From contig JAQYPT010000090.1 in the NCBI GenBank assembly GCA_028726625.1, forward strand, positions 1-64,000: DNA of 64,000 nucleotides, given 5' to 3'. A program made the translations under genes and the position numbers. The notes beneath the pieces were generated by a model, which saw nothing but the letters and a program-made list of their open reading frames with translations, was not told the DNA's origin and ran no database searches. Shown in pieces: positions 1 through 64,000 of the stretch; position 1 is the stretch's first letter; every line of letters begins with the position of its first letter. Origin of the DNA: Prevotellaceae bacterium. Its GTDB lineage: Bacteria > Bacteroidota > Bacteroidia > Bacteroidales > Bacteroidaceae.

Positions 1-23
1 TTTTTCGGGTTTGTTGCACTCCC

Positions 24-320
24 GTGGACATGCGTCAGGGTATTCTTCGCCTGTCCCAATTGGTACGCAGCAATGACTTCAACCCTTCTGATGGTGTTGT
101 CTACGTTTTCTACAATCGATCCCGTAACCGAATCAAGTTGCTGCACTGGGAGCGCTGTGGTTTTGTCGTCTATCACAAGCAGATGGCACAGGGCTGCCTG
201 AGTCCTAAAATCATACGGGCGAGAACTGGATTTTACGAGCTCCGCTGGGACGAATTGGTACTCTATATTGAAGGAATAAATCCGAATTGCTACCGAAGAA
301 AAAGATACAATAAATCTTAG
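24..320 (+). CDS. tnpB: IS66 family accessory protein TnpB (probably 5'-truncated by the window edge)
   Basis: VDMRQGILRLSQLVRS...VVYVFYNRSRNRIKLLHWERCGFVVYHK, IS66 Orf2-like; reading frame open to the window start. Confidence 0.8.
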   Translation: MDMRQGILRLSQLVRSNDFNPSDGVVYVFYNRSRNRIKLLHWERCGFVVYHKQMAQGCLSPKIIRARTGFYELRWDELVLYIEGINPNCYRRKRYNKS

Positions 321-380
321 TATTTTCTTGCCTGTGTCAGATATTTTTCGTACCTTTACATTATATAAAGAACTGATAAT

Positions 381-1979
381 GTGATGGATACGACTCATTG
401 TGCAATGACATCTGACTACCATTCTCTAACTCGGGAAGTTGTTGTTAAACTTCTTGAGCAAAGGGATGCAGAACTTAAGGATAAGGATGCAGAACTTAAG
501 GTTAAGGATGCTGAACTGGAACGAAAGTCTCGTCGTATTCTTGAACTTGAGCGCATGGTATTTGGCAGGCGCAGCGAGAAACGCCTGCCTGAGAGTGCAA
601 GCGACTGGACGGGTACGCTTTTTGACGAGCAGTGGGCCAAAGAGGGCTCCCTGGCTCAGGTGGAAGCCCTTCCCATCATCAAGGAGATAAAACGACAGGC
701 CGGACAACGCAGGTCATCACGCCGTGTGAGCCGTCCTTCCAGAAAGGGCACGGCCTACGCCTCCTATGTTCCCGAGGACATAGAGCGGCAGGTCACGGAG
801 ATATACCCAGAGGGTTATGATGCCGAGCGCATGGTCATCATCGGACATGACAGAAGTGAGCATCTGTGTCTGCGTCCCTCATCCTTTTATGTCAGAGTGG
901 AGGATCGTATCATCTGCCGCCTGAAGGAAGCCCGGCCAACGGATGCGAGGGTCGACATCCTGGAAGCCCCCTTGAAAAAGCAAGCGGTAGACTGTTTTGC
1001 CGACGCTTCCCTGCTCGCTGAAATCATCACCGCCAAGTTCGCCTATCACCAGCCCGAATATAGGCAATGTGAGAGATGGAAGGAACTGGGCGTGAACATC
1101 CCCACCTCAACCGTCAACAGCTGGGTTCACGATGCCGCCGATGCGCTTTATCCACTTTACAAACTTCAAGCAAGACAGATCCTGCAAAGTCCTTACCTGC
1201 AGGTTGACGAGACCAGCGTACAGGTTGCCGACCGCAAGGGAAAGACGCGCAAAGGATACCTGTGGAGCGTGCGTGACGCCATGCACTCCCAGGGCGTATT
1301 CTTCCATTGGAAGGACGGTTCGCGCTCGGGCGCTGTGGCAGACGTGCTCTTCAAGGGCTACCAGGGCGCCATACAGTCTGACGGGTATGAGGTCTACAGC
1401 AGGTTTGAGAACGTTCAGGGCATCGTGCTGCTGGGATGTATGGCACATGTGAGACGCAAGTTCGAACATCTGGCGGCTGACGATAAGAATGCCACCCATA
1501 TCATCGAAACGATAGCCACGCTGTATGAGTTGGAGGAAAACCTCAAACACAAGAAAGCGCCACCCGAAGAAGTGGAGGCCGAGCGAAAGGCCAAGGCCTA
1601 TCCCATACTGAAGTATCTTGAGACCTATATGCAGGATGTACACAGGCAGTACACCCCAGGCGAAGCTATGGAGAAGGCGCTGCGTTATGCCTTCGCCGTT
1701 TGGATACGCATTGGCAGGTATATGCAGGACGGACGCTTCAACATAGACAACAATCTCATGGAGCAGGCCATCAGACCCGTCACGCTTGGAAGAAAGAACT
1801 ACCTGTTCTGCGGTAACAATGAGGGGGCGGAGAACAATGCCGTCTTCTATACCTTCGTGGCGTGTTGCAGGGAAGCAGACATAGACCCATACAAATGGAT
1901 GAAGGAAATCCTTTCAAAGCCGTTGCCAGACATGACGGAGGATGAACTCACGAAAATGCTACCTTCAAACTTCAAATAA
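381..1979 (+). CDS. tnpC: IS66 family transposase TnpC
   Basis: 532 aa with N-terminal coiled coil, LQVDETSVQV, DGYEVYSRF and NNLMEQAIRPVTLGRKNYLFCGN motifs of IS66 DDE transposases. Confidence 0.95.
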   Translation: MMDTTHCAMTSDYHSLTREVVVKLLEQRDAELKDKDAELKVKDAELERKSRRILELERMVFGRRSEKRLPESASDWTGTLFDEQWAKEGSLAQVEALPIIKEIKRQAGQRRSSRRVSRPSRKGTAYASYVPEDIERQVTEIYPEGYDAERMVIIGHDRSEHLCLRPSSFYVRVEDRIICRLKEARPTDARVDILEAPLKKQAVDCFADASLLAEIITAKFAYHQPEYRQCERWKELGVNIPTSTVNSWVHDAADALYPLYKLQARQILQSPYLQVDETSVQVADRKGKTRKGYLWSVRDAMHSQGVFFHWKDGSRSGAVADVLFKGYQGAIQSDGYEVYSRFENVQGIVLLGCMAHVRRKFEHLAADDKNATHIIETIATLYELEENLKHKKAPPEEVEAERKAKAYPILKYLETYMQDVHRQYTPGEAMEKALRYAFAVWIRIGRYMQDGRFNIDNNLMEQAIRPVTLGRKNYLFCGNNEGAENNAVFYTFVACCREADIDPYKWMKEILSKPLPDMTEDELTKMLPSNFK

Positions 1980-2024
1980 CAAATAACCCTTATATGCCAC
2001 CAGACATATAAGGGTTATTTGTTA
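1977..2024. terminator. Perfect 19-bp-stem hairpin overlapping the tnpC stop codon
   Basis: taacaaataacccttatat-gccaccagac-atataagggttatttgtta. Confidence 0.6.
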
Positions 2025-2207
2025 GTGTGAAAGTCGGCAAATATTGGATGCTTACTATGATTATAGCTTGGTTCTGTGGAAGCCCTGATAAATATCTGTT
2101 TTACGCTCTTTGCTACTCTTTCGTCATGCGCATTTCCTCGGAAAGTCTTACAAGCAAGGCCTGTCTCAACATCCTTAATAGGGAGTTTTACTTATACTGA
2201 AAAATTC

Positions 2208-2239
2208 AAAAGCCAAATTGCACATGCAATTTGGCTTTT
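2208..2239. terminator. Bidirectional hairpin terminator downstream of the 2337-3155 minus-strand gene
   Basis: aaaagccaaattgc-acat-gcaatttggctttt with T/A-rich flanks. Confidence 0.7.
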
Positions 2240-2336
2240 CTCATTCATTATTTTCCCCACAGGCTGGATGTTTAGCGGGGCTTTTGTTCAGCAGCCCCAC
2301 TTTTCTATCATTGTTGTCTATGTGGATTTTTCAGCA

Positions 2337-3155
2337 TTAGTATTCGTCTTCATCCGAAACATCTGCTGCTTCCAAGTCTAAATCTTCCGGATTTGTCTCG
2401 AAAGTGGTGTGATAGCTTTCTTCCGTCAGTTTGTCGTCATCGTAAGAGTCGTCATCGTCTTTGTCATCATCAGCATTTTGTAGTTTTGGCAAATCTTCAT
2501 CCTCCTCGTTAAAGTCTTCATCCAGTGCAGCTTTTCCTCTGGAAAGCTTGTTTTTACTGAGTTCCGTCTTTGGCTTTTCCTTTGCAAAAATGGCCTCAAC
2601 CCATGATCCTTTTGGAATTTCAAGAACTTCAAATCCATCGTTGACCTTCTTTTCATACATGCCGCTGGGGTTGTGAAGTCTGTTTTGCGGAAGCGTTGTC
2701 GTACTGATGTCAAAGCCACTTTCAATGATGTCTTTAATGCTCTGCGACAGCGAATCCCAGCCACCACCAAAGTTTCTGTCAAGCACTTCAATGAGTTTTG
2801 CTGCCGATATATGGCGGATGTTCTCGTATGTAAGATCGGTTACACGAGCGATGGGCTTTTTCTTGACAGCCAATTTTTGCTTTGACGCGTCGTCAGTACG
2901 CAGCTTACCCACCTTGAAGCCTCGTTCTTCGTATTTCTTGATGACTTCAGGTTTGTCAACTTTGATTTCCTCGATCTCGAAAGCACTTTTAATAATGTCA
3001 AGATAATGACACATGTTATCCTTGAGGTCAGCATCTTTTTGTGCCGCTTCCCATAGCCTGAAAACATCATTTTCCTGTAATTCCCAAACACTACTCTTGG
3101 TCAATGTCTTGAGGGATAAAGCGTTTTTTTGTTTCATATCTTTTTTAGTGGTCAT
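2337..3155 (-). CDS. Conserved-looking hypothetical protein with highly acidic Asp/Glu C-terminal tail
   Basis: 272 aa ORF, terminator downstream; tail ...NADDDKDDDDSYDDDKLTEES...DVSDEDEY. Confidence 0.7.
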   Translation of the reverse strand: MTTKKDMKQKNALSLKTLTKSSVWELQENDVFRLWEAAQKDADLKDNMCHYLDIIKSAFEIEEIKVDKPEVIKKYEERGFKVGKLRTDDASKQKLAVKKKPIARVTDLTYENIRHISAAKLIEVLDRNFGGGWDSLSQSIKDIIESGFDISTTTLPQNRLHNPSGMYEKKVNDGFEVLEIPKGSWVEAIFAKEKPKTELSKNKLSRGKAALDEDFNEEDEDLPKLQNADDDKDDDDSYDDDKLTEESYHTTFETNPEDLDLEAADVSDEDEY

Positions 3156-4080
3156 TTATCTTTGATTGAATTGCAATGCGCTTGCGCAAATAACGTCAAC
3201 AGTTTGGATACCAGTGCCCATTTCTATGAGATGACATTTATCCATTTGTTGGCTGTATGTAGCAGTCAAAGAACAGTGTTGTCTTATCCTGTTTGTTTGG
3301 CTGCAAAAATAAATACTTAATTCTTAATTGACAAACTTTTTTGCAAATATTTGAGGTAAACTAAAAAACGTCTCTATATCGCAATGATATAGCTAACTTT
3401 GGGGGTTATAAAGAAGATACAAAAACAGAATGTTGATGTCCTTTTTCAGTCAGCAAGAACATGCGTGTTGGAGTGATAGAAATCTTGCTCATTCATCACT
3501 GCAACCTCACTTGTTAACAGTGTATGGGCAGGCAGACATCCAAAAATGATGAAACATTTTTCTTGACAAACCACTCTTTATCCTTCGCATATTCTCCACC
3601 AACCTTCCAATTTTTTCAAATTTCGCAAGCATTAGCAAAGTTTGTATCTTGTTGTTGTGCAAGTCGTTCGGTGTTTCATGCAACTTCATGACGCCTATTT
3701 TCCTTAATTTTTCCTGGTAAAAGGATGCTTTTAACGCTGTTATTGCTATGCTCTTCGTGTCCAATTACATGCTTATTATGTTGCAAAAGCATGCTTTTTG
3801 ACAGCTTAACTCATAGTGTTTGTCCAGACATTGCCATTTCCGTTCTCAAATGAGTGTGTGATGCTCCTCATTTACCTATTATTTTTTTCTATTTTACAAA
3901 TTTACAAGTGCTCTTTTTTTGTCATTTATTCGGACATAAAGCCGGAGTGTGACAGGTGGATAGTGCGATGACTTGCCAATGCAAGCAGCCATTCGTTCCT
4001 CCCACATAGATACGCGCTTAGGGCGGATGGAATAGATGTAAAAAAACACCATGTGCACCGTTGGTTCACGAAACTTTTAT

Positions 4081-4088
4081 TATCTTTG
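4081..4088 (+). promoter_or_regulatory. Bacteroidetes -7 promoter motif upstream of rarA
   Basis: TATCTTTG (TAnnTTTG consensus) with TTGG about 20 bp upstream. Confidence 0.5.
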
Positions 4089-4161
4089 CATGTACACAGA
4101 GCGCTTTGAATTCGCAGCATAAGGACGATTTTCGAGCATGTGTGTTTGTTGACAATGGATT

Positions 4162-5460
4162 ATGAGTGAACCTTTAGCAGAAAGAATGCGTCCTCGTACG
4201 CTCGACGAATATGTGGGGCAGCAGCACTTGGTAGGAGAGGGTGCCGTGTTGCGCAAGATGATTGAGGCTGGCAGGATTTCTTCTTTCATCTTGTGGGGGC
4301 CGCCGGGCGTGGGAAAAACCACCTTGGCTCAGATCATAGCCAACATGTTGCAAACGCCGTTCTATACGTTAAGTGCCGTCACCAGCGGGGTGAAAGATGT
4401 ACGCGAGGTGATTGAACGGGCCAAGAACAGCAGTTTTTTCAATTCGGCTTCGCCTATTTTGTTCATCGACGAGATTCACCGTTTCAGCAAGTCGCAGCAA
4501 GACTCGCTGTTGGGAGCGGTCGAAAAAGGCGTTATCACGCTCATCGGTGCCACCACGGAGAATCCCTCTTTCGAGGTCATCCGCCCCTTGTTGTCAAGGT
4601 GTCAGCTGTATGTGCTCAAGTCTTTGGAAAAAGATGACCTTTTGGAACTGCTTCATCGCGCCATCCATGAGGACATAGAACTCAAACAGCGTCACATCAC
4701 TTTGAAAGAAACGGGCGCCATTTTGCGATATAGTGGTGGCGATGCCCGTAAATTACTTAATATCTTGGATTTAGTCATTGGTGCTTCGGCTACCGAAGAG
4801 GTGGTCATTACCGACGAATTGGTTGAGACTCAGTTGCAACAAAACCCACTGGCTTACGACAAAGGCGGCGAGATGCATTATGACATCATTTCGGCCTTCA
4901 TCAAGAGCATCCGCGGCAGCGACCCTGATGCGGCACTCTATTGGATGGCGAGGATGATAGAAGGTGGCGAGGATCCACAATTCATTGCCCGCCGACTGGT
5001 CATCAGTGCGGCCGAAGATGTGGGACTGGCCAATCCCAATGCGCTGCTGCTGGCCAATGCAGCTTTTGACGCTGTCATGAAGTTGGGATGGCCCGAAGGC
5101 CGAATACCGCTGGCCGAAGCGGCTGTGTATCTAGCTGCCAGTCCGAAAAGCAATTCCAGTTATTTGGGAATCGATGCCGCATTGGCGTTGGTCAAGGAAA
5201 CGGGTAATTTACCGGTTCCCCTGCACTTGCGCAATGCGCCCACACAGTTGATGAAGCAATTGGGCTATCATGACGGCTATTTGTGCAGTCATAATTATCC
5301 CGGACACTTTGTCGAACAACAGTATCTGCCTGATTCCGTGAAGGACAGGCGTATGTGGCACGCACAGCATAGTGCGGCTGAAGAAAAATTATATCAATGG
5401 ATGCGTCAGTGCTGGGGATCGCGTTATGACGAGACTTCCACGTCGCAAAAAGAATCATAG
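4162..5460 (+). CDS. rarA: Replication-associated recombination protein A (AAA+ ATPase, RarA/MgsA)
   Basis: MSEPLAERMRPRTLDEYVGQQHLVGEG...WGPPGVGKTTLA...FIDEIHRFSKSQQD. Confidence 0.95.
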   Translation: MSEPLAERMRPRTLDEYVGQQHLVGEGAVLRKMIEAGRISSFILWGPPGVGKTTLAQIIANMLQTPFYTLSAVTSGVKDVREVIERAKNSSFFNSASPILFIDEIHRFSKSQQDSLLGAVEKGVITLIGATTENPSFEVIRPLLSRCQLYVLKSLEKDDLLELLHRAIHEDIELKQRHITLKETGAILRYSGGDARKLLNILDLVIGASATEEVVITDELVETQLQQNPLAYDKGGEMHYDIISAFIKSIRGSDPDAALYWMARMIEGGEDPQFIARRLVISAAEDVGLANPNALLLANAAFDAVMKLGWPEGRIPLAEAAVYLAASPKSNSSYLGIDAALALVKETGNLPVPLHLRNAPTQLMKQLGYHDGYLCSHNYPGHFVEQQYLPDSVKDRRMWHAQHSAAEEKLYQWMRQCWGSRYDETSTSQKES

Positions 5461-5468
5461 AAAGGAGA

Positions 5469-6458
5469 ATGTTTATGGAAACAAATGGGAAGAAACAAAC
5501 TGTCAACATCATTGTTCTGGACGGTCATTGTGCCAATCCCGGTGATTTGTCGTGGGATGGATTCAAAGAGCTGGGAAGTCTCACCGTTTATGAACGTACG
5601 AAAGCCGAAGAAGTTGTAGAACGTGCGAAGGATGCGCAGATTGTTTTGGTGAACAAGGTGTCCATGAAGGCCGACATCATTGCGCAATTACCCAAGCTGA
5701 AATATATCGGTGTGTTAGCAACAGGCTTCAATCACATCGATGTGAAGGCCGCCCAAGAACATGGCGTGATGGTGTGCAACATTCCGTCGTACAGTACATA
5801 TAGTGTGGCTCAGATGGTATTTGCCAGCATTTTTACCATCACGAACCGGGTAGAGCATTATGCCCAGCAGACACGCGAGGGGCAGTGGTCAAAGCGTAGT
5901 GATTTCTGTTACTGGGACACGCCTTTGCTCGAATTGGCTGGAAAGACGATGGGAATTGTCGGATTGGGTAACATCGGGATGAAGGTTGCACGCATCGCTC
6001 GTGAGTTTGGCATGGAGGTGTATGCCTATACCAGTAAGAATTCTGTGGATCTTCCATCGGGCATCCAGAAGACAACCCTTGACGGCTTGTTCTCGGTGAG
6101 TGACATTCTTTCTTTACATTGTCCTTTGTTAGAGCGCACGCGTGAACTCATTAAGGCTGATAACTTACGCAAAATGAAGCATGGTGCCATCTTGATCAAT
6201 ACCGGAAGAGGCCCCTTGGTCAACGAAGCTGATGTTGCCGCAGCTTTGGAAAGTGGTCAGTTGGCTGCATACGGAGCTGATGTGATGTGTTCGGAGCCAC
6301 CCGCTGCCGACAATCCGTTGTTGAAACAACCCAATGCCTTCATCACTCCACATATTGCATGGGCTACCGTTGAAGCGCGCAGCAGACTGATGAACATTGC
6401 TTTGAACAACGTGAAGTGCTTCCTGGAAGGAGCTGCACAAAACGTAGTGAGCTGTTGA
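5469..6458 (+). CDS. D-2-hydroxyacid dehydrogenase (glycerate dehydrogenase-like)
   Basis: GKTMGIVGLGNIGMKVARIA NAD-binding motif; NTGRGPLVNEADV; HIAWAT. Confidence 0.92.
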   Translation: MFMETNGKKQTVNIIVLDGHCANPGDLSWDGFKELGSLTVYERTKAEEVVERAKDAQIVLVNKVSMKADIIAQLPKLKYIGVLATGFNHIDVKAAQEHGVMVCNIPSYSTYSVAQMVFASIFTITNRVEHYAQQTREGQWSKRSDFCYWDTPLLELAGKTMGIVGLGNIGMKVARIAREFGMEVYAYTSKNSVDLPSGIQKTTLDGLFSVSDILSLHCPLLERTRELIKADNLRKMKHGAILINTGRGPLVNEADVAAALESGQLAAYGADVMCSEPPAADNPLLKQPNAFITPHIAWATVEARSRLMNIALNNVKCFLEGAAQNVVSC

Positions 6459-6534
6459 TGGATGCGCAAGAGATTGCTGTAATCCTTTTTAGTAAGTATT
6501 ATGAAAATCGCATCTAAGTGCGTTTTAAAAGAAT

Positions 6535-7170
6535 ATGTTCTATCAAAATCCGGAAATAGTCCACTCTTTACAACAGGGAATAGAGTTTGTTGGGACGTTT
6601 GCTTTTGCGATATCTGGCATTCGACACGCTGCAGCCAAGAATTTTGATTGGTTCGGTGGTTTTGTATGTGGTATCGCCGTTGCTATCGGTGGCGGAACCA
6701 TTCGTGATGTCATGATTGGGGTAACGCCATTTTGGATGACGTCGAGCATTTACATCATTTGTACAGTATTGGCTCAACTGTTCGTCATTGTTTTTTCAAA
6801 GTTTTTGAAGCGGTTGGACAACACCTGGTTTGTATTCGACACATTGGGCTTGGCCCTGTTTACCATTGCCGGCATCCAGAAGTCTTTGGCCTATGATTTC
6901 CCCTTTTGGGTAGCCATCATCATGGGGTGCATGACGGGTTCGGCTGGAGGCGTGATACGCGATGTGTTGCTTAATAACGTACCCATCATCTTCCAAAAAG
7001 AAATTTATGCCATGGCCAGTATCCTTGGCGGCTTGGTTTATTGGGTGCTCATCAGTTTAGGCGTTGATGTGAGCATTACGGTGGTTTCTTCCTTCTTGGT
7101 GGTGTGTGTCATCCGATTTTTGGCTGTAAGGTATCATCTTTCCTTGCCTCGTTTGCGTTTAGAAGAATAG
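6535..7170 (+). CDS. Trimeric intracellular cation channel (TRIC)/UPF0126 family membrane protein
   Basis: Repeated FAISGIRHAAAKNFDWFGGFVCGIAVAIGGGTIRDVMIG and GCMTGSAGGVIRDVLLNNVP. Confidence 0.9.
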   Translation: MFYQNPEIVHSLQQGIEFVGTFAFAISGIRHAAAKNFDWFGGFVCGIAVAIGGGTIRDVMIGVTPFWMTSSIYIICTVLAQLFVIVFSKFLKRLDNTWFVFDTLGLALFTIAGIQKSLAYDFPFWVAIIMGCMTGSAGGVIRDVLLNNVPIIFQKEIYAMASILGGLVYWVLISLGVDVSITVVSSFLVVCVIRFLAVRYHLSLPRLRLEE

Positions 7171-7212
7171 GTGTGTGCGTGCAGGCAATCAGGGAACGCT
7201 TGATAATTGTCA

Positions 7213-7836
7213 TCAGAAAACCCTGAACCTGTATCCAAGCGTGAGTATGATGGAGGAGTTTCTGCTGTTTCCCATGATGGCCTTTGCTTTGTCAGTCTTG
7301 GCAAGTTTTCTGAAAGGATATTGGTAACGGGCATCCAAACTCACGTTGTGCCATACGAAACAGGCACCCACGGGGATGGTAACGTCACTCCTGTACAATT
7401 CTTTTTTGATGCTTTTTCCGTTGCACTCCATCGTGACAGCGTATGCTGCATGAATACCGGTGTATAGTCCCAGTCTGTCTGCGATGTATTGCTTGAATAA
7501 AAAGTCGGTATTGATATAGTTCAATCGATAGTCGAATGTGGCCCCTGCCTCTGGTGAAGCTAAGGAAATGGCATTGTGGCTGCCATGGTGAGAAAAGGTC
7601 AACTCGGTTTGGATGGCAAACGACTTGGTAAGGAAGGCTTCGGTATATATTCCTCCCATCCCAGTGATTTTGGCTTGACCACGCAAAGCTGTCAGATTAG
7701 AATAGATGGCGCCACCTTTTACTCCTACATAGGTATCCCATGGCTGGCGTTCGAATTTGGGCTTGAAAGTGCTTTGTCCCCAACAAGTGGTAGCAGCAAA
7801 GGCTACAAGAAAAAGTGCCAAAAAACCTTTTTTCAT
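7213..7836 (-). CDS. Outer-membrane beta-barrel protein (porin-family fold)
   Basis: Signal peptide MKKGFLALFLVAFAATTCWGQ, alternating beta pattern, C-terminal ILTLGYRFRVF. Confidence 0.8.
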   Translation of the reverse strand: MKKGFLALFLVAFAATTCWGQSTFKPKFERQPWDTYVGVKGGAIYSNLTALRGQAKITGMGGIYTEAFLTKSFAIQTELTFSHHGSHNAISLASPEAGATFDYRLNYINTDFLFKQYIADRLGLYTGIHAAYAVTMECNGKSIKKELYRSDVTIPVGACFVWHNVSLDARYQYPFRKLAKTDKAKAIMGNSRNSSIILTLGYRFRVF

Positions 7837-8021
7837 ATCATTTTACAATTGTGCTGTAAAAATACAATTATTTTATGATATGACAAAGTGTTTTGTTATT
7901 TTAGCATAAAAATTAGCGGGAATGCATGTTCTTTGTTTATAGAGGGTAGTTAAGTTTGGTGGTATGATTGATTCGATGATTGGTCTTCACCCGCGCTAAA
8001 TGGCGGTCATGAGCCTATCCA

Positions 8022-9131
8022 TTATTTTTTCAAGTGATACGTGTTCAGAGCGTCGACAATGGTCTTTACCTCATCATTCGTGAGCGTTTGGTTCAACGGA
8101 ATACTCACTTCATGGTGATGAATCTTTTCGGCAATGGGGTAAGAGCGGTCGTTCCACTCTTTGTATGCCTGCTGTTTGTGTGGTGGTATGGGGTAGTGAA
8201 TGTTGGTTTGTATGCCCATGCGGTTTAAGTGTCCTTGCAGTTCATCGGGATATTGTGTCAGCACGGGGAACACATGCCACACGTTTCCGGTTGAATCGTG
8301 TGGGGGAAGCGTGATTTCTGCGTTGTGAATGTGCGTGAGATAGTAGTGGGCTATCTCTTGTCTTCTTGCGTTTTCCTCATCCAGATACTTGAGTTTTACG
8401 CTCAATACGGCAGCCTGCAGCTCGTCCATTCTGCTGTTTCTTCCTTTATAGTCAAAGACATATTTTCGTGATGAGCCGTAATTGCCCAGCGCTCTGATGA
8501 CGTTTGCCAGTTTAGCATCATCGGTTGTCACGGCTCCTGCATCGCCCAGCGCGCCCAAGTTCTTGCTGGGATAAAAGCTATGAGCCGCGGCATCACCTAA
8601 TGACCCTGTGCGATGCCCCGGACAGTACATGCATCCGTGTGCCTGCGCATTGTCTTCTATGAGTTTCAGGTGATGTTTTTGACAGAGTTGACCTATTTTT
8701 TCTGTGTATGCACAACGTCCATAGAGGTGCACCAGCATGATGCCTTTGGTGTGTTCGGTGATGGCCTGCTCTATCAAGTTGTCGTCAATTTCAAGGGTGT
8801 CTATGCGCGGTTCCACCAGTATAGGTACCAGGCGGTTGGCCGTAATCGATAGGATGGTGGCGATGTAGGTGTTGGATGGAACGATGATTTCATCGCCTTC
8901 ATGCATCTCGCCCAGCTCCATGTAAGCTCTGAGTATGAGGGTGAGCGCATCCAGTCCGTTGGCGCAACTCACGCAATGTTGCGTACCAATGTATTCGGCA
9001 TATTGTTTTTCAAACGCTTGTACCGCCTGCCCTTGCAGATACCAACCACTCTCAATTACTTTATTGACAGCTTGTTTTATCTCTGCCAGATGTTCATTGG
9101 TTACTCGTTGTAAAGATAAATAGGGTATCAT
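8022..9131 (-). CDS. DegT/DnrJ/EryC1/StrS aminotransferase, FdtB/QdtB-like (dTDP-3-amino-3,6-dideoxyhexose synthesis)
   Basis: IPYLSLQRVTNEHLAEI...HLYGRCAYTEKI...IEDNAQAHG...SFYPSKNLGALGDAGAV; adjacent FdtA-like and RmlB genes. Confidence 0.88.
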   Translation of the reverse strand: MIPYLSLQRVTNEHLAEIKQAVNKVIESGWYLQGQAVQAFEKQYAEYIGTQHCVSCANGLDALTLILRAYMELGEMHEGDEIIVPSNTYIATILSITANRLVPILVEPRIDTLEIDDNLIEQAITEHTKGIMLVHLYGRCAYTEKIGQLCQKHHLKLIEDNAQAHGCMYCPGHRTGSLGDAAAHSFYPSKNLGALGDAGAVTTDDAKLANVIRALGNYGSSRKYVFDYKGRNSRMDELQAAVLSVKLKYLDEENARRQEIAHYYLTHIHNAEITLPPHDSTGNVWHVFPVLTQYPDELQGHLNRMGIQTNIHYPIPPHKQQAYKEWNDRSYPIAEKIHHHEVSIPLNQTLTNDEVKTIVDALNTYHLKK

Positions 9132-10066
9132 ACCTCCCATTGATAAGTGTCATAACATATAGCACGACCGCCAAATCCCTCTTTTTGATGAATGAGTGAG
9201 GCGTTGAGCAGGTGCCCATCTTGCAGAGTGGACGTGCCAAAATCAAAATATTGTTTTTCGTCCCACGATTGATGAAGTAAGAAATGGAACAGCCCATCGA
9301 TGACACGCAGTTGCTTTCCTTCGGGCGATGCCGAAATGTATTGCGTATGCACCACGTTGGGAGTGAGATAAAGAACGGTTCCTCCTAACACCATGTTATC
9401 TTTGCATGCCACATACAACTGGATGTGATGGGGGAAACGCTGGTGCAACAGTTCTATTTCCTGCAAGCTATGGACGGGCTTCGCACCGTATTTATTCATT
9501 AAATTGTCATCCAACACTTGCCAAAAAGCAGCAAAATCGTTGCTAAGTTTGATTTCGATGCCATTTTTCATGCATTGTTTAACACCGCGCCTACGGTTCT
9601 CACTCCATTTCAGGGGATGCGTCAAATCAATGACAGAAGAAATGCTTCGTGCCACTAATTGGGCGTTGCAGACTTTGAAGAGTGCGTACAAATCCTCTTC
9701 GGCAGGTGTCAGGTGATAGATAGAAGGTGTGGGACGGTACACCACTTGCTTGAATCCATGATTGCGAAGGTGTTGGTTAAGCTCTTCAAACAGCACGAGG
9801 ATATCGGCGGTTCTCACTTGTTGATCCATGATGAGACCACCGTATGTCAGTCCAAAATGCGAATACAGGGTGTCGTCAACACGATGGGCGGGCAGCATGG
9901 CATACAACTTTTCGTCTTTGTAGAACATCAACGAATAGTCATTGAACCTGTCTTCGTGGTAGTTCATGTAGCTTCTGTCGAACAAGAACGTGGCATTTTT
10001 TGCCTTTTCTGCATAGCCGTTCCATTGTTCTTCATCGGCTTTGGTGTATCTACGAATGTCAAACAT
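9128..10066 (-). CDS. FemAB/GNAT-like N-acyltransferase (BioF2-like)
   Basis: 312 aa; YGGLIMDQQV...RRGVKQCMKNGIEIK...VLGGTVLYLTPNVVHTQYISASPEGK; embedded in the dTDP-sugar cassette. Confidence 0.75.
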   Translation of the reverse strand: MFDIRRYTKADEEQWNGYAEKAKNATFLFDRSYMNYHEDRFNDYSLMFYKDEKLYAMLPAHRVDDTLYSHFGLTYGGLIMDQQVRTADILVLFEELNQHLRNHGFKQVVYRPTPSIYHLTPAEEDLYALFKVCNAQLVARSISSVIDLTHPLKWSENRRRGVKQCMKNGIEIKLSNDFAAFWQVLDDNLMNKYGAKPVHSLQEIELLHQRFPHHIQLYVACKDNMVLGGTVLYLTPNVVHTQYISASPEGKQLRVIDGLFHFLLHQSWDEKQYFDFGTSTLQDGHLLNASLIHQKEGFGGRAICYDTYQWEV

Positions 10067-10068
10067 GC

Positions 10069-10470
10069 TTACCTTTGCTTGATGTATTCCAAGAAAGCGT
10101 CATATTCTCTTATATAATCAGCTTCGTCAAAGGTCTCAGAAGCCAATACCAAGCATACGGCACCCGATGAGAAATCATCTAACGTCCGCCATGTGTCAGT
10201 ATCGACAAACAGGCCTTGATAAGGGTGGTTCAGCAGTATAGAAGTCTTTTCTTTGCCGTTGTCGAGCGTTACATGGAAGCTACCACTGAGAGCGATGATG
10301 AACTCTTGGCATTGTTTGTGGGCGTGTCCGCCCCTGTTTTCGCCTGCCGGAACATCGTACACCCAGTACACCCGCTTTACATCAAAGGGCACATCCTTGC
10401 ATCCTTCGGCAACGGTTAGGTTTCCTCTGGGGTCAACGATCTTAACTAAGTCAATGATTTTCGCTTCCAA
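10069..10470 (-). CDS. FdtA/QdtA-like WxcM cupin, TDP-4-oxo-6-deoxyglucose 3,4-ketoisomerase
   Basis: DPRGNLTVAEG...VYDVPAGENRGGHAHKQCQEFIIALSGSFHV. Confidence 0.9.
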   Translation of the reverse strand: MEAKIIDLVKIVDPRGNLTVAEGCKDVPFDVKRVYWVYDVPAGENRGGHAHKQCQEFIIALSGSFHVTLDNGKEKTSILLNHPYQGLFVDTDTWRTLDDFSSGAVCLVLASETFDEADYIREYDAFLEYIKQR

Positions 10471-10483
10471 CTGCTCGTGTTTC

Positions 10484-11632
10484 TTATCGGTTACCGTACA
10501 TTTGCTCGTAGTATTTTTGATAGTTTCCAGAGGTTACCTCGTTGATCCAATCCTGATGTTGTAGGTTCCATTTGATGGTTTTCACGATTCCATCGGCAAA
10601 CATAGTTTCAGGATACCACCCCAAATCGTTCTTTATCTTTGTAGGATCAATAGCGTAACGCTGGTCGTGTCCTAATCTATCAGCAACAAAAGTAATCAGG
10701 CTGTCGTTGATCCAATCAATCTTAATATTGCCTTGTTCATCCACTTCTTGCTTCTTCAGCACCTTTCTCAGGTCTTTATCCTGCTGCATCATGTCGTGAA
10801 TGGTCTTGATAGTGAGCTTCACAATGTCGATGTTCTTCATCTCGTTATGTCCACCTACATTGTACACCTCGCCTTCTTTACCCTCTCGCACCACCATGTC
10901 AATGGCTTTGCAGTGGTCTTCTACATAGAGCCAGTCGCGCACATTGTCGCCCTTGCCGTATACGGGAAGTTGTTTGCCCTCAAGGATATTTTTGATAATG
11001 AGCGGTATCAACTTCTCTGGAAAGTGATAAGGACCGTAGTTGTTAGAGCATCGTGTGATGCTAACGGGCATGCGATAGGTGTCGCGATAAGCCATAACAA
11101 TCATGTCTGCACTGGTCTTTGATGCGCTATAGGGGCTGTGCGGACACAGCGGAGTTTGTTCTGTAAAGTATCCTTCTGCGCCCAATGAGCCATATACCTC
11201 GTCGGTAGAAACCTGATGATAGCGTTTGCCAGCTTTCCAAGTGGGATAACCTTGTGCATCTTTGCCCGTGACCCAAGCCCTTCGGGCAGCGTCCATGAGG
11301 TTTTGAGTACCAAGTATATTCACCGAAAGAAACAATTGTGGGTCCTCGATACTGCGGTCCACATGACTCTCTGCCGCAAAGTTTACGACAAAGTCTATAT
11401 CGTGTTCAGCAAACAACTTGTCTGCCAAATCCTTGTCTCTGATGTCGCCTTTCACGAAGAAACAACGTTTGTTGTCAATGTCATTCTTGATAGTACCGAG
11501 ATTGCCTGCGTAGGTCAGTGCATCCAGTATAATCACCTTGATGTCTTCGTTCTTGTACTTTTTGTCAAGCAAATACTTGATGAAATTGGCTCCGATGAAG
11601 CCTGCGGCTCCTGTAACTAAGTATGTTTTCAT
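10484..11632 (-). CDS. rmlB: dTDP-glucose 4,6-dehydratase
   Basis: YLVTGAAGFIGANFIKYLL...AAESHVDRSI...STDEVYGSLG...YSASKTSADM. Confidence 0.96.
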   Translation of the reverse strand: MKTYLVTGAAGFIGANFIKYLLDKKYKNEDIKVIILDALTYAGNLGTIKNDIDNKRCFFVKGDIRDKDLADKLFAEHDIDFVVNFAAESHVDRSIEDPQLFLSVNILGTQNLMDAARRAWVTGKDAQGYPTWKAGKRYHQVSTDEVYGSLGAEGYFTEQTPLCPHSPYSASKTSADMIVMAYRDTYRMPVSITRCSNNYGPYHFPEKLIPLIIKNILEGKQLPVYGKGDNVRDWLYVEDHCKAIDMVVREGKEGEVYNVGGHNEMKNIDIVKLTIKTIHDMMQQDKDLRKVLKKQEVDEQGNIKIDWINDSLITFVADRLGHDQRYAIDPTKIKNDLGWYPETMFADGIVKTIKWNLQHQDWINEVTSGNYQKYYEQMYGNR

Positions 11633-11925
11633 ATTTCTTGTTGTTTTTTATGCTCTTTGTCTTTAACGACTTTATCGTAAGTTTCCAAATATTCCTGATT
11701 CTTTTCCTTTCGTTTTTTCTGTTCTTTGTAGTCAGAATAGATGTTGAGCAACGTCATGATAAATCCAAACGAGGCACTCCCAATCATCAAATTTGGCCAA
11801 TGATATTCACTACCCCAATCGAACAGGAGTTGTGTACCATAATACACGCCAGTCAGTACGATAAATTGAAATAAATAAGTATGTGCTTTTTTCATCTGTG
11901 TTTTATGGATGATGGTTCTTATCAC
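11629..11925 (-). CDS. Small membrane protein of unknown function
   Basis: 98 aa with two hydrophobic segments; overlaps neighbours in an operon-like chain. Confidence 0.6.
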   Translation of the reverse strand: MIRTIIHKTQMKKAHTYLFQFIVLTGVYYGTQLLFDWGSEYHWPNLMIGSASFGFIMTLLNIYSDYKEQKKRKEKNQEYLETYDKVVKDKEHKKQQEI

Positions 11926-12409
11926 TTAATGTAATAACTTCACAATCGGTGAATTTATTGCCTTCTATGGTTAATCTTATCAGCGTTCTTTCACGATGCC
12001 AGCCTTGTAAGCCTGCCGCACCGGGATTGATGTGCAACAAGTTGATTGTTTTGTCGTATTGAACTTTCAGGATATGCGAGTGTCCACAAACGAATAATTG
12101 TGGTGGTGAAGCAAAAAGCAAACTACGTATTTGTGGGGCGTAATTACCGGGATAGCCGCCGATATGCGTCAGCAATACATCCACATCTTCGCATTTGAAA
12201 CGCAGTTTGTCACGGTACATTCGTCGCAAGTCACCACCGTCACAGTTGCCGCAAACAGCCCTTAACGGCTTGATAGCAGCCAATTTTTGTGCCACTTCCA
12301 ATGAGCCAATGTCGCCAGCATGCCATATCTCATCACATTCGGCAAAGTATTTCTCGTACTTGTCGTCCCAATAGGCGTGCGTATCACTGATGATTCCAAT
12401 TCGTTTCAT
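11903..12409 (-). CDS. YfcE/MJ0936-type metallophosphoesterase
   Basis: KRIGIISDTHAYWD...EIWHAGDIGS...CGNCDG...FVCGHSHI...NPGAAG. Confidence 0.95.
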   Translation of the reverse strand: MKRIGIISDTHAYWDDKYEKYFAECDEIWHAGDIGSLEVAQKLAAIKPLRAVCGNCDGGDLRRMYRDKLRFKCEDVDVLLTHIGGYPGNYAPQIRSLLFASPPQLFVCGHSHILKVQYDKTINLLHINPGAAGLQGWHRERTLIRLTIEGNKFTDCEVITLSDKNHHP

Positions 12410-13059
12410 GGCTTTCTTCCCTCTTCTCTAATGTCGAGTTCAAAGCGCCGACGAATGAAACAGCCTATGATATCTGCTGTTTTATCCAGTCCCATGATGC
12501 TCGAATTCACACAAAGGTCGTAGCTACTACTATGTCCCCACTTCTTTCCAGTGTAATAATTGTAGTACGAAGACCTGTCGCTCTCCTTGTTATTGATAAG
12601 TTTTCTGGCAGCCTCTTCGTCACATTTCTGCCGTTCACAAACCAGTCGGATGCGATCTTTCATGTCGGCAGTGATGAAAATGTTTACCGTGTTTGGATAA
12701 GTTCGCAGCACATAGTCGGCAGCTCGTCCAACAAACACACAACTACCTTCATCGGCAGCCTTCATAATGGCTTCGCTTTGGAACTGAAAAAGACTCTCTT
12801 GCGAGAACTTGTTGTCATAGAAGTTATTATCGCTCAATAAAGGTGCACGCGTGTGGAAGAGGGTTTGGAAAAAGCCTTTGTGCTCATCATTCTGCTCAAA
12901 AAACTTCTCACTGAACCCACTTTCTTTAGCAGCTAAATTGAGTATCTCTTTGTCATAAAACTGACATCCAAACTCATCGGCAAGCAGTTTGGCGATAATG
13001 CGTCCACCACTGCCCACCTGTCGGCCAACGTTAATGATTATCTTCTTGTTGTTTCCCAT
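12406..13059 (-). CDS. Cytidylate kinase-like family protein
   Basis: IINVGRQVGSGGRIIAKLLADEFGCQFYDKEIL...GRAADYVLR. Confidence 0.9.
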   Translation of the reverse strand: MGNNKKIIINVGRQVGSGGRIIAKLLADEFGCQFYDKEILNLAAKESGFSEKFFEQNDEHKGFFQTLFHTRAPLLSDNNFYDNKFSQESLFQFQSEAIMKAADEGSCVFVGRAADYVLRTYPNTVNIFITADMKDRIRLVCERQKCDEEAARKLINNKESDRSSYYNYYTGKKWGHSSSYDLCVNSSIMGLDKTADIIGCFIRRRFELDIREEGRKP

Positions 13060-14419
13060 TGGTAGATTCTTTATGTTGTATTTTGAATTTCTTCATATAA
13101 ATCGTCATCATCGTCACAGCCACGATGACAGCAACAAGGTCTGAGGCAGGTAATGAGGCCCATACACCATCTATTCCAAAGATGGGAGGTAGGATAGCCA
13201 ATAGAGGTAATAAGAAAAGTAGCTGTCGGGATAAAGACAGAAAAATGCTAATTTTTACTTTTCCGATACATTGAAAGAAGTTGGTAATCACCATCTGTGC
13301 CCCGACAACAGGGAACATCAGCAGGTCAATACGTGTTCCCTTGATGGACATCTCAATGAGTGTCGGGTCGTTTGTAAAGAGACGCACACAATAGTACGGT
13401 ATAAACATGGCGATAGCCCAACCAACGGTCATGATAACCGTGGCAGCTATAATGGATAACTCTAAAACCCTCATCACCCGATCCAGCTGCATAGCACCGT
13501 AATTATAGCCAGCAATAGGCTGCATTCCTTGATTGATGCCCATGACGAACATGATGAAAACCACGCCGATACTGTTGGCGATGCCATAAGCTCCTACTGC
13601 CATGTCACCTCCATAGCGCACAAACTGATTGTTCATGAAGATAACAATGATACAAGCGCAAGCGTTCATCAGGAAAGGAGAGATGCCAATGCCGATGATA
13701 TTTTTTACCAAATCGGATTTGAGGCGATAGATACCTCTTTTTAGATGTAACAACTCATTGGGGTTGCTAAACAACTTGAGCTGCCAAACCAATGCGATGG
13801 CTTGTGAAATAATCGTTGCAAAAGCGGCTCCTCGAATACCCCAGCCCCACCAAAGAATGAAGATTGCGTCCAAAATAGCGTTCATGACCACCGTAAACAT
13901 GGTGGCGTACATGGCTTGATTGGGCTTGCTGGCAGCACGCAGCACGTTGTTCATGCCAAAATACATGTGAGATATGATGTTACCGATTAAGATAATTTCC
14001 ATATAGTCTCGTGCATAAGGCAAGGTGTTTTCACTGGCTCCGAAAAATAGGATAATGGGATCTAAAAAGAGTAAGCAGATAATTCCGAAGGCAAGTCCTA
14101 TAATAATATTTAATGTAACAGAGTTTCCCAATACATTCTCGGCAATATCGTAGTCCTTCTGTCCCAACTTCACAGAAATAGCAGTAGACGATCCTACACC
14201 TACAGCAGCACCAAAAGCAGCAGACAAGTTCATGAGCGGAAAGGTGATAGCTAATCCTGAAATTGCCAACGGACCCACCACCTGACCGATGAAAATGCGA
14301 TCTATCATATTGTATAGCGATGATGCCGTCATGGCAATCACGGCCGGCATGGCGTATTGCATCAGTAGAGCGCCAACAGGTTTGGTTCCTAATTCTAATG
14401 TTGCTGCTTTATTACCCAT
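13031..14419 (-). CDS. MATE family efflux transporter
   Basis: 462 aa, 12 TM segments; MYNMIDRIFIGQVVGPLAISGLAITFP, FFQCIGKVKISIFLSLSRQ. Confidence 0.95.
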   Translation of the reverse strand: MGNKAATLELGTKPVGALLMQYAMPAVIAMTASSLYNMIDRIFIGQVVGPLAISGLAITFPLMNLSAAFGAAVGVGSSTAISVKLGQKDYDIAENVLGNSVTLNIIIGLAFGIICLLFLDPIILFFGASENTLPYARDYMEIILIGNIISHMYFGMNNVLRAASKPNQAMYATMFTVVMNAILDAIFILWWGWGIRGAAFATIISQAIALVWQLKLFSNPNELLHLKRGIYRLKSDLVKNIIGIGISPFLMNACACIIVIFMNNQFVRYGGDMAVGAYGIANSIGVVFIMFVMGINQGMQPIAGYNYGAMQLDRVMRVLELSIIAATVIMTVGWAIAMFIPYYCVRLFTNDPTLIEMSIKGTRIDLLMFPVVGAQMVITNFFQCIGKVKISIFLSLSRQLLFLLPLLAILPPIFGIDGVWASLPASDLVAVIVAVTMMTIYMKKFKIQHKESTNGKQQEDNH

Positions 14420-14575
14420 TCAAAAATCTCCATGTTTATCTTTGCAAATGTACAAAAAACTTCTGGTTCATCCTAGCGTGAAACAAGGATAAAGAATGCT
14501 TTTCCTTATTTTATCAGTTATCTTTGAAATTAAAATTGTATTTTTGTGCATCTTAGTCACAATAGCAATCAGAAG

Positions 14576-15871
14576 ATGAAGCAGGCTCTTTCTTTATACG
14601 AACTCAACGAACTGGTGCGCGAAACCCTCCAAACCACCATGCCCGATGAATATTGGGTGGAGGCCGAATTGTCTGAGGTACGCGAGGTAAGGGGGCATTG
14701 TTACATGGAACTGGTGCAGAAAGATGAGCGAACCAACACGCCCGTGGCTAAGGCATCGGCCAAATGTTGGAAGAACAAGTGGATGCTGATGCGCCCTTAC
14801 TTTGAACGCACAACCGGAAAAGTGCTGCGCGCTGGCATGAAAGTGTTGCTGAAGGTGTACGCCAATTTCCACGAGGCTTACGGCTTTTCTTGGATTGTTA
14901 CCGATATCGACCCTGTTTATACGATGGGTGATATGGCAAGGAAAAGACAAGAAATCATTGCCCAATTAAAGGCAGAGGGCGTCTTTGATTTACAAAAAGA
15001 CTTGCACCTATCCATGTTTGCGCGCCGCGTTGCCGTCATTTCCAGTGAGCAGGCAGCTGGCTATGGCGACTTTTTACGCCAGTTGAAAGATTGCGAGCAG
15101 GGGTTCAACTTTGAGGTTCAGCTCTTTCCTGCTGTCATGCAAGGCGAACGAGTGGAACCCAGCGTCATCGAAGCCTTGAACCATATCAATGCGCAAGTCG
15201 ATGACTTTGACGTGGTGGTCATCATTCGTGGCGGCGGTGCGACAAGCGATTTGAGTGGTTTTGACACCCTTTCGCTGGCTGAGAACGTAGCCAATTTCCC
15301 TTTGCCCATCATCACTGGAATTGGACATGAGCGCGATGAGAGCGTGTTGGACATGGTTTCGTTCCAGCGAGTCAAAACTCCTACGGCTGCAGCGGCGTAT
15401 CTCATCGATAACCTGGCTGACACCTTGGCTCGGATAGACGATGCGCAAAGTGAGATGGTGCAAATCGTGCGGCACTGCATGGAACAACAGAAGAATCGAT
15501 TCGTGCGCGTCTCGAGCAAAATACCGGTACTTTTCTCGCATGTCAGAGTGCGGCAGGAAGAGCGTTTGCAACAATATTTTTTGCAGCTCACCGCCAGGGC
15601 TTCCCGCAAAATCTCTGATGCCCAGCATCACGTCCAGGTACTTTCAAATAGTTTGAAACCGATGGCCGAGCGCAAAATCGTGACGGAAGGGCATCGCTTG
15701 GACATCCTTCAACAGCGATGCAAGTCGTTGGATCCCCAACTGCTGCTAAGCCGTGGCTACAGCATCACGCTGCACCAAGGACGCGCGGTACACGATGCCG
15801 GCGAGTTGAAGACGGGCGACGAGATAGAAACGCGCGTGGAGAATGGAACATTCAAATCAATCGTTAAATAA
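14576..15871 (+). CDS. xseA: Exodeoxyribonuclease VII large subunit (start likely ATG at 14576)
   Basis: MKQALSLYELNELVRETLQ...WVEAELSEVRE...GGGATSDLSGFDTL...GIGHERDESVLD. Confidence 0.95.
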   Translation: MKQALSLYELNELVRETLQTTMPDEYWVEAELSEVREVRGHCYMELVQKDERTNTPVAKASAKCWKNKWMLMRPYFERTTGKVLRAGMKVLLKVYANFHEAYGFSWIVTDIDPVYTMGDMARKRQEIIAQLKAEGVFDLQKDLHLSMFARRVAVISSEQAAGYGDFLRQLKDCEQGFNFEVQLFPAVMQGERVEPSVIEALNHINAQVDDFDVVVIIRGGGATSDLSGFDTLSLAENVANFPLPIITGIGHERDESVLDMVSFQRVKTPTAAAAYLIDNLADTLARIDDAQSEMVQIVRHCMEQQKNRFVRVSSKIPVLFSHVRVRQEERLQQYFLQLTARASRKISDAQHHVQVLSNSLKPMAERKIVTEGHRLDILQQRCKSLDPQLLLSRGYSITLHQGRAVHDAGELKTGDEIETRVENGTFKSIVK

Positions 15872-15872
15872 T

Positions 15873-16064
15873 ATGACCAAAGAAATAAACTATGAAGAAG
15901 CTGTTCGGCAGCTGGAAAACATTGTGCAGCGGATGGAAAACGAGGAACTCGATATCGACGAATTGACCACCGAACTGAAGAACGCTCAAAAGCTCATCAA
16001 ACTTTGTAAGGGGCGTCTGACTAAGGTAGATGCTGACATTAAGAAGATTTTGGAAGAAGATTAG
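15873..16064 (+). CDS. xseB: Exodeoxyribonuclease VII small subunit (start likely ATG at 15873)
   Basis: MTKEINYEEAVRQLENIVQRMENEELDIDELTTELKNA; directly after xseA. Confidence 0.93.
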   Translation: MTKEINYEEAVRQLENIVQRMENEELDIDELTTELKNAQKLIKLCKGRLTKVDADIKKILEED

Positions 16065-16168
16065 GTGCGCTACGGGTTACAAAAAATACGCTGCAATCGT
16101 TGCGCATGCGTGATATTTTGCCTATTTTTGCGAAACACATGATGTGATTATAAACCTTTTAAACAGAT

Positions 16169-17191
16169 ATGATGATGAAAAATATTGATTGGGCTAACCT
16201 GTCCTTCGGTTATGTGAAGACCGACTACAACGTGCGTTGCTACTATCGTGACGGTCAATGGGGCGAGATTGAAGTATGCTCCGACGAGTACCTTAATATG
16301 CACATGGCCGCCGCTTGCCTGCACTATGGACAAGAAGCCTTCGAGGGTTTGAAGGCCTATCGCTGTCCGGATGGGAAGATACGCGTATTTAGAATGAACG
16401 AGAATGCGACTCGCTTGCAGAGTTCTTGTCGCGGTATCGTGATGCCTGAGCTGCCTACCGATCGTTTTGAAGAGATGGTTAAGATGGTGGTGAGGCTCAA
16501 CCAAGCGTACATACCACCCTACGAGAGCGGGGCTACGCTTTACATTCGTCCGCTGCTCATCGGCACTTCGGCGCAGGTGGGCGTGAATGCGGCGCGCGAA
16601 TACGCATTCATCATCTTTGTCACCCCTGTAGGACCTTATTTCAAAGGCGGATTTGCAAGCAACCCATACGTCATCATGCGCGGCTACGACCGCTCGGCTC
16701 CTTTGGGAACGGGTAAGTACAAGGTGGGCGGCAACTATGCCGCATCGCTCTACGCACACAGCATCGCCCACGAAAAAGGGTACGCCAGTGAGTTTTATCT
16801 CGATGCCAAGGAGAAGAAATACATTGACGAATGTGGGGCTGCAAACTTCTTCGGCATTAAGAACAACACGTATATCACGCCGAAGTCGACCAGCATCCTG
16901 CCTTCCATCACCAACAAAAGTCTCATGCAGTTGGCCGAAGACATGGGGCTGAAGGTGGAACATCGTCCCATTCCCGAAGAGGAGTTGGAAACATTTGAGG
17001 AGGCCGGAGCCTGCGGAACAGCTGCCGTCATTAGTCCCATCAGCTACATCGACGACCTTGATACGGGCAAACGTTATGAATTTGGTGATAAGCCCGGACC
17101 CATCTCCACAAAGCTGTACAACAAGTTGCGTGGCGTACAATATGGCACAGAGCCAGATATTCATGGCTGGACTACCGTGGTAATAGAGTAA
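16169..17191 (+). CDS. ilvE: Branched-chain amino acid aminotransferase
   Basis: YGQEAFEGLKAYRCPDGKIRVFR...GTGKYKVGGNYAASL...DECGAANFFGI. Confidence 0.96.
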   Translation: MMMKNIDWANLSFGYVKTDYNVRCYYRDGQWGEIEVCSDEYLNMHMAAACLHYGQEAFEGLKAYRCPDGKIRVFRMNENATRLQSSCRGIVMPELPTDRFEEMVKMVVRLNQAYIPPYESGATLYIRPLLIGTSAQVGVNAAREYAFIIFVTPVGPYFKGGFASNPYVIMRGYDRSAPLGTGKYKVGGNYAASLYAHSIAHEKGYASEFYLDAKEKKYIDECGAANFFGIKNNTYITPKSTSILPSITNKSLMQLAEDMGLKVEHRPIPEEELETFEEAGACGTAAVISPISYIDDLDTGKRYEFGDKPGPISTKLYNKLRGVQYGTEPDIHGWTTVVIE

Positions 17192-17204
17192 TGATGGATA
17201 ATAT

Positions 17205-17234
17205 AGAAGAGCGACATTCTTGTCGCTCTCTTCT
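17205..17234 (+). terminator. Hairpin downstream of ilvE
   Basis: agaagagcgaca-ttct-tgtcgctctcttct. Confidence 0.5.
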
Positions 17235-17320
17235 GTTTCGGGGCGGCATGAAAGTCGCCCTTTTATATTCATAAAACTTAGACTTTCATCACACAAATAT
17301 GATGTGTTATGGAAGTCATA

Positions 17321-17408
17321 TCCAATCTCTTTGACTTTACCCTCCAAACCCATTGACTTTGCCTTGTAATCCCATTGACTTTGACCTCCAAACTCATTGA
17401 CTTTGGAA
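17321..17408. repeat. 22-bp-period tandem array, 4 units (CCAAACTCATTGACTTTG + 4-nt linker), copy 1
   Basis: TTGACTTT at 17331, 17353, 17375, 17397 (exact 22-bp spacing). Confidence 0.9.
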
Positions 17409-17572
17409 GCTCAAACGATAGTTTCAGAAAATCAATTAGTTACAAAGATACCTTTGTTTCTTTTGCGTATGTTTCAAAGATGAGAATCGAAGATGACGAA
17501 ACGTGTGCAAGAATGGATGATATTTCGGCCGATTAAAGCCTGTGTGGGTTTGGCTGAAATTAAATAATTGAT

Positions 17573-17580
17573 TATCTTTG
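17573..17580 (+). promoter_or_regulatory. Bacteroidetes -7 promoter motif upstream of trmB
   Basis: TATCTTTG with TTTG about 21 bp upstream. Confidence 0.5.
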
Positions 17581-17599
17581 CAAACACAAAAAACACTTT

Positions 17600-18370
17600 A
17601 TGGGCAAAGGAAAATTAGAGAAATTTGCTGAGATGGAGACATTCAAGAATGTCTTTCAATATCCCTTTTCTGTACTTGAGAACGTTCCTTTCGATATGAA
17701 AGGTCACTGGTGTGACGATTATTTTAAGAACAATCATCCCATTGTGCTGGAGCTGGGATGTGGTAAGGGCGAATATACCGTGGGACTGGCCAGGCTTTTC
17801 CCCGACGTGAACTTCATTGGCGTGGACATCAAGGGCGCGCGCATGTGGACCGGAGCCAAGCAGGCTTTGGCCGAAGGGTTGGACAATGTGGCTTTTCTGC
17901 GCACGAACATCGAGATGATTGACCGCTTTTTTGCCCAGGATGAGGTGCGGGAAATATGGCTCACTTTCTCTGATCCGCAGATGAAGAATGCCCGAAAACG
18001 GCTCTCCAGCACCTATTTCATGAACCGCTATCGCCGTTTCTTGGTGGACGGTGGGGTGGTGCATCTCAAGACCGACTCCAACTTTTTGTTCACTTACACA
18101 TCGCTCATGGTGGAGAAAAACCAGCTGCCATTGCTCCAAAAAACAGCTGACCTGTATCACACCGCTGACGTTGACGAGGCCACCCGGCGCATCTTGTCCA
18201 TCCAGACGTATTATGAAAGTATGTGGATGGAGCGTGGATTGAACATTAAGTACATCAAATTCCGACTGCCGCGCGAAGGCCAGTTGGAAGAACCCGATGT
18301 AGAAATACCGCTCGACGACTATCGCAGTTACCACCGTAGTAAGCGCAGTGGCAAGGCTACCGGTAAGTAA
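17600..18370 (+). CDS. trmB: tRNA (guanine-N7-)-methyltransferase
   Basis: [35 protein letters not shown]...[15 protein letters not shown]. Confidence 0.95.
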
Positions 18371-18392
18371 ACTCATCAAAAAACTAAATCAG

Positions 18393-20735
18393 ATGAAAAA
18401 AATAGTGTTGCCGTTGATGGCACTTCTCATGCTTGGCAGCTTGCTCATGCAGGCGCAGCCCAAGCGTTCGCTGACATCGTATGTCAACCCCATGATTGGC
18501 ACAGCCGGCATGGGACACACCTTTCCAGGTGCCTGTGCGCCTTTTGGTGTGGTTCAATTGAGTCCTGAAACCGATACCATTCCGCATAATGTCGATGGCA
18601 AATATCAAGGTAAGGTATATGCTTACTGCGCTGGTTATCAATATGATGACCCTACCATTGTGGGATTCAGTCATACACATTTGAGCGGTACGGGGCATAG
18701 TGATTTGGGCGACGTGATGATTATGCCGCAGACGGGGGCACTGAAATTGAATCCTGGCACGGCCACTCATCCGGAGTATGGCTATCGGTCGCGCTATTCA
18801 CACGCCAACGAAAAGGCCACAGCCGGATATTACGAAGTGATGTTGGATGACTATGGAGTTAAAGCACAGCTCACCGCTACCCAACGAGTGGGCGTTCACC
18901 GTTACACGTTTCCAAAGGGAGCGGACAGCCGCATCATACTCGATTTGTTGCATGGTATCTACAACTACGACGGCAAGGTGTTGTGGAGCAGCATGCGAGT
19001 GGAGAACGACACGCTGATAACGGGTTACAGGCTTACCAACGGATGGGCGCGGTGCAACTATACTTATTTTGCCATTTCGCTGAGCAAGCCTATCAAGAGC
19101 TATGGTTATCATGACATGAAACGTCCCAAATACGTGGGATTCTGGCGAAAGTTTGACCTGTACCACAACTTCCCGGAGATAGCGGGAAGGAATGTGGTGG
19201 CCTATTTCAACTTTGACAACCAGGCTTCTCAGGTTCTTGAAATCAAGGTAGCTCTGTCAGCAGTGAGTACGGAAGGCGCACTAAAAAACCTCCATGCTGA
19301 GGCTGCGGGTAAGAGTTTCGAGCAAATCAGCAAGGAAACGCACGACCAATGGGAACGCGAACTGGATGTCATCGAATGTGAGGGACCCGAAGACCATAAG
19401 GCCATGCTTTACACGTCGCTTTATCACACCATGATCAACCCGTCTGTTTACATGGATGTTGACAGGCAATACCGTGGCTTGGACGGCAATATTCATGTGG
19501 CTCACGACTTTGACAACTATACCATTTTCTCGCTTTGGGATACCTATCGCGCCCTGCATCCGCTGCTCAACCTGCTGAAGCCCGAACGAAACGTCAACAT
19601 GGTGAAGTCTATGTTGGCTCATCAGCAGCAGAGTGTGCACAAGATGTTGCCCATCTGGAGCCTCATGGGCAACGAAGGATGGTGCATGACAGGTTATCAC
19701 GCGGTGTCTGTTCTTGCCGATGCCATGGTGAAAGGAGCCGACATCGACTATGATGCCGCTCTCGAGGCCATGACCTCCACGGCTACATGTCACTATTTTG
19801 CGGGCATTGGCGAATACATGAAAATGGGCTATGTGCCCTACGAGCGTGACGCAACGGCGGCCTCGAACACGCTGGAATATGCATACGACGACTGGACCAT
19901 CTATGCGGCAGCCAAGAAAGCTGGGCGAGAAGATATCGCTGCCGAGTATGCCAAACGGGCCTTGTACTATCGAAACACGTTCGACACGACGATTGGTTTT
20001 GCCAGTCCTCGTTATGCGGATGGCTCTTTTAAGAAGAATTTGGATCCGTATCAGACCTCAAATGAAGGTTTCATCGAAGGTAATTCGTGGAATTTCTCAT
20101 TCCATGCGCCACAGGATGTGTATGGACTGATGAACAAGTTAGGCGGAGAAAAACAATTCTTGGCAAAGCTTAACCGTTTGTTTGCAATGGATTTGCCGGC
20201 CAAGTACTATGAACACAATGAGGATGTGACGGCAGAATGTTTGGTTGGAGGATACGTTCATGGCAACGAACCCAGTCATCACATTCCTTATCTGTATGCC
20301 TGGACCTCGGCACCATGGAAGACACAGGAGTGGCTTCGCACCATCATGAACAAGATGTATCGCAACGAAGTGCGCGGATTGGGCGGCAACGACGACTGTG
20401 GACAGATGTCGGCCTGGTACATCTTCTCATCCATGGGCTTTTATCCTGTATGCCCTGGGACCGATGAATATGTGCTGGGGGCTCCTTACCTGCCCTATAT
20501 GAAGGTGACGATGCCTACGGGCAAGAGCTTGATTGTCAAGGCTCCGAAGGTGAATGATCGCAATCGGTATGTTCAACGGGTAAGACTGAATGGCAAACCG
20601 TACACCAAATTGTATATCACCCATGCCGACTTGCTGAAGGGAGGCGTGTTGGAATTTGACATGGGGAGCAAACCTAATAAGAAAAGAGGATTGGCAAAGA
20701 CGGACAAGCCGTATTCAATGACCAATGGAAAGTAA
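18393..20735 (+). CDS. GH92 family alpha-mannosidase (start likely ATG at 18393)
   Basis: Signal peptide; SYVNPMIGTAGMGHTFPGACAPFGVVQLSPETD...FSLWDTYRALHPL...GNDDCGQMSAWYIFSSMGFYPV. Confidence 0.95.
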   Translation: MKKIVLPLMALLMLGSLLMQAQPKRSLTSYVNPMIGTAGMGHTFPGACAPFGVVQLSPETDTIPHNVDGKYQGKVYAYCAGYQYDDPTIVGFSHTHLSGTGHSDLGDVMIMPQTGALKLNPGTATHPEYGYRSRYSHANEKATAGYYEVMLDDYGVKAQLTATQRVGVHRYTFPKGADSRIILDLLHGIYNYDGKVLWSSMRVENDTLITGYRLTNGWARCNYTYFAISLSKPIKSYGYHDMKRPKYVGFWRKFDLYHNFPEIAGRNVVAYFNFDNQASQVLEIKVALSAVSTEGALKNLHAEAAGKSFEQISKETHDQWERELDVIECEGPEDHKAMLYTSLYHTMINPSVYMDVDRQYRGLDGNIHVAHDFDNYTIFSLWDTYRALHPLLNLLKPERNVNMVKSMLAHQQQSVHKMLPIWSLMGNEGWCMTGYHAVSVLADAMVKGADIDYDAALEAMTSTATCHYFAGIGEYMKMGYVPYERDATAASNTLEYAYDDWTIYAAAKKAGREDIAAEYAKRALYYRNTFDTTIGFASPRYADGSFKKNLDPYQTSNEGFIEGNSWNFSFHAPQDVYGLMNKLGGEKQFLAKLNRLFAMDLPAKYYEHNEDVTAECLVGGYVHGNEPSHHIPYLYAWTSAPWKTQEWLRTIMNKMYRNEVRGLGGNDDCGQMSAWYIFSSMGFYPVCPGTDEYVLGAPYLPYMKVTMPTGKSLIVKAPKVNDRNRYVQRVRLNGKPYTKLYITHADLLKGGVLEFDMGSKPNKKRGLAKTDKPYSMTNGK

Positions 20736-20772
20736 AAATCAACATCAATCAACATCAAGAAACTAAGCGATT

Positions 20773-21579
20773 ATGAAGAAGAACGTATGGGTAATGGCGG
20801 CTGCCATGGTGAGCGGAATGTTGCTCATCTCGTGTGGAATATCAAAGAAAATGGCAGGCGTGTCACGTTATACAGACGACCAATGGAACACCCATTTGGG
20901 CAGAATAGATTTTGAAGATCAGGACAAAGGTAGCGAGGGATCGCGCATTTATCATGCCGTCATACCTAATCCCGATGCGTACATCCGTCAGGTAACGGCC
21001 ACCGTGATGAGCACGTTGTATTTCAAACCATCTGACAGCATCCCCGCTTGTAAGCGTTTGCACTATATTATTCGCGACGATAAGGGAATCTCTGCCAAGG
21101 GTGGTGGGAATGGATTCGTGGACATCTTCTATAGCACACGACACATCAAGCGTTCGTTTTCCAACAATGACACGGCGAAGGTTCTTTTTGAAACGCGAGG
21201 CGTATTGTTGCACGAGTTGACGCATGCCTTTCAATTAGAGCCGCAAGGCATTGGTGGTTACGGTGATAATAAGGTGGTATGGTCGTTCATTGAGGGTATG
21301 GCCGATGCCGTTCGTGTGGCCAATGGCGGGTTCCATGGTGAGCAAGATCGACCGAAAGGTGGAAATTATATGGATGGTTATCGCACCACGGGCTACTTCT
21401 TGAACTGGGTGAAGGACCATAAGGATAAGGATTTTATTCGTAAGATGAATCGTTCAACCCTGGAGGTTGTGCCATGGTCTTGGGATGGTGCCGTGAAATA
21501 TGCACTGGGCAAGAAGTATGGTGTTGACGCCCTTTGGCACGAATATCAGGTTGCCATTGGCGATATCAAGGCTCATTAA
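20773..21579 (+). CDS. Basic secretory protein (BSP)-family putative metallopeptidase, lipoprotein
   Basis: LLISCGISKK lipobox; GVLLHELTHAFQ zincin motif; WSFIEGMADAVR; GYRTTGYFLNWV. Confidence 0.88.
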   Translation: MKKNVWVMAAAMVSGMLLISCGISKKMAGVSRYTDDQWNTHLGRIDFEDQDKGSEGSRIYHAVIPNPDAYIRQVTATVMSTLYFKPSDSIPACKRLHYIIRDDKGISAKGGGNGFVDIFYSTRHIKRSFSNNDTAKVLFETRGVLLHELTHAFQLEPQGIGGYGDNKVVWSFIEGMADAVRVANGGFHGEQDRPKGGNYMDGYRTTGYFLNWVKDHKDKDFIRKMNRSTLEVVPWSWDGAVKYALGKKYGVDALWHEYQVAIGDIKAH

Positions 21580-21641
21580 ATCTCCATCAATACCATCTCC
21601 TGCCCGTTGAAGAGTGGTAGGAAATAAATATATAGGCAGAA

Positions 21642-23990
21642 ATGAAAATCAAATATATCATTCTTTCCCTGATCGTGGCCATGCAGAGTGTGGCTGTGTG
21701 TGCATCGAAAAAGCGAGCCAAGCAAATCGATAAGCCAGCCATCGCTTATGTTAATCCTTTTGTGGGAACCGATGGTTATGGCAATGTTTACCCTGGTGCG
21801 CAGATTCCTTTCGGGGGTATTCAAATCAGTCCCGATACGGATGAACATTTTTACGACTGCGCTTCGGGTTATAAATGGAACCGAAACTCCATCCAAGGAT
21901 TCTCATTGACACACCTAAGTGGTACGGGAATCCCCGACATGGGTGACTTTCTCTTCATGCCAGGCACTGGAAAAATACAGCTTGACCCAGGTACTGATGA
22001 TGCACCGGACAGCGGTTATCGCAGTCGTTTCTCACACGATGACGAGCAGGCGACACCGGGTTATTACTATGTGAACTTGAAAGATTATGGTGTCAAGGCT
22101 GAGATGACGGCAGGTGAACGTAGTGGTATTTTCCGATTTACCTATCCGAAGACTGATTCAGCCTTTGTGTTGATCGATCTAAACCATACGCTTTGGCAGA
22201 AATGTGTGTGGTCGAACATCCGCGTTGAAGACGATCATACCATTACAGGATACAAACTTGTCAAGGGATGGGGACCGGAGAGGCACATCTATTTTAGAGC
22301 CGAATTTTCGCATCCGTTCCGTCATTTCATGATTTATCAAGACAAAAAGCCGGTTATTTACAACACAAGTCGTTTTAGAAGTAACCGTGAGGCGTGGGGA
22401 CCCAACATCCTGTTCACGGCAACATTCAGTACACATGATAATGCTGTGGTAACGGTGAAGACCAGTATTTCTTCCACTTCGACCGATGGTGCCAAGCTGA
22501 ATATGCAGGAATTGCAAGGCCATACTTTCGATAGCCTCAAGCAGTTGGCCGAACAAAAGTGGCAGAAAGAACTGTCAAAGTACGAGGTTACCGGCAGTGA
22601 ACAGCAGAAACGCCCCTTCTATACCTCGGCTTATCATGCAGCATTATGCCCATTTACGTATGATGATGCTGATGGTAGGTTCAGCGGTTTGGACAAGAAC
22701 ATCGAGCAGGCGCATGGGTTTACCAATCGAACCGAGTTCTCTCTTTGGGATACTTATCGTGCCTGGCACCCTTTAATGAACCTGATTCATCACGACATTC
22801 AGGCCGATATCGCCAATTCGATGCTGGCTCATTATGACAAGAGCGTGGAGAAAATGTTGCCATTTTGGTCATTTGGCAGTAATGAAACTTGGTGTATGAT
22901 TGGCTATCACGCCGCTGCTGTGCTGGCAGACATGATTTGTAAGGAGGTGAAAGGCTTCGACTATGAGCGAGTTTTCGAGGCTATGGTGCGAACAGCCATG
23001 AACCCAAACTACGATGGGTTGCCCGACTATCGATCCAAAGGCTATGTGCCATTTGACAAAGAGAATGAATCTGTCTCCAAAACACTGGAGTATGCATTCG
23101 ATGATTATGCCATTGCGCAGGCCGCAAAGAAGCTGGGAAAGACAAAGGAATATACCTATTTTCTGAATAGGGCATTGAGTTATCAGAATCTTTTCGACCA
23201 CCAAACCAAGTATATGCGTGGCAAAGACGCCAGTGGAGCATGGCGATTGCCTTTCTCATCCATCGCTTATCAGGGACCAGGGTCGGTCAATGGATGGGGT
23301 GATATCACCGAAGGTTTCACCGTGCAGTATCATTGGACGGTTCCACAGGATGTTCAAGGGCTGATGAACCTCATGGGAAAAGACAAGTTCCGTGAGCGTT
23401 TGGATTCATTGTTTACCTACGATTTGCCAAATGATATACCCGGTGCGCACGACATTCAGGGACGAATTGGCGCTTATTGGCATGGCAATGAACCTTGTCA
23501 TCATGTGGCTTATCTGTACAATTACTTAGGCGAAGGTTGGAAAGGGCAGAGGATTGTCAGGGAAGTTGTTGACCGCTTCTATGGCGATGAGCCTGGTTCG
23601 CTCTCGGGAAATGATGACTGTGGACAGATGTCTGCATGGTACATTTTTAACAGTATGGGCTTCTATCCGGTGGCACCCTCAAGCGGATACTACAATATAG
23701 GTTCGCCTGCTTTGCCCGGTGTCACGCTAACGATGAGCAATGGGAAGAAGATTGTGGTCACAACCAAGGGCTGGAGTAAGAAAGCAGTGTATGTTAACAA
23801 GGTGTTTTTGAATGGGAAACCCTACACTAAATCCTACTTGAAATGGACCGATTTGAAAGAAGGAGCCCACATACAGCTCGTCATGTCGACCAAACCGAAT
23901 AAGAAATGGGCTACACAGCCGCAAGACATTGCACCGTCATTGTCGGCTCCCGGCAAAACAATGACTTATCGACAGGGCATGAACCTATAA
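21642..23990 (+). CDS. GH92 family alpha-mannosidase
   Basis: AYVNPFVGTDGYGNVYPGAQIPFGGIQISPDTD...FSLWDTYRAWHPLMNL...GNDDCGQMSAWYIFNSMGFYPV. Confidence 0.95.
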   Translation: MKIKYIILSLIVAMQSVAVCASKKRAKQIDKPAIAYVNPFVGTDGYGNVYPGAQIPFGGIQISPDTDEHFYDCASGYKWNRNSIQGFSLTHLSGTGIPDMGDFLFMPGTGKIQLDPGTDDAPDSGYRSRFSHDDEQATPGYYYVNLKDYGVKAEMTAGERSGIFRFTYPKTDSAFVLIDLNHTLWQKCVWSNIRVEDDHTITGYKLVKGWGPERHIYFRAEFSHPFRHFMIYQDKKPVIYNTSRFRSNREAWGPNILFTATFSTHDNAVVTVKTSISSTSTDGAKLNMQELQGHTFDSLKQLAEQKWQKELSKYEVTGSEQQKRPFYTSAYHAALCPFTYDDADGRFSGLDKNIEQAHGFTNRTEFSLWDTYRAWHPLMNLIHHDIQADIANSMLAHYDKSVEKMLPFWSFGSNETWCMIGYHAAAVLADMICKEVKGFDYERVFEAMVRTAMNPNYDGLPDYRSKGYVPFDKENESVSKTLEYAFDDYAIAQAAKKLGKTKEYTYFLNRALSYQNLFDHQTKYMRGKDASGAWRLPFSSIAYQGPGSVNGWGDITEGFTVQYHWTVPQDVQGLMNLMGKDKFRERLDSLFTYDLPNDIPGAHDIQGRIGAYWHGNEPCHHVAYLYNYLGEGWKGQRIVREVVDRFYGDEPGSLSGNDDCGQMSAWYIFNSMGFYPVAPSSGYYNIGSPALPGVTLTMSNGKKIVVTTKGWSKKAVYVNKVFLNGKPYTKSYLKWTDLKEGAHIQLVMSTKPNKKWATQPQDIAPSLSAPGKTMTYRQGMNL

Positions 23991-24054
23991 TCAATCAATT
24001 GAAAAATCCCTTCCAAAAGAAGGGATGATAACGCTAAATATAAAACATGAGAAG

Positions 24055-25155
24055 ATGACTTTATATCCAAAACTAATTACTGAGGCATTGGCAACGGTGA
24101 TGTATCCCGGAACCAAGAAGAACCTCATTGAGAGTGACATGCTGGCAGATGATATCCGAATCGATGGGATGAAGGTGGAATTTACCTTGATATTTCCCCG
24201 CGAAACCGATCCTTTTCTGCGGTCAACGCTCAAGGCAGCCGAGGCTGCCATCCACTTCCATGTGGGAAAAGAGATAGAGGTGAACATCAAAACTGAGTTC
24301 AAGACCGCACCAAGACCAGAGGTAGACAAGTTGCTTCCGCACGTGAAGAACATCATTGCCGTAAGTTCAGGCAAGGGTGGAGTGGGTAAGTCGACCATCT
24401 CTTCCAATCTGGCTATAGCCTTGGCACAGCTGGGTTACAAGGTAGGATTATTGGATGCTGACATCTTTGGGCCATCCATGCCCAAGATGTTTGGTGTAGA
24501 AAATGAGCGAGTTTACGCCATCGAGAAAGAGGGCAGACAACTTATTGTGCCGATAGAGAAATATGGTGTGAAGTTGTTGAGCGTGGGTTTCTTTGTCAAT
24601 CCCCAGACAGCAACGCTCTGGCGAGGCAGCATGGCGTCGAATGCGTTGAAACAATTGATTGCCGATGCTGATTGGGGCGAGCTGGATTACTTTATCCTTG
24701 ACACGCCACCAGGTACAAGTGACATTCATTTAACATTGCTCCAGACGCTCGCTATCACGGGAGCAGTCATCGTGAGCACGCCGCAGAAGGTGGCTTTGGC
24801 TGATGCCAGGAAGGGCATTGATATGTACCAGAACGACAAAGTGAACGTGCCGATTCTCGGATTGGTGGAAAATATGGCTTGGTTCACGCCCGCTGAACTG
24901 CCTGAAAACAAATATTTCATCTTTGGAAAGGATGGCTGCAAGAACCTGGCAGACGAGATGAAACTGCCGTTGTTGGCGCAGATTCCCATTGTGCAAAGCA
25001 TCTGTGAGAACGGTGATGATGGTGAACCGTCGGCTGTTCACACTGATACGATGACGGGACAGGCCTTTCTCAACCTGGCACAAGCAGTGGTCACCGTGAC
25101 CAACAGACGAAACAAAGAACAGCAACCCACAAAGATTGTCAGGGTAAAAAAATAA
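24055..25155 (+). CDS. Mrp/NBP35 (ApbC) family Fe-S cluster carrier ATPase (start likely ATG at 24055)
   Basis: VSSGKGGVGKSTISSNLAIALAQLGYKVGLLDADIFGPSMPKMFG. Confidence 0.95.
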   Translation: MTLYPKLITEALATVMYPGTKKNLIESDMLADDIRIDGMKVEFTLIFPRETDPFLRSTLKAAEAAIHFHVGKEIEVNIKTEFKTAPRPEVDKLLPHVKNIIAVSSGKGGVGKSTISSNLAIALAQLGYKVGLLDADIFGPSMPKMFGVENERVYAIEKEGRQLIVPIEKYGVKLLSVGFFVNPQTATLWRGSMASNALKQLIADADWGELDYFILDTPPGTSDIHLTLLQTLAITGAVIVSTPQKVALADARKGIDMYQNDKVNVPILGLVENMAWFTPAELPENKYFIFGKDGCKNLADEMKLPLLAQIPIVQSICENGDDGEPSAVHTDTMTGQAFLNLAQAVVTVTNRRNKEQQPTKIVRVKK

Positions 25156-25230
25156 GGTTATCCCAACAAGCAACATTCATTTTCAGCGTCGTTGGCATAG
25201 CTAGCCAGCGAAACGGTGCTGTAAAATTGT

Positions 25231-25274
25231 GGCAAACACGTGGCGTGGAGATGTCTTCCGCTTTCGTGTTTGCC
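25231..25274. terminator. Inverted repeat between convergent genes, terminator-like
   Basis: ggcaaacacg (25231-25240) / cgtgtttgcc (25265-25274). Confidence 0.35.
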
Positions 25275-25286
25275 ATTTACTTTTAA

Positions 25287-27074
25287 TCACTCTGCCGAAA
25301 AGTCGGCCACCGTCTTGCGGTACATGGAATACAGTCGGGTGCGTTCTATAAAGCCAGTAAGCTCTCCGTTCACGTCAACCACTGGCAAATAGTCGGCGTT
25401 GGTCTTGTCAAACTTCTCCATCACCTCTTCCATAGAGTCTTTGATACCCAGTGTAGCTTTCGGGGGTATCAAGATTTGCTGCACGGTAAAGCGGTGATAT
25501 AGTTCGGTTCTGAACATCACATGCCTAATCTTGTTAATGTCAATGATGCCCAATAAGATACCTGCTGCGTTAACGACGGGGATAAAACTGGTGTGACTCC
25601 TGCTAATCACACTCACCAACTTCCCTAATGGCATGTCTGGGTCAACAGTCGTATAGTCGTGGTCAATCACGCTATCCAGACTCATGAGCGTTAGGATTGA
25701 CCTGTCTGTATGATGGGTGAGCAGCCTACCTTGGCGCGCCAGACGCATGGCATAAATGCTGTGGGGCTCGAAGATGCTGATGACCATCACCGATACAATG
25801 CTCACCATGATGAGCGGTAAGAACAGCGAATAGCCGCCCGTGAGTTCGGCAATGAGGAACACTCCGGTCAAAGGGGCATGCATCACCCCAGCCATCACCC
25901 CGGCCATTCCCAGCAGGGTGAAGTTCTTTTCGGGGATGTAGGTTCCCACCTGATTCATGTTCCACACACGCGCGAAGAGAAAACCGCCGAACCCTCCGAC
26001 GAACAGGGATGGCGCAAAGGTTCCTCCTACGCCACCCGCTCCGTTGGTAGCCGATGTGGCAAAGATTTTGGTGAGCAGCACCAAAGCGATGTAGATGACC
26101 AGCAAGCCCGAACTGCCTGCGAACAACGAGTTGTTCATTACAGCGTTCCAATCGGCTTCCGTGTTTCCATTGAGCAAGATATTCAGCGAATTGTAGCCCT
26201 CACCATATAGTGAAGGAAAGAAGAATATCAGTGAACTCAGCAGGATGGCTCCTAAGAAAAGTTTGGCGAATGGGTAGTCTTTGAGCTGTTCGAACAAGCC
26301 TTCGCATTTGCTCATCATGCGGATGAAGTACAGGCTTACCATGCCACAAAACAGTCCAAGCAGGATACTTGCCGGTATGCGGTCGATGTTCCAAGCACTG
26401 TCGAGCGTAAAATCGAACAGCGAGCGGTTACCCACGAAGATATAAGTGAAGACGGTTGCCGTGACCGTGGAGGTGAGGATAGGCAGCAGTGCAGCCATGC
26501 TGAGGTCTACCATGAGCACCTCCAGCGTGAACACCAGGCCGGCTATCGGCGCTTTAAAGATGCCTGCGATGGCGGCGGATGCGCCACAACCCACGAGCAA
26601 CATCAGCGTTTTGTTGTCCATCTTGAACAACTGTCCGAGGTTACTGCCTATCGCCGATCCCGTCAGCACGATGGGAGCCTCGGCACCTACCGAACCGCCA
26701 AAGCCGATGGTGATGGCCGATGAGATGACCGATGTCCAACAGTTGTGCGCCTTCAGCCTTGACTGCTTGGTGGATATGGCATACAGCACCTGCGTGATGC
26801 CGTGTGAGATGTTGTCTTTCACCACATATCTCACGAAGAGTGATGTGATGTAAATGCCGATGACGGGGAACAGTAGGTACAGCCAGTTGTAGGTGGTGGC
26901 ATCGAAACCAGCCGTAAGTAAATGCTGTATCTGTCTGATGATGAAGTGCAACACATAGGCTGCTACCGAGGCGAAAATACCGATGAAGAAGGCCAGGATG
27001 GTCGCCATCTGACGATTGGTCAGATGTGTCAGTCTCCACTTGTGAAGCTTGTTGATATAGGTTGTTGGTTGCAT
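25287..27074 (-). CDS. ClC-type chloride channel with C-terminal CBS domains
   Basis: GSVGAEAPIVLTGSAIGS, GIFKAPIAGLVFTLE, GGVGGTFAPSLFVGG; two CBS-like segments. Confidence 0.94.
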   Translation of the reverse strand: MQPTTYINKLHKWRLTHLTNRQMATILAFFIGIFASVAAYVLHFIIRQIQHLLTAGFDATTYNWLYLLFPVIGIYITSLFVRYVVKDNISHGITQVLYAISTKQSRLKAHNCWTSVISSAITIGFGGSVGAEAPIVLTGSAIGSNLGQLFKMDNKTLMLLVGCGASAAIAGIFKAPIAGLVFTLEVLMVDLSMAALLPILTSTVTATVFTYIFVGNRSLFDFTLDSAWNIDRIPASILLGLFCGMVSLYFIRMMSKCEGLFEQLKDYPFAKLFLGAILLSSLIFFFPSLYGEGYNSLNILLNGNTEADWNAVMNNSLFAGSSGLLVIYIALVLLTKIFATSATNGAGGVGGTFAPSLFVGGFGGFLFARVWNMNQVGTYIPEKNFTLLGMAGVMAGVMHAPLTGVFLIAELTGGYSLFLPLIMVSIVSVMVISIFEPHSIYAMRLARQGRLLTHHTDRSILTLMSLDSVIDHDYTTVDPDMPLGKLVSVISRSHTSFIPVVNAAGILLGIIDINKIRHVMFRTELYHRFTVQQILIPPKATLGIKDSMEEVMEKFDKTNADYLPVVDVNGELTGFIERTRLYSMYRKTVADFSAE

Positions 27075-27148
27075 TGTTTATCCTGTTGTCGCCTGTCTCG
27101 TGAAAACGTGTGGGGTGGCCGTGGCGACAAATATCAAGAGCGTGTGTT

Positions 27149-27718
27149 TTATTTTCTGATGATGGTTACTTCTCCATCTTCTGCCAGCTTAATGATGCTG
27201 CTGGGCGTGTGGGGTTTGTGCTCCTGTCTGCGCGAATGGCAAACATAGTCAACCGCATCGAGTATCTCCTGACTGATGTCGCAGTAGTTGGCTGCTGCCG
27301 GTTCACCGCTGACATTGGCGCTGGTACTTACCAAAGCCTTCTGAAAACGGTAGCACAGTTCGTGCGAAAAAGGTTCTTTGGTAATGCGCAGTGCGATGCT
27401 TCCGTCTTCTGCTATCAGGTTGGGAGCCAGGTTGATGGCACCATCCAGGATGATGGTCGTTGGCTTCACGGCCACGTCCAGCAAGTCCCAAGCCACATTG
27501 GGTACCTGCCTCACATAGCGTTGCAGGCGTGCATCGGAGTCGACCAGACAGATGAGTGCCTTCGAGTCGTCCCGCTTCTTGATTTTGTACACTTTGGCCA
27601 CGGCTTCAGCATTGGTTGCGTCGCAACCTATTCCCCACACGGTATCGGTGGGATAAAGTATCACGCCACCCTGTTTCATCACCTCTATGGCGTTCTTGAT
27701 GTCTTCTTGTATGGTCAT
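27149..27718 (-). CDS. L-threonylcarbamoyladenylate synthase (Sua5/YciO/YrdC)
   Basis: GGVILYPTDTVWGIGCDATN...KIKKRDDSKALICLV...STSANVSGEPA. Confidence 0.94.
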   Translation of the reverse strand: MTIQEDIKNAIEVMKQGGVILYPTDTVWGIGCDATNAEAVAKVYKIKKRDDSKALICLVDSDARLQRYVRQVPNVAWDLLDVAVKPTTIILDGAINLAPNLIAEDGSIALRITKEPFSHELCYRFQKALVSTSANVSGEPAAANYCDISQEILDAVDYVCHSRRQEHKPHTPSSIIKLAEDGEVTIIRK

Positions 27719-27776
27719 TTTGAGTTCGTGAGTTTTTGAGTTTTGTAAGTTTTTAAGATTCTCTGGTTGCTGTTTA

Positions 27777-27839
27777 TTAGGCCAATTAGGCCAATTGGGC
27801 TTATTAGCCTAATTAGGTTAATTAGCCTTATTGGCTTTA
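27777..27839. repeat. 9-bp-period array (TTAGGCCAA variants, 7 units) between sua5 and fmt
   Basis: ttaggccaa/ttaggccaa/ttgggctta/ttagcctaa/ttaggttaa/ttagcctta/ttggcttta. Confidence 0.85.
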
Positions 27840-28808
27840 TTCCCTCCACCCATTCAGGAAGTCTTTCGCCCTCATACGTTTCTTGCCAGCCATCTGCAGC
27901 TCAGTGATTTCAAGCCAATTGTCTTCGGTTGCGAAATACAGTTTCTTGTTTTCCACCCACATTGTACCCGGTGTTTCATCAGCCGCAAAGCTTGTTTTGC
28001 TTGATTTGTAAATCTTCAGCGTCTGCTGTTTGCCGTTGCCGTCGGTGGCGATGGTCCATGCTGCCGGATACGGACTTAGTCCGCGGATGAAATCGTACAC
28101 CCGTTTGGCCGGCTGATGCCAATTGATTTGGCACGTTTCCTTGAAGATTTTCGGTGCCGGATGCAGTTCGGCTTCGTCCGCCGCATAGTGTTCTTGCGGT
28201 GTCGATGGAATCTCTCCGCCGTTCTCAATCAATTGGTCAATGGTTTCAAGGCATAGCTGTGCCCCCAGCACCATGAGGTGATTGTAGACATACTCCACGT
28301 CAGCATCGTCGGGAATCGGCATCGTTTTTTGCAGGATGATGCGCCCGGTGTCGATTTGATGGTCTAGGAAGAACGTAGTGACCCCGGTGGTTGTCTCGCC
28401 GTTGATGACGGCCCAGTTGATGGGTGCGGCCCCCCGATACTGAGGTAAGAGCGCCGCATGCACGTTAAAGGTACCCAGTGGGGGCATGGCCCACACCACC
28501 TCGGGCAGCATGCGAAAGGCCACAACCACCTGAAGGTCGGCTTTATAGCCAGCCAACTGCTCCACAAAGGCGGGGTCTTTCATCTTCTGGGGCTGCAAAA
28601 CGGGCAAACCCTGGGCCAAGGCGTACTTCTTCACCTCGGATGCCTGTAATGTGTCGTGATGTCGACCTACGGGCTTGTCGGGTTGTGTGACCACAGCCAC
28701 AACGTTGTAACCTCCCTCCACGAGTTCGCGGAGCGAACCTACGGCAAACTCCGGGGTGCCCATGAAGACGATTCGTAGATTCTCTTTCGTGAGTTGTTTC
28801 TTATGCAT
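27837..28808 (-). CDS. fmt: Methionyl-tRNA formyltransferase (start likely at 28808)
   Basis: LRIVFMGTPEFAVGSL...HAALLPQYRGAAPINWAVINGETTTGVTTFFLD. Confidence 0.95.
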   Translation of the reverse strand: MHKKQLTKENLRIVFMGTPEFAVGSLRELVEGGYNVVAVVTQPDKPVGRHHDTLQASEVKKYALAQGLPVLQPQKMKDPAFVEQLAGYKADLQVVVAFRMLPEVVWAMPPLGTFNVHAALLPQYRGAAPINWAVINGETTTGVTTFFLDHQIDTGRIILQKTMPIPDDADVEYVYNHLMVLGAQLCLETIDQLIENGGEIPSTPQEHYAADEAELHPAPKIFKETCQINWHQPAKRVYDFIRGLSPYPAAWTIATDGNGKQQTLKIYKSSKTSFAADETPGTMWVENKKLYFATEDNWLEITELQMAGKKRMRAKDFLNGWRE

Positions 28809-28925
28809 CTGTTCGAGATGGATTTGTAGTTCGAGATACAAAGATAGGACAATTCGATAGGATAGCAAATATTTTGGACTTTTTTCTTTTTGTTTTGCTG
28901 TATTTTCCTTGTTTTTCTACCGTTC

Positions 28926-29011
28926 CAAACTCATTGAGTTTGGCGTGCAAAGTCAATGAGTTTGGAGGTCAAAGTCAATGAGTTTGGAGGGTAAAGTCAA
29001 TGAGTTTGGAA
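28926..29011. repeat. 22-bp-period tandem array, 4 units, copy 2 (opposite orientation to 17321-17408)
   Basis: TGAGTTTGG at 28936, 28958, 28980, 29002; terminal perfect palindrome CCAAACTCATTGAGTTTGG at 28926-28944. Confidence 0.9.
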
Positions 29012-29150
29012 AAGACGCTCTATAGACGCAGTGAAAATAAGGTAAATAGACTGGGCTACGGGTGTTGAATGATGGCCCGAAGTATTTTGCTTTCTGATTT
29101 TCATGCCTACAATAATAGATGTAAAAATTGCAGCATTGAAGAAAAATATT

Positions 29151-29158
29151 TAACTTTG
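29151..29158 (+). promoter_or_regulatory. Putative -7 promoter element about 300 nt upstream of glf/capsule genes
   Basis: TAACTTTG with TTG about 20 bp upstream. Confidence 0.4.
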
Positions 29159-29458
29159 CCCACAGAAATAGATACGCTATGTTTTGAGTGCTCTGCGGGT
29201 GATATGATTGCCCTACGGTGGAGTTGAGAAACGGAGAAGAGTAAGCGCGCTTGCCTGTCAGCTGGATGGGTGAGGAGAAGATGGTTTATCCTTTTTCGTT
29301 CTATGCTTTATAGAGCATTCAATTCCTTTTTCAGCAGTGTGTACCTATTCATCCTTTGTATAGAAAACTTCAGATGAATTCCTACAGTCGGCACTGCGTA
29401 TCGTGCGCAGAGTCGATGATACATTTTATCTCACTCTTTCCCCCTTTTTACGAATATT

Positions 29459-30598
29459 ATGGCATTGAGCACGCAAAAATATGATTTCCTCATTGTAGGC
29501 GCAGGCCTCTTCGGCTGTATGTTCGCCCACATGGCAACCCAGCGAGGCAAAAAGTGCCTGGTGATTGACAAGCGTCCTCACCTGGGCGGCAATCTTTATT
29601 GCGAACAGCGGGAGGGCATTCACGTGCATCGATATGGCGCTCACATCTTCCATACGAACAGCAAGCGGGTGTGGGATTTTGTCAATTCGCTGGTCGAGTT
29701 CAATCGATTCACCAACTCACCGGTGGCCAACTACAAGGGACAGCTGTACAATCTGCCGTTCAACATGAACACGTTTTATCAGATGTGGGGTGTCACAACC
29801 CCGGCGGAGGCGCAGGCTAAGCTAGACGAGCAGCGTGCCGAAGCTGTGGCTAAGATGAAAGCCGAAGGCATTGACGAGCCTCGCAACTTGGAAGAGCTGG
29901 CCTTGGTGCTCATCGGTCGCGACATCTACGAACGGCTTATCAAAGGCTATACGGAGAAACAGTGGGGGAGGAAGTGCACAGAGCTACCCGCATTCATCAT
30001 CAAACGACTGCCGGTTCGGCTGGTTTTTGACAACAACTATTTTAACGACCGCTATCAAGGCATTCCCATAGGAGGATATAACAAGCTGATAGACGGACTG
30101 TTGGATGGTGTTGAGACCCAGGTGAACACTGACTTCTTTGACGATCGGGACAAGTGGAAGGGTGTGGCCGACAAGATTGTATATACCGGGAAAATCGATG
30201 AATATTTCGATTATGCTCTGGGCAAGCTTGAGTATCGCACCGTGCGTTTCGAAACCGAGGTGCTCAACACGGCCAACTACCAGGGTAATGCGGTGGTGAA
30301 CTACACGGAGGCTGAGGTGCCCTACACGCGTATTATCGAACACAAGCACTTCGAGATGTTCGGTCCGGATGTGGATAAAAATCCCAAGACTGTCATTTCG
30401 CGTGAATATTCTACGGAGTGGTCACCCGGCATGGAATCCTACTATCCCGTGAACGACAGTCGCAACAGCGAACTGTATGCCCGCTACAAGGCGTTGGCTG
30501 ACAAGGAGGAAAACGTGATCTTTGGTGGTCGTTTGGCAGAATATAAATATTACGACATGGCACCGATTGTAGACAAGGTGCTGAACATGTTTGATTAA
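29459..30598 (+). CDS. glf: UDP-galactopyranose mutase
   Basis: FLIVGAGLFGCMFAHMATQRGKKCLVIDKRPHLGGNLYCEQ...YGAHIFHTN. Confidence 0.97.
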   Translation: MALSTQKYDFLIVGAGLFGCMFAHMATQRGKKCLVIDKRPHLGGNLYCEQREGIHVHRYGAHIFHTNSKRVWDFVNSLVEFNRFTNSPVANYKGQLYNLPFNMNTFYQMWGVTTPAEAQAKLDEQRAEAVAKMKAEGIDEPRNLEELALVLIGRDIYERLIKGYTEKQWGRKCTELPAFIIKRLPVRLVFDNNYFNDRYQGIPIGGYNKLIDGLLDGVETQVNTDFFDDRDKWKGVADKIVYTGKIDEYFDYALGKLEYRTVRFETEVLNTANYQGNAVVNYTEAEVPYTRIIEHKHFEMFGPDVDKNPKTVISREYSTEWSPGMESYYPVNDSRNSELYARYKALADKEENVIFGGRLAEYKYYDMAPIVDKVLNMFD

Positions 30599-30612
30599 AA
30601 ACTGAATAGATA

Positions 30613-31671
30613 ATGACAAGTTCAAAAATAGCTTTAATCACCGGTATCACCGGGCAGGACGGCAGTTATTTGGCCGAATTCCTCATTGATAAAGGATATG
30701 AAGTGCACGGACTGCTGCGTCGCAGTTCGTCGTTCAATACGGGTCGCATCGAACACTTGTATTTAGACGAGTGGGTGCGGGATATGAAGAAAGACCGGCT
30801 GGTGAACCTGCATTGGGCCGACATGACCGACTCTTCGTCGCTCATCCGTGTCATCGGTGAGGTGAAACCCACGGAGATATACAACTTAGCGGCACAGAGC
30901 CATGTGAAAGTGAGCTTTGATGTGCCCGAATACACAGCCGACACCGATGCCATTGGTGTGCTTCGGTTGCTGGAGGCGGTGCGTATTTGTGGATTGGATA
31001 AAACCTGTCGCATCTACCAGGCCAGTACGTCAGAGCTGTTTGGCAAGGTACAAGAAGTGCCACAGAAGGAAACAACGCCGTTTTATCCACGGTCACCGTA
31101 TGCCGTGGCCAAGTTGTATGGTTTTTGGATCATGAAGAATTATCGCGAAAGCTATGGCATGTATTGCTGCAACGGCATTCTGTTCAACCACGAGAGTGAG
31201 CGAAGGGGCGAGAATTTTGTGACCCGAAAAATTACGTTGGCAGCAGCACGTATCGCACATGGATTACAGGACAAACTATATCTGGGTAACTTAGATGCTC
31301 GACGCGACTGGGGTTATGCGCCCGATTATGTGCAGTGCATGTGGCTGATGTTGCAGCAGGAGGAGCCTGATGATTTCGTCATTGCCACAGGTGAATATTA
31401 TAGTGTACGCGATTTTGCCACCTTGGCATTCCAGCATGCGGGCATCGAGCTTGAATGGAAGGACAAGGGGATGAATGAAAAGGGCATTGACAAGGCTACC
31501 GGCAAGGTGCTGGTTGAGGTGGATCCCAAGTACTTCCGTCCCGCAGATGTAGAACAATTGCTCGGTGATCCCACGAAGGCGAAAGAAAAATTGGGCTGGA
31601 ATCCCCGCCAAACCAGCTTTGAAGAACTGGTCAAGCGAATGACGGAGTATGATTTGAAGCATGTGAAATAA
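30613..31671 (+). CDS. gmd: GDP-mannose 4,6-dehydratase
   Basis: [44 protein letters not shown]. Confidence 0.97.
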
Positions 31672-31693
31672 TAAGGTAAACAGCTTTTTTCTT

Positions 31694-31774
31694 TCTAGAT
31701 TATCTATTTTTCCTAGATTACCTAGTATTCCTAGATTTCCTAGCACTCCTAGGATTCCTAGTGTTCCTAGGAAA
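31694..31774. repeat. 9-bp-period array (CCTAGNNTT variants) between gmd and fcl
   Basis: CCTAG at 31712, 31721, 31730, 31739, 31748, 31757, 31766; degenerate units from 31694. Confidence 0.9.
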
Positions 31775-31800
31775 TCAACAAAACCATCCATCCATTCATC

Positions 31801-33012
31801 ATGGCATTATCAAAAATATCTAAAATATACATTGCTGGCCACCACGGCTTAGTGGGTTCTGCCATCTGGAAGAATCTTGAAGCAAGAGGGTACAGCCAGC
31901 TGATAGGGCGCAACCATAGCGAATTGGATTTAACCAATCAGCAGGCCGTTGACAACTTTTTCAAGACGGAACGTCCTGATGCGGTGGTGTTAGCCGCTGC
32001 CTTTGTGGGAGGCATTATGGCGAACAGTCTGTACCGAGCCGACTTCATCATGCAAAACATGATGATGCAATGCAACGTGATTTCGTCGGCATATAAATAT
32101 GGTGTGAAAAAACTACTCTTCTTGGGTTCTACCTGTATCTATCCAAAGAATGCACCACAACCTATGAAAGAGGATGTGTTGTTGACCTCGCCTTTAGAGT
32201 ATACCAACGAAGAATATGCCATTGCCAAGATTGCCGGACTGAAGATGTGCGAGAGCTATAACCTGCAATATGGCACAAACTATATTGCGGTGATGCCCAC
32301 TAACCTATATGGTCCCAATGATAACTTTCACTTGGAGAACAGTCATGTGATGCCTGCCATGATGCGCAAGGTATATTTGGCAAAACTAATTCATGAGGAT
32401 AACTGGGAAGCCATTCGGGTGGACATGAACAAGCGACCGATTAATCCTGTTAAGGCTTTGGCAGAGCAGATAGGAAAAGACAATGTTGATGGCGAGTGTA
32501 GTAATGAACGCATTTTGCAGGCATTGGCTTTCTATGGCATCGAAGATAACCGTGTTACCCTTTGGGGAACAGGCTCGCCACTGCGCGAGTTCCTTTGGAG
32601 TGAGGATATGGCAGATGCTTCGGTACACATCCTCCTCAACGTAGATTTTAAGGATATCATCGGCATAGACAAGTATTCGAGCGTGTTTTACGGCACTGCG
32701 ACCGACGGTGAGGTAAATCGCAACAATAGCGAGGGACGTGGCGGTGCTATTCCCTCCCTTGGCGAGATACGCAACTGTCATATCAACATAGGTACGGGAA
32801 AAGAGCTGACCATCAAGCAACTCTCCGAACTCATTGTGCGAACCGTTGGCTTTACGGGAACCATTGTGTGGGATGAAAGCAAACCCGATGGTACTCCACG
32901 CAAGCTCATCGATGTTTCTAAGCTCCACTCTTTAGGTTGGACGCACAAAGTGGAAATTGAAGACGGCGTGCAGAAGTTGTACGACTGGTACAGGCAGTCG
33001 CTGCAAGGATAA
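31801..33012 (+). CDS. fcl: GDP-L-fucose synthase
   Basis: [24 protein letters not shown]...[24 protein letters not shown]. Confidence 0.96.
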
Positions 33013-33106
33013 AGGTGTAAACAATAAAGATTACACCTATTATATATATAGATTTATTTGTGGCGGACAGCCGTTTTGATTTTAATTGAAAATAGCACCG
33101 AATAGG

Positions 33107-34366
33107 ATGAATGAAGTTAACAAGCAGTTAACCATTGCCGTAGCTGGCACGGGTTATGTAGGCTTAAGTATCGCTACGTTGCTCAGTCAGCATCATCATG
33201 TCTTGGCTGTTGACGTGGTGCAAGAGAAGGTTGACAAGATTAACCGGCGGGAATCTCCCATCAGCGATGAATACATAGAAAAGTTCTTTGCCGAGAAACA
33301 ACTGGACCTGCAAGCAACTCTTGATGGTGAAACAGCGTATAGGCAGGCCGACTTCGTGGTGATTACCACGCCAACCAACTACGACCCTGTGAAAAACTTC
33401 TTCGACACGTCACATGTGGAAGAGGTCATCGAACTGGTGATGAAGGTAAATCCTCATGCCATCATGGTTATTAAGAGCACGGTGCCTGTGGGGTATACGG
33501 CGAGCGTCAGTGAGAAATACAGTTGTGGAAACATCCTTTTTGCCCCAGAGTTCTTGCGTGAGAGCAAGGCTCTGTATGATAATCTCTATCCCAGCAGAAT
33601 CATCATTGGCAGGCCAGCGGGGAATGAAAAGTTAAAGCAGGCAGCACACGCTTTTTCCTCGCTGCTTCAGCAAGGCGCAATGAAAGAGAATATCGACACG
33701 TTGTTTATGGGAACCACCGAGGCTGAGGCCGTAAAACTGTTTGCTAACACTTATTTGGCACTTCGCGTGAGTTTCTTTAACGAGTTGGATACATACGCAG
33801 AGATGAAAAACCTCTCCACCAAGGATATTATTCAAGGAGTAGGGCTTGACCCACGCATAGGGTCGTTCTACAACAATCCCTCGTTTGGATATGGTGGCTA
33901 CTGTCTACCCAAGGACACCAAACAACTTTTGGCCAACTATGAGGATGTGCCCGAAAACCTGATTGAGGCTATCGTGCAGAGTAACCGCACGCGCAAGGAC
34001 TTCATTGCCGACCGTGTCTTACACAAAGCTGGCTATTACGACTATTTCAATCGAGGAGCCTTTGATGCCACCAAAGAGAAAAAATGCGTGATCGGTATCT
34101 ATCGCCTCACGATGAAGAGCAACAGTGACAATTTCAGACAGAGTAGCATACAAGGTGTGATGAAGCGAATCAAGGCCAAAGGTGCCGAGGTTATTGTTTA
34201 CGAGCCTACGCTTGAAGACGGTAGCACTTTCTTTGGCAGTAGGGTGGTCAATGATTTGGAAACATTCAAACAACAGTCCCAAGCCATTGTCGCCAATCGC
34301 TATGACAGGTGGTTGGATGATGTGGAAGAGAAGGTATATACAAGAGACATCTTTAAGCGAGACTGA
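33107..34366 (+). CDS. Nucleotide sugar (UDP-glucose-type) dehydrogenase
   Basis: [22 protein letters not shown]...[24 protein letters not shown]...[14 protein letters not shown]. Confidence 0.95.
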
Positions 34367-34417
34367 TTCGTTTATCTACTTAAAAACAGAGGAACACTTC
34401 CATTCAAATCCTTACTC

Positions 34418-35665
34418 ATGAAAACGTATGTAAATTTTTGGCTGTTATCTTTGATGCTGTTATTTCTTGGGACGGTAGAAACTCATGCACAAAGGTTTTA
34501 TTTTAAAGAGTTGTTCAAAAATTGCGAGTATAAATATGAAAAAAAACAAACTCAGAAAACATTTGGGGCTACTGATAAACTTAATAACCATCTATGGGAA
34601 TTAACGGTTGACGGAGTACTTGTTAAATCGCCTTGGAATACGGATTGCCTGCATGTGGGGAGAGATAAAGAAAAGTCTCAGCTCATTTGTTTAGAAACCA
34701 AAACCCTGTTTAAGGATGTGGATTTAGTAAGAGTGTGCACAGATATAGCAATAAAACGAAGAGATTATAAAGTAAGTATGACCCTCGGTTCGGATAGTGA
34801 TAATTATAGAGATACACGTAATTTAACGAAAGATAAAGATAATCTAAATAATGAACTAAGTATTTTTTATATCACAGAGGGTAACATAAAAAGTGGAACT
34901 CTAAAAGTTGAAATGAAAGGAGAAAAATATGAAGAAGGAGCTCTATATTTGTTTTATATAGAAGTCGCTTCTGTTTTATCCGATCAGCAAAAACTACGAA
35001 CCCAACACATCAAACCTGGAGATACTTATTCTTACCAAGTTCAGCGCACGTTCGCATCTACACATTGGAACACCATCTGTCTGCCGTTTGATGTAGACGC
35101 CGAAACTCTGAAACAGGCATTTGGTGAAAATTGTAAGGTAAGACAATTCACGAAGGAGGTTAAAAACAACGTGCTGAAGTTTGATAAATCAGATGCGATA
35201 AAAGCAGGTATACCTTATCTCATCAAGCCTGCGACCAAGGTCGAAAATCCTATCTTCTCAAACGTAGTTTATAAAGATGTGAAACCACTGACTGTTCTAG
35301 ATGAAACTGGGAAATATGCTTTCGTCGGCACATTCGACCCAGTAAAATTAAGTGATGATGGCTCCGACTTGTTCTTGTTGGCTAATGGCAACCTTGCCAA
35401 GCCTAAATCCAAAGAGCTGAGCGAAATGTATGGCATGCGGGCCTACTTCAAAATTAACGACCAAACCAGTTCTTCGGCCAAGCAAATAACGTATGCTATT
35501 GATTGTGGTAGCGACATAGTGAACGGAATACAATCACTGTGGGTACAACCTGCAACAAGCAGCCAGCATATTTACAATTTACAAGGTGTAGATGTAGGAA
35601 CAGACATCCATCACTTGCCAGCAGGTGTGTATGTGATGGGTGGGAAGAAAATAATAAAAAGGTGA
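34418..35665 (+). CDS. Secreted hypothetical protein with C-terminal sorting/anchor-like segment
   Basis: Signal peptide ...FLGTVETHAQ; C-terminus IYNLQGVDVGTDIHHLPAGVYVMGGKKIIKR resembles Bacteroidetes C-terminal sorting-like tails. Confidence 0.75.
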   Translation: MKTYVNFWLLSLMLLFLGTVETHAQRFYFKELFKNCEYKYEKKQTQKTFGATDKLNNHLWELTVDGVLVKSPWNTDCLHVGRDKEKSQLICLETKTLFKDVDLVRVCTDIAIKRRDYKVSMTLGSDSDNYRDTRNLTKDKDNLNNELSIFYITEGNIKSGTLKVEMKGEKYEEGALYLFYIEVASVLSDQQKLRTQHIKPGDTYSYQVQRTFASTHWNTICLPFDVDAETLKQAFGENCKVRQFTKEVKNNVLKFDKSDAIKAGIPYLIKPATKVENPIFSNVVYKDVKPLTVLDETGKYAFVGTFDPVKLSDDGSDLFLLANGNLAKPKSKELSEMYGMRAYFKINDQTSSSAKQITYAIDCGSDIVNGIQSLWVQPATSSQHIYNLQGVDVGTDIHHLPAGVYVMGGKKIIKR

Positions 35666-35708
35666 GGAGTAAGACAAACCTTATCAACCAACTCATTCAC
35701 GAACAATC

Positions 35709-35921
35709 ATGAAACGTCAACACTACACGGCTCCTGAATTGTCCACCTTTCATTTGGACGAGGCTGCATACACTCTTTTAAACACATCCCCTAAGAAACA
35801 TATTACCAATCAAGCTGATGGTGTCGATATAAACGGTAACAACGATGAAGGAGATGCTCATGATGCTTGCGCCAAAAAGTTTATGTTCCTGGACGAAGAT
35901 GACTTTGACGATAGTGAGTGA
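35709..35921 (+). CDS. Small acidic peptide of unknown function
   Basis: MKRQHYTAPELSTFHLDEAAYTLLNTSP...GVDINGNNDEGDAHDACAKKFMFLDEDDFDDSE; C-terminal half shared with the ORF at 36745. Confidence 0.7.
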   Translation: MKRQHYTAPELSTFHLDEAAYTLLNTSPKKHITNQADGVDINGNNDEGDAHDACAKKFMFLDEDDFDDSE

Positions 35922-35959
35922 TTTTTTACTTAGATTGTGATAAGATTAATTGATTGCAA

Positions 35960-36661
35960 ATGGCAAATAGAAAGGCAAAAATCATAAAACTGCCAAACTC
36001 CGAACCAATATTCGATTTGCAACCGCATGATATCGATGCGTTGGCGGACGCTTTAGCATCATTCGGTAAGACAAGCAAGATCATGGCACGTATGGCGACG
36101 ACAAGTCCAAGAGGAAAGAAGGGACTGAAACTCAACTATCAGTTCAAGATTAAGTTACGAGGTATTAGCAATCCACCCGTATGGCGACGTGTGTTAGTAC
36201 CTGCCAACTTCACCTTTTCAGGATTCCACGCTGTGATTCAAGAAGCATTCGGTTGGTGGAACGAACATCTGTATTGCTTTGGTGATAAACCATACAGTCA
36301 GTCGCTGTATATTGCAGAGGAGGATGAAGAGGATTGGTATCGACCCGACTATGATGCCCGAAAGTTCACACTGGAAGAGTTATTTGGTGACGGAGGCATC
36401 GTAAAGAAATTTTGCTATGTCTATGATTTCGGAGACGACTGGATTCACGACATCACGCTTGAGAAGGTATTCGACGAGTATTCTGACCATGCCACCTGCA
36501 TTAAAGGTAAGGGAGCTTGTCCCGAAGAAGACAGTGGCGGTGTATGGGAATACGAAGATATGAAAGAGGACGGAGAGATTGAGGTTTCTGCAGTCATTGA
36601 TTTGGTAGAGATAAACAAACATGTGGAAGCCGTAAAACCAACGGGGTTTGAACCGTGGTGA
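35960..36661 (+). CDS. Plasmid pRiA4b ORF-3 family protein
   Basis: YQFKIKLRGISNPPVWRRVLVPANFTFSGFHAVIQEAFGWWNEHLYCF...YVYDFGDDWIHDITLE. Confidence 0.92.
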   Translation: MANRKAKIIKLPNSEPIFDLQPHDIDALADALASFGKTSKIMARMATTSPRGKKGLKLNYQFKIKLRGISNPPVWRRVLVPANFTFSGFHAVIQEAFGWWNEHLYCFGDKPYSQSLYIAEEDEEDWYRPDYDARKFTLEELFGDGGIVKKFCYVYDFGDDWIHDITLEKVFDEYSDHATCIKGKGACPEEDSGGVWEYEDMKEDGEIEVSAVIDLVEINKHVEAVKPTGFEPW

Positions 36662-36744
36662 TACAATAGTACGTTAATCAAAAAAAATGTGGGATAGGCT
36701 TACAGGCATGGAAACCAAATACCTCCTACACACAAACTGACGGC

Positions 36745-37053
36745 TTGTATTTTTTTCATAAACAGCTGAGACAGCTTTATAAACCCCGACGTTTTATAGT
36801 AGATTCGTCAAACAATAATATCGACACCAATGGAAACCCCACCGAAGGAGATGCCAGCGGTGCCCACTCCAAATCCTTCGAGCTTGATATAGAAGAAGTG
36901 TGGGAGACGGATGGGAGTAAAACGTTCTTGGGTGAACCAAAATGGGAATCAAGAAAGAGCAAAAGAATGCAACTCGGTATCCGATTATACAGTAAAATGT
37001 CGAAAGAAAGAGTAGTATGTCTGAAGAATATAGTGTCGGCATATTACATTTAG
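36745..37053 (+). pseudogene. Probable degenerate paralogue of the 35709 small acidic peptide
   Basis: NIDTNGNPTEGDASGAHSKSFELDIEEVWETDG aligns with GVDINGNNDEGDAHDACAKKFMFLDEDDFDDSE; no ATG in frame at the expected start (CTG at 36766). Confidence 0.55.
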
Positions 37054-37110
37054 TTGTATAATCAGAAATAGTCGTGAACTTCTCTCACCTATAATTCATA
37101 GCATATAAAA

Positions 37111-38643
37111 ATGAATCATCAAAGCCCAACTGGGAATAGGACTATTGCAAAAAATGCAACGATGCTATACTTACGGATGTTTGTAAGTATGATAATTGGC
37201 TTTTATACTTCACGAGTAGTGCTGAAAGCTCTTGGCGTTTCTGATTATGGAATATACAATTTAGTCGGTGGATTCGTTGTTTTAGTGAATATGGTAAGCA
37301 CAGCTCTTAATGGTGCCACATCCAGATTTCTTACCTATAGTTTGGGACAGGGTGTTTTCAAGGAATTACAAAAGACGTTTTCTACTGCTGTTTTTATCCA
37401 CATAGGTTTATCTTTGTTATTTTTAATATTAGCAGAGACAATAGGTTTGTGGTTCGTGAATTATCAGTTGGTGATACCTCTTGAGAGATTAACTGCAGCC
37501 AATTGGGTTTATCAAGCTGCGGTAATCTCGACTATTTTGGGTATACTTCAGGTTCCTTATAATTCACTGATTATCTCTCATGAACGATTTGGTATTTTTG
37601 CTGCCATTGACATTTTAACATCATGTTTGAAACTGCTCATAGCCATTATCGTGTTATATTCTTCATACGATCATCTGATCCTCTATAGTCTTCTTTATGC
37701 TTTCATAACAGTTGCCGTTATTATTTTTTATCATTTTTACTCAACCCATCATTTTCAAGAGAGTAAACTCATATTCCAAATAGATTGGACCACATTCCGT
37801 GAGATGATAAGATTTTCCGGATGGACTCTATTTGGCAGCACGTCTTTGACATTGTCGCAGCAAGGAACAAATATAATATTTAATAATTTCTATGGTACAA
37901 TTATAAATGCTGCGGTTGGAGTGGCTAATCAGGTTCAGGCCATTCTCTATTCATTTATAGGAAACATTTCAGCAGCATTTAATCCACAGATTATAAAGGA
38001 ATATGCACAACAAAATTTTGAACGTGTAGATTTTCTCATTAATTTGGGCGCAAAATTTTCATCATTGATGATATTGTTGGTTTCTGTACCAGTGATTTGC
38101 GAAATGGAAACATTAATGGGATGGTGGCTTGTAGAGATACCAGAAGGAGCTGTTGCTATTTGTCAGATAGCATTGATATCAAATTTTTTTAATAGTTTTA
38201 CTCCTTTGGTATATACTGCAATAACTGCGAGCGGATATGTTCGCTATGTAAATGTTGCCAATGGTATATTGTTCTTACTTCGTTTACCAATTGCCTATTT
38301 TTTGCTGTTATACTTTCATTCTTATACATTAGTTTTGATGGTTTGTTTGTACATACCAATAGCTTCAGGTATAATCAATTTAATCAATTTGAATCAATGT
38401 ATGCCGATGCTTTCGATTAGGCGTTTTATCTGTAAAACCTATCTCCCAATTACTCTTATAGGTTTTTTTTCTTTAATGATAGGATTAATGCTTATGAATC
38501 AAATTGTTAGTCCTACATGTCGGTTTATCAGTGTTTTTATTTTTCCCGCATGTTTTGTTTTTTTATCTGCTTACACTTTTATCCTAAACGAGGGTGAGAG
38601 AAATACAATCAAACATTTAATTAACGTTATTATACACAGATGA
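37111..38643 (+). CDS. Polysaccharide flippase (Wzx/MATE-like)
   Basis: About 510 aa, 12+ TM segments; TMLYLRMFVSMIIGFYTSRVVLKALGVSDYGIYNLVGG. Confidence 0.93.
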   Translation: MNHQSPTGNRTIAKNATMLYLRMFVSMIIGFYTSRVVLKALGVSDYGIYNLVGGFVVLVNMVSTALNGATSRFLTYSLGQGVFKELQKTFSTAVFIHIGLSLLFLILAETIGLWFVNYQLVIPLERLTAANWVYQAAVISTILGILQVPYNSLIISHERFGIFAAIDILTSCLKLLIAIIVLYSSYDHLILYSLLYAFITVAVIIFYHFYSTHHFQESKLIFQIDWTTFREMIRFSGWTLFGSTSLTLSQQGTNIIFNNFYGTIINAAVGVANQVQAILYSFIGNISAAFNPQIIKEYAQQNFERVDFLINLGAKFSSLMILLVSVPVICEMETLMGWWLVEIPEGAVAICQIALISNFFNSFTPLVYTAITASGYVRYVNVANGILFLLRLPIAYFLLLYFHSYTLVLMVCLYIPIASGIINLINLNQCMPMLSIRRFICKTYLPITLIGFFSLMIGLMLMNQIVSPTCRFISVFIFPACFVFLSAYTFILNEGERNTIKHLINVIIHR

Positions 38644-39782
38644 AGAACGTATCTGATGTAAAAGATTGTTTTGGCTGTGGGGTATGTGCAACTGCGTGTC
38701 CCATGAGCACAATATCCATCAAATTAAATAAAAACGGATTTTACGAGCCTCAGGTTGATGAAAGCCGATGTATTGATTGTGCAATATGTCGAAATGTATG
38801 CAGCTTTGTCAATCCCGGATTAAGTCTGGAGAATCCGGAAACCGCAAGTTATGCTTCGTGGAGCAATGATGACAATATAAGACAGCAAGCCTCCTCCGGC
38901 GGGGTTGGTTTTGAAATCGGCAGATATTTAATAGGTAAGGGATATAAAGCATGTGGCGTTAGATATAACGTAGAAAAGCGACGGGCAGAACATTATATAG
39001 CTGACAATATTGAAGATTACAAGGCATCGATAGGCTCTAAATATATTCAAAGTTATACTTTTGAAGGTTTCAAGGCTATAAATCTGAAGGAAAAATATTT
39101 GGTTACCGGAACACCCTGTCAGATAGATTCTTTTCGGCGCTATGTTAGAAAGTTCAGAAAAGAAGACAATTTTGTATTGGTGGACTTCTTCTGTCATGGT
39201 GTCCCGTCCATGTGGATGTGGTATAACTATTTACACATTAATCAACCTAAAGTGGACGGTTTGCGCTCGGTTACCTGGCGAAACAAACGGACTGGTTGGC
39301 ATGATTCATGGGCAATGAACTTGCAAGGTAAGACCAAGGAAGTTTATAGTTTGATGTCGAAAGATGATTTGTTTTACAGACTCTTTTTAGGCGATTGGTG
39401 TATGAATCCGACCTGTGTTAAGGATTGCAAGTTTAAGTATAAAGCTTCTTCTGCAGATATTCGGATAGGAGATTTGTGGGGAAATACCTATAAAGACGAT
39501 GAAAAAGGTGTCAGTGCAGCTATAGCCTTTACGGAAAAAGGTAACCAAATTTTAAGGGAATTGGAGTATTGTACTTTAAGATCGCATTCTTTTGAAGTTG
39601 TCGCAGAGGGGCAAATGAAGCAGAATGCGGGAAATGCGTTATTATATCCTGTCATAAAAGCATTATTGAATCGAAGTCAGAGACATTCCCAAGCAACATG
39701 GGATATGCTTACAAAAGTTCAGTTTTATTTGAGCATTCCATCAATATTGAAGTATAAAATAAAACAAAAACTGGGAAAGTGA
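38640..39782 (+). CDS. Coenzyme F420 hydrogenase/dehydrogenase beta-subunit-like ferredoxin protein
   Basis: CFGCGVCATACPMSTI and CIDCAICRNVCSF 4Fe-4S motifs; TGTPCQIDSFR; VDFFCHGVPS. Confidence 0.93.
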   Translation: MKNVSDVKDCFGCGVCATACPMSTISIKLNKNGFYEPQVDESRCIDCAICRNVCSFVNPGLSLENPETASYASWSNDDNIRQQASSGGVGFEIGRYLIGKGYKACGVRYNVEKRRAEHYIADNIEDYKASIGSKYIQSYTFEGFKAINLKEKYLVTGTPCQIDSFRRYVRKFRKEDNFVLVDFFCHGVPSMWMWYNYLHINQPKVDGLRSVTWRNKRTGWHDSWAMNLQGKTKEVYSLMSKDDLFYRLFLGDWCMNPTCVKDCKFKYKASSADIRIGDLWGNTYKDDEKGVSAAIAFTEKGNQILRELEYCTLRSHSFEVVAEGQMKQNAGNALLYPVIKALLNRSQRHSQATWDMLTKVQFYLSIPSILKYKIKQKLGK

Positions 39783-40897
39783 AAATAGGAATCATTACAA
39801 TGCATCGAGTACTCAATTTCGGATCTGCCTTACAAGCGTATGCTCTTCAGCAGGCCCTATTGAAATTGGGTTATGACAATGAGATTATCGACTATGTCTT
39901 TCCTCATGAAACAGATGTCCCTCTTTTGATGAGGGCAAACCTCTTTCTTAGAAAGAAAATATATGAAATGAGAACCGGAGCTTTTTTCGCAAAAAAGAAA
40001 GAAGGCTATTTCAAAGCATTTCGTAAACAGTTCTTGGCGTTATCAGACAAGACATATACCAGGGAATCTATTCTGTCGGATCCTCCTGCATACGATCTAT
40101 ATATGACTGGAAGCGACCAAGTTTGGAACCCTCTGTGGATGAAAGACGATACTAATTTTTTACTTTCCTTTGTGAGAAACAAGGAGAAAATATCCTATGC
40201 GTCAAGTTTTGTGGCAGATGCAATTCCGGAGGAAAGCAAACCTATCTATAAGAAATACTTACAAGAATACAAACATATAACAGTCCGTGAAAACTCCGGA
40301 GAGAAGATAGTTAAGGAATTGCTTGACGGACGGAAGGCACCCGTTGTCTGTGACCCAACGCTTTTGCTGGATCAGGAAGACTATATCAAAATAGCAAAGA
40401 AACCTCCACTTGATATTCATGGTCCATATCTTTTAGTTTATATCCTGGACTACATGTTCAATCCGTTTCCTGAAGTGAATAATATTGTAAGGAATATTGC
40501 TGAAACCTTAGGATTACCGGTTGTTTATATTGGTGGTAAATATACAGTCTACGATTCACATTGTCTGTTTATAGAGCATATTGGACCATGCGAGTTTATT
40601 TGGCTGTTTCAGCATGCCAAGTTCGTGATAACAACGTCTTTTCATGGAACGGCATTTGCAACTGTATTTGAGAAGCCGTTGTTAGCCGTTGTCAAGACGG
40701 CTAATGATAAGGATGGACGTGTCACAACCCTAATGAAGAATGTTGGTAATGAAAAAGCTATAACATCTTTCACAAGTCATATAAACTATGATAGAAGAAA
40801 ATTATACCAGTTTAAAGCTAACACATTGAAGTATAAAAAACATAGAGTGATGTCTTTGCGGCAATTGGATGTTATGGTAGAGCAGGTTACTAATTAA
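39779..40897 (+). CDS. Polysaccharide pyruvyl transferase family protein
   Basis: IGIITMHRVLNFGSALQAYALQQAL...YMTGSDQVWNP...VITTSFHGTAFATVFEKPLLAV. Confidence 0.94.
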   Translation: MKIGIITMHRVLNFGSALQAYALQQALLKLGYDNEIIDYVFPHETDVPLLMRANLFLRKKIYEMRTGAFFAKKKEGYFKAFRKQFLALSDKTYTRESILSDPPAYDLYMTGSDQVWNPLWMKDDTNFLLSFVRNKEKISYASSFVADAIPEESKPIYKKYLQEYKHITVRENSGEKIVKELLDGRKAPVVCDPTLLLDQEDYIKIAKKPPLDIHGPYLLVYILDYMFNPFPEVNNIVRNIAETLGLPVVYIGGKYTVYDSHCLFIEHIGPCEFIWLFQHAKFVITTSFHGTAFATVFEKPLLAVVKTANDKDGRVTTLMKNVGNEKAITSFTSHINYDRRKLYQFKANTLKYKKHRVMSLRQLDVMVEQVTN

Positions 40898-40902
40898 AAA
40901 AA

Positions 40903-42057
40903 ATGGATTTAATTTTAAATGCAACAAGTTACATGGACACGCACAATTTACAGAAGCGTTTAATCAATTTTGATTTGCTTAGAGTAGCTGCAATGTTTGG
41001 AATTGTGGTGTTACATTACTTTACTCATGGTTTGTATAAACATTTTGAGATTTACTCGGGAGGGGCAATGTGGTGGTCTTTGTCTACGTATAATTTCATT
41101 ATGTCAGAAATTGTATATGAGATATGCCATATTGCTGTGAATTGTTATGTTATGATAACGGGCTATTTTATGATAACAAAACCTTTTAAGCTGAACAGGT
41201 TGACAGTATTATGGGTTGAGGTGTTGTTTTATGCTGTGGGGTTGTATGCGGTCTTGTGTTGTATGGGCTTTCAAACGTTCCGTGTAAAAGAGCTGATAAA
41301 CGCAGTATTTCCTATCACTTTTAAGGAATATTGGTTTATGACCAATTATATGGGTTTGCTCATTTTTGCTCCAGTCTTGAATGTCTTTGTTCATCATGTT
41401 AGTAAAAGCAAGTATTTGTTGACATTAATAGGATTGGGAGGAATAAGCTTAACTTTATTAGTGAAGTTCCCTTTAGGTGACACTTTTGGTGGAAGTTATG
41501 GATTATTGTGGTTTATTTTTTTATATTTGGTTGCTGGTTATGTTAGACTATATGCAAAAAGTTTGAATCAATATGGCAGAAAAGCCATTGTCGCTGCGAT
41601 TATTACTTTTACATATCATGCCTTGATGGCTATACTTATCTCTGTATTTCATGGTACGAGTATTACACCTTTTGGTTTTAGCTATAATGGTTTTTTGTTT
41701 TTTTTCTCGCTCTATGTCTTTCTTTGGGTTAGAGGTTTAACCATAAAGGAAAATGTTTTGACAAGATGCCTCGTTAAGATAGCGCCTTATACACTTGCAG
41801 TCTATCTGATAAGTGATAATGTGATGGTGAGGAAAATATTATGGGGGGAGATATTCGTATGTCAAGGAATGCTTAATGATAGTTTGTTTATATTCAAAAT
41901 GTTAACGAGTTGTTTTATAATTTTCACAATATGTATAAGCATCGATTGGTGCAGAAAAAAAATATTTGAAATATCAGGAATAAATTACATCATACGTTTA
42001 ATATCTGAAAAGATAGAGTGCGTGTTAAAACGCGCCGTTATTACATTTGATTCATAA
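40903..42057 (+). CDS. Acyltransferase 3 family membrane protein
   Basis: LINFDLLRVAAMFGIVVLHYFTHG; about 10 TM segments. Confidence 0.9.
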   Translation: MDLILNATSYMDTHNLQKRLINFDLLRVAAMFGIVVLHYFTHGLYKHFEIYSGGAMWWSLSTYNFIMSEIVYEICHIAVNCYVMITGYFMITKPFKLNRLTVLWVEVLFYAVGLYAVLCCMGFQTFRVKELINAVFPITFKEYWFMTNYMGLLIFAPVLNVFVHHVSKSKYLLTLIGLGGISLTLLVKFPLGDTFGGSYGLLWFIFLYLVAGYVRLYAKSLNQYGRKAIVAAIITFTYHALMAILISVFHGTSITPFGFSYNGFLFFFSLYVFLWVRGLTIKENVLTRCLVKIAPYTLAVYLISDNVMVRKILWGEIFVCQGMLNDSLFIFKMLTSCFIIFTICISIDWCRKKIFEISGINYIIRLISEKIECVLKRAVITFDS

Positions 42058-42078
42058 TAATATTAAGAATATAAACAT

Positions 42079-42321
42079 ATGTGTACTTCTGAATGGTATT
42101 GTAAGACGATGTATGGTTCGCCACGCATCGTTAACTATTACGAGAAGTCGTTGTTATCCGTTGTCAAGAAAGCTAATGATAAGGATGGCCGGCTCACAAC
42201 CCTAATGAAGAAAGTTGGGAATGAAAAAGCCATAACGTCATATATACCTATCAAGACCAGCAATAATACCAGCTTAGGGCAGATAGTGAAAAGTATAAAG
42301 AATGTAAACGGGAATCTTTAG
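42079..42321 (+). pseudogene. 3'-fragment of a second pyruvyl-transferase gene
   Basis: YEKSLLSVVKKANDKDGRLTTLMKKVGNEKAITS vs FEKPLLAVVKTANDKDGRVTTLMKNVGNEKAITS in the 39779-40897 gene. Confidence 0.85.
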
Positions 42322-42361
42322 TGCAGCTAAGGCCAATGGTAAACTAAGTTCATATAGAAGA

Positions 42362-43021
42362 ATGGCAAGGATAAACGGACATATTCATGGGTTGTGCCAT
42401 CGGTTGTTGAAGTATCCTCGACTATGGTATCATAAACATAAATCGAGACGACTTGTCAATCAAGATTTTTCTCTATTTTGTAATAACTGTACGGGTGGAG
42501 TTATATTGCATGATTTAAGTCTGCGATTCAATTCGCCTACGATTAATCTCAATATTCAACCAAAAGACTTTATAAAATTTATCAGAAATCTGAAAGATTA
42601 TATGCGTTGTGAGTTGGAGGAAATTCATGACGCGTCAGTAGATTTTCCCGTGGGCCGTCTTTCATTGCCAAATGGGGGAGACGTGTGTATTAAATTCGTG
42701 CACTACAGCTCTTTTAAATGTGCTAAGGAGAAGTGGGAAGAGCGTAAAAACAGAATCGACTGGAACAACGTTTTTGTTTTGTTAGAGGGACCATCTTTCA
42801 GTTCTGAACTATTGGATATGTGTGCAGAGGTAGAATATCCACTTTCTGTGATGGGCCCTAAAAATGCAGAATTCGAATCTGCTTACCCATTCTACCATGG
42901 ATTTAAGTGGTATAACAACTGGCGTTCCGGCAAATCTTTGATTTATAAGCATATCTTTAGTTTGAAACGTTATTTGGATGATTTCGATTATATCAGTTTT
43001 TTGAATGGAAATAAAAGTTAG
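42362..43021 (+). CDS. DUF1919 family protein (exopolysaccharide-associated)
   Basis: DFSLFCNNCTGGVILHDLSLRFNSPTINLNIQPKDFIKFI. Confidence 0.88.
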   Translation: MARINGHIHGLCHRLLKYPRLWYHKHKSRRLVNQDFSLFCNNCTGGVILHDLSLRFNSPTINLNIQPKDFIKFIRNLKDYMRCELEEIHDASVDFPVGRLSLPNGGDVCIKFVHYSSFKCAKEKWEERKNRIDWNNVFVLLEGPSFSSELLDMCAEVEYPLSVMGPKNAEFESAYPFYHGFKWYNNWRSGKSLIYKHIFSLKRYLDDFDYISFLNGNKS

Positions 43022-43961
43022 CATTGTCATACCGGTATATAAGGTAGAAAAATACATCGAGCGTTGTTTGCGGTCGGTGTTCAATCAAACCTATGCGAGT
43101 ATAGAATGTATTATCGTCAATGATTGTACACCTGATAACAGTTTTATTATTGCAAAAGAATTAGTAGAATCTTATCAGGGTAGTATCGATTTTAAATTTG
43201 TCGAACATGAAAAAAACATGGGGTTGTCCGAAGCTCGGAATACTGGTATTAAAATGGCAACCGGACGTTATTATTTTTTCTTGGACAGCGATGATGCCAT
43301 ACTACCTACATCTATTGAGAAATTGGTTGAGACGGCATTGTTAAATGATTGCCCCGAAATAGTTATGGGAGTAACCAAGGGTGTGGATGCCAATGGAAAC
43401 AATGTAGAGGTGAGTTCTGCCCAAACAAGAAGTTTCCATGGCAATTCAGAAGTCTTTCAAGGTTATCTTAACAATCTCTGGTATGTAATTGCATGTAACA
43501 AATTGGTTAGGAAAGATGTTTTTGCTGATCATAAAACTTTTTTTTTGCCGGGAATCACGCATGAAGATGTGATGTGGAGTTTTGAAATATCGACCTATGT
43601 AAATACATTAATTTTATGTAGTGATGTAACATATCATTATTATATTGGCGATTCCAATTCTATTAGTAGGTCACCCTGGAATACAAAGCGTATTAATGAT
43701 AGCATCTTGATTCTTGAAAAGAAAGCGACTTATATCGGAAAGGTATCAGATGATAGACTGTTAACACAGCATATTGAAGAAGAGGGTATTAACTTGGTTT
43801 ATTCTTTGTTTAGAAATGACGTGTCTTCAAATGACATGAGAGAATATATTAAACGTATAAAGAAAATAACATCTAACAATCCTACGAAAAAAAAACACGA
43901 TGTAAATGTTCCATTGTACAGAAAGCTAGTATACTATTTTTATATGGTTATTTATTCTTAG
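43005..43961 (+). CDS. Glycosyltransferase family 2
   Basis: VSIVIPVYKVEKYIERCLRSVFNQTY...LSEARNTGIKMATGRYYFFLDSDD. Confidence 0.95.
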   Translation: MEIKVSIVIPVYKVEKYIERCLRSVFNQTYASIECIIVNDCTPDNSFIIAKELVESYQGSIDFKFVEHEKNMGLSEARNTGIKMATGRYYFFLDSDDAILPTSIEKLVETALLNDCPEIVMGVTKGVDANGNNVEVSSAQTRSFHGNSEVFQGYLNNLWYVIACNKLVRKDVFADHKTFFLPGITHEDVMWSFEISTYVNTLILCSDVTYHYYIGDSNSISRSPWNTKRINDSILILEKKATYIGKVSDDRLLTQHIEEEGINLVYSLFRNDVSSNDMREYIKRIKKITSNNPTKKKHDVNVPLYRKLVYYFYMVIYS

Positions 43962-44003
43962 TCTTATATTCTGCAGTTTGAATTATACTTAATAATAGAT
44001 TGT

Positions 44004-44555
44004 ATGAATAGTATTATACAAAAAGACTTATATAGATATATTGGTAATGCAAGCAATTCTTGGCTACAGAAAATACGTTATGTTTTTTTTGTGCCAGGAT
44101 TTCAATATATATATATATATCGTAAATGTCAGCTATCAAAAATTCGAATTATAAAATTTTTTTGGTTGATCTTATTAAAGTTATGTTCCTTTTGGACAAA
44201 AATACAGATTCCTTATTCAACAGTAATCGCCGAGGGGTTTAGAATAGTTCATTTTGGGAATATAGTGATTAACCCTGATGCAAAAATTGGAAAGAATTTT
44301 AATATAGCGCAGGGTTGTTTGGTTGGCAATTCAAAGGGCAAGGTTGCAGGTGTGCCTGTAATAGGTAATAATGTATGCATGAATGCTAATAGTATAGTGA
44401 TAGGAGGAATCAGAATAGGTGATGATGTTTTAATAGCCCCGGGTGCGTTTGTTAATTTTGATGTACCTGATAACAGTATAGTTATTGGTAACCCTGGAAA
44501 GATAATAAACAGGAACTCTTCTCCAACCCAAAAATATATTGTATATCCTATATAG
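44004..44555 (+). CDS. Serine acetyltransferase-like left-handed beta-helix acyltransferase
   Basis: Hexapeptide repeats: KIGKNFNIAQGCLVGNSKG...VIGNNVCMNANSIVIGGIRIGDDVLIAPGAFV. Confidence 0.9.
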   Translation: MNSIIQKDLYRYIGNASNSWLQKIRYVFFVPGFQYIYIYRKCQLSKIRIIKFFWLILLKLCSFWTKIQIPYSTVIAEGFRIVHFGNIVINPDAKIGKNFNIAQGCLVGNSKGKVAGVPVIGNNVCMNANSIVIGGIRIGDDVLIAPGAFVNFDVPDNSIVIGNPGKIINRNSSPTQKYIVYPI

Positions 44556-44600
44556 CATATAAGAGCTAATATTATATTCACCATATAAATATAGTATAAT

Positions 44601-45584
44601 ATGAGTAAATTACTTTCTATTCTAATTCCTGTGTATAATGGAGAAGCATATATTAATAGATGTTTGAATAGCATTGTACGGCAAGGTGGTTTTAATGAGG
44701 AGGTTGAGATAGTCATAATTAATGATGGCTCCAAGGATAATTCTTTAAGTATTTTAAAAGTATATGAAACTAAATATGATAACATACGTTTAATTTCTCG
44801 TGAAAATAAGGGTATTGGTCCAACCAGAAATGAATTACTTGACAATGTTTCAGGGAATTTCTTCTGGTTTATAGATGTTGACGACTATATTTCCACAAAT
44901 TCATTGTCGTATATCATGCCTTTATTACGTAATGACAAATATGATGTTTTAATGCTCGGTTATTATTGGGGAAATCAAGAAAGAGGAAGGCATGTAAAAT
45001 ATGCAGGTGAATACACTTCCGGATTATCTCTGACGGCAAATGGAATATATAATAACTCTTTATGGACAAGAGTGTATAGAACTTCTATTGTTCATAATAA
45101 TGATATTCGTTTTGATGATCTGTCAATGGGAGAGGATTTTGATTTTATTTTTCGTCTTATACCTTTAACTGGTAGAGTAAAATGTATTGACCATCAGTTA
45201 TACTATTACATGGAAAATCCTGTATCGGCAGTTTTTAATCCTAATATCGAACATAGACTAAACTCTTCTAAAGATACGATGAAATGTCTATTGAGAGCAA
45301 AGCAAATGATAGATAGGATTGATGATGTTAATACACAGAATGTTTTGTCAAAGCCTTATAGTATGTTTATAAAGGGATATATTCATTCAATTCTTACTTA
45401 TTCATTTCCTAAATCTTATAAAAGAGATGTTTTTAATAAAATGAGAACCTTAGCTTTGTTTAAGTATGCTAAGTTTCCTAATGATTTAAAGATGTCTTTA
45501 ATCTGTGAAATGATAAAGAATAAAAAGTTTACAGCTTTATTATTATATTTGGATTCGGTGTATATGAGATTACACGAAAATTAA
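44601..45584 (+). CDS. Glycosyltransferase family 2
   Basis: LSILIPVYNGEAYINRCLNSIV...IGPTRNELLDNVSGNFFWFIDVDDYI. Confidence 0.95.
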   Translation: MSKLLSILIPVYNGEAYINRCLNSIVRQGGFNEEVEIVIINDGSKDNSLSILKVYETKYDNIRLISRENKGIGPTRNELLDNVSGNFFWFIDVDDYISTNSLSYIMPLLRNDKYDVLMLGYYWGNQERGRHVKYAGEYTSGLSLTANGIYNNSLWTRVYRTSIVHNNDIRFDDLSMGEDFDFIFRLIPLTGRVKCIDHQLYYYMENPVSAVFNPNIEHRLNSSKDTMKCLLRAKQMIDRIDDVNTQNVLSKPYSMFIKGYIHSILTYSFPKSYKRDVFNKMRTLALFKYAKFPNDLKMSLICEMIKNKKFTALLLYLDSVYMRLHEN

Positions 45585-45624
45585 CAGTTTTTACATCTAA
45601 TAGATCTTATCAATATATTTTTGC

Positions 45625-46800
45625 ATGTGGATTTATTTAATAATATTTTGTATTCCTGTTGTTTTTTTCTTCGGAAATAAGAAAACAATCAATAGGAGTA
45701 ATCATTTTCTTTTTTTGTATTTGTTATTTCTTGCCTTGTTTGTTGGATTTTCTGATATGCTTGGTGGGTATGATAGATACATATATGGTGAAGTATTTGA
45801 TACTATAGCTGATGTAACCACCAATCAGAGGAGCTATTTAGATAGTAATGTTTTTCTTTTTTTTCCAACTGAGCCTGGGTATATTATCCTAAATATATTG
45901 CTCTCATATATAACAGAAAACCGATATATTTTTATTTTTATTTATACGCTTATTATTTATACACTTTTATTCATCTCCTTAAAAAGATATGCTCAAAACT
46001 ATCCATTAACACTTGCTATATTTTTAGGATTGTGGTTTTTCTTTACGTTTACTTACCTGCGTCAGGTTTTAGGAGCTACAATAGCATGGCTCGGTATAGT
46101 ATATGTAATAGAGCGAAGGTTTTGGAAGTTTTTACTGGTTTTTCTTATAGCGTGGTCAATGCATAAATCTGCAATTATTTTTTTTCCAGTATATTTTATT
46201 CCGATAAAAAAATATCCTGCTCGAATTGTTTTACTTGTTATGGCTATTGCTCTTCTTATAGGGCTCTCACCTATACCAAATGCACTATTTAATGCATATG
46301 GAGATAGTTCTATAGTGGAGCAACAAGATGATTATAGCTCATCTGGTAGTATACGAATCGCGTATTTATTTGAAGCTTTTGTCTTCTTATACATTATCCT
46401 ATCTCAATATAAAGCAATAAGGAAAGAAAAAAGTGAAATTGTTTTGCTCAACATTGCTTTAATATTTTGTGCAATTTTGTTGATTTTTGCACGTTCGGAA
46501 AATGGCGGTAGGCTTTCATGGTATTATATAATAGGCTTGATTTTAACACTTTCTAATATTGGTAGTAGATATAGAAAAAAGAGTATGCTGAGTTTAGGAT
46601 TAGTCTTTCTGAGTTTGTTTTTATATGTTCGTATTTATTTCAGTTGGCAATCATTTTACTATCTTTATCCCTATAAAACTTTTTTTACAAACGGATATAG
46701 AAAGATGGATACGGTGCATGACATGTACGAATATGATGAGAAGTATGACGTAGAGAAGTTATACCGGCAACCCATAAGATGGAGTGTTAATTTAAAATAA
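45625..46800 (+). CDS. EpsG-family/Wzy-like polysaccharide polymerase
   Basis: Multi-TM protein; FSDMLGGYDRYIYGEVF, FTFTYLRQVLGATIAWLGI. Confidence 0.85.
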   Translation: MWIYLIIFCIPVVFFFGNKKTINRSNHFLFLYLLFLALFVGFSDMLGGYDRYIYGEVFDTIADVTTNQRSYLDSNVFLFFPTEPGYIILNILLSYITENRYIFIFIYTLIIYTLLFISLKRYAQNYPLTLAIFLGLWFFFTFTYLRQVLGATIAWLGIVYVIERRFWKFLLVFLIAWSMHKSAIIFFPVYFIPIKKYPARIVLLVMAIALLIGLSPIPNALFNAYGDSSIVEQQDDYSSSGSIRIAYLFEAFVFLYIILSQYKAIRKEKSEIVLLNIALIFCAILLIFARSENGGRLSWYYIIGLILTLSNIGSRYRKKSMLSLGLVFLSLFLYVRIYFSWQSFYYLYPYKTFFTNGYRKMDTVHDMYEYDEKYDVEKLYRQPIRWSVNLK

Positions 46801-46811
46801 TAACAAATCTC

Positions 46812-47672
46812 ATGCTTATTACAGTTTTTACACCTTCATATAATAGAGCTTTTTTTTTAAGAAATATATTTGAGAGTCTCACTCGACAGACTTTTCATGA
46901 CTTTGAGTGGATAGTCGTAGATGATGGTAGCACTGATAGTACAAAAGAAGTTATGAAAAAGATTGTTGCAGAACCTCATACTTTTCCCATTAAGTATATT
47001 TACAAAGTAAATGGAGGAAAGCACACTGCTATCAATATTGGTGCAAAAGAGGCAGACGGTGAGCTATTCTTTATTTTGGATAGCGATGATAGACTACCAT
47101 TTGATTCACTCGAAACTGTTGCTAAATATTATTATCAGATTCAAAACAATCCGAATTTTGGTGGTGTTTCAGGAATAGATGGTTTTACAAATGGAGATGT
47201 TCTCGGTAGTGGATTGCCTTCACCTATTATTGATGCTTCTACTATTGATATACGCTATAAATATAAAGTAAAAGGAGATATGGCAGAAGTTTTCAGGACG
47301 GAAGTCATGAGAGAATTTCCTTTTCCGGAAATAAGTGGAGAAAAATTTTGCCCAGAAGCTTTGGTTTGGAACCGTATAGCAAAGAAATATAAGCTAAGAT
47401 TTTTTAATAAAATTATTTATTTAGCAGACTATCAAAATGATGGTTTGACAGCAAATATTGTCAAAATGAGAATGAAAAGCCCCGTTTCTTCCATGATGAC
47501 TTATTCTGAAATGTTAAGTTTAGATATTCCTTTATTACAAAAAATCAAAGCAAGCATAAACTTTTGGCGTTTTAGTTTTTGTTCTGACCAAGTCGACATA
47601 CGTACTATACCTATTAAGTGGTTATGGACGTATCCGTTAGGACTGTTGATGCACCTTAAGGATAGTTTATAA
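46812..47672 (+). CDS. Glycosyltransferase family 2
   Basis: ITVFTPSYNRAFFLRNIFESLTRQTFHDFEWIVVDDGSTDST...LFFILDSDDRL. Confidence 0.95.
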   Translation: MLITVFTPSYNRAFFLRNIFESLTRQTFHDFEWIVVDDGSTDSTKEVMKKIVAEPHTFPIKYIYKVNGGKHTAINIGAKEADGELFFILDSDDRLPFDSLETVAKYYYQIQNNPNFGGVSGIDGFTNGDVLGSGLPSPIIDASTIDIRYKYKVKGDMAEVFRTEVMREFPFPEISGEKFCPEALVWNRIAKKYKLRFFNKIIYLADYQNDGLTANIVKMRMKSPVSSMMTYSEMLSLDIPLLQKIKASINFWRFSFCSDQVDIRTIPIKWLWTYPLGLLMHLKDSL

Positions 47673-47683
47673 AATATTATGCG

Positions 47684-48772
47684 ATGAAAATACTCCATAT
47701 TATAACTTCTCTGCATATTGGAGGTGCTGAAAAATTAATGGTAGATTTACTTCCAATATTTAAAAAAGAAGGTTTGAATGTAGAGCTACTGTTGTTTGAT
47801 GGAACTAGAACAGCATTTTACAATAAATTAATTGACCAAGGCTTAATAATTCATTCTTTAAATGAAAAAGGTAAAATATATTCTCCTTTAAATATTGTCA
47901 AACTTAAAAATTATATTTCACGTTTTGACATTATACACACTCATAATACAGCTTGCCAGCTCTTCGTACCGTTAGCAAAACACATATATGGCGGGAAAGC
48001 GAAACTGGTGACAACAGAACATAACACTACAAATAGAAGAAGAAAAATATTTTTTTGGAAACCAATAGATCACTGGATGTATAAGCAGTATATTAAGATA
48101 ATAGCAATTTCTGATAAAACATCTGAAATTTTGAGGTCTTATATACATCTTAATAATATTGTCACTATATATAACGGTATTGATGTCGCTAAATTTAGTT
48201 CTGCTCAACCTGTTGTAAGAAACAATTTGGTGTCCGAATACACTGATGATGACATAATAATAACTATGGTTGCAGCATTTAGAAAGCAAAAAAACCATTT
48301 GTGTGTATTAAAGGCTGCCCAAATTTTACCAAACCATTACAAGTTTTGCTTTGTTGGCGATGGTGAGTTGCGAACTAAAATATCATCTCAAATAAAAAGA
48401 TTAAATTTGCAGGATCGCGTGTCTATATTGGGAAATAGAAATGATGTTGACAGAATTATGGCTGCAAGCGACATTATTGTATTGTCTTCACATTGGGAAG
48501 GCTTTGGTTTAGTTGCAGTTGAAGGAATGGCAGGTGGCAAGCCTGTTATTGCAAGTAATGTTGATGGTTTAAAACAAGTTGTAGAGGGATATGGTCTTTT
48601 ATTTGAGGATGACGATTATAAAGAACTGGCTTCAAAAATAAAAGAGCTTGAAAGTGATAAGATATTTTATAATAAGATATCAACTCTGTGCTGTAAAAGA
48701 GCACAATATTTTGATATTACCAATATGGCAAATCGATATATGGCTTTATATCATGAAGTTGATAAAGAATAA
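47684..48772 (+). CDS. Glycosyltransferase family 4
   Basis: LHIITSLHIGGAEKLMVDLL...TIYNGIDVAKF...SSHWEGFGLVAVEGMAGGKPVIAS. Confidence 0.95.
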   Translation: MKILHIITSLHIGGAEKLMVDLLPIFKKEGLNVELLLFDGTRTAFYNKLIDQGLIIHSLNEKGKIYSPLNIVKLKNYISRFDIIHTHNTACQLFVPLAKHIYGGKAKLVTTEHNTTNRRRKIFFWKPIDHWMYKQYIKIIAISDKTSEILRSYIHLNNIVTIYNGIDVAKFSSAQPVVRNNLVSEYTDDDIIITMVAAFRKQKNHLCVLKAAQILPNHYKFCFVGDGELRTKISSQIKRLNLQDRVSILGNRNDVDRIMAASDIIVLSSHWEGFGLVAVEGMAGGKPVIASNVDGLKQVVEGYGLLFEDDDYKELASKIKELESDKIFYNKISTLCCKRAQYFDITNMANRYMALYHEVDKE

Positions 48773-48804
48773 ACTAAATTGTTTTTAGTTTAAATCTACG
48801 TAAA

Positions 48805-50088
48805 ATGGTTAAGAAGAAACTAATTCGTGTAACCACGGCCGACATCAGCCTGAACTCGCTGCTAAGGGGACAGCTCAACTATCTCAATCAATATTATGAG
48901 GTGGTGGGGGTAGCCAAAGACACAGGCGTGCTTAACGAGGTGGCCGCGCGAGAGGGCATACGGGTGATTGATGCTCCTCTGGAACGACCTATCAGCATAG
49001 GCAAGGATATCAAGGCCTTGTGGTTTTTGTGGCGACTTTTTAGACGCGAAAAGCCGTGGTGCGTACATGCCAACACGCCCAAGGGGTCACTGTTGGCCAT
49101 GGTGGCTGCATGGGCCGCACGCGTGCCGAACCGTATATATCTTGTGACGGGTCTGCGCTACCAAGCCACGACCGGCATGCTGCGCGCCATTTTGAAGATG
49201 ATGGAACGCGTGACATGCTGCTGCGCAAACCATGTCATACCCGAGGGCGAGGGCGTGAAACGAGCGTTGAGAGAGGACAGAATCACGGGGAAGCAACTGC
49301 AAGTGGTACATCATGGCAACATCAATGGGAAGGATACCTCGTATCTGTCACGCGAGGCCACAAGCGAGTTGTTGCGAGCGGAGAACGAGGAGACGCGGTT
49401 GATGGAAGATGCCACGCCCTTTGACGGGCGCAAGTATATGCGCCAAAAGTTGGGATATGCAGACCATGATTTTGTTTTTATCCTTATAGCTCGTATGGTG
49501 AGAGACAAGGGCATTAACGAGTTGGCGGAGGTGATGAGGCGATTGGTGGGGCATTCCGCTGACCTGTCGCGGCAACCTAAGCTCCTGATTGTGGGAGAAA
49601 AGGAGGTGCAGAGCGGTGGCAATATTACTATGGAGGCGCAACGTTTTTTGAACGACTCCGCTGCTGTGTTCTATGCAGGACTTCAAAAAGACGTGCGTCC
49701 GTACCTGATAGCGGCCGACGCATTGGTGTTTCCGAGTTACAGAGAGGGTTTCCCCAATGTGCCCATGGAGGCAGGAGCGATGGAGTTACCTTGCATCGTC
49801 ACCAACATCAATGGCTGCAACGAAATCGTCATAGATGGTGAGAACGGTGTCATCATCCCAGCGCCGCTCGATAGCCACGGCCATCTCATACAGTTTGCTT
49901 CGGACGACCCGCAAGCAGACGGTTTCTCCTCGCCCATGGCCAAGGCCCTCTACCAGTCGATGTGCGATTTGATCAACAACGCCGACAACACCAACAGGAT
50001 GGCCGCCAACAGCAGGAGGTTAATCCAAGAACGCTATGAGCAGCGTGATGTATGGGAGGCGCTTAGACAAGTGTATGCTGAGCTGTGA
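48805..50088 (+). CDS. Glycosyltransferase family 4
   Basis: VHANTPKGSLLAMVAAW...VFPSYREGFPNVPMEAGAMELPCIVTNINGCNEIV. Confidence 0.94.
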   Translation: MVKKKLIRVTTADISLNSLLRGQLNYLNQYYEVVGVAKDTGVLNEVAAREGIRVIDAPLERPISIGKDIKALWFLWRLFRREKPWCVHANTPKGSLLAMVAAWAARVPNRIYLVTGLRYQATTGMLRAILKMMERVTCCCANHVIPEGEGVKRALREDRITGKQLQVVHHGNINGKDTSYLSREATSELLRAENEETRLMEDATPFDGRKYMRQKLGYADHDFVFILIARMVRDKGINELAEVMRRLVGHSADLSRQPKLLIVGEKEVQSGGNITMEAQRFLNDSAAVFYAGLQKDVRPYLIAADALVFPSYREGFPNVPMEAGAMELPCIVTNINGCNEIVIDGENGVIIPAPLDSHGHLIQFASDDPQADGFSSPMAKALYQSMCDLINNADNTNRMAANSRRLIQERYEQRDVWEALRQVYAEL

Positions 50089-50097
50089 TTAAGAAAA

Positions 50098-50178
50098 TCC
50101 CTGTGCGAGGGACGAAACTATATAAAACAGTCCCTCATACAGGGATTGTTTTTGCGAAAATGGTCACTGTATGAGGGA
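50098..50178. promoter_or_regulatory. Three TCCCT-N5-AGGGA-type quasi-palindromes upstream of the ATPase gene; the third overlaps the expected -33 region
   Basis: tccctgtgcgaggga (50098-50112), tccctcatacaggga (50131-50145), tcactgtatgaggga (50164-50178); TAACTTTG at 50186-50193. Confidence 0.65.
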
Positions 50179-50215
50179 TTTTTGCTAACTTTGTGGGCAA
50201 TCAAAACATCAAACA

Positions 50216-51391
50216 ATGATAGACACCATATTATATCAATACATGGAAGAGATGCTTCGGCATACCACCGAGAAGCATTTCAGGTATATCTATGACAAGA
50301 TAGACTGGCGCGCTCGTCTTATAGCCATAACGGGGCCAAGGGGAGTGGGCAAATCTACGATGTTGTTGCAGCATATCAAGAAGCATCGGGAAGACCAACA
50401 CAATCTCTATGTTTCAGCTGATAATCTTTATTTTGCCAATCATCGAATCGTTGAGCTTGCTGATGAGTTTGTAAAAGAAGGTGGAACGCACCTTTATATC
50501 GACGAGATACATAAGTATAGTGGTTGGAGCAGGGAAATTAAGCAAACATACGACGTGCATCCAGCCCTGCACATTGTGTTTACCGGTTCGTCGGTACTTG
50601 ACATCCAGAAAGGTCAGAGCGATTTGAGCAGGAGGGCCGTCGCCTATCATTTGCAAGGGCTGTCTTTCAGGGAGTACCTTCTGTTGTTTCATGACATCCA
50701 CTCGAAAAGTTTCTCTTTGGAAGAAATTTTATCCCATAAAGTTTTTATTGATGAGCTGCCGCACCCACTGCCTCTTTTTAGGGAGTATCTTGCGGCAGGT
50801 TACTACCCATTCTCGTTGGAACCGGGATTTAATCAGCGCATAGACCAAGTGGTGGGACAAACCATAGAGGTGGATGTGGCTCAATACGCTAACTTGCAAC
50901 CCTCGACAGCACGCAAACTTAAACAAATGTTAACCATTGTGGCAGGGTTGGCTCCTTATAAACCCAATTTTGAACATTTGGCCAAGGAGGTAAGTGTGAG
51001 CAAGAATAATGTGCCCGATTATCTCACTCTTCTTGAACGAGCTGGTATGGTGGGACTGTTGCGTGACAATACGGCCGGAATGAGGGCGTTGGGTAAAATA
51101 GAAAAGGTGTACGTGGACAACCCCAATCTGATGACTACACTTCAGGCTGGCAAACCGAACATAGGCAATTTGCGTGAAACATTTTTTTACAACCAGATGA
51201 GAGTAAACCATCAAGTGTTGGCATCCAAGGAGTCGGACTTTTTCGTGTCTCCATACACTTTCGAGATTGGCGGTAGGAAGAAGGGACGCAAGCAGATAGA
51301 AACGGTAGCGGAGGGGCGTATCGTAAAAGACGATATCGAGACAGGACATGGCATCGTGATACCGCTGTGGTATTTTGGTATGAACTATTAA
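50216..51391 (+). CDS. AAA_14/DUF4143-type ATP-binding protein
   Basis: IAITGPRGVGKSTMLLQHI...THLYIDEIHKYSGWSREIKQTYD...VFTGSSVLDI. Confidence 0.92.
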   Translation: MIDTILYQYMEEMLRHTTEKHFRYIYDKIDWRARLIAITGPRGVGKSTMLLQHIKKHREDQHNLYVSADNLYFANHRIVELADEFVKEGGTHLYIDEIHKYSGWSREIKQTYDVHPALHIVFTGSSVLDIQKGQSDLSRRAVAYHLQGLSFREYLLLFHDIHSKSFSLEEILSHKVFIDELPHPLPLFREYLAAGYYPFSLEPGFNQRIDQVVGQTIEVDVAQYANLQPSTARKLKQMLTIVAGLAPYKPNFEHLAKEVSVSKNNVPDYLTLLERAGMVGLLRDNTAGMRALGKIEKVYVDNPNLMTTLQAGKPNIGNLRETFFYNQMRVNHQVLASKESDFFVSPYTFEIGGRKKGRKQIETVAEGRIVKDDIETGHGIVIPLWYFGMNY

Positions 51392-51405
51392 TCGAATTTT
51401 TCTTC

Positions 51406-52011
51406 ATGTTATACAGAGTTGCTCATCTATTAAGAGACAAATTTCCATGGCTGTGGGATATGATGGGTCTCGTGTTGTCATGGCTGTTTGGGATAAGATA
51501 TGGTAGAAAGTTAAATCAAATCCCTCTGCTGCTGGAAAAATACTCCAATCAGAATACTTTTACCATCCATGTTTTGCATGAAAAGGACGTTCCCGCGTTG
51601 GCAAGGATGTTCAGTGAGCAACCCGAAGAGGCCTTTGAATATTTCAAACCGCATGAATTTACGGAGGAAGCACTAACGAAGTTGGCCAGGGACAAGAGTT
51701 TTCTTGCGTATATTGTCAAGAACGGTGATGCAGTGGTCGGCTATTTCTTTCAGCGTAGTTTCTTTTGGGGGAAGGCGTTTCGCGGATACATAACAGACTA
51801 CCGATGGCGACGCCAAGGCATTAATAAATTGATGAATGAATGTGCGACGGAGATTTCCGAATTCCTTGGACTGCAAGTATTTGGGACGATAGCACCCGAA
51901 AACATCGCTTCGCTCAAATCGGCGGAGACGGCGAATGAGGTGAAAATTATTAAGACGCTTGATAACGGGGATTATTTTGTACAGTACTGTAGGCGAGACT
52001 ACAAAGGATGA
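51406..52011 (+). CDS. GNAT-like N-acetyltransferase (start likely ATG at 51406)
   Basis: FTIHVLHEKDVPALARMFSEQ...GDAVVGYFFQRSFFWGKAFRGYITDYRWRRQGINKLMNE. Confidence 0.75.
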   Translation: MLYRVAHLLRDKFPWLWDMMGLVLSWLFGIRYGRKLNQIPLLLEKYSNQNTFTIHVLHEKDVPALARMFSEQPEEAFEYFKPHEFTEEALTKLARDKSFLAYIVKNGDAVVGYFFQRSFFWGKAFRGYITDYRWRRQGINKLMNECATEISEFLGLQVFGTIAPENIASLKSAETANEVKIIKTLDNGDYFVQYCRRDYKG

Positions 52012-52018
52012 GATTGCT

Positions 52019-52135
52019 TAACTACGAATTTCTCGAATTAAACAAATGATGAGAATTGTTAACTACGAATTTCACGGATTAAACAAATGATGAGAATTGT
52101 TAACTACGAATTTCACGGATTAAACGAATTATTAG
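52019..52135. repeat. 41-bp tandem repeats (taactacgaatttcacggattaaacaaatgatgagaattgt), left flank of GxxExxY gene
   Basis: actacgaatt at 52021, 52062, 52103; two related units with tataggttgac at 52143 and 52180. Confidence 0.9.
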
Positions 52136-52236
52136 TTTGGGCTATAGGTTGACGGATTTCACGAATTAGTATGCTTTGATATAGGTTGACACATTTCGCA
52201 AATTAGTATTAGGGGATTTATTATTAGAGGTTTTAT

Positions 52237-52617
52237 ATGGAAATTGATAAGTTGATTTATGGTAAGGAATCGTATAGAATAATTGGACCCTGTATGGCTG
52301 TGCATCGCGAGTTAGGATTTGGAATGAGAGAAGTGGTTTATGGAGATGCGTTGGAGGAAGAATTCAAATTGCAAGGAATACCCTTTGAACGAGAACACAG
52401 CATGATGGCTGTTTATAAGGGAATAGAACTCAAACATTCTTTTGTTTGCGACTTTATTTGTTACGGTCATATCCTTCTTGAGTTAAAGGCTGAACGAGAA
52501 CTGAATGATATCAATCGTTCCTAGGTAATCAACTATCTGAAAATATCAAAACAACCTCTGGGTCTCTTGATTAATTTTGGCGAGCCTTCATTAAAGTACG
52601 AACGCTACTTATTATAG
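52237..52617 (+). pseudogene. GxxExxY family (PD-(D/E)XK-like) protein interrupted by one in-frame TAG at 52522-52524
   Basis: GFGMREVVY = GxxExxY; CDFICYGHILLELKAE; after TAG the same frame continues VINYLKISKQPLGLLINFGEPSLKYERYLL to a stop at 52617. Confidence 0.88.
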
Positions 52618-52651
52618 CAACATATCTTATTATAGTAGTTCAGAACATTAA

Positions 52652-52754
52652 TCTGTTCAATTCGTAGGTATCTAGCATAATAATTTGAGCAATTCGTGTA
52701 ATTCGTAGTTATTTTCTACCATAATCATTCGTGTCATTTGTGCAATTCGTAGTT
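52652..52754. repeat. Inverted copies of the ACGAATT-type repeat, right flank of GxxExxY gene
   Basis: gttcaattcgtaggta, gagcaattcgtgtaattcgtagtt, gtgcaattcgtagttt = reverse complement of the left-flank motif. Confidence 0.85.
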
Positions 52755-52758
52755 TTAT

Positions 52759-53373
52759 ATGCAATTAAAGTATATATTTGATAAATTCATGTCGCTGTTA
52801 GGTTTAATCGTTCTAAGTCCTGTTTTATTGGTTGTGGCGTGTCTAATCCGCTGGAAAATGCCGGGTGGGTCAGTAATATTCAAGCAGAAGAGAGTAGGAC
52901 AGCATGGTCGGCTGTTCACAGTTTACAAGTTCAGATCGATGACCATTGCCGGCGAAGGCAAAACCTCTATTGCGGCTGCAGAAGAGAGTAGGATTACGCC
53001 TTTGGGAGAAAAACTGAGAAGATATAAATTTGATGAGCTGCCTGAACTCTGGAATGTGCTAAAGGGGGATATGAGCTTTGTCGGACCGCGCCCTGATGTA
53101 CCTGGTTATGCTGACAAATTGAAAGGTGAAGATAGAAACATCCTAAAACTGAAACCTGGCATAACTGGACCTGCAAGTTTGAAATATCGCAATGAGGAAG
53201 AATTATTATCGAATGTTTCCGATCCTATCGCCTACAATAATGATGTGATTTATCCCGATAAAATAAAGCTCAACCTGTATTACTATTATCATTATTCTTT
53301 TGTAAAAGACTTACAGATGATATTCTGTACTGTCGTTGGCAAGAAAATGTGGTATAATGGAGAGATGATTTAG
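52759..53373 (+). CDS. Undecaprenyl-phosphate sugar phosphotransferase (initiating sugar transferase)
   Basis: FDKFMSLLGLIVLSPVLLVVACLIRWKMPGGSVIFKQKRVGQHGRLFTVYKFRSM...DELPELWNVLKGDMSFVGPRPD. Confidence 0.96.
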   Translation: MQLKYIFDKFMSLLGLIVLSPVLLVVACLIRWKMPGGSVIFKQKRVGQHGRLFTVYKFRSMTIAGEGKTSIAAAEESRITPLGEKLRRYKFDELPELWNVLKGDMSFVGPRPDVPGYADKLKGEDRNILKLKPGITGPASLKYRNEEELLSNVSDPIAYNNDVIYPDKIKLNLYYYYHYSFVKDLQMIFCTVVGKKMWYNGEMI

Positions 53374-54152
53374 GATTTCATCATCTACATTTAATTCTTT
53401 CTTTTGTCTTAAAAATTGACAATAAAGCAGGGTGTCGCAAAGAGGTGAAATAGGAAATTTTAATAGGCAAGGAGTTGGTATTACTGGATTTGTTTGGCAC
53501 GAAAAATCATTTTATCAGGTAAAACTTGGGAAATAATGCTGCTATTTGGTGCGTTTTGTGGTGCAATAAACATGGGTTAAGGCTATTAAAGCATGCAGAT
53601 TGCGTGACTAAAGCAATGAGTTAATGGTCGAAATGGTGGGAAAACAGCATCCGTCATCGGCGCTTTCTTCATAATGCGTTGTGTAACAATTCGTTATAAA
53701 ACTTGCTCATGATTCGCGTATTTGCAAGCAGGGGTTAGTTTGTTTGTAAAGACGTGAATTATAAAGCTGTTGTTGTAAAAGATTTTAACCCAAGCTGGCT
53801 ATTGGCGAAAACAACCATTTGATTTCGTTTCGACAACGAATGTAAACGCAATGGAACAAATGAACTGAGCAATACAATGAACGCAAGCGTACTGCGAATG
53901 ACATGAATTCGGTTGGATCGGTTGTTGAACAATGTCGCCCTTCAATGATAGTGCCGCGTGTGGTGGCTTGTTGTTGAAAAATCAAATGATTATTTTCAGA
54001 TTCATTCAATTTATTATTGTATTTTTGCAATGATAAAATAGAAAACGCTACTAGATGGAACTACGGGATATTGTGATATTTAAGAATTATAACAGCTAAT
54101 GACTTGTATGATAGCTGTTGTTGTGTCACATTATAAAAATTGAAAGAGATAT

Positions 54153-55523
54153 ATGAATAAGAGAATTTATTTGTGTCTTGCCCACATGAGTGGCAATGAA
54201 ATGAAATATATCCAAGAGGCTTTTGATACCAATTGGGTGGTGCCGTTGGGACCAAACGTGAATGCGTTTGAAGAGGAGTTGAAGTGGTTCATAGCCTCCC
54301 CCGAACCCTCCAGTGGGAGAGGAGAGAATGACCGAGACAAACAACGGAGGGAACATTACCCGCAAAGCATAAAGCCACACGAGAACAACCCAGAGAGGTT
54401 GTGGCAGGAGGGTGACGAACGATTGAAGGACAAGCAGGTGGTAGCCTTGGCTTCGGGTACGTCGGCCGTTCATTTGGCTCTCGTTGCATTAGGCGTTAAA
54501 GCCGGAGATGAAGTGATATGTCAGAGCTTTACTTTCTGTGCCAGCTCGCATCCGGTTACTTATCAGGGAGCGACACCTGTGTTTGTGGATTCGGAAAACG
54601 ATTCATGGAACATGGATCCACAACTTTTGGAGGAAGCGATTAAAGACAGGATAGAAAAGACGGGACGAAAGCCGAAAGCCATCATCGTGGTTTACCTATA
54701 TGGCATGCCTGCCAAGATACAAGAGATCCTGGCCGTTGCTCAAAAATACAACATTCCTTTGATAGAGGATGCGGCAGAAGGATTGGGGTCGCGTTATAAG
54801 GGGCAGGTTGTTGGAACCTTTGGACGGTTTGGCGTGTTGAGTTTCAATGGCAACAAGATGATCACTACCTCGGGAGGGGGTGCGTTGATATGTCCCGATG
54901 AGGAAACTAAAAACAGAGTGATGTTTTTTGCCACACAGGCTCGTGAAGCGTTTCCATACTACGAACATGAGGAAATTGGATACAACTATCGCCTTAGCAA
55001 TATTTGTGCGGGTATTGGGCGTGGACAACTTACCGTGCTTGACGAACATATAGCGCATCACAGGCATCTTGCCGACTTGTACGAAGAGGCATTTAAGGAT
55101 GTAGATGGCATTACGTTTCATGCAAATCCATCTACCGATTTTGAATCGAATTATTGGCTCAACACCATTACATTGAACCCCGAATTACAGGTGAAGGGTC
55201 AGGAGCATGCGTATGAACAGGCAGTTAAAGGAGCTGTAGGCGGTGCTGCAGGTGTGGTACATGCTACTGGGAAGGCCCATACCGCTTGTGAACCCAATGC
55301 GAATGTAGAAGCCATGCGCGTGGCGTTGGACAAAAAGGGCATAGAAAGCCGACCGCTATGGAAGCCCATGCACTTGCAGCCTGTCTATAAAAACTGCCCC
55401 GCTTATACCAATGGTGTGAGTGAACAATTATTTAAGATAGGAATGTGCTTACCGTCAGGACCGTATGTGTCAGAGAATGACGCACGTTATATCGTTCAAT
55501 CTATTATAGACCAAATAAAATAG
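54153..55523 (+). CDS. DegT/DnrJ/EryC1/StrS aminotransferase (PglE-like) with extra in-frame N-terminal segment
   Basis: NTNWVVPLGPNVNAFEEEL-like start, VVALASGTSAVHLAL, IEDAAEGLGSRYKG, SFNGNKMITTSGGGAL; about 47 extra residues after KWFI. Confidence 0.93.
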   Translation: MNKRIYLCLAHMSGNEMKYIQEAFDTNWVVPLGPNVNAFEEELKWFIASPEPSSGRGENDRDKQRREHYPQSIKPHENNPERLWQEGDERLKDKQVVALASGTSAVHLALVALGVKAGDEVICQSFTFCASSHPVTYQGATPVFVDSENDSWNMDPQLLEEAIKDRIEKTGRKPKAIIVVYLYGMPAKIQEILAVAQKYNIPLIEDAAEGLGSRYKGQVVGTFGRFGVLSFNGNKMITTSGGGALICPDEETKNRVMFFATQAREAFPYYEHEEIGYNYRLSNICAGIGRGQLTVLDEHIAHHRHLADLYEEAFKDVDGITFHANPSTDFESNYWLNTITLNPELQVKGQEHAYEQAVKGAVGGAAGVVHATGKAHTACEPNANVEAMRVALDKKGIESRPLWKPMHLQPVYKNCPAYTNGVSEQLFKIGMCLPSGPYVSENDARYIVQSIIDQIK

Positions 55524-55597
55524 TGGTTTTTAATTTTTAGTGATTCACAAATCTTTATGGGCTTTGTAGAGTCATTATCCAAAAACAACAACATCGT

Positions 55598-57523
55598 ATG
55601 AATTGGTTTAATAAGCTGGTAAATTGGTACTTTAAAAGAGATTCTTTACCGTATTGGTGTGTAATTTTAATAGATTGTATAATATGCTATCTATCAGGTT
55701 TATTTGTTTTTTGGCTATTCTTTAGAGGAGCAGCCACTTTAGGCAATATAAAACCTATTACGTACACTCTTATATTATACCTCTTTTTTAATATCATTTC
55801 GTTCCGAATATTCCATACCTATGCGGGCATTATACGTTATTCGTCTTTTGTAGACTTGCAACGTGTGGCGCTTGCCATGGGTTTGGCTTTCTTTTTTGTT
55901 TTTCTTATTCATTATCCTATCTTATTTTGGGAGGATAATCGTTGGTTAGTTCCACTCCACACAAGACATATTATATCTATCTACTTGGTTTCCACAATTT
56001 TGATGTGGACATTTAGAATCGTTGTGAAAATGATTTATGATACAATGTTTGAAAACGAGAAGGCGCAGCGAACGTTTATCTATGGAGTGAAAGAAGGGGG
56101 AATAGGATTGGCAAAGCATATCAACAGCCAAAAACCACAGCACTTCAGATTAATGGGATTTATTGCTAATGAAGGCGATCCTACTCCTGGCTATTTGATG
56201 GGGAAAAAAGTTTATCGTGTTGATCAAAAATTATCTGAAGATATTCGAATAAAGAAAATTAGAAATGTTTTGGTTTCGCCTTTACGTAATAAAGAGTTTA
56301 GAGATGATGTCCAGTTACAAGATCTTTTGATTAATGCTGGTGTGAAACTTTATATGACTATAGGTTTGCAGGAGTGGGATAGTCAAAGTGCCACTAATGT
56401 GGTAAAATCTCTAAAAGAAATAAGTATTGAAGATTTGCTACCCAGAGATCAGATTGAGATTGACATGAAGAGCGTTGAGAGCTTGTTAAGTGGGAAAATA
56501 ATACTTATTACAGGGTCGGCAGGTAGTATTGGTTCGGAAATGGTTAAACAAATCGGTAAGTTTAACCCCGCACAGATGATCTTGATAGACCAAGCAGAAA
56601 CACCACAACATGACATTCGTTTATTGATGGAAAAAGATTTTCCTACCGTTAGCACCGAGACGATAGTTGCATCTATAGAAAACTACGAACGAATGGATAA
56701 GCTTTTTGCTACTTATCAGCCCGACTATGTTTTCCATGCTGCCGCTTACAAGCATGTGCCAATGATGGAGGATAATCCAAGTGAGAGCATTCAGAATAAT
56801 ATTTGGGGCACAAAGGTTATTGCTGATTTGAGTGTCAAATATGGTGTGAAGAAGTTTGTCATGATTTCTACCGATAAAGCTGTTAATCCTACCAATGTCA
56901 TGGGATGCTCCAAACGTATCTGCGAGATCTATGTACAAAGTTTGGACAAGGCTGAAAAGGAGGGAAAGGTAAAGGGGAACACACAATTTGTGACAACTCG
57001 TTTTGGTAATGTCCTGGGATCAAATGGTTCAGTCATTCCTTTGTTCCAAAAGCAAATCAAAGCTGGGGGACCTGTCACTGTTACAGATCCCAATATTATT
57101 AGATACTTTATGTTAATACAAGAGGCATGTAAGTTGGTGCTCGAGGCTGGTACTCAAGGAAATGGTGGCGAAATATTTGTGTTTGACATGGGTAGCCCAG
57201 TGAAGATAGCCGATCTTGCCAAGCGCATGATTAAATTATCAGGAGCCGAAAATGTTGGAATTAAATACACGGGACTTCGAGCTGGTGAGAAACTCTATGA
57301 AGAAGTATTGAACGATGAAGAAAGCACGTTACCATCGTTTAATCCTAAAATTCGTATTGCAAAGGTTCGCGAATATGATTATGACCAGATTGAACAAAGT
57401 ATTCAGCAGCTCTTGGAAATATCTAAAACGTACAATGATTTGGAGATAGTACGCAAAATGAAACAAATTGTACCTGAATTTAAGAGTAGAAATTCTGTTT
57501 ATGAACAGCTTGATAGCAGATGA
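55598..57523 (+). CDS. Nucleoside-diphosphate-sugar 4,6-dehydratase, membrane-anchored (CapD/WbpM/PglF family)
   Basis: N-terminal TM segments; ILITGSAGSIGSEMVKQI...VFHAAAYKHVPMMEDNPSE...STDKAVNPTNVMGCSKR. Confidence 0.96.
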   Translation: MNWFNKLVNWYFKRDSLPYWCVILIDCIICYLSGLFVFWLFFRGAATLGNIKPITYTLILYLFFNIISFRIFHTYAGIIRYSSFVDLQRVALAMGLAFFFVFLIHYPILFWEDNRWLVPLHTRHIISIYLVSTILMWTFRIVVKMIYDTMFENEKAQRTFIYGVKEGGIGLAKHINSQKPQHFRLMGFIANEGDPTPGYLMGKKVYRVDQKLSEDIRIKKIRNVLVSPLRNKEFRDDVQLQDLLINAGVKLYMTIGLQEWDSQSATNVVKSLKEISIEDLLPRDQIEIDMKSVESLLSGKIILITGSAGSIGSEMVKQIGKFNPAQMILIDQAETPQHDIRLLMEKDFPTVSTETIVASIENYERMDKLFATYQPDYVFHAAAYKHVPMMEDNPSESIQNNIWGTKVIADLSVKYGVKKFVMISTDKAVNPTNVMGCSKRICEIYVQSLDKAEKEGKVKGNTQFVTTRFGNVLGSNGSVIPLFQKQIKAGGPVTVTDPNIIRYFMLIQEACKLVLEAGTQGNGGEIFVFDMGSPVKIADLAKRMIKLSGAENVGIKYTGLRAGEKLYEEVLNDEESTLPSFNPKIRIAKVREYDYDQIEQSIQQLLEISKTYNDLEIVRKMKQIVPEFKSRNSVYEQLDSR

Positions 57524-57527
57524 TATA

Positions 57528-58649
57528 ATGATTAGTAATAATATTTCAAATTATCTCAGATTTTTACGATATTCTTTAGAGAAAAACTCAGAGAAGCCGA
57601 ACGATCTTCAGTCTATGGATTGGTATGGTTTATTTGAATTTTCTAAAAGGCAATGTATTATAGGCGTTATTTTTGATGGTGTATCACGTTTAGATGCAAA
57701 AACACCACATCCAGAAACAACTTTACTATACAAATGGCTTCAACAAGCAGAACAGTTAAAACGTACAAACTTAAAAATTAATGATGATGTTGTCAAACTA
57801 TATAATAGAGTATTAAAAGCAGGATTTCCAGGTTGCATTCTTAAAGGACAAGGAAATAACACAATGTATCCAAACCCTTGGGTTCGAACTCCAGGTGATA
57901 TTGATATCTGGCTACAAGGGAATGAAGGTGATATCTTAAATTATGCACGAAAGTTTGATTCGACAGCTATTGCTAATTATCACCATGTGCAATTAAGAAT
58001 GCCTGATATAAGTACTCCAGTCGAAATACATTTTACCCCTTCATTTTGCGGTAATTTATTCTATAATAAACGTATGCGTGAGTATTTTGATCAACATGCT
58101 GACGAACAATTTAAAAATAAAATTACTTTGCCAAACGAGATTGGCGAAATATCAATACCTACAGACTCATTTAACCGAATTTTTCAACTATCTCATACTA
58201 TGCATCATTTCTTCTTTGAGGGTATAGGTTTAAGGCAAATAATAGACTATTATTATCTACTTAAGCGTGATATAGATGACGTGGATAAAGAGGAAGAGGT
58301 AAAAACACTGAAATATCTTGGGATGTATAAATTTGCGAGAGCCATGATGTATGTCCAACATACAATCTTCGGACTAGATCGCAGATATATGTCAGTTGAG
58401 CCAAGTGAACGTTTGGGAAAAATCCTTTTAAAAGAAATACTATTTGCTGGTAATTTTGGATTTTATGACCATCGTTATAAGTTTAAAGGAAAAAGCAGGT
58501 TGGGACAGTTCCTTTTAGAAGTTTATCGTAATCTCCACTTCGCTTTTTATTTTCCTGCAGAAGCTTTATTTGGAAGACCAGTGTTTAGATTTTGGCACCA
58601 ATTCGAAAAGATGAGAATAGAAAATAGCGCTAAATCAAGAAAATATTAA
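57528..58649 (+). CDS. Nucleotidyltransferase-fold family protein (NTP_transf_5-like), capsule-associated
   Basis: FPGCILKGQGNNTMYPNPWVRTPGDIDIWLQG; start likely near 57528 rather than 57468. Confidence 0.85.
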   Translation: MISNNISNYLRFLRYSLEKNSEKPNDLQSMDWYGLFEFSKRQCIIGVIFDGVSRLDAKTPHPETTLLYKWLQQAEQLKRTNLKINDDVVKLYNRVLKAGFPGCILKGQGNNTMYPNPWVRTPGDIDIWLQGNEGDILNYARKFDSTAIANYHHVQLRMPDISTPVEIHFTPSFCGNLFYNKRMREYFDQHADEQFKNKITLPNEIGEISIPTDSFNRIFQLSHTMHHFFFEGIGLRQIIDYYYLLKRDIDDVDKEEEVKTLKYLGMYKFARAMMYVQHTIFGLDRRYMSVEPSERLGKILLKEILFAGNFGFYDHRYKFKGKSRLGQFLLEVYRNLHFAFYFPAEALFGRPVFRFWHQFEKMRIENSAKSRKY

Positions 58650-58716
58650 AAAAGAATTTATAACAGTTTTATACCAGATAAGTTTATAACAATATTTTTA
58701 ATATAACAGAAAAGTT

Positions 58717-59601
58717 ATGAAAGCATTTGTATTTCCCGGTCAGGGATCCCAGTTCGTAGGAATGGGAAAAGAACTTTATGATAATAACGAGACAGCAAAG
58801 GAGTTGTTTGACAAAGCCAACGAGGTGTTGAGCTATCGCATCACCGACATCATGTTCGATGGTACCGATGAACAGCTCAAGGAAACCAAGGTGACACAAC
58901 CTGCCGTGTTCTTGCACAGTGTCATTTCTGCACTCTGTATGGGCGATGCGTTCAAGCCCGATATGGTGGCTGGTCATTCTTTGGGCGAGTTTTCTGCATT
59001 GGTGGCAGCTGGTGCGTTGAGTTTTGAAGACGGTCTCAAATTGGTTTATGCTCGTGCCATGGCGATGCAGAAGGCTTGCGAGGTGGCACCGGGTACCATG
59101 GCTGCAATCATTGGCTTGCCAGATGAAAAGGTAGAAGAGATATGTCAAGAGGTGAGCAAAGAAGGCAAAGTAGTCATTCCAGCTAATTATAACTGTCCTG
59201 GACAATTGGTTATCTCTGGAGATAAGGAAGGCATTGAGGAGGCTTGCGAAAAACTAAAAGCTGCGGGAGCCAAGCGTGCGTTGCCTTTGAAGGTGGGAGG
59301 TGCATTCCATTCACCTTTGATGCAGCCTGCCAAAGACGAGTTGCAAAAGGCGATAGAGGCTACCACGGTGAATACGCCTCAATGTCCTGTGTACCAGAAT
59401 GTAGACGGGAAACCTTATACCGATGCAGCCAAGATTAAGGCAAACCTCATCGCCCAATTGACCAATAGCGTTCGTTGGACAACAACGGTGCAGAACATGA
59501 TTGCCGATGGTGCTACCGACTTTACCGAGTGTGGACCTGGCAAGGCTTTGCAGGGCATGATTGGACGCATCAGCAAGGAAGTGGCAGTCCACGGCATCTA
59601 A
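58717..59601 (+). CDS. fabD: Malonyl-CoA-ACP transacylase
   Basis: MKAFVFPGQGSQFVGMGKELYD...MVAGHSLGEFSALVAAGALSFED. Confidence 0.96.
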   Translation: MKAFVFPGQGSQFVGMGKELYDNNETAKELFDKANEVLSYRITDIMFDGTDEQLKETKVTQPAVFLHSVISALCMGDAFKPDMVAGHSLGEFSALVAAGALSFEDGLKLVYARAMAMQKACEVAPGTMAAIIGLPDEKVEEICQEVSKEGKVVIPANYNCPGQLVISGDKEGIEEACEKLKAAGAKRALPLKVGGAFHSPLMQPAKDELQKAIEATTVNTPQCPVYQNVDGKPYTDAAKIKANLIAQLTNSVRWTTTVQNMIADGATDFTECGPGKALQGMIGRISKEVAVHGI

Positions 59602-59611
59602 ATTCCTATTG

Positions 59612-59807
59612 GGAGTAAATAGTAGTAAATAGGAGTGATGTGGGAGTTAACGGACAAATGCCATTTAATCGCAAGTATTAAAAAAGGTGTTGTTTGTTAA
59701 CTCCCATTTTATATCTTATGAATTCCCTTTTAACTTCCATAGAAAGAACTGCTATCGTCCGTTAACTCCCTATTAACTCCTATCTAACTCCCTATTAACT
59801 CCTTATA
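59612..59807. repeat. Inverted pair of about 11-bp-period arrays (TTAACTCCCTA type) around an about 100-bp core
   Basis: TAACTCC at 59763, 59774, 59785, 59796; reverse-strand units at 59612-59655; gggagttaacggac (59642-59655) / gtccgttaactccc (59757-59770). Confidence 0.85.
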
Positions 59808-59810
59808 AAA

Positions 59811-61481
59811 ATGACCATCTATCAAATCTTTACTCGTCTTTTTGGCAATCAAAACATGACCCGAACGTCCCATGGAACGATGGAAGAGAATGGAGTGGGG
59901 AAGATGAACGACATCACTACGACCGTGCTCACTCGTATTCACGACATGGGGTTCACGCATGTGTGGTTCACCGGCATTGTTCGCCATGCAACGACAACCG
60001 ATTATTCTACCTACGGCATCCCTCGTCAACATCCAGCGATTGTGAAGGGAAAGGCTGGGTCGCCATACGCTATTACCGATTATTATGATGTCGACCCCGA
60101 CCTTGCCGTGCAGGTAACAAAGCGCATGGATGAGTTCGAGGCTTTGGTGAAGCGTACGCACAAGGCAGGCATGAAAGTGATTGTTGATTTCGTCCCCAAT
60201 CATGTGGCGCGGCAATACCACTCCATTTGCAAACCTAAGGGAGTGAGAGACTTGGGGGAGAACGATGATGTAAACAAGCACTTTGACATTCACAACAATT
60301 TTTATTATTGCCCAGACTATCCCTTTGAACCTGCCATTGATTTGTGCAAGGATGCCAGCGAACCTTATCATGAATATCCTGCCAAATGCACGGGTAACGA
60401 TTGTTTTAATGCTTCGCCCTCAGTTAATGATTGGTACGAGACCGTCAAACTGAACTATGGCATTGATTACACCGATGCTGGTGGACGCAGCGATCATTTC
60501 TACCCCATGCCTGACACATGGCGACAGATGACAGACATTCTGCTGTTTTGGGCTTCCAAGGGAGTGGACGGCTTCCGCTGTGACATGGCAGAGATGGTGC
60601 CAACGGCATTTTGGCATTACGCTATTGGTAAGCTCAAGGCAACCTATCCTCACGTCATCATCATTGGCGAGGTGTACAATCCCACCCTTTATCGGGCATA
60701 TATCGCTTCGGGATTTGATTACTTATATGATAAAGTTGGCATGTACGACTGTTTGCGCGACATCGTGTGTGGCAAACGTCCAGCCCATCACATTACCCGC
60801 CAATGGCAATCCGTGGATGATATCTTGCCAAAGATGCTCTATTTCTTGGAAAACCATGACGAGCAACGCATTGCCAGCGACTTCTTTTGTGGCAGTGCCG
60901 AGCGTGCCTTGCCGGCTTTCATGGTTTGCGCATGGCTGCACACCAATCCTGTCATGGTGTATGCCGGACAGGAGTTTGGCGAGCGAGGCATGGATGCAGA
61001 AGGATTCAGTGGACTTGATGGTAGGACTACCATATTCGACTACTGGGCGGTAAAGTCCGTCGTCGAAGGATATTATCAAAGAAGAAAAATGGATAACCAC
61101 AGTAAAACGTTATCCGAAACTTATCGACAAATACTCAACTTGCGTAACCTGCCAGCCATTGCGCAGGGGCAGTTCTTCGACTTGATGTATGCCAACAGTC
61201 AGCATTCGGCATTGTTCAATCCCGATGAGCAGTATGTCTTCTTGCGTAAATCGGCTGAGCAGCTCTTGTTGATTGTCGTGAACTTTTCGCCCAACCAGCA
61301 GAGGGTGCATGTCAACATACCACAACATGCTTTCGACTTCCTGCACATGCGGCAGGGTACATGCAGGGCAGCCGACCTGTTGACACACCAAGAACAGCGT
61401 GCAGAGTGGTCGGCTTCCGTGCCGTTTGTTGCACAAATACCGGGTTATGGTGGACGAATCTATGAAATTAAACAAGTATAA
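59811..61481 (+). CDS. GH13 alpha-amylase family protein
   Basis: MTIYQIFTRLFGNQN...VIVDFVPNHVARQYH...GVDGFRCDMAEMVP...YFLENHDEQRIAS. Confidence 0.94.
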   Translation: MTIYQIFTRLFGNQNMTRTSHGTMEENGVGKMNDITTTVLTRIHDMGFTHVWFTGIVRHATTTDYSTYGIPRQHPAIVKGKAGSPYAITDYYDVDPDLAVQVTKRMDEFEALVKRTHKAGMKVIVDFVPNHVARQYHSICKPKGVRDLGENDDVNKHFDIHNNFYYCPDYPFEPAIDLCKDASEPYHEYPAKCTGNDCFNASPSVNDWYETVKLNYGIDYTDAGGRSDHFYPMPDTWRQMTDILLFWASKGVDGFRCDMAEMVPTAFWHYAIGKLKATYPHVIIIGEVYNPTLYRAYIASGFDYLYDKVGMYDCLRDIVCGKRPAHHITRQWQSVDDILPKMLYFLENHDEQRIASDFFCGSAERALPAFMVCAWLHTNPVMVYAGQEFGERGMDAEGFSGLDGRTTIFDYWAVKSVVEGYYQRRKMDNHSKTLSETYRQILNLRNLPAIAQGQFFDLMYANSQHSALFNPDEQYVFLRKSAEQLLLIVVNFSPNQQRVHVNIPQHAFDFLHMRQGTCRAADLLTHQEQRAEWSASVPFVAQIPGYGGRIYEIKQV

Positions 61482-61601
61482 TATAGGCTCTTGCCATCAA
61501 TCATTCGAGTGTGTAGGTGTTCAAAATGAAAACTAAATATTTCATTTTGTGCACCTACTGTCGTTTTATGGCATTCCTACAATCTTCATCAATCTAACAA
61601 A

Positions 61602-63758
61602 ATGCGTACACAACTATTTATCACAATGCTTCTTCAAAATTATCGGTCAAAACTACTTTTGGCATGTTTGCTTTTATTTTCGTGTTTCGTTGTCCTTCAC
61701 ACAGACGCAAAACCAACAGTGCCACCAGTTCGTGTGGCATGCGTAGGCAATAGCATTACATACGGAACGGGTATCGCCAATCGTGATAAAGACTCTTATC
61801 CCGCACAGCTACAGGCGATGTTGGACAATAAATATCTCGTTGGGAATTTTGGAAAACCCGGAGCTACCTTGCTTCGACATGGTCATCGCCCTTATTTCAA
61901 GCAACAAGAATTTCACGATGCCATGGCATTTCACGCCGATATTGCCGTCATTCATTTAGGTATCAATGACACCGACCCACGAAACTGGCCCAACTATCGT
62001 GACGAATTTGTGACCGATTACTTGGCTCTTATCGACTCTCTTCGTCAAGCCAACCCAAAGGTGCGCATCATTTTGGCAAGATTGTCACCTATAGCGCACA
62101 GGCATCCGCGTTTTATCTCAGGAACGCAACAATGGCACGAGCAGATACAGGCAAGCATTGAAACTGTGGCAGAGATCAGTGGAAGTGAGCTTATTGATTT
62201 TCATGCGCCTTTATATCCTTACCCTTTTTTGTTGCCCGATGCCTTACATCCCAATGCAGAAGGTGCTGGTATCATGGCAAAAGTGGTTTATGGCAGCATT
62301 ACGGGCAATTATGGAGGGTTGCACTTACCAGCCATCTATACCGACAATATGGTTTTGCAGCGAGATGTACCCATAACGATTCATGGCATAGCCAATACAG
62401 GCGAGACGGTAAAGGTAAAGTTGGGAAGTCTGTACCAATCAACTCGTGCCAACCGGCAGGGTAACTGGCAGGTTACCTTTGCGCCTCAGAAAGCCGAGCG
62501 AAGCACGACACTCACCGTAAGTGCGGGCAAGCAAAAGCGTATCTTCCACGATGTGGCAATAGGTGAGGTGTGGCTTTGTTCGGGACAGTCGAACATGGCT
62601 TTCATGATGCACCAAGCCGCTACTGCACAGCGAGACATCCCACTTTCTGGTGATGAGGATTTGCATCTCTACGACATGAAACCCAACTGGGAGACGTATG
62701 ATATGGAGTGGAACAAGTCGGTACTTGATTCGTTGAACCATTTGCAATATTATCGCTCCTCGACATGGGCTGTTGCATCACCCGAAGCAGTGCGGGATTT
62801 TTCAGCTGTAGCTTATTATTTCGGTCGTATGTTGCGCGACAGTTTGCAAGTACCAGTGGGGATTATCTGCAATGCCGTGGGCGGTTCGCCTACCGAGTCA
62901 TGGATAGATCGGCATACATTGGAATCTCGTTTTCCTGCTATTCTCAACAATTGGTTGCACAACGATTTCATTCAGCCGTGGGTGCGAGAGCGGGCTGCCA
63001 TGAACATCGCACAAGCTAAGGACGCAGGCGTGAGGCATCCGTACGAACCCTGTTATTTGTTTGAGAGCGGTATCTTGCCCTTGCAGCAATATGTTGTTAA
63101 GGGAGTGGCATGGTATCAAGGCGAGTCGAACGCCCATAACATTGAGGCACACGAAACGCTGTTCAAACTGTTGGTTGATTCTTGGCGGCAGTATTGGAAC
63201 AATGCCAGCATGCCATTTTATTTTGTGCAACTTTCAAGTCTTAACCGACCTTCGTGGACTTGGTTCCGTGACAGCCAGCGAAGGTTGATGCAGCAAATTC
63301 CCAATACCGGTATGGCAGTATCTTCCGACCTTGGTGATTCGCTCAATGTGCATCCAATCCATAAACAAAAGATAGGCGAACGACTGGCTCGGTGGGCATT
63401 GGCAGACACCTATCATCGCCCACTCATGCCGTGTGGCCCTCTGTTTAAGTGTGCTTGGCGTGAAGCGGGGAACAAGGTCGCTGTCTCGTTTAATACTGCT
63501 GACAAATTGTCTACTGCTGATGGTAAGGCTGTCTATGGTTTTGAGATCGCCCAATACAATGGTTTGTTTTATCCTGCCCATGCAGAGATCAAGGGGCAGT
63601 TAGTGATACTTCAATCCGACAAGGTCAGGGAACCTCGCTTTGTGCGCTATGGTTGGCAGCCGTACACTCGTGCCAATCTTGTCAATGGCGACGGGCTTCC
63701 TGCCTCTACTTTCCGAGGTGAGGTGACTACCCAACATTGCGTTTCTCACAAGAAATAA
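61602..63758 (+). CDS. SGNH hydrolase / sialate O-acetylesterase two-domain protein
   Basis: VACVGNSITYGTG...HPNAEG (SGNH domain); LCSGQSNMAFMM...GVAWYQGESNAHN (SASA domain). Confidence 0.92.
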   Translation: MRTQLFITMLLQNYRSKLLLACLLLFSCFVVLHTDAKPTVPPVRVACVGNSITYGTGIANRDKDSYPAQLQAMLDNKYLVGNFGKPGATLLRHGHRPYFKQQEFHDAMAFHADIAVIHLGINDTDPRNWPNYRDEFVTDYLALIDSLRQANPKVRIILARLSPIAHRHPRFISGTQQWHEQIQASIETVAEISGSELIDFHAPLYPYPFLLPDALHPNAEGAGIMAKVVYGSITGNYGGLHLPAIYTDNMVLQRDVPITIHGIANTGETVKVKLGSLYQSTRANRQGNWQVTFAPQKAERSTTLTVSAGKQKRIFHDVAIGEVWLCSGQSNMAFMMHQAATAQRDIPLSGDEDLHLYDMKPNWETYDMEWNKSVLDSLNHLQYYRSSTWAVASPEAVRDFSAVAYYFGRMLRDSLQVPVGIICNAVGGSPTESWIDRHTLESRFPAILNNWLHNDFIQPWVRERAAMNIAQAKDAGVRHPYEPCYLFESGILPLQQYVVKGVAWYQGESNAHNIEAHETLFKLLVDSWRQYWNNASMPFYFVQLSSLNRPSWTWFRDSQRRLMQQIPNTGMAVSSDLGDSLNVHPIHKQKIGERLARWALADTYHRPLMPCGPLFKCAWREAGNKVAVSFNTADKLSTADGKAVYGFEIAQYNGLFYPAHAEIKGQLVILQSDKVREPRFVRYGWQPYTRANLVNGDGLPASTFRGEVTTQHCVSHKK

Positions 63759-63859
63759 CAACAGTTCCAGTGGGCTGATTTATGAAAGTAAGCAGTCATA
63801 AACCTAAATCAACCATTTGTAAAAAAAAGATAAAGTAGGGTCGACTATATAACAAGATT

Positions 63860-64000
63860 GTGTTGGAAATTCAAGAGCGGGAAGTGTCATTCCCACCAGC
63901 CCATACTGCAGAGCATTTACTCAATCAATTGATGCATAGAATGTTTGGATGTGAGCGTTCACACAATGCACACATTGAGCGCAAGAAAAGTAAAATGACG
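63860..64000 (+). CDS. 5' end of an alanyl-tRNA-editing/AlaX-like protein (runs off window; not in ORF track)
   Basis: In-frame LEIQEREVSFPPAHTAEHLLNQLMHRMFGCERSHNAHIERKKSKMT, HTAEHLLNQ tRNA-editing motif; GTG/TTG start assumed. Confidence 0.7.
   Translation, partial: MLEIQEREVSFPPAHTAEHLLNQLMHRMFGCERSHNAHIERKKSKMT

Follow-up and report, generated by a model that had tools for sequence, protein, structure and literature searches.

GxxExxY nuclease-like genes between inverted 9-bp-unit arms: an apparently widespread and undescribed kind of intergenic element

Described systems that pair a small gene with inverted repeats

The RAYT/REPIN system, in which palindromes are spread by a low-copy gene, provides the comparison background for the locus described here (PMC8049555). 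RAYT is an HUH tyrosine nuclease that acts on REP hairpins, and REPs are tagged with GTAG or CGTC. Other described elements serve for comparison as well. In the 23S rRNA IVS, terminal inverted repeats accompany a small ORF (PMC4990558), and the classical IVS lies within rRNA; MITEs are TIR-flanked, AT-rich, intergenic and lineage-specific (PMC10969869). In Porphyromonas gingivalis, BrickBuilt and 464/PgRS comprise 23- and 41-nt tandem repeats for which no nuclease is mentioned (PMC4596501); their sequences were not compared with those reported below.

The locus considered here lies in a 64,000-nucleotide stretch of DNA, analysed at its full length and called the window. It holds a gene of the GxxExxY family, whose proteins are common and have no known function. 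The likeness to REPIN/RAYT lies in a low-copy chromosomal nuclease-like gene between inverted repeats, in the many dispersed palindromes that carry the same ends but no gene (seen in G045, a complete genome, and on contig C99 of the window's own genome), and in the larger number of palindromes in gene-holding genomes. The enzyme differs, however, being of the PD-(D/E)XK type, and 9-bp iteron arms stand in place of tagged REPs. By analogy, the system appears to resemble REPIN/RAYT in function, but it fails the defining enzyme test of that system. It also fails at least one defining feature each of IS, IVS and Cas4. With the IVS and with TIGR02436/S23p genes it shares one small ORF between inverted repeats; these encode another protein, their repeats have an 8-bp period with other units and no direct-repeat component, and the GxxExxY genes belong to a nuclease family and have protein genes as neighbours. 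Terminal inverted repeats, AT-rich intergenic sites and short non-autonomous copies are common to MITEs and IS, whereas GxxExxY elements have no transposase, no evident target duplication, loops that are not gene-derived and arms that are themselves tandem arrays. The fold and the D...E-x-K...QxxxY residues recall Cas4, RecB and lambda exonuclease; unlike Cas4, GxxExxY proteins have about 125 aa and occur with iteron repeats.

Literature searches by repeat units returned nothing relevant, and the name GxxExxY turned up a single time in each of two papers. Most subscription papers were outside the scope of both searches, so priority cannot be asserted; within that scope, this kind of element is apparently widespread and undescribed.

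The module in the capsule locus and its nuclease family

A preliminary description of this DNA had placed a GxxExxY/PD-(D/E)XK-like gene between 41-bp direct repeats and their inverse, and profile scores together with the inverted pairing of the arms bear this out. The left arm array consists of three 41-bp direct repeats (52019..52141, + strand) with start spacings of 41 and 41, each containing the 9-bp-spaced units ACTACGAAT/TTCACGGAT/TAAACAAAT. Weaker, degenerate extra copies (TTGACGGATTTCACGAATTAG, TTGACACATTTCGCAAATTAG) follow at 52148..52206 (+). The right arm array (52651..52755, - strand) carries three copies in inverse orientation, ending in ...AATTCGTAG(G/T)T. The arms pair as inverted repeats over 64 nt at 75% and over 31-34 nt at 81-82%. 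Between them lies the GxxExxY/PDDEXK_3 nuclease-like gene (52237..52617, +; 127 codons including the final stop), which, with an in-frame TAG read through, scores 128.1 bits against TIGR04256 (GxxExxY; cut-off 35) and 116.7 bits against PF13366 (cut-off 22). It is the sole gene between the arms, as a GxxExxY gene is in locus L203, and no transposase was found there; nor was an HUH (Y1) tyrosine transposase, the gene matching PD-(D/E)XK families only. The idea of a transposase-free, repeat-borne element is supported, but that the nuclease moves or copies the element remains an inference.

On the left, the insertion boundary is formed by a GNAT-like acetyltransferase gene of the capsule locus (51406..52011, +). 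On the right, a Bac_transf sugar transferase gene (52759..53373, +) starts 4 bp past the arm, and both neighbours lie outside the element. Just upstream of the GNAT gene, the capsule locus also holds an AAA_14/DUF4143 ATPase gene (50216-51391).

The arm motif ATTCGTGNNATTCGTRG is concentrated at the module. When up to 3 mismatches are allowed, the window holds 13 matches, of which 10 fall at the module; dinucleotide shuffles lead one to expect 3.1, and none of 100 shuffles reached 13. A search of the entire 2.70-Mb genome with at most 1 mismatch gave 22 sites and none for the reversed control: 5 at the GxxExxY gene, 12 on contig C99, 3 on contig C101 and 2 single ones. Two of the roughly six clusters lie at a GxxExxY gene (p about 2e-6, binomial, by cluster), the window copy being the only such gene of this genome. 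Contig C99 carries three tandem palindromes with a spacing of about 117 bp (G000:C99:5171-5483, L024), which are intergenic and without a GxxExxY gene; they share the outer end AACTAC(A/G)AAT of the window module.

While the identity of the window gene stood, its intactness did not. The TAG (52522..52524, +) replaces the glutamine of the QxxxY motif, a residue near-invariant among relatives, in a PD-(D/E)XK site whose D and E-x-K are present. The window arms fold no better than shuffles on either side. With its premature stop and with arms that have lost clean hairpin folding, the window copy probably represents a relic, a decayed and dead example of the element.

Across 43 sequences of the family, residues D69, E79-x-K81 and Q93-x-x-x-Y97 do not vary. 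An AlphaFold model of a GxxExxY protein reaches a pLDDT of 96, and its best Foldseek matches are Cas4 proteins (SSO0001, E=2.6e-4; Pcal_0546, E=5e-3). A lambda-exonuclease-type alkaline exonuclease ranks somewhat lower (E 0.02), and a Cas4 HMM also gives a weak match (E=0.001). Judged from this predicted structure, the protein is nearest to Cas4/RecB-like nucleases. Cas4 has a four-cysteine Fe-S site that is missing here, since only one cysteine (C72) is near-invariant in the 43 sequences. Identity with a Holliday-junction resolvase is not claimed, because the fold comparison favoured Cas4 and a PDB sequence search gave only weak matches to T7 endonuclease I (E 0.12). A search of an anti-phage library returned nothing beyond the weak Cas4 match.

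Distribution of the layout, the gene-less palindromes and the empty sites

The layout and its specificity, its spread over phyla, the solo palindromes and the presence or absence of modules at orthologous sites are matters of observation. A scan of GTDB genomes revealed at least 580 relatives, and the gene is found in 93 of 150 genomes of the genus, in up to 8 copies. The scan yielded 80 loci, spread over Bacteroidota, Planctomycetota, Verrucomicrobiota, Lentisphaeria, Calditrichota, KSB1, Desulfobacterota, Gammaproteobacteria and one archaeal MAG, with taxa taken from record titles and some MAG assignments uncertain. Flanks of 450 bp upstream and 450 bp downstream were compared at 79 loci, including a single viral contig. 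The expectation that GxxExxY homologues are generally repeat-flanked is met: inverted similarity occurs at 54 of the 79 loci against 1 of 444 same-contig control intervals (Fisher about 1e-52), and similarity of either type at 65 against 11. Inverted arms were not found at this threshold in about a third of GxxExxY loci. For the genus set the figures are 31 of 46 for the loci and 3 of 280 for the intervals. Among other small ORFs of the same contigs, 8 of 162 have inverted flanks, and by sequence three of these eight are further GxxExxY genes and one is a four-helix-bundle gene.

The arms are built of tandem 9-bp units (CACGAATNN, CACGGAANN, CACAGATNN), which read AACCACGGAANNCACGGAANNCACGGAA, AACCACGAAWNNCACGAAW, CCCACAGATTTCACAGAT and similar from the outside in. 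Two to four units of the form CACGRAWNN are repeated, and about 40-50 bp separate arms and gene on both sides. The outer end is often AACC or AGG; by inspection it is AACC, AGG or AAC, and no GTAG or CGTC tag is present. In each taxon group the autocorrelation is highest at 9 bp (0.41-0.53 vs 0.29 in shuffled sequence). Free-standing genes of the four-helix-bundle family TIGR02436, chosen as an unrelated small-gene control, turned out to have inverted short tandem arms in 21 of 29 loci of the genus, with an 8-bp period and different, AAGTTGAC-like units. An inverted-arm layout unique to GxxExxY was therefore rejected; since period and unit differ, the layout is common to both families and the unit family-specific. 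Tandem ACRRA units, forward upstream and reverse downstream, occur at 39 of 134 GxxExxY loci and at none of 29 four-helix-bundle loci or 250 controls. Arm similarity also rises with protein identity, even below 75%, in the genus (Mantel rho 0.35, p 0.0005), in Bacteroidota (0.49, p 0.0005) and in other phyla (0.35, p 0.0045). The four-helix-bundle loci themselves (G000:C48:106485-106808, L258; L249-L278) seem to form a second family with the same plan.

Gene-less palindromes are best seen in the complete genome G045. One of its GxxExxY genes is enclosed by TTTTAGG(CACGGATTA)n ... inverse ... CC. The same arms recur in eight paired palindromes without a gene, with about 15-50 nt between the arms, and in two single arms. 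Two solo palindromes were folded, and both gave near-perfect hairpins (z -14.5 and -16.2); no gene remnants were found in the loops of solo palindromes. The other GxxExxY gene of this genome lies between arms of the CACAGAT type, which is found in palindromes there as well. In a region of about 6 kb (G045:C1:308011-313936, L281), CACAGAT-type and CACGAAT-type palindromes form a dense cluster.

In wider pattern searches, on which all genome-wide counts of solo palindromes rest, the arm motif has 1,907 sites in the 150 genomes of the genus against 53 for the reversed control, and in 20 genomes from other lineages the count for a related motif is 821 against 179. Genomes with a GxxExxY gene have a median of 6 arm motifs and those without have 1 (p = 7e-7, uncorrected for phylogeny). 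By the site counts in the window's own genome and the unit counts given above, the repeats are strongly concentrated at such genes, and the possibility raised at the outset, that they are equally common elsewhere, is not borne out. Arm type and gene do not always go together: a MAG of 85% completeness (G048) carries 14 arms of the G045 type with no GxxExxY gene detected, and two genomes (G129 and G015) hold close homologues of the G045 gene but lack its arm type.

That the module was inserted between two capsule genes, as proposed in the preliminary description, agrees with the state of the locus in relatives. In four of them (G003, G026, G016 and G075) the GNAT gene is directly followed by the sugar transferase gene, with neither GxxExxY gene nor repeats. 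In another genome, G132, the gap that holds the module in the window is likewise filled by a GxxExxY gene, flanked on either side by repeats. This copy is open (126 aa) and encodes the closest relative of the window protein in the compared set (62% identical). Since the flanking proteins of G132 and G003 are 93% and 98% identical, presence of the module differs between near neighbours. The modules at this one site in G132 and in the window's genome (G000) may reflect one old insertion or two. A clean empty site is available for another copy: in G042, the sister species of G045, whose flanks are 94 and 91% identical, an 18-bp spacer stands in place of the gene, both solo sites examined are also empty, and arms of the G045 type have 0 matches against 20 in G045. 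At the place of one G045 palindrome, G042 has an ordinary terminator hairpin. The insertions are precise and intergenic, between stop and start codon. No target-site duplication is evident at the G045/G042 empty sites, a comparison weakened by intergenic divergence. Palindromes of other unit types, at L279:12130-12234 (AATGTTAAATGTTAAGTG) and L279:2888-3048 (GGAAGTTAAGGGAAGTGAGAGG), are likewise present in G045 and missing in its sister.

Spread by the nuclease and competing explanations

Because the layout surrounds most genes of the family and its presence varies between close relatives, the element is seemingly mobile and widespread. The reading preferred here, with a probability of roughly 0.55, is that of a REPIN/RAYT-like system without a transposase, whose minimal Cas4-like nuclease acts upon iteron palindromes and spreads them. 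Under this reading, the elements would form a family of small intergenic units, each with one minimal Cas4/RecB-like PD-(D/E)XK gene between inverted arms of 9-bp units, and the shorter gene-less palindromes with the same arms in the same genomes would be their non-autonomous partners. Most likely the arms would extrude as cruciforms or hairpins, or would be bound as iterons; the nuclease would recognise and nick its own arms in the extruded form, and host replication or repair would then copy the palindrome into new intergenic sites, much as REPINs are spread through RAYT. The GxxExxY gene itself would stay low-copy. Binding and cutting of the arms by the protein, its driving of their spread and mobilisation in trans are all inferred, with no biochemistry and no movement event directly seen. 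Cut-and-paste transposition followed by internal deletion is not favoured, because no clear target duplication was seen and the loops of solo palindromes are not gene remnants. More tentatively, and at somewhat less than even odds, GxxExxY may represent a cross-phylum class of transposase-free mobile elements whose Cas4-like nuclease recognises 9-bp iteron palindromes, maintains itself between them and promotes the spread of those without a gene; the class would be parallel to and independent of RAYT/REPIN, with the four-helix-bundle genes and their 8-bp iterons as a second class.

An endonuclease-only element inserted precisely between stop and start codon, at the same site in two species and rarely duplicated as a full copy within a genome, could also be a homing-type selfish gene. 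Its nuclease would cut element-free sites, either a spacer or a solo palindrome, and host recombination would copy the gene in, so that the arms would serve as homology tracts or as recognition sites, not as the ends of a transposon. This is unlikely, as it leaves unexplained both the 9-bp arms themselves and the solo palindromes at unrelated sites that the sister species lacks. Quite unlikely, too, is a set of ordinary MITEs moved by an unlinked IS transposase, with GxxExxY as a passenger captured by chance. The elements share the TIR-flanked, AT-rich, intergenic and lineage-specific character of MITEs, similar layouts surround four-helix-bundle genes, and no genome-wide search for IS ends was made; but a chance passenger would hardly be one gene family between the same unit type in many phyla, with arm type covarying with the protein, and no clear TSD was found.

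If the arms were regulatory, either as iteron operators through which GxxExxY regulates itself or as bidirectional terminators accumulating in intergenic regions by chance, the distance of about 40-50 bp to the gene on both sides and the terminator hairpin found in G042 would be accounted for. The whole unit, however, is missing at orthologous sites, gene-less copies are dispersed, and such flanks are mostly missing around other small genes, which leaves this explanation improbable. An RNA-level element akin to the 23S rRNA IVS, transcribed as a hairpin that RNase III or the encoded protein would process, finds some support in the shared plan of small ORF and terminal inverted repeats and in the inverted iterons at four-helix-bundle genes of the genus. 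It is nevertheless very improbable, given that GxxExxY elements lie between protein genes and not in rRNA and that the enzyme fold is that of a DNA-type Cas4/RecB nuclease. A known RNA family was also rejected, Rfam giving only a sub-threshold match to HOTAIR_3 that was taken as chance.

The repeat architecture gives GxxExxY proteins a concrete and testable function, and a large number of intergenic palindromes dispersed in bacteria, and in one archaeal MAG, are explained by the link to these genes. Should the nuclease indeed drive their spread as proposed in the preferred, REPIN/RAYT-like reading, it would be a second type of enzyme, after the HUH RAYTs, that maintains populations of palindromic repeats in bacteria, and another role would be suggested for minimal Cas4-like nucleases.

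Phages and plasmids were rejected as the main setting of the family, with 1 relative in 2.9 million viral contigs and 8 in 72,556 plasmid records; 50,697 phage records gave 2 partial matches. A high-copy transposon was likewise rejected, full copies within a genome being divergent paralogues except for local or segmental duplicates. In a MAG labelled Euryarchaeota, the genome of locus L113, three palindromes lie about 470 bp apart (G402:C8:70268-71270); its 113 arm-motif sites stand against 53 for the control, a high control count that calls for caution. At L043:984-1884, the GxxExxY gene is duplicated in tandem, the two nearly identical copies lying head to tail.
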